Positions 1-64,000 of a DNA stretch of 64,000 bases are shown here, in pieces. Positions within the stretch are counted from its first letter, which is position 1; every line of letters begins with the position of its first letter. A program made the translations under genes and the position numbers. The notes beneath the pieces are model-generated. The model searched no databases. It was not told the DNA's origin and saw nothing but the letters and a program-made list of their open reading frames with translations. Source of the DNA: Halisarca cf. caerulea (Eukaryota; Porifera; Demospongiae; Chondrillida; Halisarcidae); assembly GCA_963170055.1 (NCBI GenBank), contig CAUJGJ010000397.1, positions 12,015,301-12,079,300 of the forward strand, given 5' to 3'.

Positions 1-1110
1 CATGGATGTGCGTGTCCGCTTGAAACGGACCATGTCTGCCATGACTTGTTTTATTACTGCAAGCAGTAGCTTTTACCTGATGTAATTTACTCATGGATGT
101 GCGTGTCCGCTTGAAACGGACCATGTCTGCCATGTCTTGTTTTATTACTGCAAGCAGTAGCTTTTACCTGATGTAATTTACTCATGGATGTGTGTGTCCG
201 CTTGAAACGGACCATGTCTGCCATGTCTTGTTGTTTTACTGCAGTTAAATTTGCCTGAATGCAATGTAACTTTATCATGGATGTGCGTGTCCGCTTGAAA
301 CGGACCATGTCTGCCATGACTTGTTTCATTACTGCAAGCAGTAGCTTTTACCTGATGTAATTTACTCATGGATGTGCGTGTCTGCTTGAAACGGACCATG
401 TCTGCCATGTCTTGTTGTTTTACTGCAGTTAAATTTGCCTGAATGCAATGTAACTTTATCATGGATGTGTGTGTCCACTTGAAACGGACCATGTCTACCA
501 TGACTTAAATGTTTTATTATTGCTAGCAGTAGCTTTTACTTGAATACTATGATGTGATTTACTCATGGATGTGCGTGTCCGCTTGAAACGGACCATGTCT
601 GCCATGACTTGTTTTATTACTGTAAGCAGTAACTTTTACCTGAATATGATGTAATTTACTCATGGATGTGCGTGTCCGCTTGAAACGGACCATGTCTGCC
701 ATGACTTGCTGTTCTCCTGCAGTTAGCTTTTTGCCTGAATATAATGTAATTTTATCATGGATGTGCGTGTCCGCTTCAAACGGACCATGTATGCCATGCA
801 TGACTTGTTTCATAAGCACTGTACCTTAATTTTACGTATAATACCTGAATATGATGTAATTTACTCATGGATGTGCGTGTCTGCTTGAAATGGACCATGT
901 CTGCCATGAATTGTGATATTACTGTAAGCAGTAGCTTTTACCTGATGTAATTTACTCATGGATGTGCGTGTCCGCTTGAAATGGACTATGTCTGGCATGA
1001 CTTGCTGTTTTATACTGCAGTAGCTTTTTGCCTGATTATAATGTAATTTATCATGGATGCGCATGTCCACTTGAAACGGACCATGTCTGCCATGAATTGT
1101 GATATTACTG
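1..1110. repeat. Minisatellite, about 12 units of 90-110 bp
   Basis: Each unit opens with CATGGATGTGYGTGTCCGC and holds the short hairpin GTCCG-CTTGAAA-CGGAC, then CATGTCTGCCATG and a more variable AT-rich part with CAAGCAGTAGC or CTGCAGTTA. Units start near 1, 92, 183, 276, 367, 459, 565, 660, 757, 866, 957 and 1052. At least two unit types alternate in the variable half. The array runs off the left edge of the window. Reading frames across it are by-products of the repetition. Confidence 0.95.
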
Positions 1111-1131
1111 TATAGCCGCAGCTGAAGCTGC

Positions 1132-2349
1132 TTGTTTGTCAAATTACAGTTGCTTACTTTACTGAATGAAGTGTATACATGGTCAAATTGTAAATTTTGT
1201 AGGGTTAACAACCCATTTAGAAAGCAAAATCCGCCTAAAAGGCCAAGATCAATATTCTCATTGAATAAAAGACAGCGCATCAAACGCTTCAGAAAGTTTA
1301 TGGCCAAGAGGAGAGCCAACAAGAGTAAGGATACTGATGATAAAATAGAGGACTCAGTTTCTGCCACATCGTCCACAAAAATAATGGAACAGTACCTACT
1401 GCTACCTGGTGAAAGTTTGATTACAGATACTCCATTTTCACTTGTCAATGATCTTGCCTTGAAAACAAGTTCTGATGCCAATCATTCTGGTGAATGTACA
1501 CATCAGCTCAAACCAAAATTAGCTTTCCCTATTTTAACCCCACCCAATTCAACTGACCATAATACAACCTTGGAGTTAAACAGTGAATGTGCTGAGCAAG
1601 TGAAATTCACACACAACATTCACCAACAAGATCTAGAGCTATCAATTGATACAGATTCACTGTCCTCACCTCTGTCATATGGCTTAGGTAAGCTATATGT
1701 CAGCAAACCTGCTTTTGCATGGAGCACAGTAATGTTAGACAATATAGTATATTACTGTACCTCAGGAAATTTTTGTGGTTATTTAATTTCTCAGTTTGAA
1801 TTCAGGGATTCATCCACAAACTTCAATGAAAATATAGTGTTCTTTGGGTTTTCAAGCTTTTGAGGAACATACTATTATAGATACATATGACAAGAATGAA
1901 TGTATAATTATATCTTTGTCAATAGATAGTCTTCAAGCTTCCATGACAGTATCAATTAAAGACATTGAAACAAACTTCTCTGCAGAAAGCCATGCACTTT
2001 TTAATCAACGAATGACCCCCAAAATTGAGGCTCCACAAAATTTTTGAACCACAACAATTTCCTGATATTATACATTATAATTTTAATGATAAAGTATAAT
2101 TGTGCATCATCATGATTATGCATGTAGGATCTACTTTTCCTGGTGATGATCATGAGGACTCAGAGAATGATAGGACAAATGTATTGGATTCAGGAGATCG
2201 ATTAAATATGGAGATGTATGGGCTAGTTCCTCCAAAGGTTTTTTTTGAGGATCCAAATCATCCACACTTGGAGGAAGTACCGACAAAACCAGATGTACTG
2301 GAAATGCCAGAGAATGTGGCCTGGCGAAGGGAAGCCAATAGGATTGTAG
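1132..2349 (+). pseudogene. Left part of an unrecognised gene split by a transposon
   Basis: Three adjoining open blocks look coding but lie in different frames: 1132-1863 (basic, Lys/Arg-rich start, then Ser/Thr-rich), about 1856-2047, and about 2128-2349 (acidic, ending near RREANRIVVK). A plausible intron runs from GTAAGC at 1688 to an AG at 1856 and joins the first two blocks in frame. I found no clean intron joining the second and third, so a frameshift or a missed exon is possible. The last block stops at a TTAA (2350-2353), where a Kolobok-type element begins, and resumes in the same frame after the second TTAA (6007-6010). I do not recognise the family; it could be a host gene or an older transposon. 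Confidence 0.5.
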
Positions 2350-2353
2350 TTAA

Positions 2354-5300
2354 GGGGGCGGGTGCACTTTTTTGGCTGCAACAATAACAAATTTTATGGG
2401 TCCGATTCGGATTACTTGCAAGGCGAAAAAAACCTTTAAACCAAACACACAATGGCCCAATGTATGTAGAATACTTCTGTAGCTTCAATTTACCATTTCG
2501 CCGTTAGCTTTACTGAGTAGCGGCTTCCAAAAAAACGAGAAAATTTGGACTTTGTGGCGTCTGACGCAGCCGTTTTACACACTACGTAATAATTACAGCG
2601 TTTTCTGTGGTTGACTGTGGTGTCGTCATCAGTACACGAGAGCTTTTTCCTGAAATGTCTAACAGGAAATGCAATAAGTGCTTCCTTCGTATCAATGTAG
2701 AGTACATGGGAGCTGATTACAACACCATTGCGCAACTGATTCACAATATCTCTCGTATAAAGATTACATGTACATGTAGCATTGTGTATGAGAACTTCAC
2801 AGGAAACAAATGGTCATTATAAGAAAATGAGACGACACAAACTAAAGTTATAATAAATAGCCAATATTGTGTTATTATTTTGTGACGTCATGAACGGAAG
2901 TAGGTTCTCGAATAGCCTGTCCGCGTGGATGGCGAGGAGCTGCAAGTTCGGGAAGAATCGCCGTCGAGTAAAATGCTGCGATTTTGGCTTTCGACTGCTC
3001 CCAGAAGCTGTCATCGAAGACGATACGCTCCACTGTCATACCGTTCGGCGTCCAAACAACGAAGTCACACCAGGACCGCTTAGTGATAGCCATGGCACCT
3101 TGAACCTGATAGAAGTAATCATGGGAGCGTTTTAACTCAGGTTTCTTGGAGTCACCAATTCGGCAGAAGAAGGATTTAGATTCCTTGGCAGCGTCTTCAG
3201 GATTTAATCCTTCTTTTGCTATCTTGTGAGGGCATTTAATCTCCAGGATGCCACAGTCGGGAACAGAGCCAGGAATTTCCACCAAGCCATCGGGACTACA
3301 CGCTAAACAGGGATCTTCAAGGCTGATAACAAGACCCGAGTCTTCGACACAAGCACCGGCATGTCCTTCGGTACGTAAATACTCCAAATACTGCTTCTTC
3401 GCGTCCACCTCGTGTGCTGATCCCCATCGTGTTGCCTCTGTGGAGAATGGCTTGCCATAAAGAAGAGATTTCACTAGATTTGCAACAGGTGTGGTTGACC
3501 TGCGCTTGGAGACTTTGCCGAAGTTGGAAGATGTTAAACGCAATTTTCTTTGCTGGTGCCAAAGACTGTCATCTGCCTGTTGCCGAGTGTTTTGCCCAAT
3601 GTACAGGCCTCTGTCTGCAGAGATAACAACCTCTCTCTGGTAGAACTCCTGGCAGAGTTGGAGAAGCTCAGTGGATGGTAGGTCGTCCTGCTGAGCATTG
3701 GGCCCATAGCTGTTGTCAGTTGGTGCTGCTGAGTTGATGCGAACACTTCGGCGCTGTGCCTTGTACTGTTGTGTGCCCTTCCTGCTGTGATCGCGTCTTT
3801 TCTGTTCTGCCTTGGATGATGTGTGGCTAAGTAGAACAGTTCCGGGTGTCGAGTGGGTAGCTTTCTGCCAGAAGGATACAGGCCAGGTTGGTCCATGTTG
3901 AGTAGCAAGAGCTGCAGCACTACAGCGATGTTGAAAGGACCCATGCTGAATCCTGTTGAAACACTTGCCTCCATCAAAAAGGCAACGGATGGACATATAG
4001 CACTCAGCTAAATTGCTGGTCTGGTTAGCTATGAGTTGGGGTGCCAGGGAAACAATGCGATCACAGCATTGTGACACTGCATTGAAGAGACCGTCTGGGA
4101 GGGTATTCATGGAAGATGGAAGTCCACCTTGAGCTGCATCCTGCTCATCAAGTTGAGTTGCCTGCAGCTGTTCACTCTCCATATCTTCAGCTATCATCTC
4201 TATCTGTTCCCGCAGACTGCTTGGTTCAGAGGTGGATTGGGTCGTGCCATCCTCCATTAGATCCGCATCTCCTTCTGATACCATAACCGTTGTAACAGTC
4301 AATGGCTGGTAGGTGCAGAAGTTTGAACTACATTGGGTGTGATCACCAAACACATGCGATGGACCATTGCGTAGATCGTGACGCAGTTGAGCGATGTTGC
4401 CTGTGATGCTGTGTTTGGCAATCGCAACTCTTGCACCTACAGTCAGCCTCTGGATGATTCGTTTGGTCAAACCTCCCTTGCCTCGAAAGTGTGGGTTGTC
4501 CTTGGCCACATTTTCAAGTCTACTTCTGTAGGCCTTACATGCATGGTTTGCACATTCAATTTTGGTGACATATATACCATATGGCACAGCCTGGCGAATT
4601 GATGTCATAACTGAGCTGTCCCCATCACCTATCACCGACATGTATCGCAAACCATACATACTCTCGGACAACGAAAAACCCTCAGCAATGATGTCACTCT
4701 CCATTGAGGATGAACTACCACTCCAGTTACGGTAGCACTTGTGTTGCGGAACCTCAGCTTTCTTGTTGGTTGCTGTGGCACAGACTGAGCAGAATTTGTT
4801 CCGGACACCCAGGAAAAGCAACTTCTTAGTATAGCTTCCAAAAATAACTGCGACTCCACTCTTGGCGTTGTAGGAGTGTTTGTGGCTTCTCTTCGACCAT
4901 CCACCGTCTACCACAACTGTGATCGCTGGAATTCCATGATGGATGCAACCTGTGGATATGGCATGCATCTTTTCTTCCTCTGCAGCTTCTCTCATTGACT
5001 CTGCTAGCTGTTTTGTCATTTCTGATCCAATGAATTCCTCAATCTCTGTGAACATCCTCCTGTACATTCCTGGAACATCCATCATGGCAAGTGTGGTATT
5101 GAGTTGTGCTAGACCCCCACCAGTTGACATTTCTCCTAGAACCGCTCCGATGTTGACAGACCATTTTTTGCCTTCTGCTGTTTGCACACGTGGTGATGTC
5201 CGAATTGAGAAAATCTTGTGGCATTTTGAACATGATGCTTGCAAGATGACAGCAAGTCCAGAGTGCATACTCTCTCCTTCAATGAGGCATTTCCCTCCAC

Positions 5301-6006
5301 ACTGAGCACTGTGTGATGTCAATGTGCCAACAGATTCACACAGCTGCTCCATGTTCATAATTCGACACCCTGTGATGGTATTGGGCGTGGTCACCTCCTC
5401 TTGGCTGAGTTGTGCATTGGATGAGGCTGGCTCCTCCTGCCTGAGTGGTGTTGCAGTTCCTTTGTTCAGCCTAGTTTCATTAGCTTTAGCTAAAGCAGCT
5501 TTTACCTTTTTACTTTTGTGGTGGGCCCTATCCGCTCTTTTGTAGGTTGTTTTCCGCGATTTTCTCGTATTTATCTGTGTACATATATAATATTGCACGA
5601 TTTAATTCACATTTTATTTACTTCCGAACAAAATCCTACCTGTCGTTGGATCTTAGGAATCTTAGCACTACGGGGAGTTTCTGTCTCCGAATTCGTGGTC
5701 GTCTCCATTCTACTCTTAGACTAGATCCGCACTACAATTCAGCACTAGACAGGTGCTTGTCTATTTTATTATAAGCGGCGCAACACCTGCGGCTGATAAA
5801 GCAGCGCCTGTTTGGACAGGTGGCCATCAATCAATGTGCATCCCCCCTTTGGCGCCTTCATTATTTCGGCGCTATTTCGACGACGAAAAGGACTTGGCTC
5901 TCAAGAAGTACGTACCCGCTGTTGCGACGATATAACGGCCATTTTAAGATGAATATGATTATAATTCATGAATATTCAACGACGATAATTAGGTGCATGC
6001 GCCCCT
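2354..6006 (-). mobile_element. Kolobok/Mutator-like DNA transposon with TTAA target duplication
   Basis: Flanked by TTAA at 2350-2353 and 6007-6010. The ends are imperfect inverted repeats: GGGGGCGGGTGCAC at the left, and AGGGGCGCATGCAC read inward from the right, 11 of 14 matching. TTAA duplication is typical of Kolobok and piggyBac elements, and the encoded transposase fits the Kolobok side. The 3.65-kb element has one long minus-strand ORF and short non-coding ends. Removing the element plus one TTAA restores an open frame across the junction, which is strong evidence for these limits. Confidence 0.85.
2875..5598 (-). CDS. Kolobok/Mutator-like transposase fused to YqaJ-type nuclease
   Basis: A single uninterrupted frame of 907 codons. 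After a basic N-terminal tail (about 1-60), residues 75-400 carry the Mutator-like/Kolobok transposase pattern: a Cys-rich start, VVVDGGWSKR (probable first Asp), WSGSSSSMESDIIAEGF, VIGDGDSS (probable second Asp) and ECANHACKAYRSRLE. Residues 655-880 match a YqaJ/lambda-exonuclease-type PD-(D/E)XK nuclease, with RLTSSNFGKV, GSAHEVDAKKQYLEYL, SPDGLVEIPG, GILEIKCPHK and a late QVQGAMAIT. The transposase part should cut and join DNA at TTAA; the nuclease part may trim DNA ends (inference). No stops or frameshifts are visible, so the copy may be young. The start at 5598 is only the first ATG of the frame. Confidence 0.85.
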   Translation of the reverse strand: MQYYICTQINTRKSRKTTYKRADRAHHKSKKVKAALAKANETRLNKGTATPLRQEEPASSNAQLSQEEVTTPNTITGCRIMNMEQLCESVGTLTSHSAQCGGKCLIEGESMHSGLAVILQASCSKCHKIFSIRTSPRVQTAEGKKWSVNIGAVLGEMSTGGGLAQLNTTLAMMDVPGMYRRMFTEIEEFIGSEMTKQLAESMREAAEEEKMHAISTGCIHHGIPAITVVVDGGWSKRSHKHSYNAKSGVAVIFGSYTKKLLFLGVRNKFCSVCATATNKKAEVPQHKCYRNWSGSSSSMESDIIAEGFSLSESMYGLRYMSVIGDGDSSVMTSIRQAVPYGIYVTKIECANHACKAYRSRLENVAKDNPHFRGKGGLTKRIIQRLTVGARVAIAKHSITGNIAQLRHDLRNGPSHVFGDHTQCSSNFCTYQPLTVTTVMVSEGDADLMEDGTTQSTSEPSSLREQIEMIAEDMESEQLQATQLDEQDAAQGGLPSSMNTLPDGLFNAVSQCCDRIVSLAPQLIANQTSNLAECYMSIRCLFDGGKCFNRIQHGSFQHRCSAAALATQHGPTWPVSFWQKATHSTPGTVLLSHTSSKAEQKRRDHSRKGTQQYKAQRRSVRINSAAPTDNSYGPNAQQDDLPSTELLQLCQEFYQREVVISADRGLYIGQNTRQQADDSLWHQQRKLRLTSSNFGKVSKRRSTTPVANLVKSLLYGKPFSTEATRWGSAHEVDAKKQYLEYLRTEGHAGACVEDSGLVISLEDPCLACSPDGLVEIPGSVPDCGILEIKCPHKIAKEGLNPEDAAKESKSFFCRIGDSKKPELKRSHDYFYQVQGAMAITKRSWCDFVVWTPNGMTVERIVFDDSFWEQSKAKIAAFYSTAILPELAAPRHPRGQAIREPTSVHDVTK

Positions 6007-6395
6007 TTAAACAATGGGCACGAAAGAGGGCAGAAATTAGCATCATTGGCCATGGATACGACCACATTTTAAATCACAAAATAACGTCAACAGCAGACAA
6101 ATGTGCTCATGAACCGCTCGCTGACAATATTATAAGCCAGCTACCTGGAATAAAGAAGTGGTGCGTGGATAAATACATACAAGAGCTAAAAGATGCAGAG
6201 AAAGCTGCTGTACAAAAAGCTAGGCTATTCCGTGATAGGTGTGAGGACCTTGTAATAGCCACAAAGAAGGCCGAACATGAAGCAATAAAAAGAGAATACA
6301 GAATAAGACAGTTTTGGCGTGACAGCATCCATGAGGGTACAACTAGGGGAGGAAGGATGCTTCGAGAGTCTCTCAAGAAAAGTGGCAAACTATAG
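6007..6395 (+). pseudogene. Right part of the transposon-split gene
   Basis: From the TTAA at 6007-6010 an open frame runs to a stop at 6393-6395. The region is charged and probably helical, with AEKAAVQKARLFRDRCEDLV, KKAEHEAIKREYRIRQFW and a basic C-terminus GGRMLRESLKKSGKL. It is in the same frame as the block ending at 2349 once the transposon and one TTAA are removed, so it is almost certainly the C-terminal end of that gene. The open frame also extends left into transposon sequence (from 5820), but that part has no coding character. Confidence 0.55.
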
Positions 6396-6608
6396 ACAAA
6401 TTACTTTAAATGGACAGCATATATATATAGAATGTCACCGAAATTATTATATATTATTATTAATGAATCAATAACATAGCTAGAACTGCAGTGCAATCAA
6501 TGCATGCACATGCATACTGTACATATTAATAATATTATTATACCGTGATGTAATTGTTATACAGTACAGTTCATTATAAAATGCAATGGTACAGTTATAC
6601 ATAATAGT
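6396..6608. other. AT-rich spacer
   Basis: AT-rich sequence with TATATA and ATTATT runs between the stop at 6395 and the end of the CACTA coding remains. No gene is visible. The CACTA terminus should lie here, but I could not identify its inverted repeat. Confidence 0.6.
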
Positions 6609-9600
6609 CTAGGCAATAATATCAAATTTCACAGGGATGGCTACAAATACTTTGTTCTGTGTACTCGTTTGCAGGGATTCAGATAGTGTGTTCATGTGTG
6701 CATGGGTGTTTGCATACGCACAGCGAGAATAAATAAATGACACTGGAATAAAAGAAGCAGCAGACATTGGTTCATCTTCATTCATGCTCACAACACAGTC
6801 CAATCCAAAATAGTGAGAGTAGTCATGGGCCTTCTTCCAAGCAACGAAGGCCCAAAGATGGTCCAGTTGAGATGTAGATTTTGTTGTTTTGCAAGCCAAA
6901 TGAACAGTGTGCATCATAAAATATTGTATAATTCCAACTCTTAATGTTCTATTGCATGTGTAATGCAATAGATCTCCTGTTGATTGTGCATGTCCTGGCC
7001 AATAAGCACAAATGACTGAAGCAGACTTTGATGTCATGCTACTTCCCATCGTTCACCAAAATAATTTATATACAAGTATTTTTTGAACATAAGGGGGAAG
7101 AGGTTAACATCATAGGTAGGATAGAATATTTCATAGAGTGCCTTTAAGCTTTCAGCCTCCTTACTATCAAGCACACAGTCTATGAATTTGGTTGGAGTAG
7201 CTACATATATAGGTTGAGTTACAGCTTGATGAAGGAGATTTTGTTCTATTAACTCTTGTAAAGGATATACTGATAGTGATGGTCTTTCCATGAAAGCTTG
7301 ATAATTGGTCCAATTATACGTGCTACTTTCCTGAGTGTTGTCTACCAGCGGAAGTAACTCAAGAAAGTCATTGTTGCTGCCATGTTGCATAGAATGTACC
7401 CTTTGATCGAATAAAAATCGTCTCATTAACTGTTCTTCTATATTTCGTTTATTTGTATGGTAACCAGTGAGTATACCATTGTAACGTTCAAATGAAAAAC
7501 ACCAGAAAACATGTAGAGGTCCAAACTCAAGTAAACTGTCTTTAAGATGCAAATGTAGATGCATATTACAAGTGCAATTTTCTTCGCCATATAATGATTG
7601 AAATCGTGAACAGAATAGGTGCAAAAATTCATCTGCCATCTCAATTTCTTCAGTAGTAATGGTACTATTTAGCAAGAGAGAACAAGCTCTGACAAACAGA
7701 AGCCAACAATTGTAATGTGCTTCCTCAATCACGTCTTTTAGAATGATGCTGGAATATATAGTTATCCAATGTTTCCACTGGTTTGCTGTAAATCCATAAT
7801 AATTTGAGAGGTTGCATGGTAAACGACCAATACCACCAGGGATTCTAAAATTTTCCATCTTTTGCTCCAAAACTTTCAATTTCCTAGGTGTTAGGATACC
7901 CTTTTCCAACCACACTGACATTACATGCTTTGCCTGTACCCATAAATAAATTGTGCATAGGGTCTAAAGCACAATGTTTTATAGCATCAAAGTAAGGCAA
8001 AGAGAGTAACACAGAATTTCTCACTCCTAACATAGATTCTTTTACTTGTAAACTACGTGCAGTTTTTTCAGATTCCAGTTTCTTACAGTCTCTACGATGC
8101 CTTTCATTGCTGCGTGGCACCCAATTTTCTCTATCATACCCAGAATAGTCTGTCTTTGAGGGCACTGCTGCATTAAAAGTAAATGGCTTGTAACATTTAT
8201 TGCAACCTAATCTAGCATTGTGACTAGGGAAGCCACATACTTTCCGTGATGCTGGAATATCACAATTAACACATGCTAACGCCACTCGAACGGTCAATTG
8301 AGCACCTTTACTATCCTGTACCTTAACTCCATGAATCCATAACTCTTTTAATTCAGTAACTAGTGGTGTCAGGTAAGAATTTAAAGTTAAATGAGGTTCT
8401 CGTGGGCCTGGTATTATTCCAACGAGGATAATGTTTTCCATTTTATTCCTTTTATGTCTGGGAAGATTTAATATGGATAAATAGACTGCCCCAACTGAAT
8501 AGGTTAGGTGCTTAAATGGCTGAAACCAATCGACATTTAAGCATAACAGTAATGAGAATGGGACACTGACAAAATCAGAAAATTCTTTCCAAATGTTGCC
8601 GTCGTAAACATCTGAAAAGGTGTCAGCTGGAGGATTTCTGTGTCTCCAATGTTCACAGTCATTCAGAAGGTCCCTTCTTGCTAGTTTCTGAAGTGCATGT
8701 CCTATGGACTGATAGCAAAATATTTTGGGCATTTTAAGTTTTCCCCGCCCACCAGTAGGTTCCAACAGAGGTCTGTTACATTGCATGGGCTGGCTGTTAA
8801 CTCGTTTGGGTAAAGGCATAAAGGGACAGAGTCTCTGAGTATAAACTTTGCCTGTTGATGTAGAGGCTTGATCAAAAAAGTATTCCTCAGGAAAAAGGGA
8901 CTGGCATGATTTACATACACAAAATAGTTTATATTGATTATTATCTACATATAGTTGGCAAATCTTCTGTGCTTTTTTCAGTGAAAGGGGGAGACAATCT
9001 GCAACCTCGCAATGATAATGTTGACCAAAATGATGAAAAAGTGCCTTAATAAAACGGATTAGTACTGAAATCCCAGTGTTTGACACTTTGTAAATGAACT
9101 GCCATGTAAAGAGGAATATCAGGATTGTGCTCACCAGTGGGTTTGAACGAATATCAGTGTCAGATGTCATTGCCACACCAACACCAGCTGATTCTTCTGA
9201 CTCGGAAAGACTGCTGTCTTCATCACTTGTGATCTGCATGCACAGAATGGATGTCGGGTCTGCTTCTTAACTCTGTATTGTGATATAACTGTTACACGTG
9301 CATGCATGATGGACAAAATCAAGTTATAAGATAATATATTGGCGAAAATTTCCAGGCCTGCATGTATAGATGCATTTTGTGGGGACATATGACAACAAAG
9401 AAATAAACGTACCAGATCGAGTCCACTAGTATCTGATTCAGTACTAAGCCCTGCAGAGTCCGTTGTTTCGAATTCGTCCTCAGAGTCTTTGCCGCCATCA
9501 GTCTCATCGTCTGGAAGTACATCGAAATCGTTCTCTGTCACGGAAGAAGCAACTGTACACCTTGTGGTGAAGCTTTGAATTCACTTTCGGCCACGAAATG

Positions 9601-9879
9601 AAAAAGCTCATCTTCGTTCGGTGGAGGTGGAGGACCCTTGTCGTCGTCGTCGGTACAGTCACTAGAAGAGGAAAAGTCTTTGGATTCCGAAGAAATCCTC
9701 TCAGACGACTCAAGGACAAGCTTCCTATATCAAAAATAAGTAGCTCTCGAAACCAAATCGTTGCAGTGCGTACAAAATTTCCAATTTACATCTGTTTTTG
9801 CTCGTTTGGACAAAGGGACACGAGGTGATATCTCTTCGTCAAAAGATTTATTGCTGGATGAAGACGAATTTGACTCCAT
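6609..9879 (-). pseudogene. CACTA (En/Spm-type) transposase, Tnp2 family, decayed
   Basis: Read from 9879 downward. An ATG at 9879-9877 opens a Ser-rich start followed by a zinc motif (FCTHCNDLVSRATYF). A TGA at 9732-9730 sits where Arg is expected. An acidic linker changes frame near 9540. A phase-0 intron (GTACGT donor at 9412, CAG acceptor at 9234) joins the next exon, which holds the Transposase_21 core: LNVDWFQPFKHLTYSVGAVY, GIIPGPREPHLTLNSYLTPL, CGFPSHNARLGCNKCYKPF and DPMHNLFMGT. One extra base at 7933-7934 shifts the frame just before the tail (KHVMSVWLEKGIL). The tail has NMHLHLHLKDSLLEFGP and FSFERYNGILTGYHTNKRN. Another shift near 7040 precedes the last 140 codons. Four or more lesions make it inactive. 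Confidence 0.85.
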
Positions 9880-10012
9880 GACCGAGTTAACGCAGTATAT
9901 TGGTTACCACGACCCAACTAACCAGTAGAGATGATTTCACGGCGAATTTGAACTTTCTCATGAAGGTGTCGGTTGTGGCTCAGCGAATTGACGAGGTCCG
10001 TCCTCGTACGTC
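9880..10012 (+). other. Possible remnant of a divergent CACTA partner ORF
   Basis: Just beyond the transposase start, 9940-9995 reads NFLMKVSVVAQRIDEV on the + strand. This resembles DLLSVVAQRLNNTEKRLD in the divergent ORF of the other CACTA element (18864 onward). It is too short to be sure and is cut off by the LINE fragment. Confidence 0.3.
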
Positions 10013-10840
10013 ATGTTGTGCACGTCATTTTATCGGCTTCCTCTAGGCTTATTACGGAGTTTCGCAAGTCCGTATTTCATTGCGGTTTTTGTTGTGTTGG
10101 TTGAACCACATCTGAATTACTGTGCTGTTGTATGGATGGAATGTTCCAAAGCAGATCGTATTAAGCTTGAGAAGATTCAGAATAGGGCAATGAGGGTAAT
10201 TTTGAATGAGAGGAAAGACAGTTCTGCTACAAGGCTCAGGTCCCAGTTAGGGTGGAGTACCCTTGAAAATTGAAGGAAAATGCTGCGGGCTGTATGTACT
10301 AAGAGATATCTAAGCAGAGTGCCCGGCCTACTCCAAAGGGATGTTTATGACTAACAAAGATGTGGGAATACGCAGTGCGAGAAGACTAGAGGATATTCAC
10401 CTTCCAACTGCAAAAACTAAGTGGTTATCTAATGCCTTTTTCCTCAAGGCTGGTCAAGAGTGGAACCAATTACCCCCATCAATCCGAGCATCTTCATCTC
10501 TTTTTCAATTTAAGCGATTGATTAATCAATTTTACACAGTCACGTAAATTTATGTAAGCATGTCTTTGAGTCTGAATAGTGTGTATTATTATATTATCAT
10601 GGTTTTTGAATTTTGAATTGTTTGTTTATTAATCAAGCTGATCTCTGTTAATATTTGTTTTTTTGATTACTTGACTTTTGTCAATTTGTTTATTATAATC
10701 TGTTAATTTCTTGTTGTAGTATAGTTCTACTTGTTGCTTGTCTGTTTATTTGTTGATTTCTGTTAAATTGTTGGGTCCCCCATTGATACCAGCTTTGCTG
10801 AAGGGGTTACCCTTAATAATACAATACAATACAATACAAT
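10013..10840 (+). pseudogene. 5'-truncated LINE (CR1/Jockey-like) ORF2 C-terminus and 3' UTR
   Basis: The frame reads LVEPHLNYCAVVWMECSKAD, LEKIQNRAMRVILNERKDSS and, after stops near 10273, WLSNAFFLKAGQEWNQLPPS and FQFKRLINQFY. This is the conserved tail after the reverse transcriptase in CR1/Jockey/L2-type non-LTR retrotransposons. A 3' UTR of about 290 bp follows and ends in tandem ATACA units (about 10818-10840), the kind of short-repeat 3' end used by many such elements. The 5' end is truncated near 10010, as usual after target-primed integration. Stops and a shift inside the tail show it is dead. Confidence 0.75.
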
Positions 10841-10929
10841 GACTTCTGAATCGGCGTTCTGCCGGTCGACACAGTATAACTATGGATCATAGTACTGTGC
10901 ATCTGTGGTATAACGCATGGAAGACTCAC

Positions 10930-11214
10930 GGCAAGATTATCATCTTTGCTTGGAGGTTTTTCTACCTTTCCAACCTTAGAAACTTTCTTTTTAGCCATTT
11001 TCTGTGCAACTTCGATGACGCTACACTTTCCCTTCGGCACTTTTTCGCCGCCGCCTTCTTCAATGTCACCACCATCAATGTCGTCAGATAAGTTCGCAGC
11101 AAATACCTTTTTCGCCATCTCCTGGCACTGGACTGAGATATTGAAGGAGCGTGTGATGCTTCGTTTGCGCTGTGCCAGATCAATCTCTTGATCCTCTCTG
11201 GCAGAATCAGCCAT
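10930..11214 (-). CDS. Possible first exon of an unrecognised small basic protein
   Basis: An ATG at 11214-11212 opens 95 codons: MADSAREDQEIDLAQRKRSI, an acidic-glycine stretch (DDIDGGDIEEGGGEK), then VIEVAQKMAKKKVSKVGKVE, ending at a good donor (GCC|GTGAGT, donor at 10929). Downstream sequence is interrupted by the LINE 3' end at 10840. Composition changes from acidic to Lys-rich. No family recognised; it could be a host exon or part of a mobile element. Only this exon is supported. Confidence 0.35.
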
Positions 11215-11318
11215 TTCTGCCAATGACACGACACGTGATCCAATTAGTTGGGGGTTTCCCAAGTGGAAATCGCATTTCGGGGTTCGGAATTGGGGCTCGT
11301 TATTCGGTATTTGGGGGC

Positions 11319-11408
11319 TTCGGGATCCGGGACTCGGCCTTCGGTGTGGAACCGGAACATTTCGAAATCTCGTCCGGAACGCGGGATTCGGGACTCGGCC
11401 TTCGGTGT
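11319..11408. repeat. Short direct repeat with 62-bp spacing
   Basis: GGGACTCGGCCTTCGGTGT occurs twice, at about 11329 and 11391, inside a GC-rich stretch rich in TTCGG and CGGAAC words. It lies upstream of the minus-strand exon ending at 11214, so it could be promoter sequence. Confidence 0.6.
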
Positions 11409-11468
11409 ACTTATGGGCCACCATAGTTTTTACTTTCACCGGAAGTGTCCGGAACGTCCGGAACGATA

Positions 11469-11469
11469 T

Positions 11470-11507
<38 letters not shown>
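11469..11507. repeat. AT dinucleotide microsatellite
   Basis: A run of about 18 TA units directly before the CAACAACATGGCGGAC start of dispersed repeat copy A. Confidence 0.9.
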
Positions 11508-12360
11508 ATGTCAACAACATGGCGGACTTTTAGGCAGTAGTCGAAGTCGTTGGTATTATTCAGTGAATTTTGTGTCTTTGCTTCTGTTTTCGTCAACGAA
11601 GAATCTTTTAGACCTAAAGATTTGGATTGAGAGTTAATCACGAAGATTCAACTCGCTCTAAGAATTTCCGTGGGCCTTCAATTTTTAGAGGTAGAGCGAG
11701 TGGTTTAAAGTTGTTGTCTTCGTTTTAGAAGTTGTGAAAGGACTCGAAAACTGACAAAAGCTGTTAAGCCGCCTCATCCAACAAGGAAGAGAACTTTGAT
11801 GAAGAATTTAGGACGGAAACGTTGTTGGAAGGATGATTTTACTGAGACATTTACCTTACGCTACCTCGGAAGTCCATGGAAACGAAGAAAAGGCTAAAGA
11901 AAGCTTCGGAAACAGGTAAGATGAGTGTGGAAAGCCTTTTGTCTTTTAGTTAACCATTATGGAGTACTTGAACGCTCATGTGAAAGTGTTTTAACGACGT
12001 TTAGTATGAGCAGGTCTTTAATAAAATAGTTTGTCAATGTGTTTTCGTAGATATGTTGGCGTACGTGTGTGTGTTATCTTGTGTATGTGTGTTTGCTTAG
12101 GTCTTCTAACCATAGATACTATGGTTCAACACGTCAGAGAATAGGACGCAGATGTTTGGATAAGAAGAAAACCTTTGAACCGCAAAAGTATGGAAACAAC
12201 GGGAAGATCCAAAGAAGTTTGGGGAACAGGCAGGTAAGATGAGAGATGAAAGCTCTGTTTGGAATTAGCAAACCGTTTTCGAACGGTTGAACTTGTATGA
12301 CAAGTGTTTCGGTGAGGTTTAGTGAGAGCAGGCCTTCAGTGAAAAAGAATTTCTTCAAGT
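11508..12360 (+). ncRNA. Dispersed repeat copy A: two exon-like cassettes ending in GTAAGATGAG donors
   Basis: 11508-11925 begins TGTCAACAACATGGCGGAC and ends AACAG|GTAAGATGAG. A second, partly homologous cassette (about 12121-12235) ends with the same donor context, GCAG|GTAAGATGAG. Sequence following each donor is also alike (GAAAGC, then AGCAGGTCTT or AGCAGGCCTT). Neither cassette has an open frame; an in-frame TAG follows ATGGCGGACTTT at once. A related copy lies inverted at 58800-59262. Interpretation as exons of a non-coding transcript, or as the 5' end of a mobile element, is inference. Confidence 0.4.
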
Positions 12361-12519
12361 AGTTTTTTTGGATATGTTCACGTTTGTGTATGTTAGTGTA
12401 GATGTTGTATACTATGTACCCGTATCTATGTTGTTTGATGTGTGTGTGTGTGTGTGTGAGGTATTGAGTATGTATGGTGTTTGTGTGTGTGTGATTGATA
12501 CAACATATAGTAGCATGCT

Positions 12520-12674
12520 GTAGTGGAACCAGGTATGTAGTGAAGAAGTTCCACTGTGTGTGTGTGTGTGCTTTTGTGGTTTCATTGATTATTGTTCTTT
12601 CTTTTCATGTTCAGAATATAGACTAAAGCATTGTTTCTGAAGGCCTTTGGTGAAATTGTAAGTGTATATTTGGA

Positions 12675-12733
<59 letters not shown>

Positions 12734-12940
12734 CCTATTTGCAATCACTTGATACACCACATTGGTTATAGTACCATGCTGAAGTGGAACCAGGTGTGTA
12801 GAGAAGAGGTTCGGCTGTGTGTGTGTATGTATGTGTCCTTTTGTGGTTTCATTGTTTATTGTTCTTTCTTTTCATGTTCAGAATATAGACTGAAGTACTG
12901 ATTCTGAAGACCTTTGGTGAAATTGTAAGTGTATATTTGG

Positions 12941-12945
<5 letters not shown>
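12520..12945 (+). repeat. Tandem duplication of an exon-like segment (about 268-bp spacing)
   Basis: 12520-12680 and 12770-12945 are near copies. Each contains TGGAACCAGGT, a short TG tract, TTGTGGTTTCATTG, and then TTTTCATGTTCAG|AATATAGACT ... GGTGAAATT|GTAAGTGTATA. The 45-bp core is thus flanked by a good acceptor and donor in both copies. A long TG microsatellite follows each donor. No open frame. Confidence 0.8.
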
Positions 12946-12985
<40 letters not shown>

Positions 12986-13041
12986 TGTGTGTGTGTATGT
13001 GTGTGTATGCGTACGTGTGTATGTGTATGTGTATGTGTGTG

Positions 13042-13089
<48 letters not shown>

Positions 13090-13224
13090 TAGCTATCCCA
13101 TAATGTCTTCCATATTACAAAAAATTTAGAAATCTCAATTTGCCCCCTATCCCCTAATTGTGTATGCAGCCCTGATGTGTACCTCTATTAATGTATGTGT
13201 CTTCAGTGGTTGTGGGGGGTGCAT

Positions 13225-13260
<36 letters not shown>
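12679..13260. repeat. TG microsatellite tracts
   Basis: Nearly pure TG runs at 12679-12732, 12942-13084 (with TATG and TGCG interruptions) and 13226-13259. Confidence 0.95.
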
Positions 13261-13262
<2 letters not shown>

Positions 13263-13708
13263 ATTACACACATTTAGCGTGTGCAGAGGAAAATATAAGC
13301 TCTAAAATACCACCTGCCATTTTGTCCAGTCATTTCTAAAAATGACCGGACATGTTCTGACATGAATCAATGATAGCTTATGCACTATATTATAATAAAT
13401 TATTGACCAATGAAGTAAATTCAACCATTCACACACACACACGCGCGCGATTTTCATACACAGCACATAATATTATGCAACAGCTATATCTGAATTAATG
13501 CATTATATGATAGTAGTTAAGCAAAATGTGCATGTGTAATGCCACAAAGGTGAATAAGTGTGTGTCTGAGTTACAGCAAAGATAAAAAGGGATTAATTAT
13601 TATGAATTGAATAATGATATAAAAGACAAAGTCCATTAGGGATAGAACAACACTGAGCATGTCAAAGAGCACCTGAATTGATTGTTAAAATGCATCACTG
13701 CCGCTAAA
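13261..13708. other. Non-coding stretch before the hAT gene
   Basis: AT-rich sequence with a small CA/CG tract at 13431-13450. I looked for the 3' terminus of the hAT element here and did not find a convincing inverted repeat. Confidence 0.6.
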
Positions 13709-16048
13709 CTAAGCTGTCATCCAATCATCCCAGTCATCCAAGGTGAAAGCATCGTTAGAGTCCGCTATTGTGTCTGTATCTGTGCTTGCTCCCTGTCTGG
13801 TGTACTCTTTTCTTTCACTTTGATTAATTCGTCTCGTTTGACTATTCCACCAAAGCTCAATTGCCTTGTCAGCTGCAAATGTACTGAACTCAGGTCCTTC
13901 AATGTTGATTTCCAACAGATCATTCAGTGTTTCTGTCTTCAGCTTAGTTCTTCTCTCTGTCTTAATGCCTTTCAAACGAGAAAAGATTTGCTCCACACGG
14001 CAATTAGTGAATGGTAGGCTGAAAAGGAGCTTGCTGAGAAGAATGACACAAGGCCACTTTTTTGCATCAGGGCAATTATGAAGCTTATACCACACTTTAC
14101 GGTACTCTGTAACACCTATATCAAGGTACTTCCTTGCATACTTTACAGCTTCTTCAATCTCTTCCAAAACTACCAGGGCACTTGCACCTTTGGCCTCCAG
14201 AGGCATTGCAAACACAGAGAATACATGCTCAGTAGCCTCCTTGATTTCACCAATGTCATCTTCATCAGACTCGTTGTCACTAGAAAGAATTGATACAGTG
14301 TTCCTGGACCAGCACTGAGTGTCAAGGATCAGTAGAATGCACCGCAACAACTTAGTGTCTGTCCACTCAAGCCGTGAGCGCATGGAGCTGTTGAGGCTGT
14401 CAACTCCTTCAGAGGCTGACTTCGCACATTGATCTATTGTGCTTTGATTGTAGCTCTTGAGGGTTGCCTTCTGGAAAGTACTTACTCCATTGCCTTCCAT
14501 CACGATCCGGTCTTGAACAAATTTGACAGTTGGCCAAGACACAGGACTGTCCTTGGCTAAGGCTTTCAATGCCTTAGATGACGTCAATACACATTGCAAA
14601 CCTTGGACAATATCAAGTGAGGCCTCTTGTAGGCTTAGACTCAGAATGGAAACAGGCTTTAGGATGTCAACATACATGGCACTTCCAATGAGATACTTGC
14701 TTTGAGTCCACTTGTTTGCATAGCCTTTTATTTTTGCCCTATCATCTGCTCTGATGGTTGAATCCTCTGCCAGGGCTGTCAGGTGAGCAATGTACACACC
14801 ATAGTTATCAATAAAATGCTGTAGGGCTTTCCTTTTGTGTGAAATCCATCGTGATCCTTGAGATCGCACAGGTAGGTTACCTCCATCTGGGATATCAAAC
14901 ACAGCTTTCAGTTCATCTGCAACAGTCTGGAGCTCTCTGCATTTCCTTGGTGACTTGTGATATAAATAGTAGAGCCGGAGGAGCATTTCTTCTATGTCTT
15001 TGAAGATAAGGCTTGAAAGGGCATCCTTGCAAGCAAGCTCCAACCTGTGAGCATAGCACCACCCCCAAAACAGCCATGGAAGTTTGTCCTGCAGTTTCCC
15101 TCTCATTCCATTCCGCTGTGCTATGTTCACTGCAGCACCGTCTGTCATCCCTCCAACAAGAATAGGCTTGTCTTTCACTTCCAAGATTAATTTCTGATCC
15201 TTCACATCATCAATACCAAGTGGTTTCAATGCCACATCCAAACACTTGATGAGACCATCAGCATCAGTTTTCTCTGGACTCAAAACTGCAAAAAAACGAC
15301 AATTGGATGTGATCTCCAGCAAGGTGTCATTTATGTTGCAATACTGAAGAGCAAATACCTCCTGCTCTACGTTGCCTTCATCAGTTGAGCTATCCATAAG
15401 GAAACTGAAGTATGGTACAGATGAAAGGACAGCAATAAAATCCTGCCGTTGACTTTCTGCAATGAAGTGGATGAACGATTTGGCTGCTGGGGGGTTCTTG
15501 TAGGAAGAACCAAGATCAACTCCATGGCGAGATTCCACCTGAACAAGAGAAGGGTACTTCGTGAAGGGCAAACCTTCTTTAGCCATCATATAGCAGATAT
15601 CGAACTTCTTCTTCATTCTCCCCTCATCAGTGGCGCTCATAGTTAAAAGAGACCTCGCTATAGTTGAGTACGAAGTGATGGGGTTGTTGCTCGACTGAGC
15701 CCGTGTGATTCTAAGGCGATTCATGGCAGCTTTGTGTTGCTCCGTGGACGCATGATCTTGAACGTTGCTACTTTTATGATTACGAGAGCCTTGGATCCAA
15801 ACGTTAGAATAATTCTTTAACCCGCGAATATTTGCTTCGAACGTACGACAAACGTGACACCACATCGAATCGACCAACGTGCTGTCGTCTTTGGACGAAT
15901 CACAGCGAAGCCACGTTAGTGTATCAAATTGCTTGTCGAACTGCTTCTGCCATTTCTCAAAAGTATTTACAGTGACTGATCGCTTCCTCTTGCTACTTGG
16001 TGCTGGCTCACTTTCTTCAAGGTTGATTACCCTTTTCTGCCCGGACAT
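13709..16048 (-). CDS. hAT-superfamily transposase, ZNF862/ZMYM-like, intact
   Basis: One open frame; I prefer the ATG at 16048-16046 (MSGQKRVINLEESEPAPSSK), giving about 779 codons, because the frame upstream (to 16198) lacks coding character. Order: basic start; a zinc-finger region with MWCHVCRTFEAN ... QDHASTEQHKAAM (TTF/BED-like C..C...H....H); the catalytic region with FSFLMDSSTDEGNVEQ, VGGMTDGAAVNIAQRNGM and WCYAHRLELACKDAL; and a C-terminal hAT dimerisation region, LLFSLPFTNCRVEQIFSRLK. These match the group that gave rise to vertebrate ZNF862- and ZMYM-type proteins. No lesions are visible, so it may be active, or a captured host gene. Terminal repeats were not found. Confidence 0.8.
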   Translation of the reverse strand: MSGQKRVINLEESEPAPSSKRKRSVTVNTFEKWQKQFDKQFDTLTWLRCDSSKDDSTLVDSMWCHVCRTFEANIRGLKNYSNVWIQGSRNHKSSNVQDHASTEQHKAAMNRLRITRAQSSNNPITSYSTIARSLLTMSATDEGRMKKKFDICYMMAKEGLPFTKYPSLVQVESRHGVDLGSSYKNPPAAKSFIHFIAESQRQDFIAVLSSVPYFSFLMDSSTDEGNVEQEVFALQYCNINDTLLEITSNCRFFAVLSPEKTDADGLIKCLDVALKPLGIDDVKDQKLILEVKDKPILVGGMTDGAAVNIAQRNGMRGKLQDKLPWLFWGWCYAHRLELACKDALSSLIFKDIEEMLLRLYYLYHKSPRKCRELQTVADELKAVFDIPDGGNLPVRSQGSRWISHKRKALQHFIDNYGVYIAHLTALAEDSTIRADDRAKIKGYANKWTQSKYLIGSAMYVDILKPVSILSLSLQEASLDIVQGLQCVLTSSKALKALAKDSPVSWPTVKFVQDRIVMEGNGVSTFQKATLKSYNQSTIDQCAKSASEGVDSLNSSMRSRLEWTDTKLLRCILLILDTQCWSRNTVSILSSDNESDEDDIGEIKEATEHVFSVFAMPLEAKGASALVVLEEIEEAVKYARKYLDIGVTEYRKVWYKLHNCPDAKKWPCVILLSKLLFSLPFTNCRVEQIFSRLKGIKTERRTKLKTETLNDLLEINIEGPEFSTFAADKAIELWWNSQTRRINQSERKEYTRQGASTDTDTIADSNDAFTLDDWDDWMTA

Positions 16049-16199
16049 TTTGTCCGCGCGTTTATGGTCTGGCGCGGCAAGGCTCAATTTGGCACGGCAA
16101 ATGGCCGATGTCCGACCGTTATATTTTTCCCTGGTGTGTGAGGATGTCCATGTATAGTGAATATTCATGTTTGTATGTACTTCATGTGTGTTTATCATA

Positions 16200-16661
16200 T
16201 ACTATGCTAATTTATATTGTCCTTTGCAGGAATTTGATACACAGAAAGTACAGTGTATTGTATGCTTATGCGAAGAATCTAACTTGATTCTGAAAAACTA
16301 CTGTGTACATGTTTTCTATAATTGACTGTATTATGCATGGATTTATAATTTGTTGAAATACTGTTATATATCATTTTAATTTTTATTTTATTGTAATGGT
16401 TTATTAATGATTAGTATGTAAATAATGTCATGAATATAATAATATATACAATTATACTGTAGAATTATAATGTATATAAATTAATATATAATAGGAATAA
16501 ATAAGAGAGAGTTAAGAATAATAATAATATTAATAAAAGGAATAAATGATGAAGTTTTACTTGGAAAATGTTATTGCTGCCATGTGTGCTGGTTGTTGGT
16601 TGCCTACATGGTTAGAAAAGGAACATAAAATATATTAAATAGACATGCTGAAAGAGTACGT

Positions 16662-16724
<63 letters not shown>

Positions 16725-17144
16725 AACCACACATACACAACCACATACATGTACACATACACACACATGCACACACACAACCACACACAGCACATGCATA
16801 TAGTACAATATATGCACATGTGTACACTGTTCGAAAAATTAAATTTCCTGACCATTCCTTACCTTGGGAAAGTCAAAGGAAATTTGTGCCACGGGAACAT
16901 GTAAAATTTCCTACATTCCGGCACACAAGATTTCCAATATTATCAACTGTTATATACAATGCCATGCAATAATGTATTTAACAGCAGAACTTGATACATA
17001 TTATTAACCATTTGAATTATTTAAAAAATCAATTCAATGTTTATATAATAATAACATAATTATTGTAATAATAATCATGGGCATTATAATGTAAAAACAT
17101 GCCTGTTTGTTCAAATTATACAATTGCAATTTAATGCAACAAAT
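16200..17144. other. AT-rich non-coding stretch with a CA microsatellite
   Basis: A CA tract (16665-16720, continuing as imperfect ACAC to about 16800) in AT-rich DNA. Frames here are VCVCV-type microsatellite artefacts. 16850-16935 has repeated AAATTTCC words in both orientations. No gene seen. Confidence 0.8.
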
Positions 17145-18765
17145 CTATTTTACCAGGGGTGTGACAAATAAAAGATTTTGCAAATTGAAATTTCTCACAC
17201 AATGAGCACATCGAGCAGTAAATAAATGAAGAGGTACATAAGTATGCAGACCATGGGATTCAAATATATCAGAACACCACACTTGAACAGGATTCCCACA
17301 GGCAAACCTCATAGAATGTGGATAATACCAAGATGCCACTGCCAGCAAGATTGATTCTTGGAAAGGACTTGATGAATCTGGATTTTTACACATAAGAGTA
17401 AATTTGGCAAAATAATGTACTTTGATGGGTCTTTTCCAATAATGGGGCTGCGCATGGTCTTGAAGTACACTATTCAAAGTTGTTGGCTCATTGGAAAACA
17501 ACTGAGAATCCCATTTTACCAAGGGCATGGACTTGTGATTTGCATTGTATTGCTTTCCACAAATGACCATTGACCGATATTTAAGATATACAGAATTAAC
17601 AGACACTACTTCCACACCTGGGTGCTGTTGTTCATATATTTTACAAATGTTTTGCTTATCACTGTCATAAAGAATGCTCCGGGTTGACTGCTTTGGTAAT
17701 TCATATGCATCATCATTCTGAGGTTCAGGAGATTGCTTCACTGACCCACAGTAACGTTTATCTTTGAAGTGGTACACTGAGGAAAAGTCTGCTGTAAATT
17801 CGGAAGGAAAGCGAAATGAATCAGCAAAAGAATCGTATAGAAACCTTTTCATTAACTGTGGTTCAACCATATATGAACCCTTAGGCTGATGAGAAAGTAA
17901 ACCGTCATATCGCTCAAAGGAGAAAAGCCAAAATTCCCGCACTGGACCAAAATTCTTTATAACATCAATCAAATGGCCATGCATATGCATGTTAGGTGTA
18001 ACTGCCTGCTCACCATATAAAATTTCCACTCTCTTACAAAACTGAATGAGAAGTACATGGGCCAATTGCAGCTTTTCATATGTGACTGAGTGCTGACATA
18101 GTATTCTACACGCCAAAACGAAATGCCTCCAACATTCCAAATGTTCTGTTGGCAAATAATCATAGAGAGCGGGGATAGAGTAAAGTGTCACCCAGTTCTT
18201 AAACTGGTCAGCAGTAAACCCAGAGAAACTGTTTTTAATCTTGTAAGGAACTCGACCCACTTCACTGGGTACGACAATGGAGTCGACCACATTTTACAAA
18301 CTATCAAAATTATTTTTGCTGATCAGCTCATTCTTTAACCAAAGCTTTAACATATGCTTTGCAGTGCCAAGAAATAAATTATGCATCGGATCAACAACAA
18401 GCATTTCATGATGATATACACCGAGGAGACAGTAAAATTATATAAATTACCTTCAGAATTTGTGCTAAGTTTGAGCCTTGTGATCCACTCCCATTTCTGT
18501 TTATCATAAAACAGCCGTAGGTGACGCTTGTACGTTTTGGGTGAAAGAAGACGATCACAATGAGGACAAAATACTGTCCCTGTGTCAGCTGCCATAGAAC
18601 GATCAATTCGGTGAGAAAGAATAGTACGTGATGATAGACTACAATTTGAAGATGGCCTTTCTTCGTAGCAGGTCTCTTTAGAGTCTGAATTAGTCGAGCT
18701 GTCCCGCTTATTCGGCGCTATAATCGGGTCACGTGTTGAGCACGCATAATTATGGAATTGCAATT
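17145..18765 (-). pseudogene. Internally deleted CACTA Tnp2 transposase
   Basis: Read downward from about 18765: an N-terminal exon with a zinc motif (TVFCPHCDRLLSPKTYKRHL) ends at a GTAATT-type donor after LKLSTNSE. Shortly after comes HHEMLVVDPMHNLFLGTAKH, the end of the Transposase_21 core. The whole central core, including the PFK and PGP motifs that are present at 8300-8560 in the other copy, is missing, so the junction near 18410-18450 is an internal deletion. A TAA then interrupts the frame just before MVDSIVVP (18290). The C-terminal 380 codons are open, with MHMHGHLIDVIKNFGPVREF and FSFERYDGLLSHQPKGSYMV. Non-autonomous remnant. Confidence 0.8.
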
Positions 18766-18863
18766 GTCCAATAAAAACTTAGCGTAAAAACGCGCGCGCG
18801 GCATCGATTGAGTCTAATCAAGTTATCCAACCTTTATCGAGCTCTCTAAAGTTCTCAGTTGAA
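18766..18863. promoter_or_regulatory. Putative bidirectional promoter of a CACTA element
   Basis: About 100 bp separates the divergent starts of the Tnp2 exon (-) and the partner ORF (+). It contains a CpG-rich core, ACGCGCGCGCGGCATCG, unlike the AT-rich surroundings, and no TATA box. Role inferred from position only. Confidence 0.35.
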
Positions 18864-20589
18864 ATGCATTATTCGAGTGACTCCGACGGTGATTGTGAGC
18901 CTTTTTCTCAAGTCGAACAAATACCATTCGGCAAAGGTCGATTTAATGGTAGAATATACCTACCAGATTCCAGCGATGACCACTGTGACGATTTAAGCCC
19001 TGAAAAAGAATCACAACCACCTGCTGTGAGAAGCAAGACTCCAGTTTCTATCCAGCGAAAATCACCATACTTCGTAGAGTCAAAGTCCCAAGACAAGAGC
19101 AAAGGAATGCAAAAAAGAAAGCGCTCAGCTTCTTCACTGCTGCAATCTGCCCGCAAGTCTATTCATCCACCCTTGCCAACTGTATCTACTGATATAGACA
19201 CTGAAAATACACCCCCAGATTGTAGAAAAGATGCAGGAGATTCTCGCCCAAAGTCGATGTATGCCATTGACAGATCTACTGATGCAGTTCTAAAGCAGAT
19301 CCAGAAAACAAATGATCTACTATCAGTCGTAGCACAAAGGCTGAACAACACTGAAAAACGCTTGGATAAAGTGGAAGATGAAGTCAGCAATGCTGGGTCA
19401 TCCTTAAGTAGTGACAATAGCACAAGCACAGCCAAGAAAAGAGTACCACTGCCAGTCAGCGTGAGTGCATGCATGCATGCATATATCAAGCAGGAATAAT
19501 GTTTGTAGTTGGGTATATGTAACTCACTCATTATCCATCAATGGGGAACTTCTTGTTGATTAACAGAATTTTACTGCGGTATTATGCACTCATATAGTAT
19601 TGTGTACATGTAAGCAGGTGTATGCTAGTTAGTTTTCATTCACAATAGGTGTATATACCTTAGCAGCTATAGGACTTTGGATTTTAAAATTACATGTTTG
19701 AGGTCCATCCATGCATGTCCTTTGTCACAGCGTGAAACAAGACGAGTGTATGGGATGCTACAACAAGAAGATGAGAACTTCCTTGGATGGAGTATCGGAC
19801 CAGGGTATATATACTAGATTGAAAATGTAACAATTGAATATATAATTTATTTGTATATGGCACTTAATTGCATTCTACTTTCTCCAGGAAATCTTTCAAA
19901 GATGAGGCCAATCAAAAAACATTGCAGGATCTAATTCGTGAAGTTAAAGGATTGCAACCAGATTTGTTAACTCAGCATATTCATGGTTAGGAACCTGCTG
20001 GCAGACATGAACATTTGTAATTCAGTGAATGAGTGTACCTACTCCTTTCTAACCCGTTTTTATAGATGCAGCCTATCGTTACTACCGTACTCAGTGTGAA
20101 GAAGCTTCTGCAGAAAGGAGGGGTAAGAGTGCCGGCAATTTGCAAAGGAAAAGGAGGCATGAACGGTTGATGAGAGTAAGTTTCTCTATCAACATGATTA
20201 TTACAATGTGCTTTGCGGCTAATACTTGTCCTACTCAACTTCATCAAAATTTATGTAGAAGCTTCAAGACCGAAAAGTAGCTCTCAAATCAATGTCTGTT
20301 GATGATGAAAAATATAGAGCCATGTGGGAGAATGTCCTGAAACTTGAAATGATGTCGAGTGAGAACAGTGGAGATGATATATAGCAGTGATGACACCATT
20401 TATGTGAACCCTCTGCCTTGGAGATCAAGTCAAGTGAACTCTTTCATGGCTCGACTAGATGATCAGGCACAGTCCAGTAAGTCAGCAACCTCCAAACGTC
20501 TATCCAAGAAGCGTACGGTTGGTGAAAATTCTTCTCGTTCTCAACCAAGTGATAAGGACTTACCATTGTGGGCATTCTCAAAACAATGA
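18864..20589 (+). CDS. Five-exon accessory gene divergent from CACTA Tnp2
   Basis: Exons 18864-19460, 19731-19804, 19888-19985, 20066-20175 and 20259 onward join in frame with GT-AG introns (donors GTGAGT, GTATAT, GTTAGG, GTAAGT). The protein starts acidic (MHYSSDSDGDCEPFSQ), has a Lys/Arg-rich part (KGMQKRKRSASSLLQSARKS), a coiled coil (LKQIQKTNDLLSVVAQRLNN), then RVYGMLQQEDENFLGWSIGP, AYRYYRTQCEEASAERRGK and SMSVDDEKYRAMWENVLKLE. The frame reaches a stop at 20382-20384, but another frame stays coding-like to 20589 (TIYVNPLPWRSSQVNSFMAR, PLWAFSKQ), so one indel near 20350-20385 probably truncated it. I know no named family. By analogy with plant TnpA it may bind element ends (inference). Confidence 0.6.
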
Positions 20590-21119
20590 TTGTGTGGTCT
20601 TGGTACCTGGGCACCATGGTAATGCAAGGTCACATGAGAAACTCTAACCATCATCAGTAGAAAATTGCAACTTGACTCTTAGAGTAACTATTTTGCTGAC
20701 TTAAGGTTGAAGTTTTCAATGCCATTTGATTTTTATCTTTATATTATTTGTGTGATTTTGATGATTTTTCCAGCATTTTCAAACTTCCAATGCAATTATC
20801 TTAAATTGGCTAGTATATATGTGAGAAAATGTCCTGAAATTTGAAGACAGAACATGCATTGCATGACATGCTTCTGGTGTGACACCCACCATGTAGTTTG
20901 TCAGTATCCTGCCAAGTGCACACCACATTACATGCTATGCAACCCAACAACTATAGAAAATCCTAGTGGAAATTTGCCCTGTACTTATACAGAAAAAACG
21001 CCAGGAATTTACATATGTCCTCCTGAAGCCCAGTTGTCATGAAATGTTACTTGTACTGAACCTATCCTGTGGATGTCATGGTATTGGAAATACAACTTTT
21101 GACATAGTGGTATATACAT
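20590..21119. other. Non-coding stretch
   Basis: Nothing with coding character or repeat structure. Presumably the 3' flank of the accessory gene and the end of CACTA element 2; its terminus was not identified. Confidence 0.6.
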
Positions 21120-21209
21120 ATTAACTCACCATCATTTCCCTAACAGATTCTATGTTTTCTTCCTGTGAACATGCAGAATGACAACAGAGCACAATAATTC
21201 CAGAAACAC

Positions 21210-21301
<92 letters not shown>

Positions 21302-21305
21302 TACA

Positions 21306-21343
<38 letters not shown>

Positions 21344-21347
21344 TACA

Positions 21348-21404
<57 letters not shown>

Positions 21405-21593
21405 ACACACACACATACACACACGCACACACGCACACACACATACACACACATTTTATAATTATACATCACTACACAAAGCCACGTATTACTCAGGGAT
21501 CTTTCAATTCTAGATCTGTGAGGATAATCTCCAAGTGATTCGAGTTTCCAGGGCCGTAGGCGGCCCACGAGTTTTTTAAACTCGAATCACTTG
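21120..21593 (+). repeat. Dispersed repeat with CA core and 3' hairpin, copy 1
   Basis: A unique start (TTAACTCACCATCATTTCCC, AATAATTCCAGAAAC), a long CA microsatellite (21209-21460), a short tail (GGGATCTTTCAATTC) and a terminal hairpin at 21532-21593: CAAGTGATTCGAGTTT ... AAACTCGAATCACTTG. The same order occurs at 26978-27374, so CA core and hairpin are parts of one repeat family. Confidence 0.75.
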
Positions 21594-21601
21594 TTACTAT
21601 G

Positions 21602-24600
21602 CAGAGGTGTAGGAAGATGATTCCAATTGGGGGGGCTCACCCATATCCTTCTAATACTAGGAACATCGGCATCAATCAATGTATTGATACATGCATGCAT
21701 ATACTACTATAATAGTGACAATGATCAAAAACAATAATAAATGAAAAAAAAACTAATGGTTATTACACTGCAAGCATGTTGTACATGCATAAAACAAACA
21801 GCACAGATCAAAAATGGCCAAAATAATTTAATCTCCTACTGTTGACAGACACAAAATCATTAGCTACAGATGCCGTGTTTAATTTCCCAGTTTCTTCTTT
21901 GAGTACGTAGAGCAAGAATATATTGTTTAAGCGCTCTTGAGTCATAGAAGTCCTCATGAATGTCTTGATTCGCCGTAACATTGAAAATGACCTCTCAGCT
22001 GTGGCACTCGTCACTGGAAAAGAAAGGTACAGCTTAGTCAGTTTATTGACTTCGCTGAGCATACCCTTGCCAATGTTGCTTTCATTTAAAACATTAGCCA
22101 CAGTTCGGACAGTGGTAACCTTTTTAATTCCTAGACTGGAATTGATTATGGCATCACGTAACATAAGCAGCTGGACATTCAATCTTGCCAAGTCCACCTT
22201 ACCAGCGATCAACTCTTTGACCTCTGGTGTGATGTCTATAGGCAAATTGTCCCCATTGGAAGCGTTTAACAACACTGATTCAAGCTTACAAACGATACCA
22301 ATATCAGATTGCTCGAATCGTCTTTTAACCTCGCCGCAAGCAGTATCCAGTGCTTCAAAGTAAGCAGCTCGAAACATTTCTTTCGGAGATGCAAACCTGT
22401 ACTGTTCGGAACCTTTGGAGGTTTTTGGTACCTTACGATACCGGGGCAATACTGGGGCGTCAGTAAATTCCACTGACATTTTCAAAACGCCTTAAAAAAA
22501 TTCATCATATTTAGCCTCTGTACGCAGTGTAGAGTAGTGGGATGCCAGTAGACACGATCCTGATAAGCCTTCAGCTGCAGTTGTGTCTTTAGCCTGTAGA
22601 TTCAATGACAATTGTTCTGCTGATGAAAACACAAGATGGGCTAGTTTGAGAGCAAAGAGTGTACTGAATGATTCCATTTGCGTGAGAAGTCCAGTAGCTT
22701 TTGCAGCATATTCATCAGAGCCACATTTCACAACTGAAAGTGTTTCCATGAGAGCTCCATAGTTTTTCAAAATGGAATCAATGGCAGAGTGTCGTACAGT
22801 CCATCGTGTTGGACACAAAGTCCTCAAACCTGGAGATGTTGATGATTCGCTGTTTGAAAGTGTTATATCCTTTTGAACTGCATTGAACAAACTTTGACGC
22901 TTTGGTGAGAACTTGATCAGTTGTACAAGATTGAAAATGAAATGCATACAGTTACGTACAAGCTCAATTTTTCTTGTTACCTCTTGTACTGCTAAATTCA
23001 GGCTATGAGCAAAACAGTGAACATATAGGCAGGATGGGGATTCCTTTTTGACAAGTGCCTGTACACCATTTCGAACACCACTCATATTTGCTGCACCATC
23101 ATATGCCTGTCCAGTACAGTCCGAGAATGAGAGTGAACACCTGATGAAAATGTCTTGCAACGCTCTGAAAACTGTATTAGCCTTTGTGTCACTAAGCTGG
23201 AACAATCCAAGAGGTGCTTCAAAAATACGGAAATCAGAATCCACCCACCTAATAGCAACGCAGAGTTGTCCTGCATGTGAAATATCAGTAGCCTCATCAG
23301 CTATAACTGAATAGCACCCAGCAGATTTGATCTTCTGCAACAAATCTCGAAGAACAGTTTGGCCACAAATAGTAATCACTTCATTGATTATTTCAGGCGA
23401 CAAATAGTCTCTCTTGGCAATCCAAGCTTGTAGGGCAGGGCAATCATTGGAGCGGAGCAAGAGAAGTTGCAGCAAGTTGCCTTCCAATGATGAGCCAGCA
23501 TCATGATGACCACGAAATGGAAGGCCCTGGCGTGCAAGAAAGAGAACTGACTCGATTACCTTCAGAAACATACTGCGATTGAGGTGTCTATCTTTTTCTT
23601 GTTGAGTAGCAAGCTGAGACTGGATGCTGATGCCTTTTCTACGGGACATTATTTTCGAAAATGCTTCTTTGTGCATGTCACTCTTTTCATGCTCGGCAAA
23701 TTTCTCCAGTGCCTTTTTCCAATTGCAAAAACCCACATTGACAAATGCATAGTTCAGTCGCTTGGAAAACGTTAGAAGTCCATGCTTTGCAGCAGAGCAA
23801 CATACTTGGCAAAAAATTTTGTATGACGATGTACAAACACTAATCCATGCATGTTTGGTATACCACGATGGCTGAATTGACCGACGCTCTGCTGAGGACA
23901 TTAATTTAGACTTCTGTAGATCTGCAGGGTGATGAGCAGTGTCATAGTCACTACAGCAAGGACATTGACAACTACCAGCAGCCACATCAATTTCTGACTC
24001 CTCATCTTCCTCACATTCAGATCCGCCAAGTTTATTCATAGGACTTTCTGAAACTACATTTCAAAAAGAGGGACCAGATTAACTACTAAAATTCCAAGAA
24101 CGATGACCATGGAGGTCACTTATGTGTACACTTCGGCTATTCGTTTTCCTCGTAATATGTCAAAACAACGGACGAGAAAACGCCGTTATTCAAGTCTCAC
24201 GAGGAAACGAATGGTCGGATTATACACCTACACTTATCCATAAACGCACGAAAATTATTGCTAACCTTGGCAATGGGTATCAATAGTAGACGATTCTTCT
24301 ACAGAATCTATATGTCCAGCTGTTTTGAAAAACGACGTGATGTCCCTCTGGTGCGCCATGATACGCTTGACACGTGGCTGTCTCAGGCAGTCGTTTCCAC
24401 TTCCAATTCTGAAATGACTACAAATAAAATGGCGATTGTAACCACGGCCGAGGTTGAGCGTTCCATTGAAAGGTTTTGCTAGCAATCTGCATCCCTAGGA
24501 TCCTCTGTCTCTGGATAAAAATATTAATAATTTGTCAGTTGCAGTCTTGGTATGGTCTTTACCAAAGATAAGTGTCAACAGTAGGGTTTTTTGTAAGACT

Positions 24601-24691
24601 TTAAGGATTAGAGTAAGGGGGGCTTAGCCCCCCCTCATCTCAACTCAGAGGGGCTCAAGCCCACCCTGTAGTATAGGTTCCTACGCCTCTG
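21602..24691 (-). mobile_element. hAT transposon with 5-bp target duplication
   Basis: The left end reads CAGAGGTGTAGGAA and the right end, inward, CAGAGGCGTAGGAA (13 of 14 match). Immediate flanks are CTATG at 21597-21601 and CTATG at 24692-24696, a 5-bp duplication. Subterminal G-runs and C-runs (GGGGGGGCTCACCC; GGGGGGCTTAGCCCCCC) can fold. It inserted 8 bp after the hairpin of the preceding repeat. Confidence 0.85.
21808..24039 (-). pseudogene. hAT transposase, ZMYM1-like with TTF zinc finger, one stop
   Basis: Start ATG at 24039. N-terminus acidic with a Cys pair (CQCPCCSDY), then a TTF-type zinc-finger region (IQPSWYTKHAWISVC, FCQVCCSAAKHGLL, KFAEHEKSDMHKEAF). A DUF4371/hAT catalytic core follows: SVIADEATDISHAGQLCVAI, GQAYDGAANMSGVRNGVQAL, YVHCFAHSLNLAVQEV and LCPTRWTVRHSAIDSILKNY. 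A single TAA at 22492-22494 interrupts the frame after YDEFF; the same frame then continues to the hAT dimerisation tail (YLSFPVTSATAERSFSMLRR, MTQERLNNIFLLYVLKE) and stops at 21808. Apart from that codon it is intact, about 743 codons. It could be a recent loss. Confidence 0.85.
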
Positions 24692-24771
24692 CTATGTTAA
24701 CACTATACAGGTACATGTACCTACTAACTATACGCCAACCATGCATGTAACATTATAGTTATACAGGCTTA

Positions 24772-25182
24772 CTAAATCTTGAACATCCTTAGCAATTCCC
24801 TTCCACATAAACCTTTCTTCAATTCTATGCAATGTTCTTTCTCAACCCAAATGCCCAGCAGTGGGGTGGACATGGCAGGCCACCAAAATCCTGTTCCTTT
24901 TGTCCTCTTGCTGTATATAACGTACTTCAACATCAACCTGAAGCATGGATAAAACTCGATTATTGGGTGTCTTACTTTTCCTTTAATGGTCTTTTTGTAG
25001 AAAACTTTGCCATCTTGCACAACAAACTTCTTTGATTTCTTTCTGATAACTCTCTTCTCATTCTCAGTGCAGTTCTCTGGATAGCTCTTTTTCAAAACAT
25101 AAGTGACAGCCTGCTCAACTAAGTCCGGCTTGGCGCCACCTTCTTTCTCTTTCAAATCCTTCGGTGGGAAAATATGACACAT
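24772..25182 (-). pseudogene. Integrase zinc-binding (H2C2-like) fragment
   Basis: LVEQAVTYVLKKSYPENCTE and KKFVVQDGKVFYKKTIKGKV resemble the segment before the catalytic core of KRBA2-like and Ginger/Gypsy-type integrases; HCIELKKGLCGRELLRMF follows in degraded form. No catalytic core is present. Orphan fragment beside the hAT right end. Confidence 0.45.
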
Positions 25183-25289
25183 TCGGCCAAAGTTGGCACC
25201 TCAAACTTGTCATGTTTTCTTGGGATGACACCTATGATCAGAAGAATTCTTTAGCTTTAAGTTTAAGCTTGAATCTCCTTCGAAACAAA

Positions 25290-25412
25290 CATTTATAAAA
25301 CCCGGACCAACATTCGTGTAGCCGGACCAAAATTCTTAAGGAAGAATGGTCCGGTCGGACCAAATTTTCCGAAAAATATGGTCCGTCGGACCAAAATTCC
25401 CGTGACAGATTT
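25290..25412. repeat. Cluster of CGGACCAAAATT words in both orientations
   Basis: Five or more copies of CGGACCAA and GGTCCG within 120 bp, partly able to pair (for example ATGGTCCGGTCGGACCAAAT). No known family. Confidence 0.5.
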
Positions 25413-25439
25413 ACCAGGTTAGCACAATGCATTTCCATC

Positions 25440-25785
25440 GCACATTGCTATTACTGATGAGCGTCCAGACATCACTGTGTGGTTGGAGAAGAAGTGTACC
25501 TTGATTGAACTCACTGTCTGTCATGAAGACAACTTTGCTGATGCAGAGAGGAGGAAACAGAACCGTTATACAGACCTCCTGCGCCTATGCACCACCAAAA
25601 AGTACATTTCTAATCTGAAAACCATACAAGTTGGATCCAGAGGAATCCTAGACATGCAGTCTCTGGAGGATCTGAAGCATCTTTGCCAAACTACTCGGAA
25701 GGAGTGGTATCATTTCATCATGTCTTTGACAAAGGCATCCATTACCTGCTCCTTTGCAATCTGGTGTAGCGGTAACTCAATATAG
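25440..25785 (+). pseudogene. C-terminus of an RLE-type non-LTR retrotransposon
   Basis: DERPDITVWLEKKCTLIELT followed by ERRKQNRYTDLL and QVGSRGILDMQSLEDLKHLC. RPD ... ELTV ... K..RY is the PD-(D/E)XK pattern of the restriction-like endonuclease at the C-terminus of R2/NeSL/HERO-type LINEs. The same block occurs with its preceding CCHC at 46555-47421. This copy is 5' truncated; the frame ends at 25783-25785. Confidence 0.6.
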
Positions 25786-25914
25786 TCTTTCACCATCACT
25801 GTTCTTAGGTTGCCTAGTCTATTTACATAGCGTTCACTGTAACAAAGCACTCATCAGTATTATGTATGTTTTTGGGCCGTATGGCAAGCCAAATGTTGCA
25901 AAAGTTGACTACGT

Positions 25915-26225
25915 CGATCGATGAATCACACGACGTCGGGAGTGACACACGACGTCGTCACACATAAGTTGCAACGTCGGGAGTATACACAACGTCGACA
26001 GAGAACTCCTACAACATCAGGAGTACTTTGTACTTTTCGCAACGTTGTGAGTGCTACGTGACGTCGCGAAACATACAGCGGACAATTTTGTAACTTACTA
26101 AACCTTCACGACGTCGGTAAAATAATACTCAAAGCATTGTGAAACCTCACGACGTCTTCCCGTGATATGTGAAATCTCACGACGTCTTCCCGTGATATCA
26201 GGCAACACTGAGGTGCAATCGTGAA
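25915..26225. repeat. Degenerate ACGACGTC array
   Basis: More than ten copies of ACGTCG, ACGACGTC or close variants, many followed by GGGAGT, in 310 bp. Two longer direct copies of CTCACGACGTCTTCCCGTGA occur at about 26146 and 26175. The array lies immediately upstream of a degraded integrase exon, as the AAATCGTTTT array does at 47422-47890. Confidence 0.75.
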
Positions 26226-26299
26226 TAATATTATGAGCGTTTAACTTTTGCTGGTCATTCTGTAGAGTCTATGTTCTGAATCAGCTACGTGGTGAAACA

Positions 26300-26710
26300 T
26301 GGCGACTGGTTGGAACCGATTTTTCTCGGTACTCGAGGACTTCCTCGGTGAGCTACAAGTTAGGTCTGGACATGGTAATACGGTTTATTGTGAATATGTC
26401 GTGGAAAGATGCGGATTAGCGATCAGGTCTCTGTCTACTGTATAAGACAATGCAGATGAACCGCATGTGGATAGGTTAGCGATGCCATCACAAGTGGACC
26501 CAGCTATAGAATTGGAATCGTTGGAGGAAGTTTGCACTTGATTATCATCTTTAATTAATACTTTGAGAGAAATTTCTTCGGAATGAGAGATGGAATTAGC
26601 AGCAGCTGAAGCTGGGGAAGACAAGGGTATACACAAGCACGAGGTGGAGGCAAGGAGGTCTCATTGGAGACAGGATCCTCCTCTCTTGCTTTCTTCATCA
26701 TCATTCCTTT
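26300..26710 (+). pseudogene. Degraded paralogue of the DDE-integrase first exon
   Basis: MATGWNRFFSVLEDFLGELQ ... VYCEYVVERCGLAIRSLSTV aligns with MSIGWQEFFRELESLLNEF ... AYCEYAIGRCDIAIRSISGV at 48060. Beyond a TAA (26442-26444) the frame stays recognisable: AIELESLEEVCT, then after a TGA LSSLINTLREISSE, matching LLSSLRNISLLWEEKLE. At least three in-frame stops. The HTH and DDE parts are absent. Confidence 0.7.
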
Positions 26711-26857
26711 TGGAGCTGACATTGCTTTATAATAAATGAATCTGTCATAAAAAATACAATCAATAGCAATTGTACCTACCACAAGTCAGTTGAATTTCTT
26801 CCTAAGGCTTATTTTGTATTCTAGAGGGAGACAAAGAGTGTAACATAAGAAATGCCC

Positions 26858-26860
<3 letters not shown>

Positions 26861-26914
<54 letters not shown>

Positions 26915-26942
26915 TGCACACACACATACACACACACATGCA
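26861..26942. repeat. CA microsatellite
   Basis: An ACAC run, imperfect in its last third. Confidence 0.9.
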
Positions 26943-26977
26943 TGAATGCATTAATTTACAAGCACAATAATGCTATT

Positions 26978-27068
26978 AAACTCACCATCCTTTCCATTTT
27001 GGATTTCATTTAGTCTTCGTGTGCAAGAAGTACAAGAAGTACAATAGAATACAATAATCCAGAAACTG

Positions 27069-27146
<78 letters not shown>

Positions 27147-27164
27147 TGCACACACACACACTGT

Positions 27165-27213
<49 letters not shown>

Positions 27214-27374
27214 TACACATACACACACATTTATCATACAACACTTAGTCTACACAAAACCATGCATTATATCTCAGGCCTGGGATCTTTCAATTCTGTG
27301 AGGATGATTTCCAAGTGATTCGAGTTTCCAGGGCCGTAGGTGGCCCAAGAGTTTTTTTAAACTCAAATCACTTG
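26978..27374 (+). repeat. Dispersed repeat with CA core and 3' hairpin, copy 2
   Basis: Same order as 21120-21593: AAACTCACCATCCTTTCC, AATAATCCAGAAAC, a CA core (27071-27220), GGGATCTTTCAATTC and a terminal hairpin at 27312-27374 (CAAGTGATTCGAGTTT ... AAACTCAAATCACTTG). Confidence 0.75.
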
Positions 27375-27399
27375 TTTCACCACATTTTTCATTTTTCCT

Positions 27400-27959
27400 G
27401 GCTGTCTCCTTTCATAACCTGTCCTTCTCCATTCTTCCTTATTTTGCTTCTTCAGATTCCCTTCTTGCCATCGTCGTTTCCTTTGTAATGTGTTTTTTCC
27501 TTCCTTTTAAATTCCTCCTCTTTAGTTGCTGTTTCTAACTTGGTCTTTCTGTATTCTGCCATCATTTCCAATCTAGTTATGTGTTTACCAGGAGTTTCCT
27601 TTTCCAGCTGCTTCTTCCTGTTTTCCTGGTAGATTTTAAGTTTTTTGACCTTATTTCTTTGGTTTCCTCCTGTAGTCACTTCTGTTGGTTTGCAAATTTC
27701 AGCCTCCTTTCCCTTTCCTCTACTGTCTCCTTCTCCAGTCGTTTTTGCTGGTTTGCAATTGATATGTTTAGCCTCTTCTCCTTTTCTTCTGCTGTCTCCT
27801 TCTCCAGTCATTTCTGTTGGTTTGTAACTAATATTCCTAGCCTCTTGTCATTTTCTTCACGAGTTTCCAGTTCAATTCGTTTTTTCTGTGTAATTTGCAT
27901 CACTTAAAGTCGGGATTCACACTGTTCTGCACTCTCTTTCTTCTGATGCTTCCTTTGAC
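27400..27959 (-). pseudogene. STPR (23-residue repeat) coding fragment
   Basis: In one minus-strand frame from about 27950 to 27600 a 23-residue unit recurs about four times with the pattern K(R)LEKET.EE.E.RL......QQ, for example KRIELETREENDKRL and KRLEKETVEERERRL. This fits the STPR repeat seen in DNA-binding and Helitron/mobile-element-associated proteins. Two CGA positions read TGA and one unit has TAA, so it is dead. The piggyBac left end (TTAA at 27960) cuts the region. Confidence 0.55.
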
Positions 27960-28211
27960 TTAACCCTCTGGCCCGCACCCCGTACAAATAGGGTATTACA
28001 ATCACCCAGCTTTAAGAATATTTTTGGAACGAACAAGAGAAGGGAGCACCAAACAAACAGAATACAGTTAATGTAGAATAGTTAGGCTTTGCTTCGATTG
28101 AATTTGGGAAAGATTTCGTTCAGTAATAGCTGAAATAGAGTCTTTTGAAAATGTTCAAAGTTCGCCGTCTGAACAACAAAAAAGTCCGTAAAATTTTGTA
28201 AATGTACGGAT

Positions 28212-30774
28212 ATGGCTTCACAGAAAGATGAACACCGGAGATTGTTCACCACGGAAGAAGTCCTCTCTTTTCTGCGTGCAGATAGCGTAAGCGATGAAAC
28301 ATCCAGCGAAGGCTGTGATGACGACTGGGAGACGGATGAAAGCGGCATAAGTGATGTTCCCATCGTAAAACATGCTAAACTTACCATTTCCACCGTGCAG
28401 CTGCAGGAACAGCAATCGAGCCAACCAACCAACCTACCAGGAGCCAGCAAGAACGTCGACGATGACACCAACAGTGCGCTAGAACCGATTTCAGAAGAAA
28501 TTACCCTATCAAGTGAGGAGAATAGCACTACAAATGATGATTTGAGCAGTTGTGATGATGAAAGGGATGGTGACTGGGTTCTAGGGGATAGCCCTATGGA
28601 TTACAGTACTACCATGCTTGATGAAGGTGAAAATTGGCAACTGGGAGATGTTGAAAACATTCCAGTGATGAACGATGATGAACACACCTGTGTGGAAAAT
28701 GATGGTGAGTACACCCACATGGAGAATGATGGCGAACACAGATGGGTTAAGGACACTCTGGTGGATAACAGTGATGGTATCAATAGTGAGAGCAGTGAAG
28801 ATGGTGATGAGAGCAGACATACTGGCTGTGGAAACAGAAGAGGTGTGTGTGGCAGCAGTCCTGGTGGTGGTAGTTGCGGTGGTGATAGCAGCAGTCATGG
28901 TGGTGGTAGTCGCGGTGGCGACTAGCAGCAGTCCAGGTGGTGGTAGCCGCGGTGGCGACAGCAGCAGTCCCGGTGGTGGTAGTCGCGGCGGCGATAGCAG
29001 CAGTCCTGGTGGTGGTAGTCGCGGTGGCGATAGCAGCAGTCCTGGTGGTGGTAGTCGCGGTGGCGATAGCAATCATGGTGGTGGTAGTCGCGGTGGCGAT
29101 AGCAGCAATCCTAGTGGTGGTAGTTGCAGTGTCGAGAGTAGCAGTCATGGTGGTAGTGGTAATCGAGGAGCTGGGGTCAGTCGTGGTGGGCGTGGCAGTC
29201 GTGGTGGGCGTGGTAGTCGTGGTGGGCATGGCAGCAGTCGCGGTGGGGGAGTCAGACGTAACAGTCAAGGCAATGTGGAAATACCACAAACTTCCGTTCC
29301 TGTATCGGTGGAGGACTCCGATTACATGGAAGTTGATGACTTTCAGCCTCTACGGGTTCCAGGTCCACATTTGCCTGACACTGCTGCTGAAGATGCATCA
29401 GAGCTTGATTTATTCCAACTTTTTGTGGACAACCATGTTCTTGAGCGGTTAGTGACATCGACAAACAGCTATGCAGAGAATAACAGGAATAGGAAACCTA
29501 ACATGTACTAGCGTTTCAAACGTCACACACTGACACATGATGAAATGATGCGGTATTTTGGTTGCCTTTTATTGCTGAGTATCAACTCAGTCCGAAACTA
29601 TCGTTGTGCTTGGATGAAGAAAAGCAGTCAGTATCTGTGTCATCTCCACCACCTGCTCTCTCGTGATTGCTTTGAAGCCATAGGAGCATTTCTCCATGTC
29701 GTCACTGAGGAGGAAGAAGCCAGCATGTCATCCCACAAACTGAAGAAAATTTTACCCCTGCATAATGCCATCAAGAAGAAATACCAACCCCTGCAGCAAC
29801 TTTCTGTTGACGAACGAATGGTGAAAAGTAAAGCTCGAACACACTTTCGCCAGTACATTCACAACAAGCCAACCAAGTGGGGTTACAAGTACTGGGTTTT
29901 GGCTGACCCCACCGGGTACACTGTAGACTTCGACATCTACTATGGCACGAGCACCACTCAGGAGTCATCAGGCAAAGGGCTTGGATATGATATTGTTGCA
30001 AAATTGACCAATCCTTTCCACTTCCAAGGATACCAAGTCTTTTGTGATAATTTCTATTCAAGTATATCCCTATTCTCTGACCTTCTTGAGAATGGCATAG
30101 CTGTAACGGGTACTGTAAGGACAAACCGGGTGGGAGTTCCTAGTGATGTACGACAACTGAAAGAGATCTTGGATAAGACACACATACAGTGTGGAACCGG
30201 TTACTACATTCGACCTTAGGACTCTCGGACAGTGTACATTGCATGGAAAGACAGCAAGCGTATTACAGTCATGTCAACAGCATACCCAGGACACAGCAGT
30301 ACTACTGTGAAACGCCGTGTCAAGAACACAATCACTGGATCTTCTGAGACTCAAGATGTGCCAATACCTATCGCAGTGGAGAAGTACAATTCATATATGG
30401 GAGGAGTTGACAAGTCTGACCAGTACATCAGTTACAATCGAATCTTGAGGAAAACGGTCCATTACTGGAAAACATTCCTGTACCCCCTTTTGGAGATCAT
30501 AGCCACCAATTCATCAATCCTATACAACTGGTGTAGAATGGAGTCACATTTGAAGAGGGTATCACAAACTGAGGTGCGGGACAGGCTTGTACAGCAAATT
30601 ATTGAGAAGTATGGAAGAAGAGCAATTGATCCAGAAGATTTTACAATGGCACATGGAAGCCAATTCAGGAGTGATGCCACAAAGAGGAAATGTGCTTACT
30701 GCCACAGGGTGTTTATAACCATCCGTTGCTTGTTCCGATTGTGGGCGGTGCTTGTTTTCAACGTCATCAATTAG
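28212..30774 (+). pseudogene. piggyBac transposase with Ser-Gly repeat expansion, several stops
   Basis: ATG at 28212; an acidic N-terminus (LSFLRADSVSDETSSEG) as usual in PGBD-type proteins. A Ser/Gly/Arg repeat block (28850-29260) carries the frame change; the original frame stops at 28923. The DDE_Tnp_1_7 domain follows: MMRYFGCLLLLSINSVRNYR, QQLSVDERMVKSKARTHFRQ (DERM Asp), GYKYWVLADPTGYTVDFDIY, YQVFCDNFYSSISLFSDLLE and YMGGVDKSDQYISYNRIL. TAG codons break it at 29509-29511 and 30217-30219. The Cys-rich C-terminal finger begins (KRKCAYCHRVF) but an indel destroys the rest. Inactive. Confidence 0.9.
28850..29260 (+). repeat. Coding minisatellite, 36-bp unit
   Basis: Five or more units of about 36 bp encode SSSPGGGSRGGD, followed by shorter SRGGRG units. 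They lie between the acidic N-terminus and the catalytic domain. The frameshift lies in this array, so repeat slippage is a likely cause. Confidence 0.85.
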
Positions 30775-31906
30775 CGGCTGTTTTTAATGCGTCATTTGGC
30801 GTCTTTCAGATGACGTACGAAATTTCACGTATCATGAGAATGGGGGAAGAAGGCGACTTTTGTGACGCTATGCCTACGTATCCGTGAAAAGTTTTGTTGA
30901 GGGCGAAGATGAAGTCGCTTGGTTAGACCTCAAGTGCCTTTGAATCTCACCAAATGCAACTTCGATGGAATCTTAAGATGTTTCGGTTTGCGAAAATCGT
31001 TCCGGGCATAGCGCAACAATCAAGCAGTTTTTCGCAATTAGACCATTTATGCTAAACTTTGGCCGTTTGAAGGGTGAAAAAACAGGTTTTTTGGTTATAA
31101 ATTTCTTACGGAAGATTATAACCTATAGCCCGGAACAATTTTCGGATAGCTCACCACTTGTTCTGCCTTTTGGTGTTGTTTAATGGGAATTGAGAGGGAT
31201 CTACTGGTCTAACCAAGGCAAAGTTTGTCTAAAACTGCTATGTATTCCTAGCTCGCTATCTTCCTTCAGACAATAAAAACAATCGCTATTTAAGTACCAA
31301 CATGCACGGAATATATACAATTTTCGTCCAGTGAGAAGAACTTGGCGAAAATCAAGTCAACTAAGTAGAAACAATCGATAATTTGGGAAGCTATTTCGAG
31401 ACGGCCATTTTTGCATTTTATTCCTGGACGGTTATAAATACCCTGTGGCCGCACCAACCAAACCCATCGCTATTGCCCAGACTGCCCTCACAATCCTTCC
31501 CTGTGTCAAGTTCCGGAGCGTGACTGCCATTCCATCTGGCATCACAATTCCAGTTTCAGGGTCAGGAAGCAATGGTTCAAAAACCAGACACGTGGCACAA
31601 ATAATAGGACACCTTTGGCTCAACCATCCACTAGGAGGTGAGGAAGACCCACAGGCAGCAGTAATCTAAAGAAGAGACGTGGAAAATATAGAATTCACTA
31701 GGATTTTACTGCATGAATTACGTAGATTATATACAAGAGTGACTGACTGTCTAACTTTGTTTGACAAGGACTAACCAAGCTGCTACTGTATTGTGTTCTA
31801 GTCTGTGTATTTGTTTAGTAGTGCATCTGTATCTCTATTCTACACGAACTGCAGACATTCTAACAATATTATGATCTGTGATTAGCTACGATGAGACAAA
31901 TGTAGT
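30775..31906. other. 3' non-coding part of the piggyBac element
   Basis: No convincing gene. 31436-31670 is open on both strands with even composition, but I recognise nothing in it. Ends at the Gypsy target duplication. Confidence 0.5.
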
Positions 31907-32224
31907 TGTGACGAAGTTACTGTGAACTCTTTGTATGGACTTTCTTGTATGTGTGTGTGTACAAGTAGATGCCATCTTAGCTAGCTGTAAGTAGTATCAC
32001 TGCATGTATGTAACTTTATCTACTTGTTATTTAGTGTATACATGTAATTGGTTACTAGTTGGGCCGCCCAGAGCGCGCCGCTTTGTGCTCATTACTTGTA
32101 GTTGAGTAACTTCAGTTGTCGTTAGATCTGAGTTTTGTAAGTGTTCTCCGAGTTGGGAGTTTTGAATAAGGGGATTGAGTTGTTCTTGTTCATTTTCAAG
32201 ACCCCTGTGAAGAGCTTCGTGACA
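31907..32224 (+). repeat. 5' LTR of the Gmr1-like Gypsy
   Basis: Starts TGTGACGAAG and ends TTCGTGACA. Contains a short TG tract and a GC-rich patch (GGGCCGCCCAGAGCGCGCCG). No TATA box stands out. Confidence 0.95.
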
Positions 32225-32290
32225 TTTGGTGGCAGCGGTGGGATACGTGAACGAACTTTCGGTTGAGTCCTCTACAGAAACGGTGATACC

Positions 32291-33655
32291 ATGACGGACG
32301 GAAATGGATCATCAGAAGCCTTGATGGAATTTCTCAGGAAACAGCAGAAACAACACGAAGATCAACAGGCTATACTCATGGGGATGCTCGAGCAACAAAA
32401 AATTTCCTTCGAAGCCCATAAGACGGAGATGAGTACATTGTTAGGCCAGCCCTGCGTACCCGTAGCAGAGAGGGACGTGGTCCCTAAGATTCTGAAACCT
32501 TCATTGCAAAAGTTGACAGCGGAGGGCGACGTGGAGCACTTCTTGGCGGTCTTCGAGCGCGTGGCAAAACAGCAGAAGTGGTCTGAATCAGTTTAGGCTA
32601 CTCAGTTGGCAGGACTCCTGACCGGTAGAGCGATGGCCGCGTATGCTGCTCTTGCCGCGGAGGAAGCAGAAGACTATAAGAAATTACGGGAGGCCATCTT
32701 GAGGCGCTACGACATCAACGAGGAGAGTCGCCACAGGAAGTTCCGAGGTGACCAGAAGAAGAATGGAGAGACGCACCGTGAGCTGATGATGCGGCTCAAG
32801 GAGAATTACCAGCGTTGGGTGCAAAATCAGGAGATGCCCATGGAGGATCTTATGGTGGCTGAGCAGTTTTATCAATCTGTAACGGAAGATATAGCGGTGT
32901 GGGTGAGGGACCGCAAACCTACATCATTGGAGCAAATTGCAGAACTGGCTGATCATTACATGCTATTTCGCAAGGGCTTGAGCGTTGCTAGGGACTCAGA
33001 GCAGCCCAAGGGACAGTTGAACAGGGATAGCTGGAAGTCGGCACACAGTAGGGAGAAGGTACAGACTTCGAGCGGGGTGACAGGACAACGATCGTCAACA
33101 AACGTCCGTGGGGACAAGAAGTGTTATCAGTGTGGTCGCTATGGCCACCTCATGTACAACTGTCCAAGCAGGCAGGATATCAAGGTGAGCACAAGGCCTA
33201 CCATGATGGCATGCTCAGAGCTAGAGTGGAATCCTGACAGTAGGAAGTATATAAAGTATGGTCGGCTGGATGGGCGAAGAGTGCAGGTGTTGGTAGATAC
33301 TGGGAGTGATAAGACCTTGGTGGCATCCCAGCTGGTTGGAGAGAGTCGGTGGATTGATGGTGAGGCAGTGCCTGTTAGGTGTGTTCATGGGGATACAGTA
33401 CATTACCCAGTGGCTGAAGTTGGCCTGCAAGTGGAAGCAATGAATGCAGTTGCAAGGGTGGTTGTGGCACCAGGTCTTCCAGTTGCGGTTTTGCTGGGGA
33501 GAGACTTGTTGGAGAAGGTTTCTGGTAGTGTAGAGAACCAGAGTTTGGCAGTGGTAACAAGGAGTCAGGCCAAAGAGGTGGACACTCAGCAGGAGGGGCC
33601 TGAATCTGAGGGGGGAGGTGATGGAGCCCATGATGGTAGATTTAGATGTAGGTGA
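32291..33655 (+). pseudogene. gag and protease of the Gmr1-like Gypsy
   Basis: Start at 32291. A TAG at 32594-32596 replaces a probable Gln codon; the frame continues unchanged. The capsid part (about 32700-32960) has the SCAN-like pattern: RHRKFRGDQKKNGETHRELM, MVAEQFYQSVTEDIAVWVRD and QIAELADHYM. A CCHC knuckle (CYQCGRYGHLMYNC) follows at about 33122, then an aspartic protease with VLVDTGSDKTLV and LLGRDLLE. The frame ends at 33653-33655 and overlaps the next frame. A SCAN-like gag in a Gmr1-like element fits the view that SCAN domains came from such elements. Confidence 0.85.
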
Positions 33656-35327
33656 AGAGTTGGTTGAAGCGGTGATTCCTGGGGAAGAGTGTGGAGAAGG
33701 AGGTACTACTACAGGTAGCAGAGAGAACGAAGTCAATAGTGAACTTGTGGATGGAGTTAAAGGTGGCAGTGATGGTGGAGACAATGGTGCTAGTCAACAG
33801 GGGTTGGGTGTTGATGGTGGAGACATAACTGGTGTGGACTCACAGGGGTTAAGTGTTGTTAGTGGTACTGAGATAGCTGGTGGTACTGAGGATGGCCCTC
33901 AGGGGGATGATACCTTCAAGGCTCATCAACAGACAGATGCCAGTCTCAGCAAGGTTCGGGACATTGCAATTGAAGAGGGTCATGGAGAACCTGAGCGTGT
34001 GTCCTTTGTTAGAAGGAATGGGTTGATCTACCGGGTTTGGAGGCCAAGCGGGACGGACACAGGAGATATCCAGACGTGTGAGCAGCTGGTCTTGCCAAGG
34101 AGGTATCGTGCCACAGTGCTTCGTCTGGCTCATGACATCCCATTGGGAGGACATTTGGGAATTACAAAGACCAAAGACCACATCCTTGCATGATACTACT
34201 GGCCGGGTGTTTTCCAGGATGTTGCCCGCTACTGCCGTACATGTGAAGTGTGTCAACGATCGGGGACCAGGAAGCTTCCCAAAGCCAGCATGATACCTAT
34301 GCCTTTGATGGATCGACCATTCCAGAGGATTGCGATGGACCTTGTGGGGCCACTCCCAAGAACCAAGAAGGGGAATCGTTTCATCCTGGTACTGTGTGAC
34401 TATGCCACGAGGTACCCAGAGGCTATACCCCTATCATCGACTGAAGCACCGCGGATTGCCAAGGAGCTCGTAGGGTACTTTGCACATTTTGGGATACCGG
34501 GAGAAGTCTTGACAGATCAAGGAACGAATTTCATGTCAGCTCTCTTGGAAGAAGTTTACCTACTACTTCAGATCAAGAGGATCAGGACAAGTCCCTACCA
34601 CCCACAGACAGATGGACTCGTGGAGCGCTTCAACGGGACCCTCAAAAGCATGCTTCGCAAGTTTACAAGCCGGCGTCAGAATGACTGGGATGAGTACCTA
34701 CCTTACCTTCTGTTCGCATATCGGGAGGTGCCCCAAGAGTCCACTGGATTCTCTCCATTTGAACTGCTATACGGTTGGAGAGTGCGAGGACCCCTGGATG
34801 TCTTGCGTGAGGAATGGACAGACGAGTATCCTACCAAACAGTCGGTGGCCAGCCATGTATTGAAGGTACGAGAGAGACTTGAAGAGATGACAGACCTAGT
34901 TGCCAGGCATAGCCAGGAAGTTCAGCAGAGACAGAAACGTACCTATGACCGGACTGCAAGAGATCGGAGCTTTGAAGTTGGTGATGAGGTTCTAGTGCTC
35001 TTACCTAGGGTGGGGGATCCATTAAGGCTTGAGTGGGCAGGACCATATAAAGTGAGGAGGAAACTCTCACCCGTAGACTATGAGCTGGAGACAGTAGGGA
35101 GGAAGCGAGGGAGAAAGGTTGTGCATGTCAACCTGATAAAGAAATGGCACCAGCTGGACAGCCCAAGTCTTTTTGTTGAAACCAATGTGATGGATGAATG
35201 TGACCCATTTATAATGGAAGATGATGGATTCTTTCAAGAACCCCAGCACTGGAGCCTCGAGCAGGAGAGATTAGTATGGGCGACAGTCTATCCCCCACAC
35301 AGCAAAAGGATCTTATCGGGCTGTTGA
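33618..35327 (+). pseudogene. Integrase of the Gmr1-like Gypsy
   Basis: In the +1 frame relative to gag/protease, overlapping by 38 bp. An acidic Gly-rich linker leads to the zinc domain (HDIPLGGHLGITKTKDH ... CRTCEVCQ), interrupted by TGA at 34191-34193 where Arg is expected. The core has MDLVGPLPRTKKGNRFILVL, VLTDQGTNFMSALL and GLVERFNGTLKSML, the three DDE residues. The C-terminal GPY/F-like part (WAGPYKVRRKLSPVDYELE) follows. It overlaps the RT frame by 52 bp. Confidence 0.9.
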
Positions 35328-36718
35328 CACAGTTCCCCACCTTGTTAAGTGACTCTCCAGGAAGGACCAGCATTGTAGAGCACCATATCTATGTGAAGGA
35401 AGTCGCTCCAATCCATCAGAAGCCCTACCGTGTTCCTTACTCCCAAAGAGAAGTCGTCAGAGGAGAAATTCAAAGGATGCTCGACAGTGGGGTTATTTCT
35501 CCTTCAAAGAGCCCCTGGGCTTCACCCATCGTGCTCGTTCCCAAGAAAGATGGAACAGTATGCTTCTGCGTGGACTATCGGAAGCTGAATCAGAATGCTA
35601 AGTTCGACGCCTATCCCATGCCCAGAGTTGAGGAAGTCCTTGAACACATTGGACAAGGCAGGTTTATCACCACTCTTGATTTGGCTAAGGGATACTGGCA
35701 GATCCCCATGGCCAAAGATTCACGAGAGATCACTGCTTTTAGTACTCCTTTTGGGCTGTTCAAGTTTCTTGTCATGCCCTTTGGTCTGCACACAGCCCCT
35801 GCAACCTTTCAGCGTTTGATGAATGAACTCCTGAGAGACTGCCAGCAGTTTTCCGGAGCATACCTGGATGATGTGGTTATCTTTAGTAGCAGCTGGGCAG
35901 ATCATCTTAACCACTTATCGGAGGTCTTCACCTGCCTTTGTGGAGCAGGCCTCACAATAAAGCCATCAAAGTGCCGATTTGCCTTCAAGGAAGTTCAATA
36001 CTTGGGACACATCATTGGTGATGGGAAAGTTCGACCTGACCCCAGCAAGGTTGAGGCAGTAGTAAATTATCAGCGGCCAACCACCAAGAAGGATATCAAA
36101 TCATTCCTTGGATTGATTGGATATTATCGCAAGTTCCTGGCCAACTTCTCTGATGCAGCAGCAAGCCTAGTGGAACTGACCAAGAAAGGGAGACCAGATA
36201 AAATCCTCTGGACAACAGAGTGTGAGGAAGCTTTCTGTCGACTTAAGCAGCTAATAGTACATGCTCCTGTACTGTGTGTTGTGGACCCAAGTAAGGCGTA
36301 CATCCTTCAAACAGATGCCTCTGATCTTGGCTTAGGTGCAGTCCTCAGTCAAATCCAAGATGGGGAAGAACACCCCATTGCTTTCGCAAGTTGTAAGTTG
36401 TCACCCGCAGAGAAAAAGTATTCAGTTGTGGAAAAGGAGTGTCTTGCCATCGTGTGGGCATTGAAGAACTTCCACCAATACTTATTTGGAGTGCAATTCA
36501 CCATTGAAACGGACCACCAACCCCTGCGTTGGCTTCAACAGATGCAAAACGCTAACAACCGCCTGACCTGTTGGGCACTGGCTATCCAACCATATCATTT
36601 TGAGATGCAACATCGTCCTGGACGTGAGAATGGTAATCCAGACTCTTTGTCAAGACAGCCAAGAGTTATTGGTGAGGGGAAAGCCCCCCACCATTACCTT
36701 AAAGAGGGAGGAATGTGA
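35276..36718 (+). CDS. Reverse transcriptase and RNase H of the Gmr1-like Gypsy
   Basis: An open frame in the -1 frame relative to integrase. RT motifs: SPWASPIVLVPKKDGTVCFC, VDYRKLNQNAKFDAYPMPR, TLDLAKGYWQIPMAKDSRE and AYLDDVVIFS (catalytic DD). Then KFLGLIGYYRKFLANFSD-type connection sequence and RNase H with LQTDASDLGLGAVLSQ, VEKECLAIVWALKNFHQYLF and ETDHQPLRWL. It ends with a short tail (DSLSRQPRVIG) at the purine tract. No stops. How RT is expressed downstream of integrase (frameshift or reinitiation) cannot be told from sequence. Confidence 0.9.
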   Translation: MGDSLSPTQQKDLIGLLTQFPTLLSDSPGRTSIVEHHIYVKEVAPIHQKPYRVPYSQREVVRGEIQRMLDSGVISPSKSPWASPIVLVPKKDGTVCFCVDYRKLNQNAKFDAYPMPRVEEVLEHIGQGRFITTLDLAKGYWQIPMAKDSREITAFSTPFGLFKFLVMPFGLHTAPATFQRLMNELLRDCQQFSGAYLDDVVIFSSSWADHLNHLSEVFTCLCGAGLTIKPSKCRFAFKEVQYLGHIIGDGKVRPDPSKVEAVVNYQRPTTKKDIKSFLGLIGYYRKFLANFSDAAASLVELTKKGRPDKILWTTECEEAFCRLKQLIVHAPVLCVVDPSKAYILQTDASDLGLGAVLSQIQDGEEHPIAFASCKLSPAEKKYSVVEKECLAIVWALKNFHQYLFGVQFTIETDHQPLRWLQQMQNANNRLTCWALAIQPYHFEMQHRPGRENGNPDSLSRQPRVIGEGKAPHHYLKEGGM

Positions 36719-37031
36719 CGAAGTTACTGTGAACTCTTTGTATGGACTTTCTTGTATGTGTGTGTGTACAAGTAGATGCCATCTTAGCTAGCTGTAAGTA
36801 GTATCACTGCATGTATGTAACTTTATCTACTTGTTATTTAGTGTATACATGTAATTGGTTACTAGTTGGGCCGCCCAGAGCGCGCCGCTTTGTGCTCATT
36901 ACTTGTAGTTGAGTAACTTCAGTTGTCGTTAGATCTGAGTTTTGTAAGTGTTCTCTGAGTTGGGAGTTTTGAATAAGGAGATTGAGTTGTTCTTGTTCAT
37001 TTTCGAGACACTTGTGAAGAGCTTTGCGACA
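36714..37031 (+). repeat. 3' LTR of the Gmr1-like Gypsy
   Basis: Near-identical to 31907-32224. Differences cluster at the end (TTTTCGAGACACTTG against TTTTCAAGACCCCTG). Confidence 0.95.
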
Positions 37032-37477
37032 GTAGTAAATAGTCTAAAACTAAAGCGTTCACAAAAGAATAATTCACGTAACGAAACACGGAAAAACTCA
37101 CCTTGAGAAAATGTTTAAATATTTGCGGAACAGAAGTTTGGAGCGTCTCATGCTTCCTATCAAACGATAGCCAGTAAGACAAGCTATACAATGATATCTG
37201 AATTAGCTCGATTCGGCCCCTGAATTGTCTGGAAAATATTCGCAAAGAGAAAAAGACGCTACACGAGGACATTTCTCGCTCGCACGTGGTCACTACTTGT
37301 ATCTGTACTACTGTGTTTAGTACCAGTTTGTAGCTCTATTTATCCTCTACAAAATGATACCAACTTTATAGCGATTGTCCCTATGAAAAGTCTAATAAGC
37401 GCCCCCAAAAACTTCCGATTAGAATTTCCATTCGATACAGGCGCGGGTCAGAGGGTTAATACAAATTATAAAAAATA

Positions 37478-37748
37478 TATATATATAATATGGATTTGAA
37501 GAAAAGTCTTATAATAGAGAATTTATGTAATAGTAATAGAGAAGTATGAATTTATACAGAAATGAGTTATAGGAATTGTTTTGAAAACAATTGCCAAATA
37601 TGGCAATTGTTTTCAAAACAATCGTCCAGTTACAATAAACAGTATGTTTAATGAATGTTCAGCTGTGCACTTACCCTCCAATGCTTTGCAAGTGATTCGA
37701 GTGCGTGGGGCGGCAGCCCCCACGAGTTTTTAACTCGAATTACTTGTT
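37478..37748 (+). repeat. 270-bp repeat with two hairpins, left inverted copy
   Basis: Starts in TATATA, then ATGGATTTGAAGAAAAGTC. A perfect nested palindrome at 37564-37612 has arms ATTGTTTTGAAAACAATTGC. It ends with the hairpin CAAGTGATTCGAGTGCGTGG ... ACTCGAATTACTTG (37687-37746). An almost identical copy lies inverted at 44323-44595. Confidence 0.9.
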
Positions 37749-37918
37749 TCAATATGAGAATCACTGCCTTCTTTCATGAGTGATTCCTTATCTTGGTCTG
37801 TACAACCCATTGCAATAGGTTCACTTTGCTTCTTTTGTTCATCTTCCATGTTGTCCACAGGTCCTGGATTACGTTCGACATCTCCAGCTAACAGTAACAG
37901 TAAAAGTAGTAATCATGC
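37749..37918 (-). CDS. Exon-like segment with a 2A motif (copy 2)
   Basis: A TTTATTTAG acceptor at 37919 opens the segment. The frame gives a run of Leu and then AGDVERNPGP (motif at 37859-37882), the 2A (StopGo) consensus D-V-E-x-N-P-G-P at which ribosomes skip a peptide bond. Downstream, VDNMEDEQKKQSEPIAMGCT and a short acidic tail end at a TAA formed by the 270-bp repeat. A TGA lies just before the Leu run, so the upstream frame is broken or the exon starts in another phase. Protein family unknown. Confidence 0.6.
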
Positions 37919-38221
37919 CTAAATAAATTGAACGTTTCAATAAGTGCTCATTAAACACAGAACAGCGACGTCTCTTTATTACTACTGAAAAGACAACATA
38001 ATAAGGCATATTCGTGAGATTTGGACATATTCTTATAAAATGTAGTTTCAGTTCTGTAAACTGTCTAAAGTTAGTTTCTATCTTATTTTGTGTCAAATTA
38101 CTATCAACATAGTATTGTGTATTTCAATTTGATTCAAATTGCATTTATAAGATGAACAAGTCAATACGAAGTCAATTGCAAACGTCCACAGCATTATAAA
38201 TGAAACAACCATGACACAAAA

Positions 38222-38344
38222 ACATTTAGAGTTTAATGATTTGAAAATTAATATGCTCGGGCCCAGGATTCAATTCTACATCCCCAGAAAGTAGTAAAGG
38301 AAAATAGACGACAAGGTGAAAATTTAAATAATGTGATGTACAGC
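38222..38344 (-). CDS. Exon-like segment with a 2A motif (copy 1), 3' part
   Basis: Minus strand reads LVVYFPLLLSGDVELNPGP (core motif 38259-38282), then EHINFQIIKL and a stop. It is the in-frame continuation of the segment at 44034-44232 when the Gypsy and one target copy (ACAGC) are removed. A hydrophobic run before DVELNPGP is what 2A peptides of invertebrate LINEs and NLR-type genes show. Confidence 0.7.
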
Positions 38345-38583
38345 TGCAATATCCGATCACATGTGGAGCGAAAACTTGAACTACAAGTCAACTAAAAATC
38401 ATTATCACTGATCTGACAACTGAACTACTACTACAACTGAACTTCTAAACTAACATATGAACGTATAAAAACAGCATGCAGCTAACATAAAAGGTACCTT
38501 GCACATTTAAACAATCAAGACAAAACACTCAGTACAATCAATTACTGAACGGAAATTGTCCTGACATGCAGACAGATATTACA
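38345..38583 (-). repeat. 3' LTR of the decayed Gypsy
   Basis: Homologous to 43792-44033 over its full length. The tip is TGCAATATCC (mutated from TGTAATATCT). Confidence 0.95.
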
Positions 38584-38599
38584 CTCCTCCTCCCCTAGA

Positions 38600-40602
38600 G
38601 TAAACTACAATCCTAAACGATCGGGGGCCTGTCGGATTCTGGTCGACCGTCTACAGGTTGTATAAGTGAGAGGTTCAACCATGACAGAGTCAGGAGCTTC
38701 CAAAGTAGTGTCCATTGTTGAAGGTAAATCCAACATCTCACAATCTGAATCAGAATCCAACGATTTAGATGATCCACTGAAACTCGTGCGGTCTTTAACG
38801 TGATCCAAGTGACGGCGAATGACCTGGCCATCCTCCAACTGTACATCCACCATGGATTGCCTATAATGTTGTGTAACAATGCCAGACTACCATCGTTGGC
38901 CACCAGTAAAATTACAAACAAACACTAAAGCTCCCTCAGAGAAACTTTTCTCCTAACAAGGTACATCACGATATTCCTTTTGTTTCTCTTGTTTACGAAC
39001 CACATGTGCTCCAACATCTGGATGCATGAGATCCAGTCTGGTCTTCAACGGTTGGCCCATCATCAACTCGGTGGGAGAGACTCCAGTAGTTGTAGCCGGA
39101 GTCGTCGTCCTGTAATGAAACAAGAAGTTGGAAAGTTGTCTCTGGAGATCATTGCCTATTCCTTTCTTCATGCTGTTCTTAAATGTTTGGACAGACCTCT
39201 TGGCCAAACCATTAGAAGGAGGATGGTATGGTGCAGATGTCACATGGCGTATCCCGTTGCCTTTCAACAAATCTTTAAACTCCTCACTTACAAATACTGA
39301 TCCATTATCCGAAACAAGTAGCTCAGGTAATCCGTAGAGGCAAACATTCTTCTTAACTGCATGATAGTTGCATGTGAGGTAGCGGCTGCAACCATTTCTA
39401 TCTCTAACTACTTGGAATGTGCATCAGACACCACTGAAAACATCTTCCCCATGAAAGGCCTGGCATAATCAACATGGATACACATCCAAGGTCTTGTTGG
39501 CCTTTCCCTAGGATGCATTTTAGCGGATGGTGGATTCTTTTGATTCTACTGACAATCCATACATCCATGCACCTTACTCTCAATGTCCTGGTGAATCCCC
39601 GGCCATCAAACTATGCTTTGAGCAATAGCTTTCATGCGAGTCATCCCGGGATGACAAACATGTAATTCCTCCAGGACTTCCTGTTGTGCTCTCTCTGGAA
39701 CAACAATATGTGAACCCCACAATACACAACCATCTTGCACAGACAAGTCATCTTTTCTCCTGTTGTAGGCTTGAAACTCCTCCTCTTCTTGTGATATCCA
39801 TCCTGATCTGACCATTTCGCGGACTTTGCCTAGTACTGGGTCTTGGGTGGTCCATCTTGCAATTTCAGCAGCTGAAATGGGTGAAGACTGAAGAGTTTCC
39901 ATGAGTAATACAAGTTCACCTGGTATTGGGACTGTTCTTGGTGCTTCAGACAAGGGTAAACGGCTCAACAAATCAGCATTCTTGAGAGTTTTACCCGGAT
40001 GATAAACAATGGAGTAATCATACGCACCAAGAGTCAGAGCCCAACCTTGGATCCTTGCTGATGCCAAAATTGGTATTGGCTTTTTCTCTGAGAACAAATG
40101 TTGAAGCGGCTTGTGGTCTGAGTGGATGACAAACTTCCTGCCGAACAGGAACTGCATGGTGATACTTCTTTACCCCGAACACTATCGCCAGAGCTTCTTT
40201 ATCCAACTGTGAATACTTTTTCTCAGTAGTACTCAGTGATCTACTAGCATAGGTAAGTGGTTTGAATGTACCATCTTCAAACTTATGCATCAGAACTGCT
40301 CCCACCCCGTACGGCGAGGATCACACTCCAGATGTAGCTCTGCATCTGGTTTAAGTGGGTTAACACTGGTGAAGATGTCAATGCTGCCTTTGCATTGCTG
40401 AATGCTTCTTGTTCAGCCTGTCCCCAAGACCAACTTCTGCCTTTTCTGTAGCAGGGCATAGAGAGGAGCTAACACACTGGAAATATTACATAGAAACTTA
40501 GCGTAGTAATTCACCAACCCCAAAAATTGGGGAGTTGCTGAACATCCCTTGGAACTGGTGCTTCTGCAATAGCTCTGATCTCTGCGGCAGGGTAGGTTCC
40601 TT
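38600..40602 (-). pseudogene. RNase H and integrase remains of the decayed Gypsy
   Basis: From 40600 down: PVPRDVQQLPNFWGW, NYYAKFLCNISSVLAPLYAL, RNase H parts (TYASRSLSTTEKKYSQLDKE, HSDHKPLQHLF), the integrase zinc region (HVCHPGMTRMKAIAQ), and the core end (TSAPYHPPSNGLAKRSVQTF, where Lys stands in place of the catalytic Glu). The typical pol tail follows (VDVQLEDGQVIRRHLDHVKD, CRRSTRIRQAPDRLGL) up to 38605. Many frame changes and stops; no function remains. Confidence 0.85.
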
Positions 40603-41814
40603 CGCATGTGGGACATGTCCATTCACAATGGCTTCTGAAAGTCGGCGATTTTGTTGCTAACAAATCGCGCTTTTTCTCTCTTATGCGTATCAGAAATGGC
40701 AAGCAATGACATTTAGACTGTATGAACACATTTAAGCTACACATTTAACTATTTTTCAACCAAATTTTCCGTCAATCATTCGAATACTCGCCGCTTTTCC
40801 GAGCAGCTGTATTTAGCAGTTATTCCTCTCAAGTAAATCGAAACTTAGGCCTAGAGACACAGAATATGGACTAAACTGTCCCTAGTAAGGCTACCCAACA
40901 TTCTACCGATGGGGATTTTGTTTACTGAAATAGTTTTCAAGATAATCAGCAAAATACTCAAAATGTACTAAAATAACCAGCAATAACTCTTTGGAAACTT
41001 GCGGTATCAAAATCCCCATCGGTGAAAAGTTGAAGGGTTCGATATAGATTACAGTAAAACACTCAAAAGCTTCCTACGTTGATCCGCTGATTTACTTGAC
41101 GACATGGCATTTTGCAAGAAGGATTCGCTTAGCTAAGGGCCGATTATCACATGATAGTCATGTGACATGAGCTGTTACGTAATTGAATATTGCCCTTACC
41201 AAAGTGTTTGAAGTGTTTGATCTCTGCAATGATCGATGCGGTGTAAGCGAGAGAAACTCAGTGGAGGTACAACATTAGGCAAAGAAGACAGACGGTTTAA
41301 CGAAGTATAATATCGGCAGTTTAAGAGAAGCAAACTGGATATTCAGCACCCGATCGACGACATCGAAGAACAAGGGTTGTAATCTTTGTTTGATCTTAAA
41401 TTCAAATAGAAAAGCCAGTTTTACTAACTTGAGTACCTTATAAAAGAACGATCAACCATCTATGCTTGAGCCTTCAAAATGCGCTTTAAGCTTATCATCA
41501 ACTGCAAAATAGCAGGGCGATTTTGCCGTGAATTACGTAAGTTCTGCAGTTCACAATATCTACTATCGATCGTGAGTATGATCTTCCAAGCTCCCTTACA
41601 CAACAATATGTACGTAACATTAATTTTTGATGAATAAAGGCTTTCATATGTTGTAAAAGTAGAACAAATATCGAGCAGTGCAATCGCCCTTGCTTCTTCA
41701 CTAAAACTATACGGCAAGAAATGTCACGTGCATATCACATGATCGAAGCCTTACACACGCCCAAATTCCAGCCTATTAACACAATAGTGGGACTTTGGAC
41801 ATGTCCCACATGCG
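40603..41814. mobile_element. Non-autonomous insertion with 18-bp inverted ends inside the Gypsy
   Basis: The left end CGCATGTGGGACATGTCC (40603-40620) is matched exactly as an inverted repeat by 41797-41814. On the Gypsy side, pol frames flanking it join (GHQISEE ... GTYPAAEIRAIAEA), proving insertion. I could not fix a target duplication; AAG/GAA-like bases flank it. The 1.2-kb interior has no recognisable gene. Confidence 0.75.
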
Positions 41815-41883
41815 TTCTTCTGAAATCTGGTGACCTAAATACTCAACTGAAGAGAGCATGAACGCACATTTCCCTTCTTTCAA

Positions 41884-42702
41884 TCAAAGGCCAGCATTCT
41901 CCAATCGGCTCAGAACCGCATCCAGTCTCTGTATGTGCTCCTCTTCTGTTCTTCCCTTAATCAAGATATCATCGATGTACACACAGACTTGTGGTATACC
42001 TTGCAGGATGTTCTCCATCACTCGCTGAAAAATGGACGGTGCTGAGGCAACCCCAAACGGAAGGTGCTTGTACTTGAACAAACCCTTCTGTGTGTTGATG
42101 GTTACCAGCTGCTGAGCCTCGGCTTCCAGAACAATTTGCTGATATGCATGTGCCAGGTCTAACTTGGAGAATCTTTTGCCTCCTGCTAGTGATGACAGTA
42201 GATCCTCTATACGAGGGAGAGGATAGGTGTCGACCTTGGATGCCTGGTTAATGGTGACTTTGTAGTCCCCACAAATGCGAATGGATCCATCGGCCTTCAC
42301 GATGGGGACTGTGGGAGTGGCCCAATCTGAGAACTCCACTGACTCAATGATGCCCTCCTTCTCCATATGCTCCAATCCCAGATCGACCTTCTTATGCAAG
42401 GCATATGGTACCGCTCTAGCTTTACAGAATTTTGGAATAGCCTTTGGATCAATGCAAATTTTGGCTTTCATTCCCTTGACTTCTCCTAACTTGTTGGATA
42501 ATACATCAACATGTTTCTCCAAAACTGTTTTCAGGGCATTGGGTGTGCTGATGTGATGTAAACTCCTCCAATCTGACCGTAATTGACAAAGCCACTCTCT
42601 CCCGAAGAGACCTGGTCCCTGACCGGCAACCACCAACAGATCTAGCTCTTCCTGTTGTTCACCATACTCTACCAATGCAGACAGGATCCCCAGCACTTTC
42701 AA
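41884..42702 (-). pseudogene. Reverse transcriptase of the decayed Gypsy
   Basis: An open stretch with PGLFGREWLCQLRSDW, FCKARAVPYALHKKVDLGLE, SDWATPTVPIVKADGSIRIC, DYKVTINQASKVDTYPLPRI, KLDLAHAYQQIVLE, GVASAPSIFQRVMENIL and VCVYIDDILIKG (catalytic DD). The domain stays recognisable into EYLGHQISEE and is then cut by the 1.2-kb insertion. Confidence 0.9.
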
Positions 42703-42710
42703 AGGCTCGC

Positions 42711-43766
42711 TTATATATGTCTCAGTATCTTGTCAGATGGTTTCAATGGGGGCTCTTCCATGCCCCACAGCTCTTTGAAAGTTGCTTCGCTGATTAGGGA
42801 AAGGGAGGCAACTGTGTCGACTTTTATTTGAAGGCTGACTCCATTTACCCGGACACTTACAGATATGGGCGGATTCACCTTGTAGGTTATACGATACAGC
42901 TGGTATCCCTCTTCAATGACCATATCTGACTCTTTAATGCTGTCTTCCACAACTCTATATGTCTGCTGGGCCTTGGAGTCTGCTGACACACCTGATCCTG
43001 CTTTGCTGCAGTTCTCCCTTGTAAATGATAGTGATCTACCTTTGCAACGGCACAATTTTGCTATATGCCCTTTCTTTCCACAAGCATGACAAATCACGCC
43101 CTTGAACCTACACTCCTGAGGTTTATGTTGGGTGCTACCACATCAATAACACTGCAGTAATGAAGATGATTGAGGCAATTGGTGCAGGGACGTTTGATGT
43201 ACTGCCAGAATCTGCGAGGGCTTTGGTTTCAAACCTCCCTGTGGGTCCTTCGCATTCCTGTCCACTGTCTCCGCTGCCTGGCTGAGTTCAAAAGCTCTCT
43301 TTAACGTACGGTCAGGTTCGACGAGCAACCTGCATTGTATGCGGCCGTCACGGATACCATAGACCAATCTGTCCCTCAGCATATCGTCCAAGGTGTCATT
43401 GAATTTGCAGTGCTCCAACAAGTGCCTCAGTTCAGCCATGAATTCGGCCACCGTCTCTCCCTCTTTCTGGTTTCGAGAGTTGAACTTAAAGCATTGTACG
43501 ATTGCTGACGGAGGTGGGTTCCAGTGTTCCTTTACCAGCTTGACCAGCTCTTCAAAAGATTTGGCGGATGGCTTCCCTGGGGCCACCAAATTGCATATCA
43601 ACTGGTATGTGGACGCTCCGCAGACGCTAAGTAGAACTGCTTGTCATTTACCATCATCGTTGATCCCGTTAGACACAAGATACTGCTTAAGTCGTTCGGT
43701 GTACAAAATCCAATCTTCCTGACTGCTGTCGAAAGCTGCGAATGTTAACGAAGTACTTGCTGTCAT
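42711..43766 (-). pseudogene. gag and protease of the decayed Gypsy
   Basis: ATG at 43766-43764 (MTASTSLTFAAFDSSQEDW). TGA stops interrupt the frame near 43650 and at 43145-43143, the latter inside a zinc knuckle (CY.CGSTQHKPQEC) where Arg is likely. Capsid part: VKLVKEHWNPPPSAIVQCFK and GETVAEFMAELRHLLEHCKF. A second knuckle is CHACGKKGHIAKLC. The protease active site reads VDTVASLS instead of the usual DTGAS, so the catalytic loop Gly is lost. Confidence 0.85.
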
Positions 43767-43791
43767 TGTTCACCTAGTCGCCAATTTCTTC

Positions 43792-44033
43792 TGTAATATC
43801 TGATCACATGCGGAGCGAAAACTTGAACTACAAGTCAACTAAAAATTATTATCACTGATCCGACAACTGAACTACTACTACAACAACTGAACTTCTAAAC
43901 TAACATATGAATGTATAAAAAACAGCATGCAGCTAACATAAAAGGTACCTCACACATTAAACAATCAAGACAAAACACTCAGTACAATCAATTACTGAAC
44001 AGAAATTGTCCTGACATGCAGACAGATATTACA
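43792..44033 (-). repeat. 5' LTR of the decayed Gypsy
   Basis: Bounded by TGTAATATCTG and CAGATATTACA. The primer-binding region follows at about 43775-43790 (minus strand AATTGGCGACTAGG). Confidence 0.95.
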
Positions 44034-44232
44034 ACAGCCCGTAGCTGATAAACAGCTTTTGTGGGCAAAGTTAACTATCTGGCCATGTGGATTAATGTGA
44101 ACCATACCAATGGTACACTTGTGCTGACTACATACACATTTAGAAGTAATACAATATAACTCAGCTACATGTTTTTTGCACCAAGATACACTGGTGATTG
44201 CGTGCACCATAAATCTTGCTACAAACTCTACC
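44034..44232 (-). CDS. Exon-like segment upstream of 2A copy 1, split by the Gypsy
   Basis: An acceptor (TTTTCCTGTAG) at 44233 opens a frame: VEFVARFMVHAITSVSWCKK, HVAELYCITSKCVCSQHKCT, GMVHINPHGQIVNFAHKSCL. It is Cys/His-rich and looks like a real protein domain, but I do not recognise it. The frame continues through the target site into 38344-38222 and the 2A motif. No upstream exon is visible between 44232 and the inverted repeat at 44322. Confidence 0.55.
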
Positions 44233-44322
44233 CTACAGGAAAAGAGAAAGTAAATAACGGTATGTCATGATAAAAATGAATTTACATAACTAAATTGACT
44301 TCTGAAAGTTAAGCAAACAAGT

Positions 44323-44572
44323 AATTCGAGTTAAAAACTCGTGGGGGCTGCCGCCCCACGCACTCGAATCACTTGCAAAGCATTGGAGTGTAAGTGCACA
44401 GCTGAACATTCATTGAACATACTGTTTATTGTAACTGGACGATTGTTTTGAAAACAATTGCCATATTTGGCAATTGTTTTCAAAACAATTCCTGTAACTC
44501 ATTCCTGTATAAATTTATACTTCTCTATTACTAGTATATAAATTCTCTATTATAAGACTTTTCTTCAAATCC

Positions 44573-44595
<23 letters not shown>
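44323..44595 (-). repeat. 270-bp repeat with two hairpins, right inverted copy
   Basis: An inverted near-identical copy of 37478-37748: terminal hairpin at 44323-44384, nested palindrome near 44445-44490, ending in a TA run (44578-44602). The pair encloses 6.57 kb, of which 5.69 kb is the inserted Gypsy. Confidence 0.9.
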
Positions 44596-44603
<8 letters not shown>

Positions 44604-44804
44604 CGGACAAACGTTACACACCGGAAGTCCAAATGAAAACAATATAGGGGCTGCCTGCGGCAGCCCCTAAAAATACTTTTCTATGTGTTATGTGTGTTTG
44701 TTTGTTGGTGTGCATATGTACGTAGTGTAGTAAGAAAAGATATGTTAGTGCATGAGTATGTGGGGTGGTTGTAGTGTATAAACTCTGCATATTTTGCATA
44801 TTCT

Positions 44805-44856
<52 letters not shown>

Positions 44857-45324
44857 CGTGTGTATGTGTGTGTGTGTTGTGTGTGTGTATGTGTGTGTGT
44901 GTGTGCGTGTGTGTGTGTGTGTTGTGTGTGTGTGTGTTTGTGTGTGTGTGTGCGTGCGTGTGTGTGTGTACGTGTGTGTGTTCAATGTATAGTCCAGTAA
45001 GAAAAGGTATATAAGTGCAACATTATATTATATGCATGTACGGGGTGATTATGGAGTATAAACATTGTATATTTTACATAATATTCTCATTTATAGTACA
45101 TATTATTATACGTGTATGTATATGACAATGTGTAAGTGTGAGGTACAATGTTAGAAATAAAATGCAAGGTTCACACAAAAAAGGGAGCGATTCTATTACT
45201 CCATGTTTGAGTACGTAATGTTTCATGATTTTTAGCATAATTTATTCTTACGTATGATTCTTGGACTTACGTAATTGCTTTATCACATGACTAAAGAAGG
45301 GGAAATTTGCCAAGTGTGAAATCT
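44596..45324. other. Non-coding stretch with hairpin and TG microsatellite
   Basis: A stem of GGGGCTGCC and GGCAGCCCC lies at 44648-44671. A TG tract runs 44806-44985 with TTCG and TGCG interruptions. Nothing else seen. Confidence 0.75.
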
Positions 45325-45849
45325 TGGTTCGCTATCGAGAAGACATAGCCTTATTACAGTCAGTCATTGTAGTCGAATCGCTACTATTTACACTTTTAGC
45401 GATATTTATTGGAGATTTGATTTGTTTAAGGTCAGATTGTTCATCACATAGAGCAACAATGTGTGTTGTGCAAAGAATATTGGTAAGTTACACGAACTGT
45501 TGCTATGATTCTCTGGTTGGGCTTCTCTTAACCTATTCTATGCTTTTTTGTAGGGAATTGTTATTCGCGTGCTGACTAGGGAGCAATTGTTGAATTGACT
45601 AGAATATGCTGAAAGGACTTGTTTGCAGTTTCCACTTCTACAAGAGTTAAAAGAAACTTTTTCTTAATTTCAGATACCCTAGAAAAGGTAATCTGTTATT
45701 GCATACCCCGTGTGATCATTATGAGTGATTACTGATTCATTTTATAGATACTCAATGCCTATTTTGTATTTCAACGGTATCATTGATCAACACAGTAAGA
45801 ATGTTTGTATTGTATCATTCTTGCCTTACTTGTACTTTTTCGAACATTA
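45325..45849. other. Non-coding stretch
   Basis: Short open frames without coding character. No repeats recognised. Confidence 0.6.
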
Positions 45850-45854
45850 TTATG

Positions 45855-46186
45855 CATAGGCGGAGGAATGGTTTGACAAGTGGGGAGCCTAAAAGCCATG
45901 CATATGATGATGCACAACTCATGGTTATTATCGCAATTGTGTCCATGCATGCAATGCTGTACACAGATATTTATTACATATTGATCATTGAGATTATAAT
46001 TTTAAGTACCAGTGTTTTATTCTTGTACTTTATTGTATATCACACTTTTTTCACCTAATGTGTTGAATATGCAGCTTTTCAGTCAACTTATTGGGGGGGG
46101 GGGGGCAAAGACATTCTTGCCCCCCCCCCCTTTGTGATAAGTGAGAGGGTCATGGCCCCCCTGGCCCCCCTATTCAGCCGCCTATG
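45855..46186. mobile_element. hAT-like MITE, 332 bp, 5-bp target duplication
   Basis: Ends CATAGGCGGAGGAATGG and, inward from the right, CATAGGCGGCTGAATAGG. Target duplication TTATG at 45850-45854 and 46187-46191. A subterminal hairpin pairs a 13-G run with a 13-C run (46095-46130). The terminus resembles that of the hAT at 21602-24691 (CAGAGGCGTAGGAA), and the duplication length is the same. Confidence 0.75.
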
Positions 46187-46191
46187 TTATG

Positions 46192-46554
46192 TAACTTACT
46201 GTAACAGCTAGTAAACTCATGTTTTAACATTCAATTTTATTTATCTACACACACACACACAAACTTTTTTTTCACACTTAATCATCAATATTATACAGAA
46301 AAAAAGTGTACAATACTGTGACTAGGAGTCACAAAGGATAACAGAATGCCAATGTGTTGTTAGTAAAACACAGCGCATAAGAATCTGCTAAAGTAACTGT
46401 AAAACAAAAGACACTAATACATATATAAGACTACTACACTGAGTACGTACGTACACCTAAATTATCTAAAGTATAAATTAACCAATGACCTACGTACTTT
46501 ATGGGTACAAATTCTATTCTATACGGTCTAAACAATGCCAGGAACAAAAAAAAG
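46192..46554. other. Non-coding stretch
   Basis: AT-rich sequence with a short ACAC tract near 46248. Probably includes the LINE 3' UTR. Confidence 0.5.
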
Positions 46555-47421
46555 TTATGAAATACAGTTCCGCCTACTCCAAATCTGGAAAGATCCAATG
46601 ACGGCATCGGTGGCAACTTCCCTTAGGAACATCTGGTAGGGTGCTGACTTGATTCTCAAGAAGGAACGAAGAGGCTCAAAACTAGATAAGTCAATAAAGC
46701 CTCTGGAACCAACTTGTAAGGGCAAAACAGTGCAAGAATATCCAGAGGACTGGATGTGCTCACTCAAGTCAACATATCGAAGCATTTTCCTCTCCAATGC
46801 TCTGTCCGATATGGTATCAAAAAAGACTGTAAGTTCAATCAAGAAACACTTCTTCTTGTCTGTGTTCCATATCACAATATCTGGTCTGAGATCAGAGATG
46901 AGGAAGTCGGGGCGATTGTATGGACAATCAGGGAGATCTGCTATTAGGTGGTAATCACTACAGTGTGACTCAATAATAGATTTAATACGGGTAAGTATGG
47001 TGTTGTGCCTGTTGTCATAGCGCCATTGGTTGAGGGAAACATTGCAATTGTTCAGTACATGTAGGAGGGACTGAACCTTACCACAGAGAGGGCAATTACT
47101 GGATTCCAGCTTCTTCCACTTGTGAAGATTCTTGTTGTGTGGCAAGGTATCCAGAGTGGCTTTCAATGCAAACTTGAAGGAGAAGTCAGGAAGAGCCTGA
47201 ACAGCAGCAATCCATATGCTGTAGCAACTACTGTCAACAGAGCGAAAGCATTCCCCTTGCATCTCGAGAGACTGCAGATGGTGTATACGAGAGAGGTCAT
47301 CTGACTCTGTAACTGTTGACTGTGACAATCTTTTGAGGGCTGCACAGGACATACCAGGATCATGCACTAGGTAGTCTCGGACAACAACAGAGGGCAGGAA
47401 TGCAGAGCCTGTTGTGTGTCG
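46555..47421 (-). pseudogene. C-terminal part of an RLE-type LINE ORF
   Basis: The frame reads from about 47421 (one TAG near the start) to 46555. It contains ALPDFSFKFALKATLDTLPH, a CCHC finger (CPLCGKVQSLLHVLNNC) followed by RYDNRHNTIL, then RPDIVIWNTDKKKCFLIELT, RALERKMLRYVDL and LPLQVGSRGFIDLSSFEPLR. CCHC plus RPD ... ELTV ... K..RY is the restriction-like endonuclease end of R2/NeSL/HERO-type LINEs. The 5' side stops exactly where the AAATCG arm begins at 47422. Confidence 0.7.
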
Positions 47422-47890
47422 GCCTTATGGCAAGCCATCAGTAACAAAACTCGAAGACGTTGGAAATGGAATCTTAAATCGTCGTGAGGCGTGGAAAACG
47501 ATTTAAGGCTGACGCAATACGATTTGGGATCGGCCAAAACGATTTGGGATGGATTTAAACTCCAAGACATTGGAAATGGAATCCTAAATCGTCGCAAGGT
47601 GACGGAACGATTCAAGGCCGACACAAAACGATTTGCGATAGGGTCAAAACGATTTGGGATGGATATGCAGAGTTTTGGAGTTAGCGACGATTTAGGAAGA
47701 CTTGAAAACGTTTTAGGAAAGTGATACAACGATTTTGTGATCAGTTTAAAACGATTTGGAGCCGCTTATTGGCGACGTTTCAAGTTTCAATGCAGTGATA
47801 TGCTAGCGACGATTCAGATCTGAAGGACTTTAAAACGTTTTGGGACACTGTTTGACACGACGATTAAGGGAGACAGAAGACGTTGAGGAT
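47422..47890. repeat. Left arm: AAATCGTTTT-word array
   Basis: About 20 occurrences of AACGATTT or AAATCGT variants in 470 bp, in both orientations, built from two units of about 115 bp plus diverged sequence. The word AAAACGATTTGGGAT recurs several times. Confidence 0.9.
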
Positions 47891-48840
47891 TAATTGGTGA
47901 ATCTGAGCATGCGCAGTAGTATATTCTTCCACGTGTTTGTCATTCTATGACCCTGGCAAACAATTCAAGGAGCTGAGTTGAGGGTCTGGCTAGTACTCTA
48001 CGTAAATATCTGCTTATAGAATTGCTAGTTGCCCTGTCTATCTCCGGCGATTTTTTGCGATGTCCATTGGTTGGCAAGAGTTTTTCAGGGAATTAGAAAG
48101 CCTTTTGAATGAATTTACCAACAGAGTGAATGAATCCAACGAAGCTTATTGTGAGTACGCCATCGGTAGATGTGACATTGCCATTCGATCTATTTCTGGA
48201 GTAGAACTAAACGCTGGCCAACTCTTGAGAGGTGAAACCGAGCCCGAAGATCGCGAGCAACTGCAAACCATATTACTTAATTCAACGCTGCTTTTGTCTT
48301 CATTAAGAAATATTTCTTTGCTTTGGGAGGAAAAATTAGAAGTTTTATCCGTGCATCCACCTCCTCGTCGTCCTCCCTTAACTGCAAGAAGACTCCCTGG
48401 AAGGCCCAGTTTTGCCATAAATCCCGAGCAGGTCTTGCTTCTGGTAGAAATGTCTTTCTCTTGGGTCCAGATTTCCAGATTGCTTGGCATATCCAGGCAA
48501 ACCCTTTGGAGACGTAGAATTTTGTGGGGCATGCATCACATTCAGAATACTATTAGTGATGAGGAACTTGGCAGCATCATTCAAACTGTGCGTCAAAATC
48601 ATCCGCAGATGGGAGAAACAATCACCACTGGAATTATCCATTCAATTACAGGGTGTCGAGTGTCCAGACGTAGGATTAGGAGATCTATCCATGTTGTGGA
48701 TCCATTGTTTACATCCTTACGTTGGCGGAATGGATTGGTCACTCGGAGGCCATATTCTGTTCGAGGACCAAACGCTTTATGGCATATTGGTATGTCAATA
48801 CAGTACAATGATTGTACTATTATTTGACAATGGCATATTG

Positions 48841-48841
<1 letters not shown>

Positions 48842-48887
<46 letters not shown>

Positions 48888-48900
48888 ATATATATATATA
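48842..48900. repeat. CTAT and TA microsatellite
   Basis: About eleven CTAT units, then a TA run ending at the left tip of the DUF7869 element. Confidence 0.95.
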
Positions 48901-51635
48901 TGTGAGGGCATCAAGTAAAAAGGAAATCTTGTGCACAATAACATATTTTGACATTTCAATGTATTTCAGTAAAGTGATCCTTCAACTACCTAATACCAAG
49001 TTTTGAGTTTTATTCCAGCTGCTAAAATGGAAATAATACCCTTTAACTCCGGGTATCAATCGCATCAAGTAAAAAAGCACATGTCACCGATGCATGTTCT
49101 TTGAATAATTTTTGAAATCTTAAAGCACTTACATGTATTAAATATCAAAAACATCTATATAGGCTATTCTAATTGTTCATGGAAGTCTAAACAGTAGAGT
49201 TTGGCTGACGTTCAACTGGTACAAAATTGGTGTACATTTGTTTCAGATGGGCGGATTTTGTGGCAGATATACTCTTTACTTTTTCACGGCGTTTGTATGT
49301 ATCACCACTACAAGGCATTGCCATTTCATTTGTGACATGACCCTTGGACACTTTTAATGGTGTTTCTTCAAAAGGCCCCTCGTAACAGCGTTCACGTATT
49401 TTCATTATGGCGTTATTCGATATTGGATGGCGAACAATTAGGAAGTCGTGAAGGGAACGTATTCCTGGTAGTTTCGAATACTTTTCCTCTGTTTTTTCCC
49501 TCCATGTCTTCACAATGTCTCCATCATCAATCACCACTGAAGAATAGTTTGAAGCAACTGATTCAAGTTCAGTAATGTTAAAAACATCACTGCACGAGTA
49601 GGTTTTTGCAACTTTGGAAAAAACACGATCTGGGGCAAACTTAGTGTGGCCTGCAATAAGGAAAGATATTCGAAAGTAGTCGAGAATCTGATGTTGCACT
49701 AGTTCCATAGCTGCTGACATCAGATGGCAATTTTTATTAGTGCTTCCAGCGTTGTCTAGGAACAAGTGTACCCGTCGAACCCATGATGGAAAATGATCCG
49801 ATTCTTCAATGTAGTGGCAGAGGTAACTCAAAGTGTGCTCTGTGTTCTTGGGACCAATTGTTTCATTAAAAAGGTACATATGAGCTGACTCATCCCTATG
49901 ATCCACCAGGCCAAAAAGATCAATAGACAACTTCTGAAGGTAGTATGTACTACCTGGCTGTGGAGAATGTCCCCAGTGCGGTATCAATTTTGACATTTGA
50001 TAGTCTGCACTCAAAGCAAGAGTGAAAGTATGTTTCAAAGCACTTAGTGATTCTGAGTCAGGCTGTGCATCAGTTAGCTCTTGAATCTTTGCCCATTGTT
50101 GCTTACATCGAGCAGTCATTTCGTTGTAGAAATCACGTGATTTAGCAGCTTGCTCTTTGTGCATGGCTAAAGTATCCTCTGTCGTCCTGATATCGCTTTC
50201 CAGCTTCCTCTGTTCTTCTTCCTCAACAGATCCAGTGTGTCGCTTGCGCTTGAGTGATGTCTGAATCCCACTGATGGTTTCCTTCAATCGGGCACAAGTA
50301 TCGCAATAATCAGCTTTATGTGGGTAAATACTTAACTTGGGTCTCTCTGCTTTCAGCCATGCAGAGACACTACCATTTGAACAAGTTCCTCTACCCCTCT
50401 CCCCTTGTACCCGATTAAATACTCCAACAACAGATTCCTCAATTCGCTGGTTGTAATGGTGTACCCCTTTCTTAGGTATTTGGATGGTCTTGAAGATTGG
50501 GAGGAAGTAGTGGGTGGAACTAGTGCTGTCTTCACGACGTCCATTAGGCTGGCTATTGATGTCAACAAAGTCTAGAAAGTCTGCCTTGACAGACGTTTTG
50601 GCCTGATTCGACGTTCTTCCAGCAAGACCATGGCGCTCGTGAGGGTAGCGAACAGCAACAAGCGTTTCCTGATCAAGTGAATTCCACCATTGCACAAATG
50701 CAATATCACAGCCAGGGGGCATGACAACATATGGCCCTAACTTCCCCTCCTCAACAGCTGATTTTGACATCTCTCGTATAGGTTCATTGAACTGTGCCCT
50801 TTTCTGTGTGCGCAAACGTGAAAGACGCTTGGAAGAAATGCCCAGAGTTGTACGAATGCACTTGGTACAAAAGAGGAAGTTGCCCATGGGATCAAAGATG
50901 TTGTTGCGTAGCCACTCATTTTGCTTGACAATGTCACGACAATGCTGAAAGTTAGGCTTACTTGGATGAGGGCTAATGATCTTCCTCCTCTTTAGCTCAC
51001 TGCCCTGCCTCAGAAGACCTTTGAAGGTTTCTTCATATTTCTGGAGCACAGGAGCACAGCTGTTGCACGCATCAGGACTAGGTGGTGTTTTCCCATCAGA
51101 CGCTGATGAAAGGGAGCCATCCAATGACGATTGTGAAACCACTGAAGAGTAGGGTTTTCTAGCGCTTCCTTCCAGGAAAATCCTGCGCTTTCGTACCCTT
51201 CTTGTCTCCTCGTCGCTCGCATTATCGTAAGAATGGTCCGAGTAACTGCCATCTGAATCGGAGTAACTAGTTTCCGAAGCGGATGATTCTTCAACTGGGA
51301 TCATAACTGCCTGAAAACTGTCTGATGTAGGTGATCCTGGGTCCCTTATAGGGGTACTTGATAGCGGTAACGAAGAAGCCATGCTCGAAACGTACGAACG
51401 AGACGAAAGTTTTGCGAAGCCTAACAAATAATCAAACTACGGCAAACTCGCGCCAAAACTAGCAGTGTCTTAGTTCATACATGGTACTACCCACTGCTAA
51501 ATTACAGGGTTTCACTCGTTACCATCAGCATCCGTATAACCTAAAACTCCACAGCTAAAATCGGCCATTTTGTAGCGCGATTTACAAAAAATCATGTATG
51601 TGCATAAGATTTCCTTTTTACTTGATGCGCCCACA
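48901..51635 (-). mobile_element. DUF7869-type DNA transposon, copy 1, in an AT run
   Basis: Tips read TGTGAGGGC-ATCAAG on the left and TGTG-GGCGCATCAAG inward from the right; both continue as AAGTAAAAAGGAAATCTT and RTGCACA, giving about 34 bp of inverted repeat. A subterminal echo (CGCATCAAGTAAAAAAG) lies at 49062. The flanks are TA runs on both sides, so a TA-type duplication is possible but cannot be resolved. One long ORF fills the interior. Confidence 0.85.
49187..51427 (-). CDS. DUF7869-family protein, probable transposase
   Basis: About 746 codons, no lesion. N-terminus Ser/Asp-rich (SDSDGSYSDHSYDNASDEE) with a basic stretch; Cys pairs at LFCTKCIRTTLGIS and YCDTCARLKETI; a coiled coil (SVEEEEQRKLESDIRTTEDT). 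The conserved C-terminal domain has YYLQKLSIDLFGLVDHRDES, VRRVHLFLDNAGSTNKNCHL and FLIAGHTKFAPDRVFSKVAK. The acidic residues in IDLFG and LFLDN plus GHTKFAPD make a plausible RNase H-like triad (inference). I know this signature from many unannotated invertebrate, algal and oomycete proteins. Its terminal repeats here support a role in transposition. Alternative: a passenger gene. Confidence 0.75.
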   Translation of the reverse strand: MLGFAKLSSRSYVSSMASSLPLSSTPIRDPGSPTSDSFQAVMIPVEESSASETSYSDSDGSYSDHSYDNASDEETRRVRKRRIFLEGSARKPYSSVVSQSSLDGSLSSASDGKTPPSPDACNSCAPVLQKYEETFKGLLRQGSELKRRKIISPHPSKPNFQHCRDIVKQNEWLRNNIFDPMGNFLFCTKCIRTTLGISSKRLSRLRTQKRAQFNEPIREMSKSAVEEGKLGPYVVMPPGCDIAFVQWWNSLDQETLVAVRYPHERHGLAGRTSNQAKTSVKADFLDFVDINSQPNGRREDSTSSTHYFLPIFKTIQIPKKGVHHYNQRIEESVVGVFNRVQGERGRGTCSNGSVSAWLKAERPKLSIYPHKADYCDTCARLKETISGIQTSLKRKRHTGSVEEEEQRKLESDIRTTEDTLAMHKEQAAKSRDFYNEMTARCKQQWAKIQELTDAQPDSESLSALKHTFTLALSADYQMSKLIPHWGHSPQPGSTYYLQKLSIDLFGLVDHRDESAHMYLFNETIGPKNTEHTLSYLCHYIEESDHFPSWVRRVHLFLDNAGSTNKNCHLMSAAMELVQHQILDYFRISFLIAGHTKFAPDRVFSKVAKTYSCSDVFNITELESVASNYSSVVIDDGDIVKTWREKTEEKYSKLPGIRSLHDFLIVRHPISNNAIMKIRERCYEGPFEETPLKVSKGHVTNEMAMPCSGDTYKRREKVKSISATKSAHLKQMYTNFVPVERQPNSTV

Positions 51636-51665
51636 TATATATTATAATATATTATAATTATATTA

Positions 51666-51797
51666 TATGTGTGTGTCTATCTATTTCATTATCTATCTAT
51701 AAAATATCTGTGTGTGGTGTGTGCATGTGTGTGGTGTGGTGTATGTGTATGTGTGTGGTGTGTGGTGTGGTGTGTGTGTGTGTGTGTGTGTGTGTGA
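51666..51797. repeat. TG and CTAT microsatellite
   Basis: Imperfect TG, TGGTGTG and TCTAT tracts in the integrase intron. Confidence 0.85.
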
Positions 51798-52703
51798 TAT
51801 TGTATATAACTAACTGTGCATTGACGTATTTTATTTTATTCTTCCTCAGTATAAATATTACCTTAATAAGTACCTTTATTTGATAATGTAGATGGACATC
51901 ACAAGCTTGTTCGCTGGAGATTTGTGGTGCATGCTGGTATTGATGGATACAGTCATCTAGTTACCTACATGAGGTGCAGTACAGACAACAGGGCAGCTAC
52001 TGTCTACAGGCTTTTTATTGATGCAGTTAGGCACTATGGACTTCCAAGAAGGGTTCGATGTGATCAAGGCCGAGAGAATATAAGAGTTGCAGAGCATATG
52101 ATCCAGTATCAAGGAAGTAATTGAGGGAGCATCCTGGTAGGTAGCTCAGTCCATAACCAAAGGATTGAAAGACTATGGAGAGATATGCATCGCTGTACAA
52201 CATCTGTTTACTACCGCCTATTCTACCACCTGGAACAAACTGGGCTTTTAAACCCTTTGAACAACCACCATTTGTTTGCTCTGCATTACATATACCTCCC
52301 TAGAATTAACCAATCTTTAGACATTTTCTGTGATGGCTGGAATAATCACCGTTTGAGATCGGAACATCATTGGACACCTCTACAGTTATTTACAGCAGGT
52401 GTTATCGAACAGGAGAGCACTGAGTCTGAAGATGCTGAAATGGATTTGGACCAACTATTAGATTATGGAGTAGAAGAAGCTGGAATTGCACCAGCACGTG
52501 ATGATGAACATGATGAAGGAGTGCCTGTCCCATCAGTGAACATTTCTTTAACTGAATCACAATTGGAAAATTTAAGGAACACGGTTGATCCACTAGCTGA
52601 AAGTGATTCCTATGGCATTGACTTGTATCGACAAACATTGACTTTCATTCAGTGACTTACTCTTTTTGAAAAATTGTTTTTAAAACTCTGAGTACATGGT
52701 CCA

Positions 52704-52790
52704 TAGTCTCGTTCCCAGACCCACTTCCGGACACCATTCTATAAATATTCTGTCATCTTCGCATGTGCAGTGGGTCTGGGAATGAGACTA
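52704..52790. mobile_element. Mutator-like MITE, 87 bp, 9-bp target duplication
   Basis: Ends TAGTCTCGTTCCCAGACCCA and, inverted, TGGGTCTGGGAATGAGACTA. Flanked by perfect 9-bp direct repeats CATGGTCCA (52695-52703, 52791-52799). Nine-base duplications are typical of Mutator-like elements. Confidence 0.85.
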
Positions 52791-52799
52791 CATGGTCCA

Positions 52800-52952
52800 T
52801 GGATCGATACATGGCAGGAGTCCTGTTACTAGCTGTATTGCATGTGTATATACATATTATATGATTTCAATGAATGAATTGATTGTGCTTACCTATATTC
52901 GTATAGTACACACACACACACACACACACGCACGCACACATGCACATACACG

Positions 52953-52995
<43 letters not shown>

Positions 52996-53585
52996 CATAC
53001 GTACAGCACCTGGCTGAAAGATCCACGGACCATATGTATGTAGAACAATGAACTTTGGCCAGATTAGAGAGGTGGTTGGAATATAGACAGGTTCAATCAT
53101 TATAATATGCATGGGTGACTTTTGGAAACATGCAAGCAGTATGATGTATGGTCATTTTATACAGTCTGCATGCATGAACATTGAGGCTCAGATTATCAAG
53201 GTTCTATAAGGTGACTACTGACACAGGCCGCAGTTCCATGCTCTGTATTTTGATGATGAACGTGCAAATATTGTAACAATTCTCGCAGGGTTTCAATTAA
53301 TGCATATTAATTGTCAGCACCAATATAACACACTAAAACAATGTCATATAATAGTAGTAATAATATCGGTAATAACATAGAAATGGTATAAGTTTGATAT
53401 ATATAGCTGCAGTTATTATAAGACTTAGTAGAAAGAAAACTGCCATGTATAAGTAGCAAACGAAGTGACAGATCGATGCATGTACGCCCTAACCTATAAA
53501 CTTAAGTATATAAGTGTGCAAATGGTATACAGTTATACATGTAACAAAACAAGTATAAAATGAGCAGACTGTCAGGCCTAACTAC
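52800..53585. other. Spacer between the convergent integrase and HECT genes
   Basis: A CA microsatellite (52908-52993) and AT-rich sequence. No gene. Confidence 0.7.
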
Positions 53586-55568
53586 TCAAATGGCATCCAT
53601 TTGCCAAGCTACATCATCGCACTGCAGAATAGCCAGAAATTCATGTTTGAAATCTCCATATGAGCAGTATGATGATGGCAACTCCAGGCAGCTACTACAT
53701 GTGTGGCTAGTTGGTCGTCTAGCCAGTCCTTCAAGACTATTGAAACATACACTAATGTGAACAGAGCTGCTTACTGCACTACCTGTGGTGAATTGAAGAA
53801 AGGATCGCAATTCATCTTCACGAAGACTTCCAATGAATTGTTGCAGGTATCCATAAACACGCTCTTCATTCAGATTGCTAGTTTGTGGATCATCCAACAT
53901 AGCGAGAACTTTTGATGCTGATACCTGCTGCGCTCTATATATGGAATGAATTTCCTCACATGTCAGCTTGTCCCAGAATGGCCTATGTAGGTCTGGTATG
54001 GCAGACTTCATTTCTGAAATAAAATAAGCAGGTTTCTGTAGAAAATAATGGTTAGCAACACTGATGAGAATGTTCAGTAACGTTGCAGGTTTCGGAGTTT
54101 CGCAAACACTGTATCGGCTCAGTATAGTGATTAGTCCCATCTGCACTGCTGACACAAAGGTACTCTCAGCCTGTTTGACAACTTTCAATGCCTCCCTGCA
54201 TATGCATGCATCATGTGGGCTGAGGCTATCAAGGAAAGCTTCCAGCATCAGCTGATTTGGTAGATCCTTCAAATTTGGCAAAAGTATTGAAGCCAAAGTG
54301 GGGAAGGCTATCTTAACTGGGAGCATTCCTGCAACCATATAGGCATGTGAAAAAATGGCCCCCAGTGCTGAAAAAGGTGGCGAATAAGTATTAGGGATGT
54401 CCACTGGGACCAGGAGTGATGCTCCATCAAAGTGTTTCACATATGCCTCTTCAAAGAAGGCTGAAAACAAATTGCGTGTAACCCCCCCAACATCTACAGC
54501 ACGTTCCCCTTCAAAACTTGTTCGAAATGGGAATTCATCAAGAATACGGGCAAGATCTGTGCTGTAAAGCTTGATTACATCTTCATAGATGTGTGAACGC
54601 CTCACTGTGTGTGTTTTGCCATAATGGAGTGCCAGGGAACTCATAAATGTAGTTCTTCTACTGTCAGCTGCAGCAAATTACATATGAAATTCTCATAATT
54701 ATATATATATATATTACATATGTATATATATATATTTATATGTATACTATATATAATGACATATAGACTATAAATTCAAACAATTCACTTACTACGTATT
54801 TTAAACTACATATACCTTTGTTAAGGACATCAAATCCATCTGCAATGGTGATATCTGTACCCTGGTAGTACCTTGTCTATAGCTAGATCACCCTACATGA
54901 GCACATATATAGTTGGAAAGAAACTCATGACATGTAAATACTGTTTACATATAACATAAAAGACTGACGTTTTATAATTGCACAACTGCTGTCATTAAAT
55001 TTTACAGTATGGCAAGTATTTCATATGACAGAGAGAATGCCGTACATAATATATTATGCATAAACCTATTGCAGCTGCTGATCCCATTGTAGACATTCAT
55101 GCATGCATGTGTGCACAAACCTCTTCAATACTTGGTAGTATACCTTCCTGCTGTAAAGTTGCTTCTTCCCAAATTGTGTGCTTTGGAGAATCATCTGAGT
55201 AGCATAATGACAGGTGATAGTAATATTCTTTACAAACCCTAGCATATTAAGTCTTAGTCTAATCCATGTTAAAACGTCAATGTTTTCACGTAAACAGCGA
55301 TTTATCACAACCAACAAGAAGCATTCACTAACTCAACAGGTTCACATGTTCATGCTGGTCAACCACCTCGTTTGTACACTTTACACCCTGGAAGTAAAAG
55401 AAATTTATGATAATTGTAGCATGCATGTGTCCATAATAATTATGTTGTTGAATGTTAATAAAACATGCAATGCCGTGTGACTGTTTGAATTAACTTAAAG
55501 GTCAGTTGCTCATGCATGCAATTGGCTACTGGGCAATTAAGCTACACTGCACCTTTCATGCATGCAAC

Positions 55569-55635
<67 letters not shown>

Positions 55636-57498
55636 ACAAACACATGTACAATTATAGTTATGATCACCGTTTGCTGCTGCCCTATAACACATACAGGCAA
55701 GTCTTCTTCCTCTGAATCAGTAAGAACTGGCACATGCTCCTGTAAAACATGCAATGAAATATCTTTAACACAGTGTCTACCTGCACACGAATCCACGTAT
55801 AGGCATTTCTTTTAACCCTTTATTGTCGACGAGCCACTATAGTGGCTCAACCCGTGGTTGTGGAAGATGACGAAAGTTTAGCGCATTTTGTTCAAATTTT
55901 ATACGAAGCATATACGTAGCAATAGTAACACACTCTGTAAGTATGAACCTTCTAATATGGGTTATAACGAAGTTAGAACACATACTAAAAGTTATCTTCG
56001 ATCCCGTTTTATGGTGTTATGCAATAAATATACGATAATTTCCCGAAAAATCCTAGTTATGCGGAATAAAAATGGCGTTCTTTAATGTGGTTCAATCTAA
56101 AATCAGGAACTACGCAGAGAGAATGGGATCGATTTCCTTACTTTGCTCGCCGCTGTACTTGGTTTACTTCCTGGAAAGAATTGACGAGCTATAATGGCAG
56201 ATTAGGGCGCTCCGAAGATTGTCAACGTCGAAGGGAGTGACGCTCACAAATCACAGGAAAGGAGGCACACTGTTAATGCTAGTTTGTCCTTTCCGCTTTC
56301 TAGAGAGGTACTGTGCCATCGTTTCTCAAGCCAGATTAATTCTGAACTCGTTTTTGTCATCATCTACCTGTTCCTGAAACTCGTCTGATGCAGCAATACG
56401 CATACGGTAGGCTTAGGATTTTGTGTTTTTCTAGCTTTCGTGATACTATTTTTGTTATCTATCGCTTATGTTGATACTAGCAACATGTTTTAACTTTCGT
56501 TAGATGATCAATTGAGCCAGTAAACATTTAATTCGTTCTTAAAATGACAAAAGAAGTAAGAGCCACTATAGTGGCTCGTCCACGATAAAGGGGTGATTGC
56601 GCAATCATATCTTCCACAATAAAGGGTTAATGAATTACTTGACATACATATTTCAGAATCCTAAACTATGTGACATACATACATTGAGTCAAATGCTAGC
56701 TATTAAAACAAACAAAACTGACTTGTTCGACAAACTGGCAAAGATATAGGCCTCCCCTACGATCAATGGCAAATTCTGCAGACAAATTCGTTTCCACAGA
56801 AGCAATACAAAGCTTATTCTTGGCCACACAATCCAGCAGCCTCCATTTCTGCAAACTTGGCTGTAAGTTGCTGAAAGCACAACGTATTGCTTCCTCAACT
56901 TCAGGATCTGTTGCATGCCTGTAAATAGGTACTTTCGTTATTCTTCCACACTTCTCCAAGGCATTTCGCTGCTTGCCCTTTGGCACGGATCCTTGATTAG
57001 TCAGTAAGATAACTACAGTGATGGACACAGGTTTCGGCCTAGCAGATTTCTTCTTCCGCTTCTCATCTGACACCATGAGGTCAGCACTAGGCTCAAATGT
57101 CCTCTTACTCTTTCCCTTGGATGAGTTGCTTGAGAACAACGAGGAAACTGTTTTTTTAGTAAAAACTGATGCTTTGGCCTGCTTTAGGTTTGACACAAGT
57201 GACAAGGATTTTTTGGTCTGGGTCCTGAGGGCCTGTTCGGAAGTGAGCTGTTGTAACTGTTTCCCTGGTTTCGATGTCTCCTGCTCAGTCAAACTAGGTA
57301 TCAACCGTTTGATCTTTTTGTATGGGCCAAGTGCATTCACAAGACTGTGCAGCTCAGAATCGGTTAACCTTAAGAATTCATCTCCATCTATATAATTATC
57401 TAACATTTAGGGAGAACATGATGATTTTAGTTAGTAGAGTGTGATATATTTTCAAGTTTTTGTGAAATGACACACACACACACACACTCACACCATGG

Positions 57499-57565
<67 letters not shown>

Positions 57566-57582
57566 ATCCACACACACATACA

Positions 57583-57628
<46 letters not shown>

Positions 57629-57644
57629 CACACACACACAACAT

Positions 57645-57702
<58 letters not shown>

Positions 57703-57996
57703 ACTCGCACGCCAGATCTGGAGGGGGGAGGCTGGATATTAATTACCTCGGAATGGAGTGACAAGTATTTCTGGAATCCCATTGCTCTCCAAAAATTTGC
57801 TTAACTCCGAGCAGTTCATCCCAGCTGGTGAAGAAGTTACAAGTGATGAACTGGGAATAGCAGGTTGATCCAACGACTCGCAAGGCATTTTGCTGCTGCA
57901 TGTGGAAGGAGGGTTTACCTGCTGAGAGGCTTCAGGCTGCTGAGAGTCCTGTGAAGGATCTGGCAAATCTTGATCTCTTATTTCGTCGTCCATCAA
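53586..57996 (-). CDS. SAM-HECT E3 ubiquitin-ligase-like protein, multi-exon
   Basis: Supported exons: 57996-57747 (donor GTAATT), 57399-56723, 55739-55695 (EHVPVLTDSEEEDLP), about 55220-55117 (SDDSPKHTIWEEATLQQEGI), about 54870-54820 (YQGTDITIADGFDVLNK) and 54667-53586. A SAM domain spans the first junction (CSELSKFLESNGIPEILVTP ... IDGDEFLRLTDSELHSLVNA). A basic linker and a domain seen in fish G2E3-like proteins follow (DPEVEEAIRCAFSNLQPSLQ). The HECT N-lobe has FPFRTSFEGERAVDVGGVTR; the C-lobe has RRPTSHTCSSCLELPSSY with the expected catalytic Cys in HTC. No lesion seen. It should pass ubiquitin to target proteins; how that serves the element is unknown. Convergent with the integrase. Confidence 0.75.
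55570..55634. repeat. CA microsatellite
   Basis: A pure ACAC run in a HECT-gene intron. Confidence 0.95.
55816..56626. mobile_element. piggyBac-like MITE, 811 bp, in a HECT-gene intron
   Basis: TTAA at 55812-55815 and 56627-56630. Tips are CCCTTTATTGTCGACGAGCC and, inward from the right, CCCTTTATTGTGGAAG. A perfect 18-bp palindrome GAGCCACTATAGTGGCTC occurs near both ends (about 55831 and 56562). No coding sequence. Confidence 0.85.
57469..57705. repeat. CA microsatellite
   Basis: Long interrupted ACAC tract in the first intron of the HECT gene. Confidence 0.95.
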
Positions 57997-58069
57997 TCAA
58001 TATTCACACTACCGGGCTAACACGTGGAAGAGTATACTACTGCGCATGCTCAGATTCACACATTAATCC

Positions 58070-58662
58070 TCAACGTCTTCTGCATCCCTTAATCGTCGTG
58101 TCAAACAGTGTCCCAAAACGTTTTAAAGTCCTTCAGATCTAAATCGTCGCTAACATATTACTGCATTGAAAAATCTCGCAAATTATAATAATAAGCGGCT
58201 CCAAATCGTTTTAAAGTGATCACAAAATCGTCGTATCACTTTCCTAGAACGTTTTCAAGTCTTCCTAAATCGTCGCTAACATGCTGCACTCCAAAACTCT
58301 GCAAATCCATCCCAAATCGTTTTGGCCCTATCGCAAATTGTTTTGTGTCGGCCTTGAATCGTTCCATCGCCTCGCGACGATTTAGGATTCCATTTCCAAT
58401 GTTTTGGAGTTTAAATCCATCCCAAATCGTTTTGGCCGATCCCAAATCGTTTTGCGTCAGCCTTAAATCGTTTTCCATGCCTCACGACGATTTAAGATTC
58501 CATTTCCAATGTTTTGGAGTTTAAATCCATCCCAAATCGTTTTGGCCGATCCCAAATCGTTTTGCGTCAGCCTTAAATCGTTTTCCATGCCTCACGACGA
58601 TTTAAGATTCCATTTCCAACGTCTTCGAGTTTTGGTACTGATGGCTTGCCATATGGCCTTAT
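58070..58662. repeat. Right arm: AAATCGTTTT-word array with 119-bp tandem units
   Basis: Three tandem units of about 117-119 bp (starting near 58289, 58406 and 58525), each holding CATCCCAAATCGTTTTGGCC, GCCTTAAATCGTTTTCC and GACGATTTAAGATTCCATTT. It mirrors the left arm. Confidence 0.9.
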
Positions 58663-58795
58663 GGCAAGCCATCAGTAACAAAACTCGAAGACGTTGGAAA
58701 TGGAATCTTAAATCGTCGTGAGGCATAGAAAACGATTTAAGGCTGACGCAAAACGATTTGGGATCGGCAAAAACGATTTGGGATGGATTCTAGAC
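58518..58795. repeat. Near-perfect palindrome of two arm ends, about 130 bp each side
   Basis: The right arm meets a second, opposite-facing copy of the arm end at GGCC (about 58661). The two halves differ at only a few bases (CATGG against CATAG; GGCCAAAA against GGCAAAAA). The outer half stops at 58790-58795 against the dispersed repeat. Confidence 0.85.
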
Positions 58796-58799
58796 ACAT

Positions 58800-59262
58800 C
58801 TAGACACTCCAAAATAGTGAAACAAATAAACAAAGCTTTTAGCAGTCATCTTACCTGTTCCCAGAGCTTTCTTTGACCTGTTCTTGGCTTTCATAGACTT
58901 CCGCGGTAATGTAACATAAGATTCTTCGGTTTAGCTCTCCATTCGTGGATGTTTTTGTCCTAAATTCTAAGTCCAAGTTCCTTTTCGTATTTGAGGAGGC
59001 GTCAGAAGAGTTTTTGTCAGTTTTCGAGTCCTTCCAAAGCTGTTTTGAACGAAGAGAACATCTTTAGACTTGTTGCGCACCCATACAACTTAAAGGCCCA
59101 CGGAAATTCTTGGAGCGACTTGAAACTTTGTAAATAACTCTCAAACAAACTCCTTATGGCTGGAAGATTCTTCGCTGATGAAAACAGGAGCAAAGACACA
59201 AAGTTCACTGAAATATTACAGCGATACCGAATACTGCCTAAAAGTCTGCCATGTTGTTGACA
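58800..59262 (-). repeat. Dispersed repeat copy B
   Basis: The inverse strand follows copy A (11508-11945) over its length: TGTCAACAACATGGCAGAC, TTTGTGTCTTTGCTCCTG, AGAATTTCCGTGGGCCT and GGGAACAG|GTAAGATGA. Like copy A it is preceded by an AT run. No open frame. Confidence 0.85.
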
Positions 59263-59284
59263 CACACACACATATATATATATA

Positions 59285-61687
59285 TGTGACAGTTCACGCG
59301 AAAAGGTGCATTCGTGTGTCCGTTTATCAATTGTGAAATTTTGCAGCTCTCGCAGGTTCTATGGAAGATGCATCATTCTGGCACCCTGTTGGGTCCCAAA
59401 TCCATTTTATGAATTAGAAATCAGTGTTGAAAGAATTGTTATGAATAATTCATGCGAACTATAAAGGTATTCATGATCCTAATAATTATATTCATAGGTT
59501 ATGAATATTAATGTTAGTATAGAAATATGGCTGATCTAAATGAGATGTTAGGTTCTATTGTCACTATGAGGTAAAAAAAAATAAAATTAGAACGTGGTAA
59601 GTAGCTACTACAATGTTATCCACAGATTCTGAAATATAATACTTACTCTTAGACTAAAACAATATTAGAACATGCCACAAAACAAATAAGTTTTGCATGT
59701 ATGTAGTTGGCTGTATAATATTATGTTACTTGCGGTCACTTGGACCGCTTTGTCTTAGATGAGGCAGTTTTGGAGGCTGATCGCTTTCCACTAGTCTGTG
59801 TAGCAGTGGAGTGCTTTGGAGCAAGAGGTTTGGGGCATGTGAGGTCAGCAGCAAGGTTCAAAGAACAAAATTGTCGGATCTTCTCATACAAATACCATTG
59901 TCTATCCACGGTGAGACCTGAAGGTACAACCTCTATGGGGAATTGGGATGGCGTTGGTAAGATAGAGGAGGGTCGCTGGATGGTGAACTCTTGATATGAA
60001 GGGTCTGTTGATCTGCACTTCACAAACACTGTGCCAGGCAAGTCACAATCAAAGTAAAAGACATGGTAAGATGTAATGGATGGCAGTGATGTGAAGAAAA
60101 GAGAGAAGAACTCAGACCAATTGTAAAAGTGGACAAGTTGGTCTCCACTTAGATTCCTCACAAGCTGCACTCTGTTGGCACCCACATGTGAAGAATTCTT
60201 CACTGCTTCTGCAATGCAGCCCATGGTGTCCATTCGTGTCCTGCGGTACGACTTCTTCAACAGGCCAAAGTGGCGATCGGGAGCAAACTTGGTGTGGCCA
60301 GGCATCATAAATGATAGGGTGATGTGCTTATGCTTCCCAGTAATGACCCTCCATGCAAGATACTGGATGGTGGTGTTGTTCTTGTTTTGACCAACACAGC
60401 CAGCAATCTCTCCCGCTTCTCCTCTGGCAGATGCCCAGTGTTTGTGATGGCCTTACACAAAGTCTGACACTCGAGACAAAGATCATCAGCTGGCTTCATT
60501 GTACAGATGTAGGGGCGCAGTGATGTCCAGACCGTATGGAACTTTGTTCTTCCTACAGGAGTTGCTTGGGTGGTGGCCGTCGAGTCAAGATACATCCGGT
60601 ATAGCTTGGCTTTCATCATGTCGGTTGGAAGAAGCAAAACACGATCATCCCGGTGACTAGGTAGTCGACCTGGTAAGGGATTGCATGTGTCCGGGCCATG
60701 TTGTCAATAAAGTCTATCAAGCTGTCTAGCTGTTCACTGGTGCAGGTGTTGTGGGCATGCTTCTGAGCATTGCCATGTACCCTCTCTAGCAAACCGTGCT
60801 CATCAAAGTGATGGCAGATGTTCAAGAAGCAGTGCTTGGACATGATGTGCAAGAACACAAACATGTCCAAACATATACGAATGGCACGAAATAAAAAATT
60901 TGTGTGTGGTCGAAAGTTATCAACACTACCACGATATGTGGGGGGTATGGAAGCCTTGTGGGTACGAAAGGCAGACAACTGGCCAGAAACTACCAGGTCT
61001 AGTTGTTCTCTGGTCAAAGCAAAGCAATCAGATCTATAGTCCTTAACTACTTCTTTGCTGAACAACTTACTACATGGAGTTTTGGCAGGCCCACCTTTGC
61101 ACCCACAAGTCTTGTCCATGAAAGCATTGACGACACTATCTTCCCTCTTATCCTTGTCACTGAGCTCAAAAGGAATGACTGACTGATCCAAGGAAGCGAA
61201 AGACCCAGTAGCCGGTACTATCGGCGATTCGGGAGGCTGGAAATCGTCGAGAAGGGAGTTATCCTCATCCACAAAACTCGAGGCCATAACGGGAGGCCGA
61301 GACAGATCTGAAGTGTCAAGGCGTTCTGTGTCCTCAGTACGTTCGCCGTCAGACTCGATGTTAACTCGCTCAACTCTTTCTTCGAGAGGAGAACTGCCTT
61401 CAGCTTCTTGAAACTCCTTTTCCAATGCCTCTAACATGTCTTCGATAGATAAGAGGGACATTATTAACCGTAACTATATCACCGAAAGTCGTATGAACAA
61501 GCAACAAACACGAAGAGAAAGAGCAGGTCCTCGCTGACAAGATACGAGTACTCGCCTCGTGCTCGCTACACGCACTTCCGAGTCATTTGCAGTGGTTCAC
61601 CACTACTTCTGCATATTTACGTTTTTTGCACTTCCTGAACAATTTGTGCGAATTGCACAAATATACGTTTTCGCGTGAACGGTCACA
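59285..61687 (-). mobile_element. DUF7869-type DNA transposon, copy 2, in an AT run
   Basis: Tips TGTGACAGTTCACGCGAAAA (59285-59304) and, inward from the right, TGTGACCGTTCACGCGAAAA (61687-61668), 19 of 20 matching. AT runs lie directly outside both ends (59272-59284 and 61688-61706); the left one is the AT run of dispersed repeat B. The encoded protein is from the same broad family as at 49187 but only distantly similar. Confidence 0.85.
59736..61461 (-). pseudogene. DUF7869-family protein, internally deleted
   Basis: ATG at 61461. Acidic N-terminus, then the typical Cys-rich block (CGCKGGPAKTPCSKLF), YRSDCFALTREQLDLVVSGQ and HHFDEHGLLERVHGNAQKHA. A one-base deletion near 60675 shifts the frame into LPTDMMKAKLYRMYLDSTAT ... 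CLECQTLCKAITNTGHLPEE. Then EKRERLLAV runs straight into QNKNNTTIQYLAWRV in another frame (junction about 60395), so the stretch holding the first catalytic-type segment is missing. The end is present: MMPGHTKFAPDRHFGLLKKS to a basic tail (GKRSASKTASSKTKRSK) at 59736. Non-autonomous. Confidence 0.8.
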
Positions 61688-61861
61688 TATATATATATAT
61701 ATATATTTGTACCATGATGCGTGGGCGTATCCTTTGATGTGGCTGGGTGTATAATTCACTAACCCACCTCATTAAGAATTCATGAGGTGTATATTTCTTT
61801 TAATTAGCACACAGTGTTTACCTTAGCAGCAGTGAATCACTATGGTATGCAACGATTACAA

Positions 61862-61966
61862 GAACTCAAAAGCAGCAGTGTTTGTATAAAAGGCCTAGGC
61901 AAAGTTGCAATAGCTCAAAAGCAGCAGTGTTTATATAGAAGGCCTAAGCAGAGTTGCTAGAACTAC
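61862..61966. repeat. Two tandem units of about 52 bp
   Basis: AGCTCAAAAGCAGCAGTGTT and AAGGCCTARGCARAGTTGC recur once each in two adjacent units. Confidence 0.85.
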
Positions 61967-61985
61967 TACTCTAATCTACTTCATA

Positions 61986-62933
61986 TTAATAGTGATTGAG
62001 CAGTTGGAAAACTGAAAAGCTGGAAAAGGTATGTTTTCCTGTCCAATTTGGGAAAATACGCTGAAGTTTCCCAAGCTGACTTGCTGCACAATGATCTTGC
62101 ACTTGTACATTAGAATCCTGGAGTACATCCTGTTTAGTTTGAGTCTGAGGTACTTGGCCTTGTGCAACTTGACTCAGCATTTGCAGCTGATCATTGCCAA
62201 CTCTCTTATACTTCCTCACACCATCAGTGCTACGGTGCCCAGTTTTGGTCATTATGAGCTGTTCATCAATGCCATTTTGGAATAATCTAGTAGCAAGTGA
62301 CACCCTTAGAGAGTGATTGGTTTTGAAACCTTGTATACCTGCAGTCTTGCACATTCGTCCAATTGTCTTGTCAAGACTATTGTGTCCAATTGGTACATTA
62401 CTGAACCAGACATCATCCTTTGGATCTTTGAGTGGTTGAAGATAAAATGAATTTCCTGGTCTGCTTGTTGAACATCGCTTGTCATACTCTTTGAAAACAC
62501 GCACAATACACCTGTGTGGATTTTCTACATTCTCATGCTGGACAACCGTTTTCGGTTCAATCTTTCTCATTTTGATACCTCCTTGGTTGTTTTTAGACAC
62601 ATCTTCAATATACTTCAAGTAACTTCTCTGTAGAGGAATCTTGGAATCAGCAGGGATTTCAACCAATGACAATTGTGAATTGTGCCAATGAAGCTGTCGA
62701 TGCTCCTGTCCACCACGCAAACCAAAGCACATTCCTATGAGAAAAAACATGGTATCAGCAAGAGCCTGAGGACTATGTGTACCAAGTACACCACATTTCC
62801 ACATGATATTCTCTTCTTCAGCTGTTATTGGCTCTGCCTGTCTTTTGGCATTTCCCAACCCTTTGGGTTTGCTATCCTTTATTTGAGCATCCAAACTACC
62901 CCGGAAATCACGAAATTCTGGCTGCGTGAACAA
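61986..62933 (-). CDS. Crypton-type tyrosine recombinase (DUF3504-like), 5' partial
   Basis: 315 codons from the first ATG; the frame is open a little further (AEWNLFTQPEF) up to a stop, so the usual N-terminal DNA-binding part is absent. Motifs: KGLGNAKRQAEPITAEEENI, GLRGGQEHRQL (R73), TNHSLRVSLATRLF (H207, R210), IMTKTGHRSTDGVRKYKR (H233, Y242). All expected tyrosine-recombinase residues are present. This is the Crypton/KCTD1/ZMYM-type group. A missed upstream exon or 5' truncation explains the short N-terminus. Confidence 0.75.
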   Translation of the reverse strand: MFTQPEFRDFRGSLDAQIKDSKPKGLGNAKRQAEPITAEEENIMWKCGVLGTHSPQALADTMFFLIGMCFGLRGGQEHRQLHWHNSQLSLVEIPADSKIPLQRSYLKYIEDVSKNNQGGIKMRKIEPKTVVQHENVENPHRCIVRVFKEYDKRCSTSRPGNSFYLQPLKDPKDDVWFSNVPIGHNSLDKTIGRMCKTAGIQGFKTNHSLRVSLATRLFQNGIDEQLIMTKTGHRSTDGVRKYKRVGNDQLQMLSQVAQGQVPQTQTKQDVLQDSNVQVQDHCAASQLGKLQRIFPNWTGKHTFSSFSVFQLLNHY

Positions 62934-63581
62934 GTTCCATTCTGCACGGGCTCGTTATAGTCGGGCTGGGAAAACCAGAAAAAATGGCTGCCGCTTGGAA
63001 GCGGTTATGAATATACCGGATTTTTTAGCTTAGAACAACATTTTTGTAGCTATTCGAATCTGTTATATGTTCATTGACTATATATCGAAATGGTAGTGTA
63101 CAAGATATAAATGTATCTCTTTTCAGAAAATCTAAAACAAGCTCGGAAAAAGTGGTATGTTTTGCAGTAAACGTGGATGTCCGGACGTGTAGACGCTTAC
63201 AAACAGCTACAAGATTGGTATGAGATGAAAGAAAAAAATTTACTCTATAAGCTATTCGTGAGCGGGAAAAATATAATCCTTCCTGAAACACTTATAAGAA
63301 AAAATGTACTTTTGTGGCTAAAAAAATGTGAAAATTAGACTTTAAAATGGTTACAACTTTAGCGTACCTGGTTATATCTTCTCCGCTCACCAAATATACG
63401 TCCACACAACTATTTTGAAACCAACAATATCTTCTTTGAAGGGTATGATGGCCATCTACACGTCCGGATCCCACGATTTTTATAAACTTGGTTGCAAGCG
63501 ACCATTTAACTGTGACGTTGCGCATGCGTAGATGTCGTCACCAAGCGCGTACACGATTAATGCCATGGATACTCGCGGATA
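62934..63581. repeat. Non-coding stretch with an inverted pair about 270 bp apart
   Basis: TCCGGACGTGTAGACG (about 63180) pairs with CATCTACACGTCCGGA (about 63450). The interior is AT-rich. It could be a small MITE, but no target duplication was found. Confidence 0.4.
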
Positions 63582-63803
63582 CTAATCCGCCGGATACTTT
63601 AGTCTTTTGTCTACACTTCTTTTCGCCGAGTCTTTAGCGGGAGGTTTGATCAATCGATCTTCGAGTCTTATCAGTAAGTTCTTGATACTTTCATGTTTTT
63701 TCATGGCGTGTACTGGTTGTCCTCTAAGCGTAATAACGAAAGAGTAACCGTTGGCTTGCCACAGCGTATTGGTAATCGTGATTCTGGCAATGTTTGAATT
63801 CAA
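63582..63803 (-). CDS. Small ORF of unknown nature
   Basis: MNSNIARITITNTLWQANGY ... IKNLLIRLEDRLIKPPAKDS, 73 codons, with fair coding composition. No family recognised. It may be a first exon or chance. The right edge (63804-64000) shows nothing further. Confidence 0.25.
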   Translation of the reverse strand: MNSNIARITITNTLWQANGYSFVITLRGQPVHAMKKHESIKNLLIRLEDRLIKPPAKDSAKRSVDKRLKYPAD

Positions 63804-64000
63804 GTTGACTCTAGTCTAGTAGTAGTTGGATTGGGTCTTAATATTATCTTGTTTTGCCTGTTCAGTGTGACTTTCGTGCGGCTTTTGATGACGTATAAAT
63901 ACGATTCACTTCAGCTGATCCGCGCATCGTGACGTATGGTGATACATTCCTTAAATTCCAGTACTTTGTCACCTAAAATCCTCGATCTCTGAGCCCGACT

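Follow-up and report, generated by a model that had tools for sequence, protein, structure and literature searches.

The window analysed here, a stretch of 64,000 nucleotides from the sponge Halisarca cf. caerulea, contains a DNA transposon at positions 47426-58653 (11,228 bp), with inverted arms of approximately 0.5 kb and TATGG..CCATA ends that lie within 10 bp of the limits proposed in an initial annotation (47422-58662). The left terminal inverted repeat (47426..47937, plus strand, ~512 bp) begins with TATGGCAAGCC and contains repeated AAAACGATTT-like units, and the right terminal inverted repeat (58019..58653, minus strand, 635 bp) terminates in GGCTTGCCATA. Both arms open with TATGGCAAGCCATCAGTAAC and are complementary at 95-97% in ungapped pieces and at 91-92% in a gapped alignment, the right arm being longer than the left because about 131 bp are duplicated within it. 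Each of the mirrored arms leads, as had been described, into one gene, and the two genes point inward from both sides. The element is flanked by 6-bp target duplications, CGGCCT on the left (47420..47425) and TGGCCT on the right (58654..58659), which differ by one mismatch. The left copy falls within a LINE-like (zf-RVT) remnant (46555-47367) hosting the left end of the element, and the homology of three LINE relatives breaks off at 47419-47422. These relatives give the left junction only and a complete empty site was not obtained, because the right flank of the window has no LINE continuation.

The gene entering from the left is an integrase with two exons on the plus strand. Exon 1 (48060..48789) includes the HTH region and ends with the residues WHI and a GT donor, and exon 2 (51892..52655) contains the catalytic core, where the DDE residues initially placed at 244, 301 and 336 were all found, with D244 at the exon junction followed by D301 and E336. 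An in-frame stop at residue 321 leaves the window integrase, when read normally, without its last catalytic residue, and the part after the stop matches rva_4 (PF24764) with E=1.9e-23. Because of this stop the window copy is probably dead, and we regard it as a probable inactive relic. Integrase proteins matched rva_4 with E=9.2e-67 and 1.1e-78, and an HHCC pattern was absent upstream of the DDE core in the two proteins checked, one from each of the two classes described below.

A search of the 194-Mb genome with the arms returned one other full element, C369:5003468-5010935 (7,468 bp), with inverted arms, both genes tail to tail and a perfect CGCGCG duplication on both flanks, so that copies of the arms elsewhere do hold the two genes together. 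The two copies are 97-98% identical in their main blocks and differ mainly in that the second copy lacks window positions 48902-51634 and 55811-56635. Its integrase has no stop and is 497 aa long, and exon 1 of its HECT gene is disrupted by a repeat. The first of the missing stretches (48902..51634, ~2.73 kb) is a nested insertion in the integrase intron, edged by a 54-nt inverted pair (48886-48937/51599-51652) and containing a DUF7869 gene on the minus strand (49187..51427, 746 aa; PF25273, E=2.8e-16); it is possibly a separate, little-described DNA transposon. The 11-kb element initially described is a genuine element, the length of which has been inflated by this insertion, and the second stretch (55811..56635) likewise has no counterpart in the 7,468-bp copy. 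To the right of the element, the window contains a second DUF7869 gene, in pieces (59736-61461), and a DUF3504/tyrosine-recombinase gene (61986-62933; E=6.9e-33 and 2.6e-10) that we take to be Crypton-like.

The gene entering from the right lies on the minus strand, and its model consists of exons 1, 2 and last only, the middle exons not having been placed. Exon 1 (57747..57993) provides the start codon and the first part of a SAM domain, exon 2 (56735..57399, its 3' end guessed) the rest of SAM, a basic EKRKKKS stretch and a conserved middle region, and the last exon (53586..54667) a HECT domain (PF00632, E=1e-5) with the HTC motif. SAM_1 was matched with E=3.5e-7 on the spliced exons 1 and 2, exon 2 alone falling below the curated cut-off. 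All the parts of the SAM-HECT protein with HTC reported in the initial annotation were thus recovered. The H and C of the motif are invariant in all 34 aligned relatives, PF00632 matches 33 of these 34, and a KRKK-type basic stretch occurs in nine of ten aligned relatives. The HECT profile also matches HECT ligases of solved structure, one of these across nearly its entire length. By its HECT domain with the catalytic cysteine, the protein fits a predicted ubiquitin ligase.

G2E3 proteins have PHD/RING fingers ahead of the HECT domain, and G2E3-like HECT proteins are numerous in some animals. Pfam matches to PHD or RING were absent from the pieces scanned here (the 304-aa N-terminus and the last exon), which instead contain SAM and HECT; by those pieces the protein would not be G2E3, with which it shares the HECT catalytic domain. 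A fish repeat of unclassified type with a G2E3 match, mentioned in the available text of PMC5638112, fits the presence of HECT genes in transposons and proves nothing.

Considering its TA..TA ends, its 6-bp duplications and its integrase-type DDE transposase without HHCC, the element fits the IS3EU/GingerRoot superfamily, a filing based on structure. These three features are the marks of the superfamily in the available text of PMC10045372, and fungal IS3EU ends are given as TAYGG..CCRTA in that of PMC12730594. The ends TATGGCAAGCC, TATGGCACGCC, TATGGAATGCC and TATGGGGTGCC, with their complements, fit both patterns. IS481EU, Ginger1 and Ginger2 have related integrase-type transposases, with duplications listed in PMC10045372 as about 4, 15 or 25 bp for IS481EU (ends TNT..AYA), 4 bp for Ginger1 and 4-5 bp for Ginger2. 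All three were rejected on the 6-bp duplications found here, and Ginger1 also on its HHCC domain. The ends, the duplication and the HHCC-less transposase are shared with IS3EU/GingerRoot as described in the available text, whereas the sponge element has a SAM-HECT ligase as second gene and arms of up to ~0.5 kb. The view that no named superfamily has this pair of genes does not hold for the integrase, which fits a named one. The HECT partner was not found described for IS3EU in the open literature searched (Repbase was outside the search), and we take this partner to be the new part. The fungal TET+ IS3EU elements, according to the available text of PMC12730594, carry a transposase and an alpha-kinase in opposite orientation with TET/JBP between them. 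They resemble the sponge element in belonging to the same superfamily and in having a second enzyme gene opposite to the transposase, but have the alpha-kinase and TET/JBP where the sponge element has HECT.

The pairing of integrase and HECT genes extends over the genome. Sequence searches found 24 matches to the last HECT exon and 74 and 107 to the integrase exons, while family searches gave 143 matches for PF24764 and 98 for PF00632; merging left 114 loci for the integrase and 78 for HECT. A tail-to-tail HECT gene was present within 2 kb at 41 of the 114 integrase loci, one further locus having a same-strand HECT gene, none a head-to-head one and 72 none at all. Controls made by rotating the integrase positions within their contigs, for which approximate lengths were used, and by drawing strands at random gave a mean of 0.39 and a maximum of 3 tail-to-tail loci (n=500). 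Within 8 kb, the corresponding numbers were 47 tail-to-tail, three same-strand, five head-to-head and 59 without HECT. The number of 41 is probably low because PF00632 is weak on these proteins; both copies of the window element score only E=6e-4 to 9e-4. Counting against the pairing, an integrase was absent within 8 kb of 27 of 77 HECT loci, a number computed with 98 of the 143 integrase matches. The unpaired integrase and HECT loci are in part accounted for by host HECT genes and weak detection.

At four loci, where ends were not detected, the two genes are oriented away from each other: C448, C369:1.44M and C66, which are about 99.5% identical, and C369:10.59M. This head-to-head class could not be bounded because its flanks read N. 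The near-identical loci are at C448:1484087-1491065, C369:1435476-1442502 and C66:801773-808203. Convincing arms were also not found at C142 and C369:4.5M, where the stretches examined contain N runs, nor within 6.5 kb at C369:2.19M. Giant open frames of 1,912, 3,641 and 5,327 aa close to some of the matches were dropped as large proteins, as they border N runs.

Searches for two types of end pattern gave 16 and 86 ends, with both control readings at 0. Neighbouring plus and minus ends, together with two elements on C40, defined 36 bounded elements; four of the 16 ends of the first type were left out (three unpaired, one belonging to the arm fragment described below), and integrase or HECT matches outside all 36 intervals did not enter the counts. 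Both genes were present in 17 elements, the integrase only in eight and neither in 11. Among the 19 elements of at least 4 kb, 17 contained both genes and the other two the integrase only, and none of the 17 elements below 4 kb contained both. The genes were tail to tail in all 17 two-gene elements. These 17 include two C129 copies that probably are one insertion assembled twice, because their flanks are identical. Together with the contig from an Iophon sample described below, these elements bear out the earlier proposal that integrase and HECT ligase travel in one transposon. Stops in the matched integrase stretch were counted by hand, and occurred in all six integrase-only elements below 4 kb versus four of the 17 two-gene elements, the subfamilies not being independent of each other.

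The flanks of nine elements were read for 6-bp duplications, which were perfect in seven (C369:5.0M, C168, C40, its small C40 neighbour, C305, C3 and C345), had one mismatch in the window element and were absent in C129. The C129 copy at 93709-102135 has 193-bp arms that are 100% identical, yet a 6-bp duplication was not seen; with its identical arms this two-gene copy looks very young. The elements fall into two classes. In class 1 (window, C369:5.0M, C129, C168 and C40), an intron interrupts the integrase at the first catalytic D, and the partner is a SAM-HECT protein with HTC. In class 2 (C3, C345 and others with TATGGGGTGCC ends), the integrase is intronless and approximately 400 aa long, and the HECT gene is more distant, with STC replacing HTC (PF00632, E=1.6e-12). 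As the pair occurs in both classes, it is either older than the class split or was built twice.

A scan of genome contigs returned only one relative. This contig, 8,233 bp long, is catalogued under a bacterial symbiont of an Iophon sponge, and we take it to be host (sponge) DNA. On this contig, the HECT gene (2135-3238, plus strand) is tail to tail with the integrase, with 185 bp between them, and the integrase exons lie on the minus strand at 4245-3424, 4822-4439 and probably 5747-5469. The end GGCGTGCCATA at 5893-5903 matches the C168 end; the other end is beyond the contig and the duplication is therefore unreadable. Two scans of viral contigs did not detect a relative.

As estimated from comparisons between element families, replacement changes in the HECT gene are, per site, far rarer than silent ones. 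For the last exon of the window and C448, pS was 0.80 (saturated) and pN 0.23, and the comparison of C168 with Iophon gave a rough dN/dS of 0.19 (dS 3.2); integrase comparisons gave similar figures. Between the window and the second copy, the HECT gene has about two silent and ten replacement changes, and no selection signal was seen, as expected for relics. Co-divergence of the two genes, a check proposed in the initial annotation, was found in part in the trees of ten paired loci. C168 groups with Iophon in both trees, with supports of 0.965 and 0.799, and HECT and integrase identities have a rank correlation of 0.48 over 45 non-independent pairs. In one well-supported conflict, however, the HECT of the window family groups with C448 (0.998) and its integrase with C129 (0.961), a conflict that we read as partner exchange. 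C448 belongs to the head-to-head class with unseen ends, and its integrase in the trees was taken from a near-identical copy.

Based on the ends, gene content and distribution of these elements, we consider it highly probable that they constitute a two-gene, cut-and-insert DNA transposon of the IS3EU type, in which integrase and SAM-HECT ligase move jointly. By analogy with the families, the transposase would bind the repeated arm units and join the ends to target DNA at positions staggered by 6 bp. It is less certain that the ligase works in the nucleus on behalf of the element, as its basic stretch, which resembles a nuclear signal, may indicate. The retention of the pair by related copies, both in the same genome and on the Iophon contig, suggests that the HECT protein serves the transposon.

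The joint movement of the two genes could be explained otherwise. Transposons capture host genes, and HECT might thus be a piece of a host gene that was caught once and has been carried without use, as might be expected from the existence of bounded elements with the integrase only (8 of 36) or without genes (11 of 36). We regard such a passenger as improbable, since the pair is found in two deep integrase groups that differ in exon structure and end sequences, as well as on a contig from another sponge, is always tail to tail in the 17 bounded elements and has a HECT gene whose replacement changes between families are far below the silent ones per site. The window is rich in nested repeats (the DUF7869 insertion, the LINE remnant and the tyrosine recombinase), so that two separate mobile elements, one with the integrase and one with HECT, could have become nested or adjacent by chance. 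This reading has next to no probability left, as the same order and orientation recur within 2 kb at 41 loci where 0.39 would be expected, and a single set of ends encloses both genes in 17 elements, which refutes it for the general case. Just as scant is the probability that HECT is mainly a host gene family beside which IS3EU prefers to insert. The HECT loci without a nearby integrase, several of which are strong (C400, C176 and C357), agree with such a preference, but in the bounded elements it is refuted by the position of HECT between the element ends, with the duplications outside both genes.

If the joint transposon reading is accepted, the substrate of the ligase is the main question of function. 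The most likely candidate, at somewhat below even probability, is a host factor by which the element is silenced or restrained. Accessory enzymes of other transposons, such as TET/JBP and SET, are thought to counter silencing (available text of PMC12730594), and this, along with the change of integrase partners by HECT, leads us to favour host restraint as the target. The alpha-kinase of fungal IS3EU, in a similar place according to the same text, further suggests that IS3EU has a slot for a host-directed enzyme. Less likely, the ligase might act on its own transposase or on the joined DNA-protein complex, the removal of which would finish the reaction after insertion or limit copy number. The RING finger of RAG1 has ubiquitin ligase activity and Chapaev transposases have RING fingers (available text of PMC4411706), which provides a parallel of ubiquitin ligases in transposition systems, although the RING is there inside the transposase and the HECT here is a separate gene. 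A partner-specific target would also explain why the integrase stays paired with HECT, whereas a host target agrees better with the exchange of HECT among families whose integrases differ. The remaining, smallest share of probability goes to another target.

Some elements directly abut one another. At C40:3548717-3557192, a complete element abuts a gene-free one of 1,820 bp in the arrangement CGACCG-element-CGACCG-element-CGACCG. In the window, a second arm is represented by a 130-bp fragment (58660..58789, plus strand), which opens with the TATGGCAAGCC start immediately past the right 6 bp and is thus set off from the element by exactly one 6-bp duplication (58654-58789); its identity is 97.7% to the right arm and 96.9% to the left arm. 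Such arrangements would result either from new copies that insert precisely at the duplication next to an older end, or from spacer-joined ends arising during movement. Circles of the bacterial IS3 family have abutted ends with a spacer of one or two bases (available text of PMC6350997) and are similar in the abutted ends and the spacer, the latter being 6 bp here compared with 1-2 bases there.

More tentatively, as a possibility that we rate clearly below even, HECT could be an ancestral and needed second subunit of animal IS3EU, and the numerous genes for integrase-core and G2E3-like HECT proteins in fish and invertebrates could largely be the two halves of such elements. The ligase would then remove a conserved nuclear restraint. 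In addition, the abutting arms with one 6-bp duplication would hint at insertion through circle-like forms or targeted to ends, which has its counterpart in bacterial IS3. A transposon lineage keeping its own ubiquitin ligase would give a handle on how animal cells restrain transposition, as one would expect the substrate to be either a defence factor or a part of the transposition complex. Such a lineage would also mean that many apparent host genes of the HECT and integrase-core families are transposon genes, a point of importance for annotation, and the conserved pairing offers a direct test of which functions a transposon requires in addition to its transposase.

Among the smaller elements, C305:61319-63920 (2,602 bp) is a near-perfect palindrome in which each arm contains the first HECT exon; it has a perfect GGCGCG duplication and is either a fold-back derivative or an assembly artefact.
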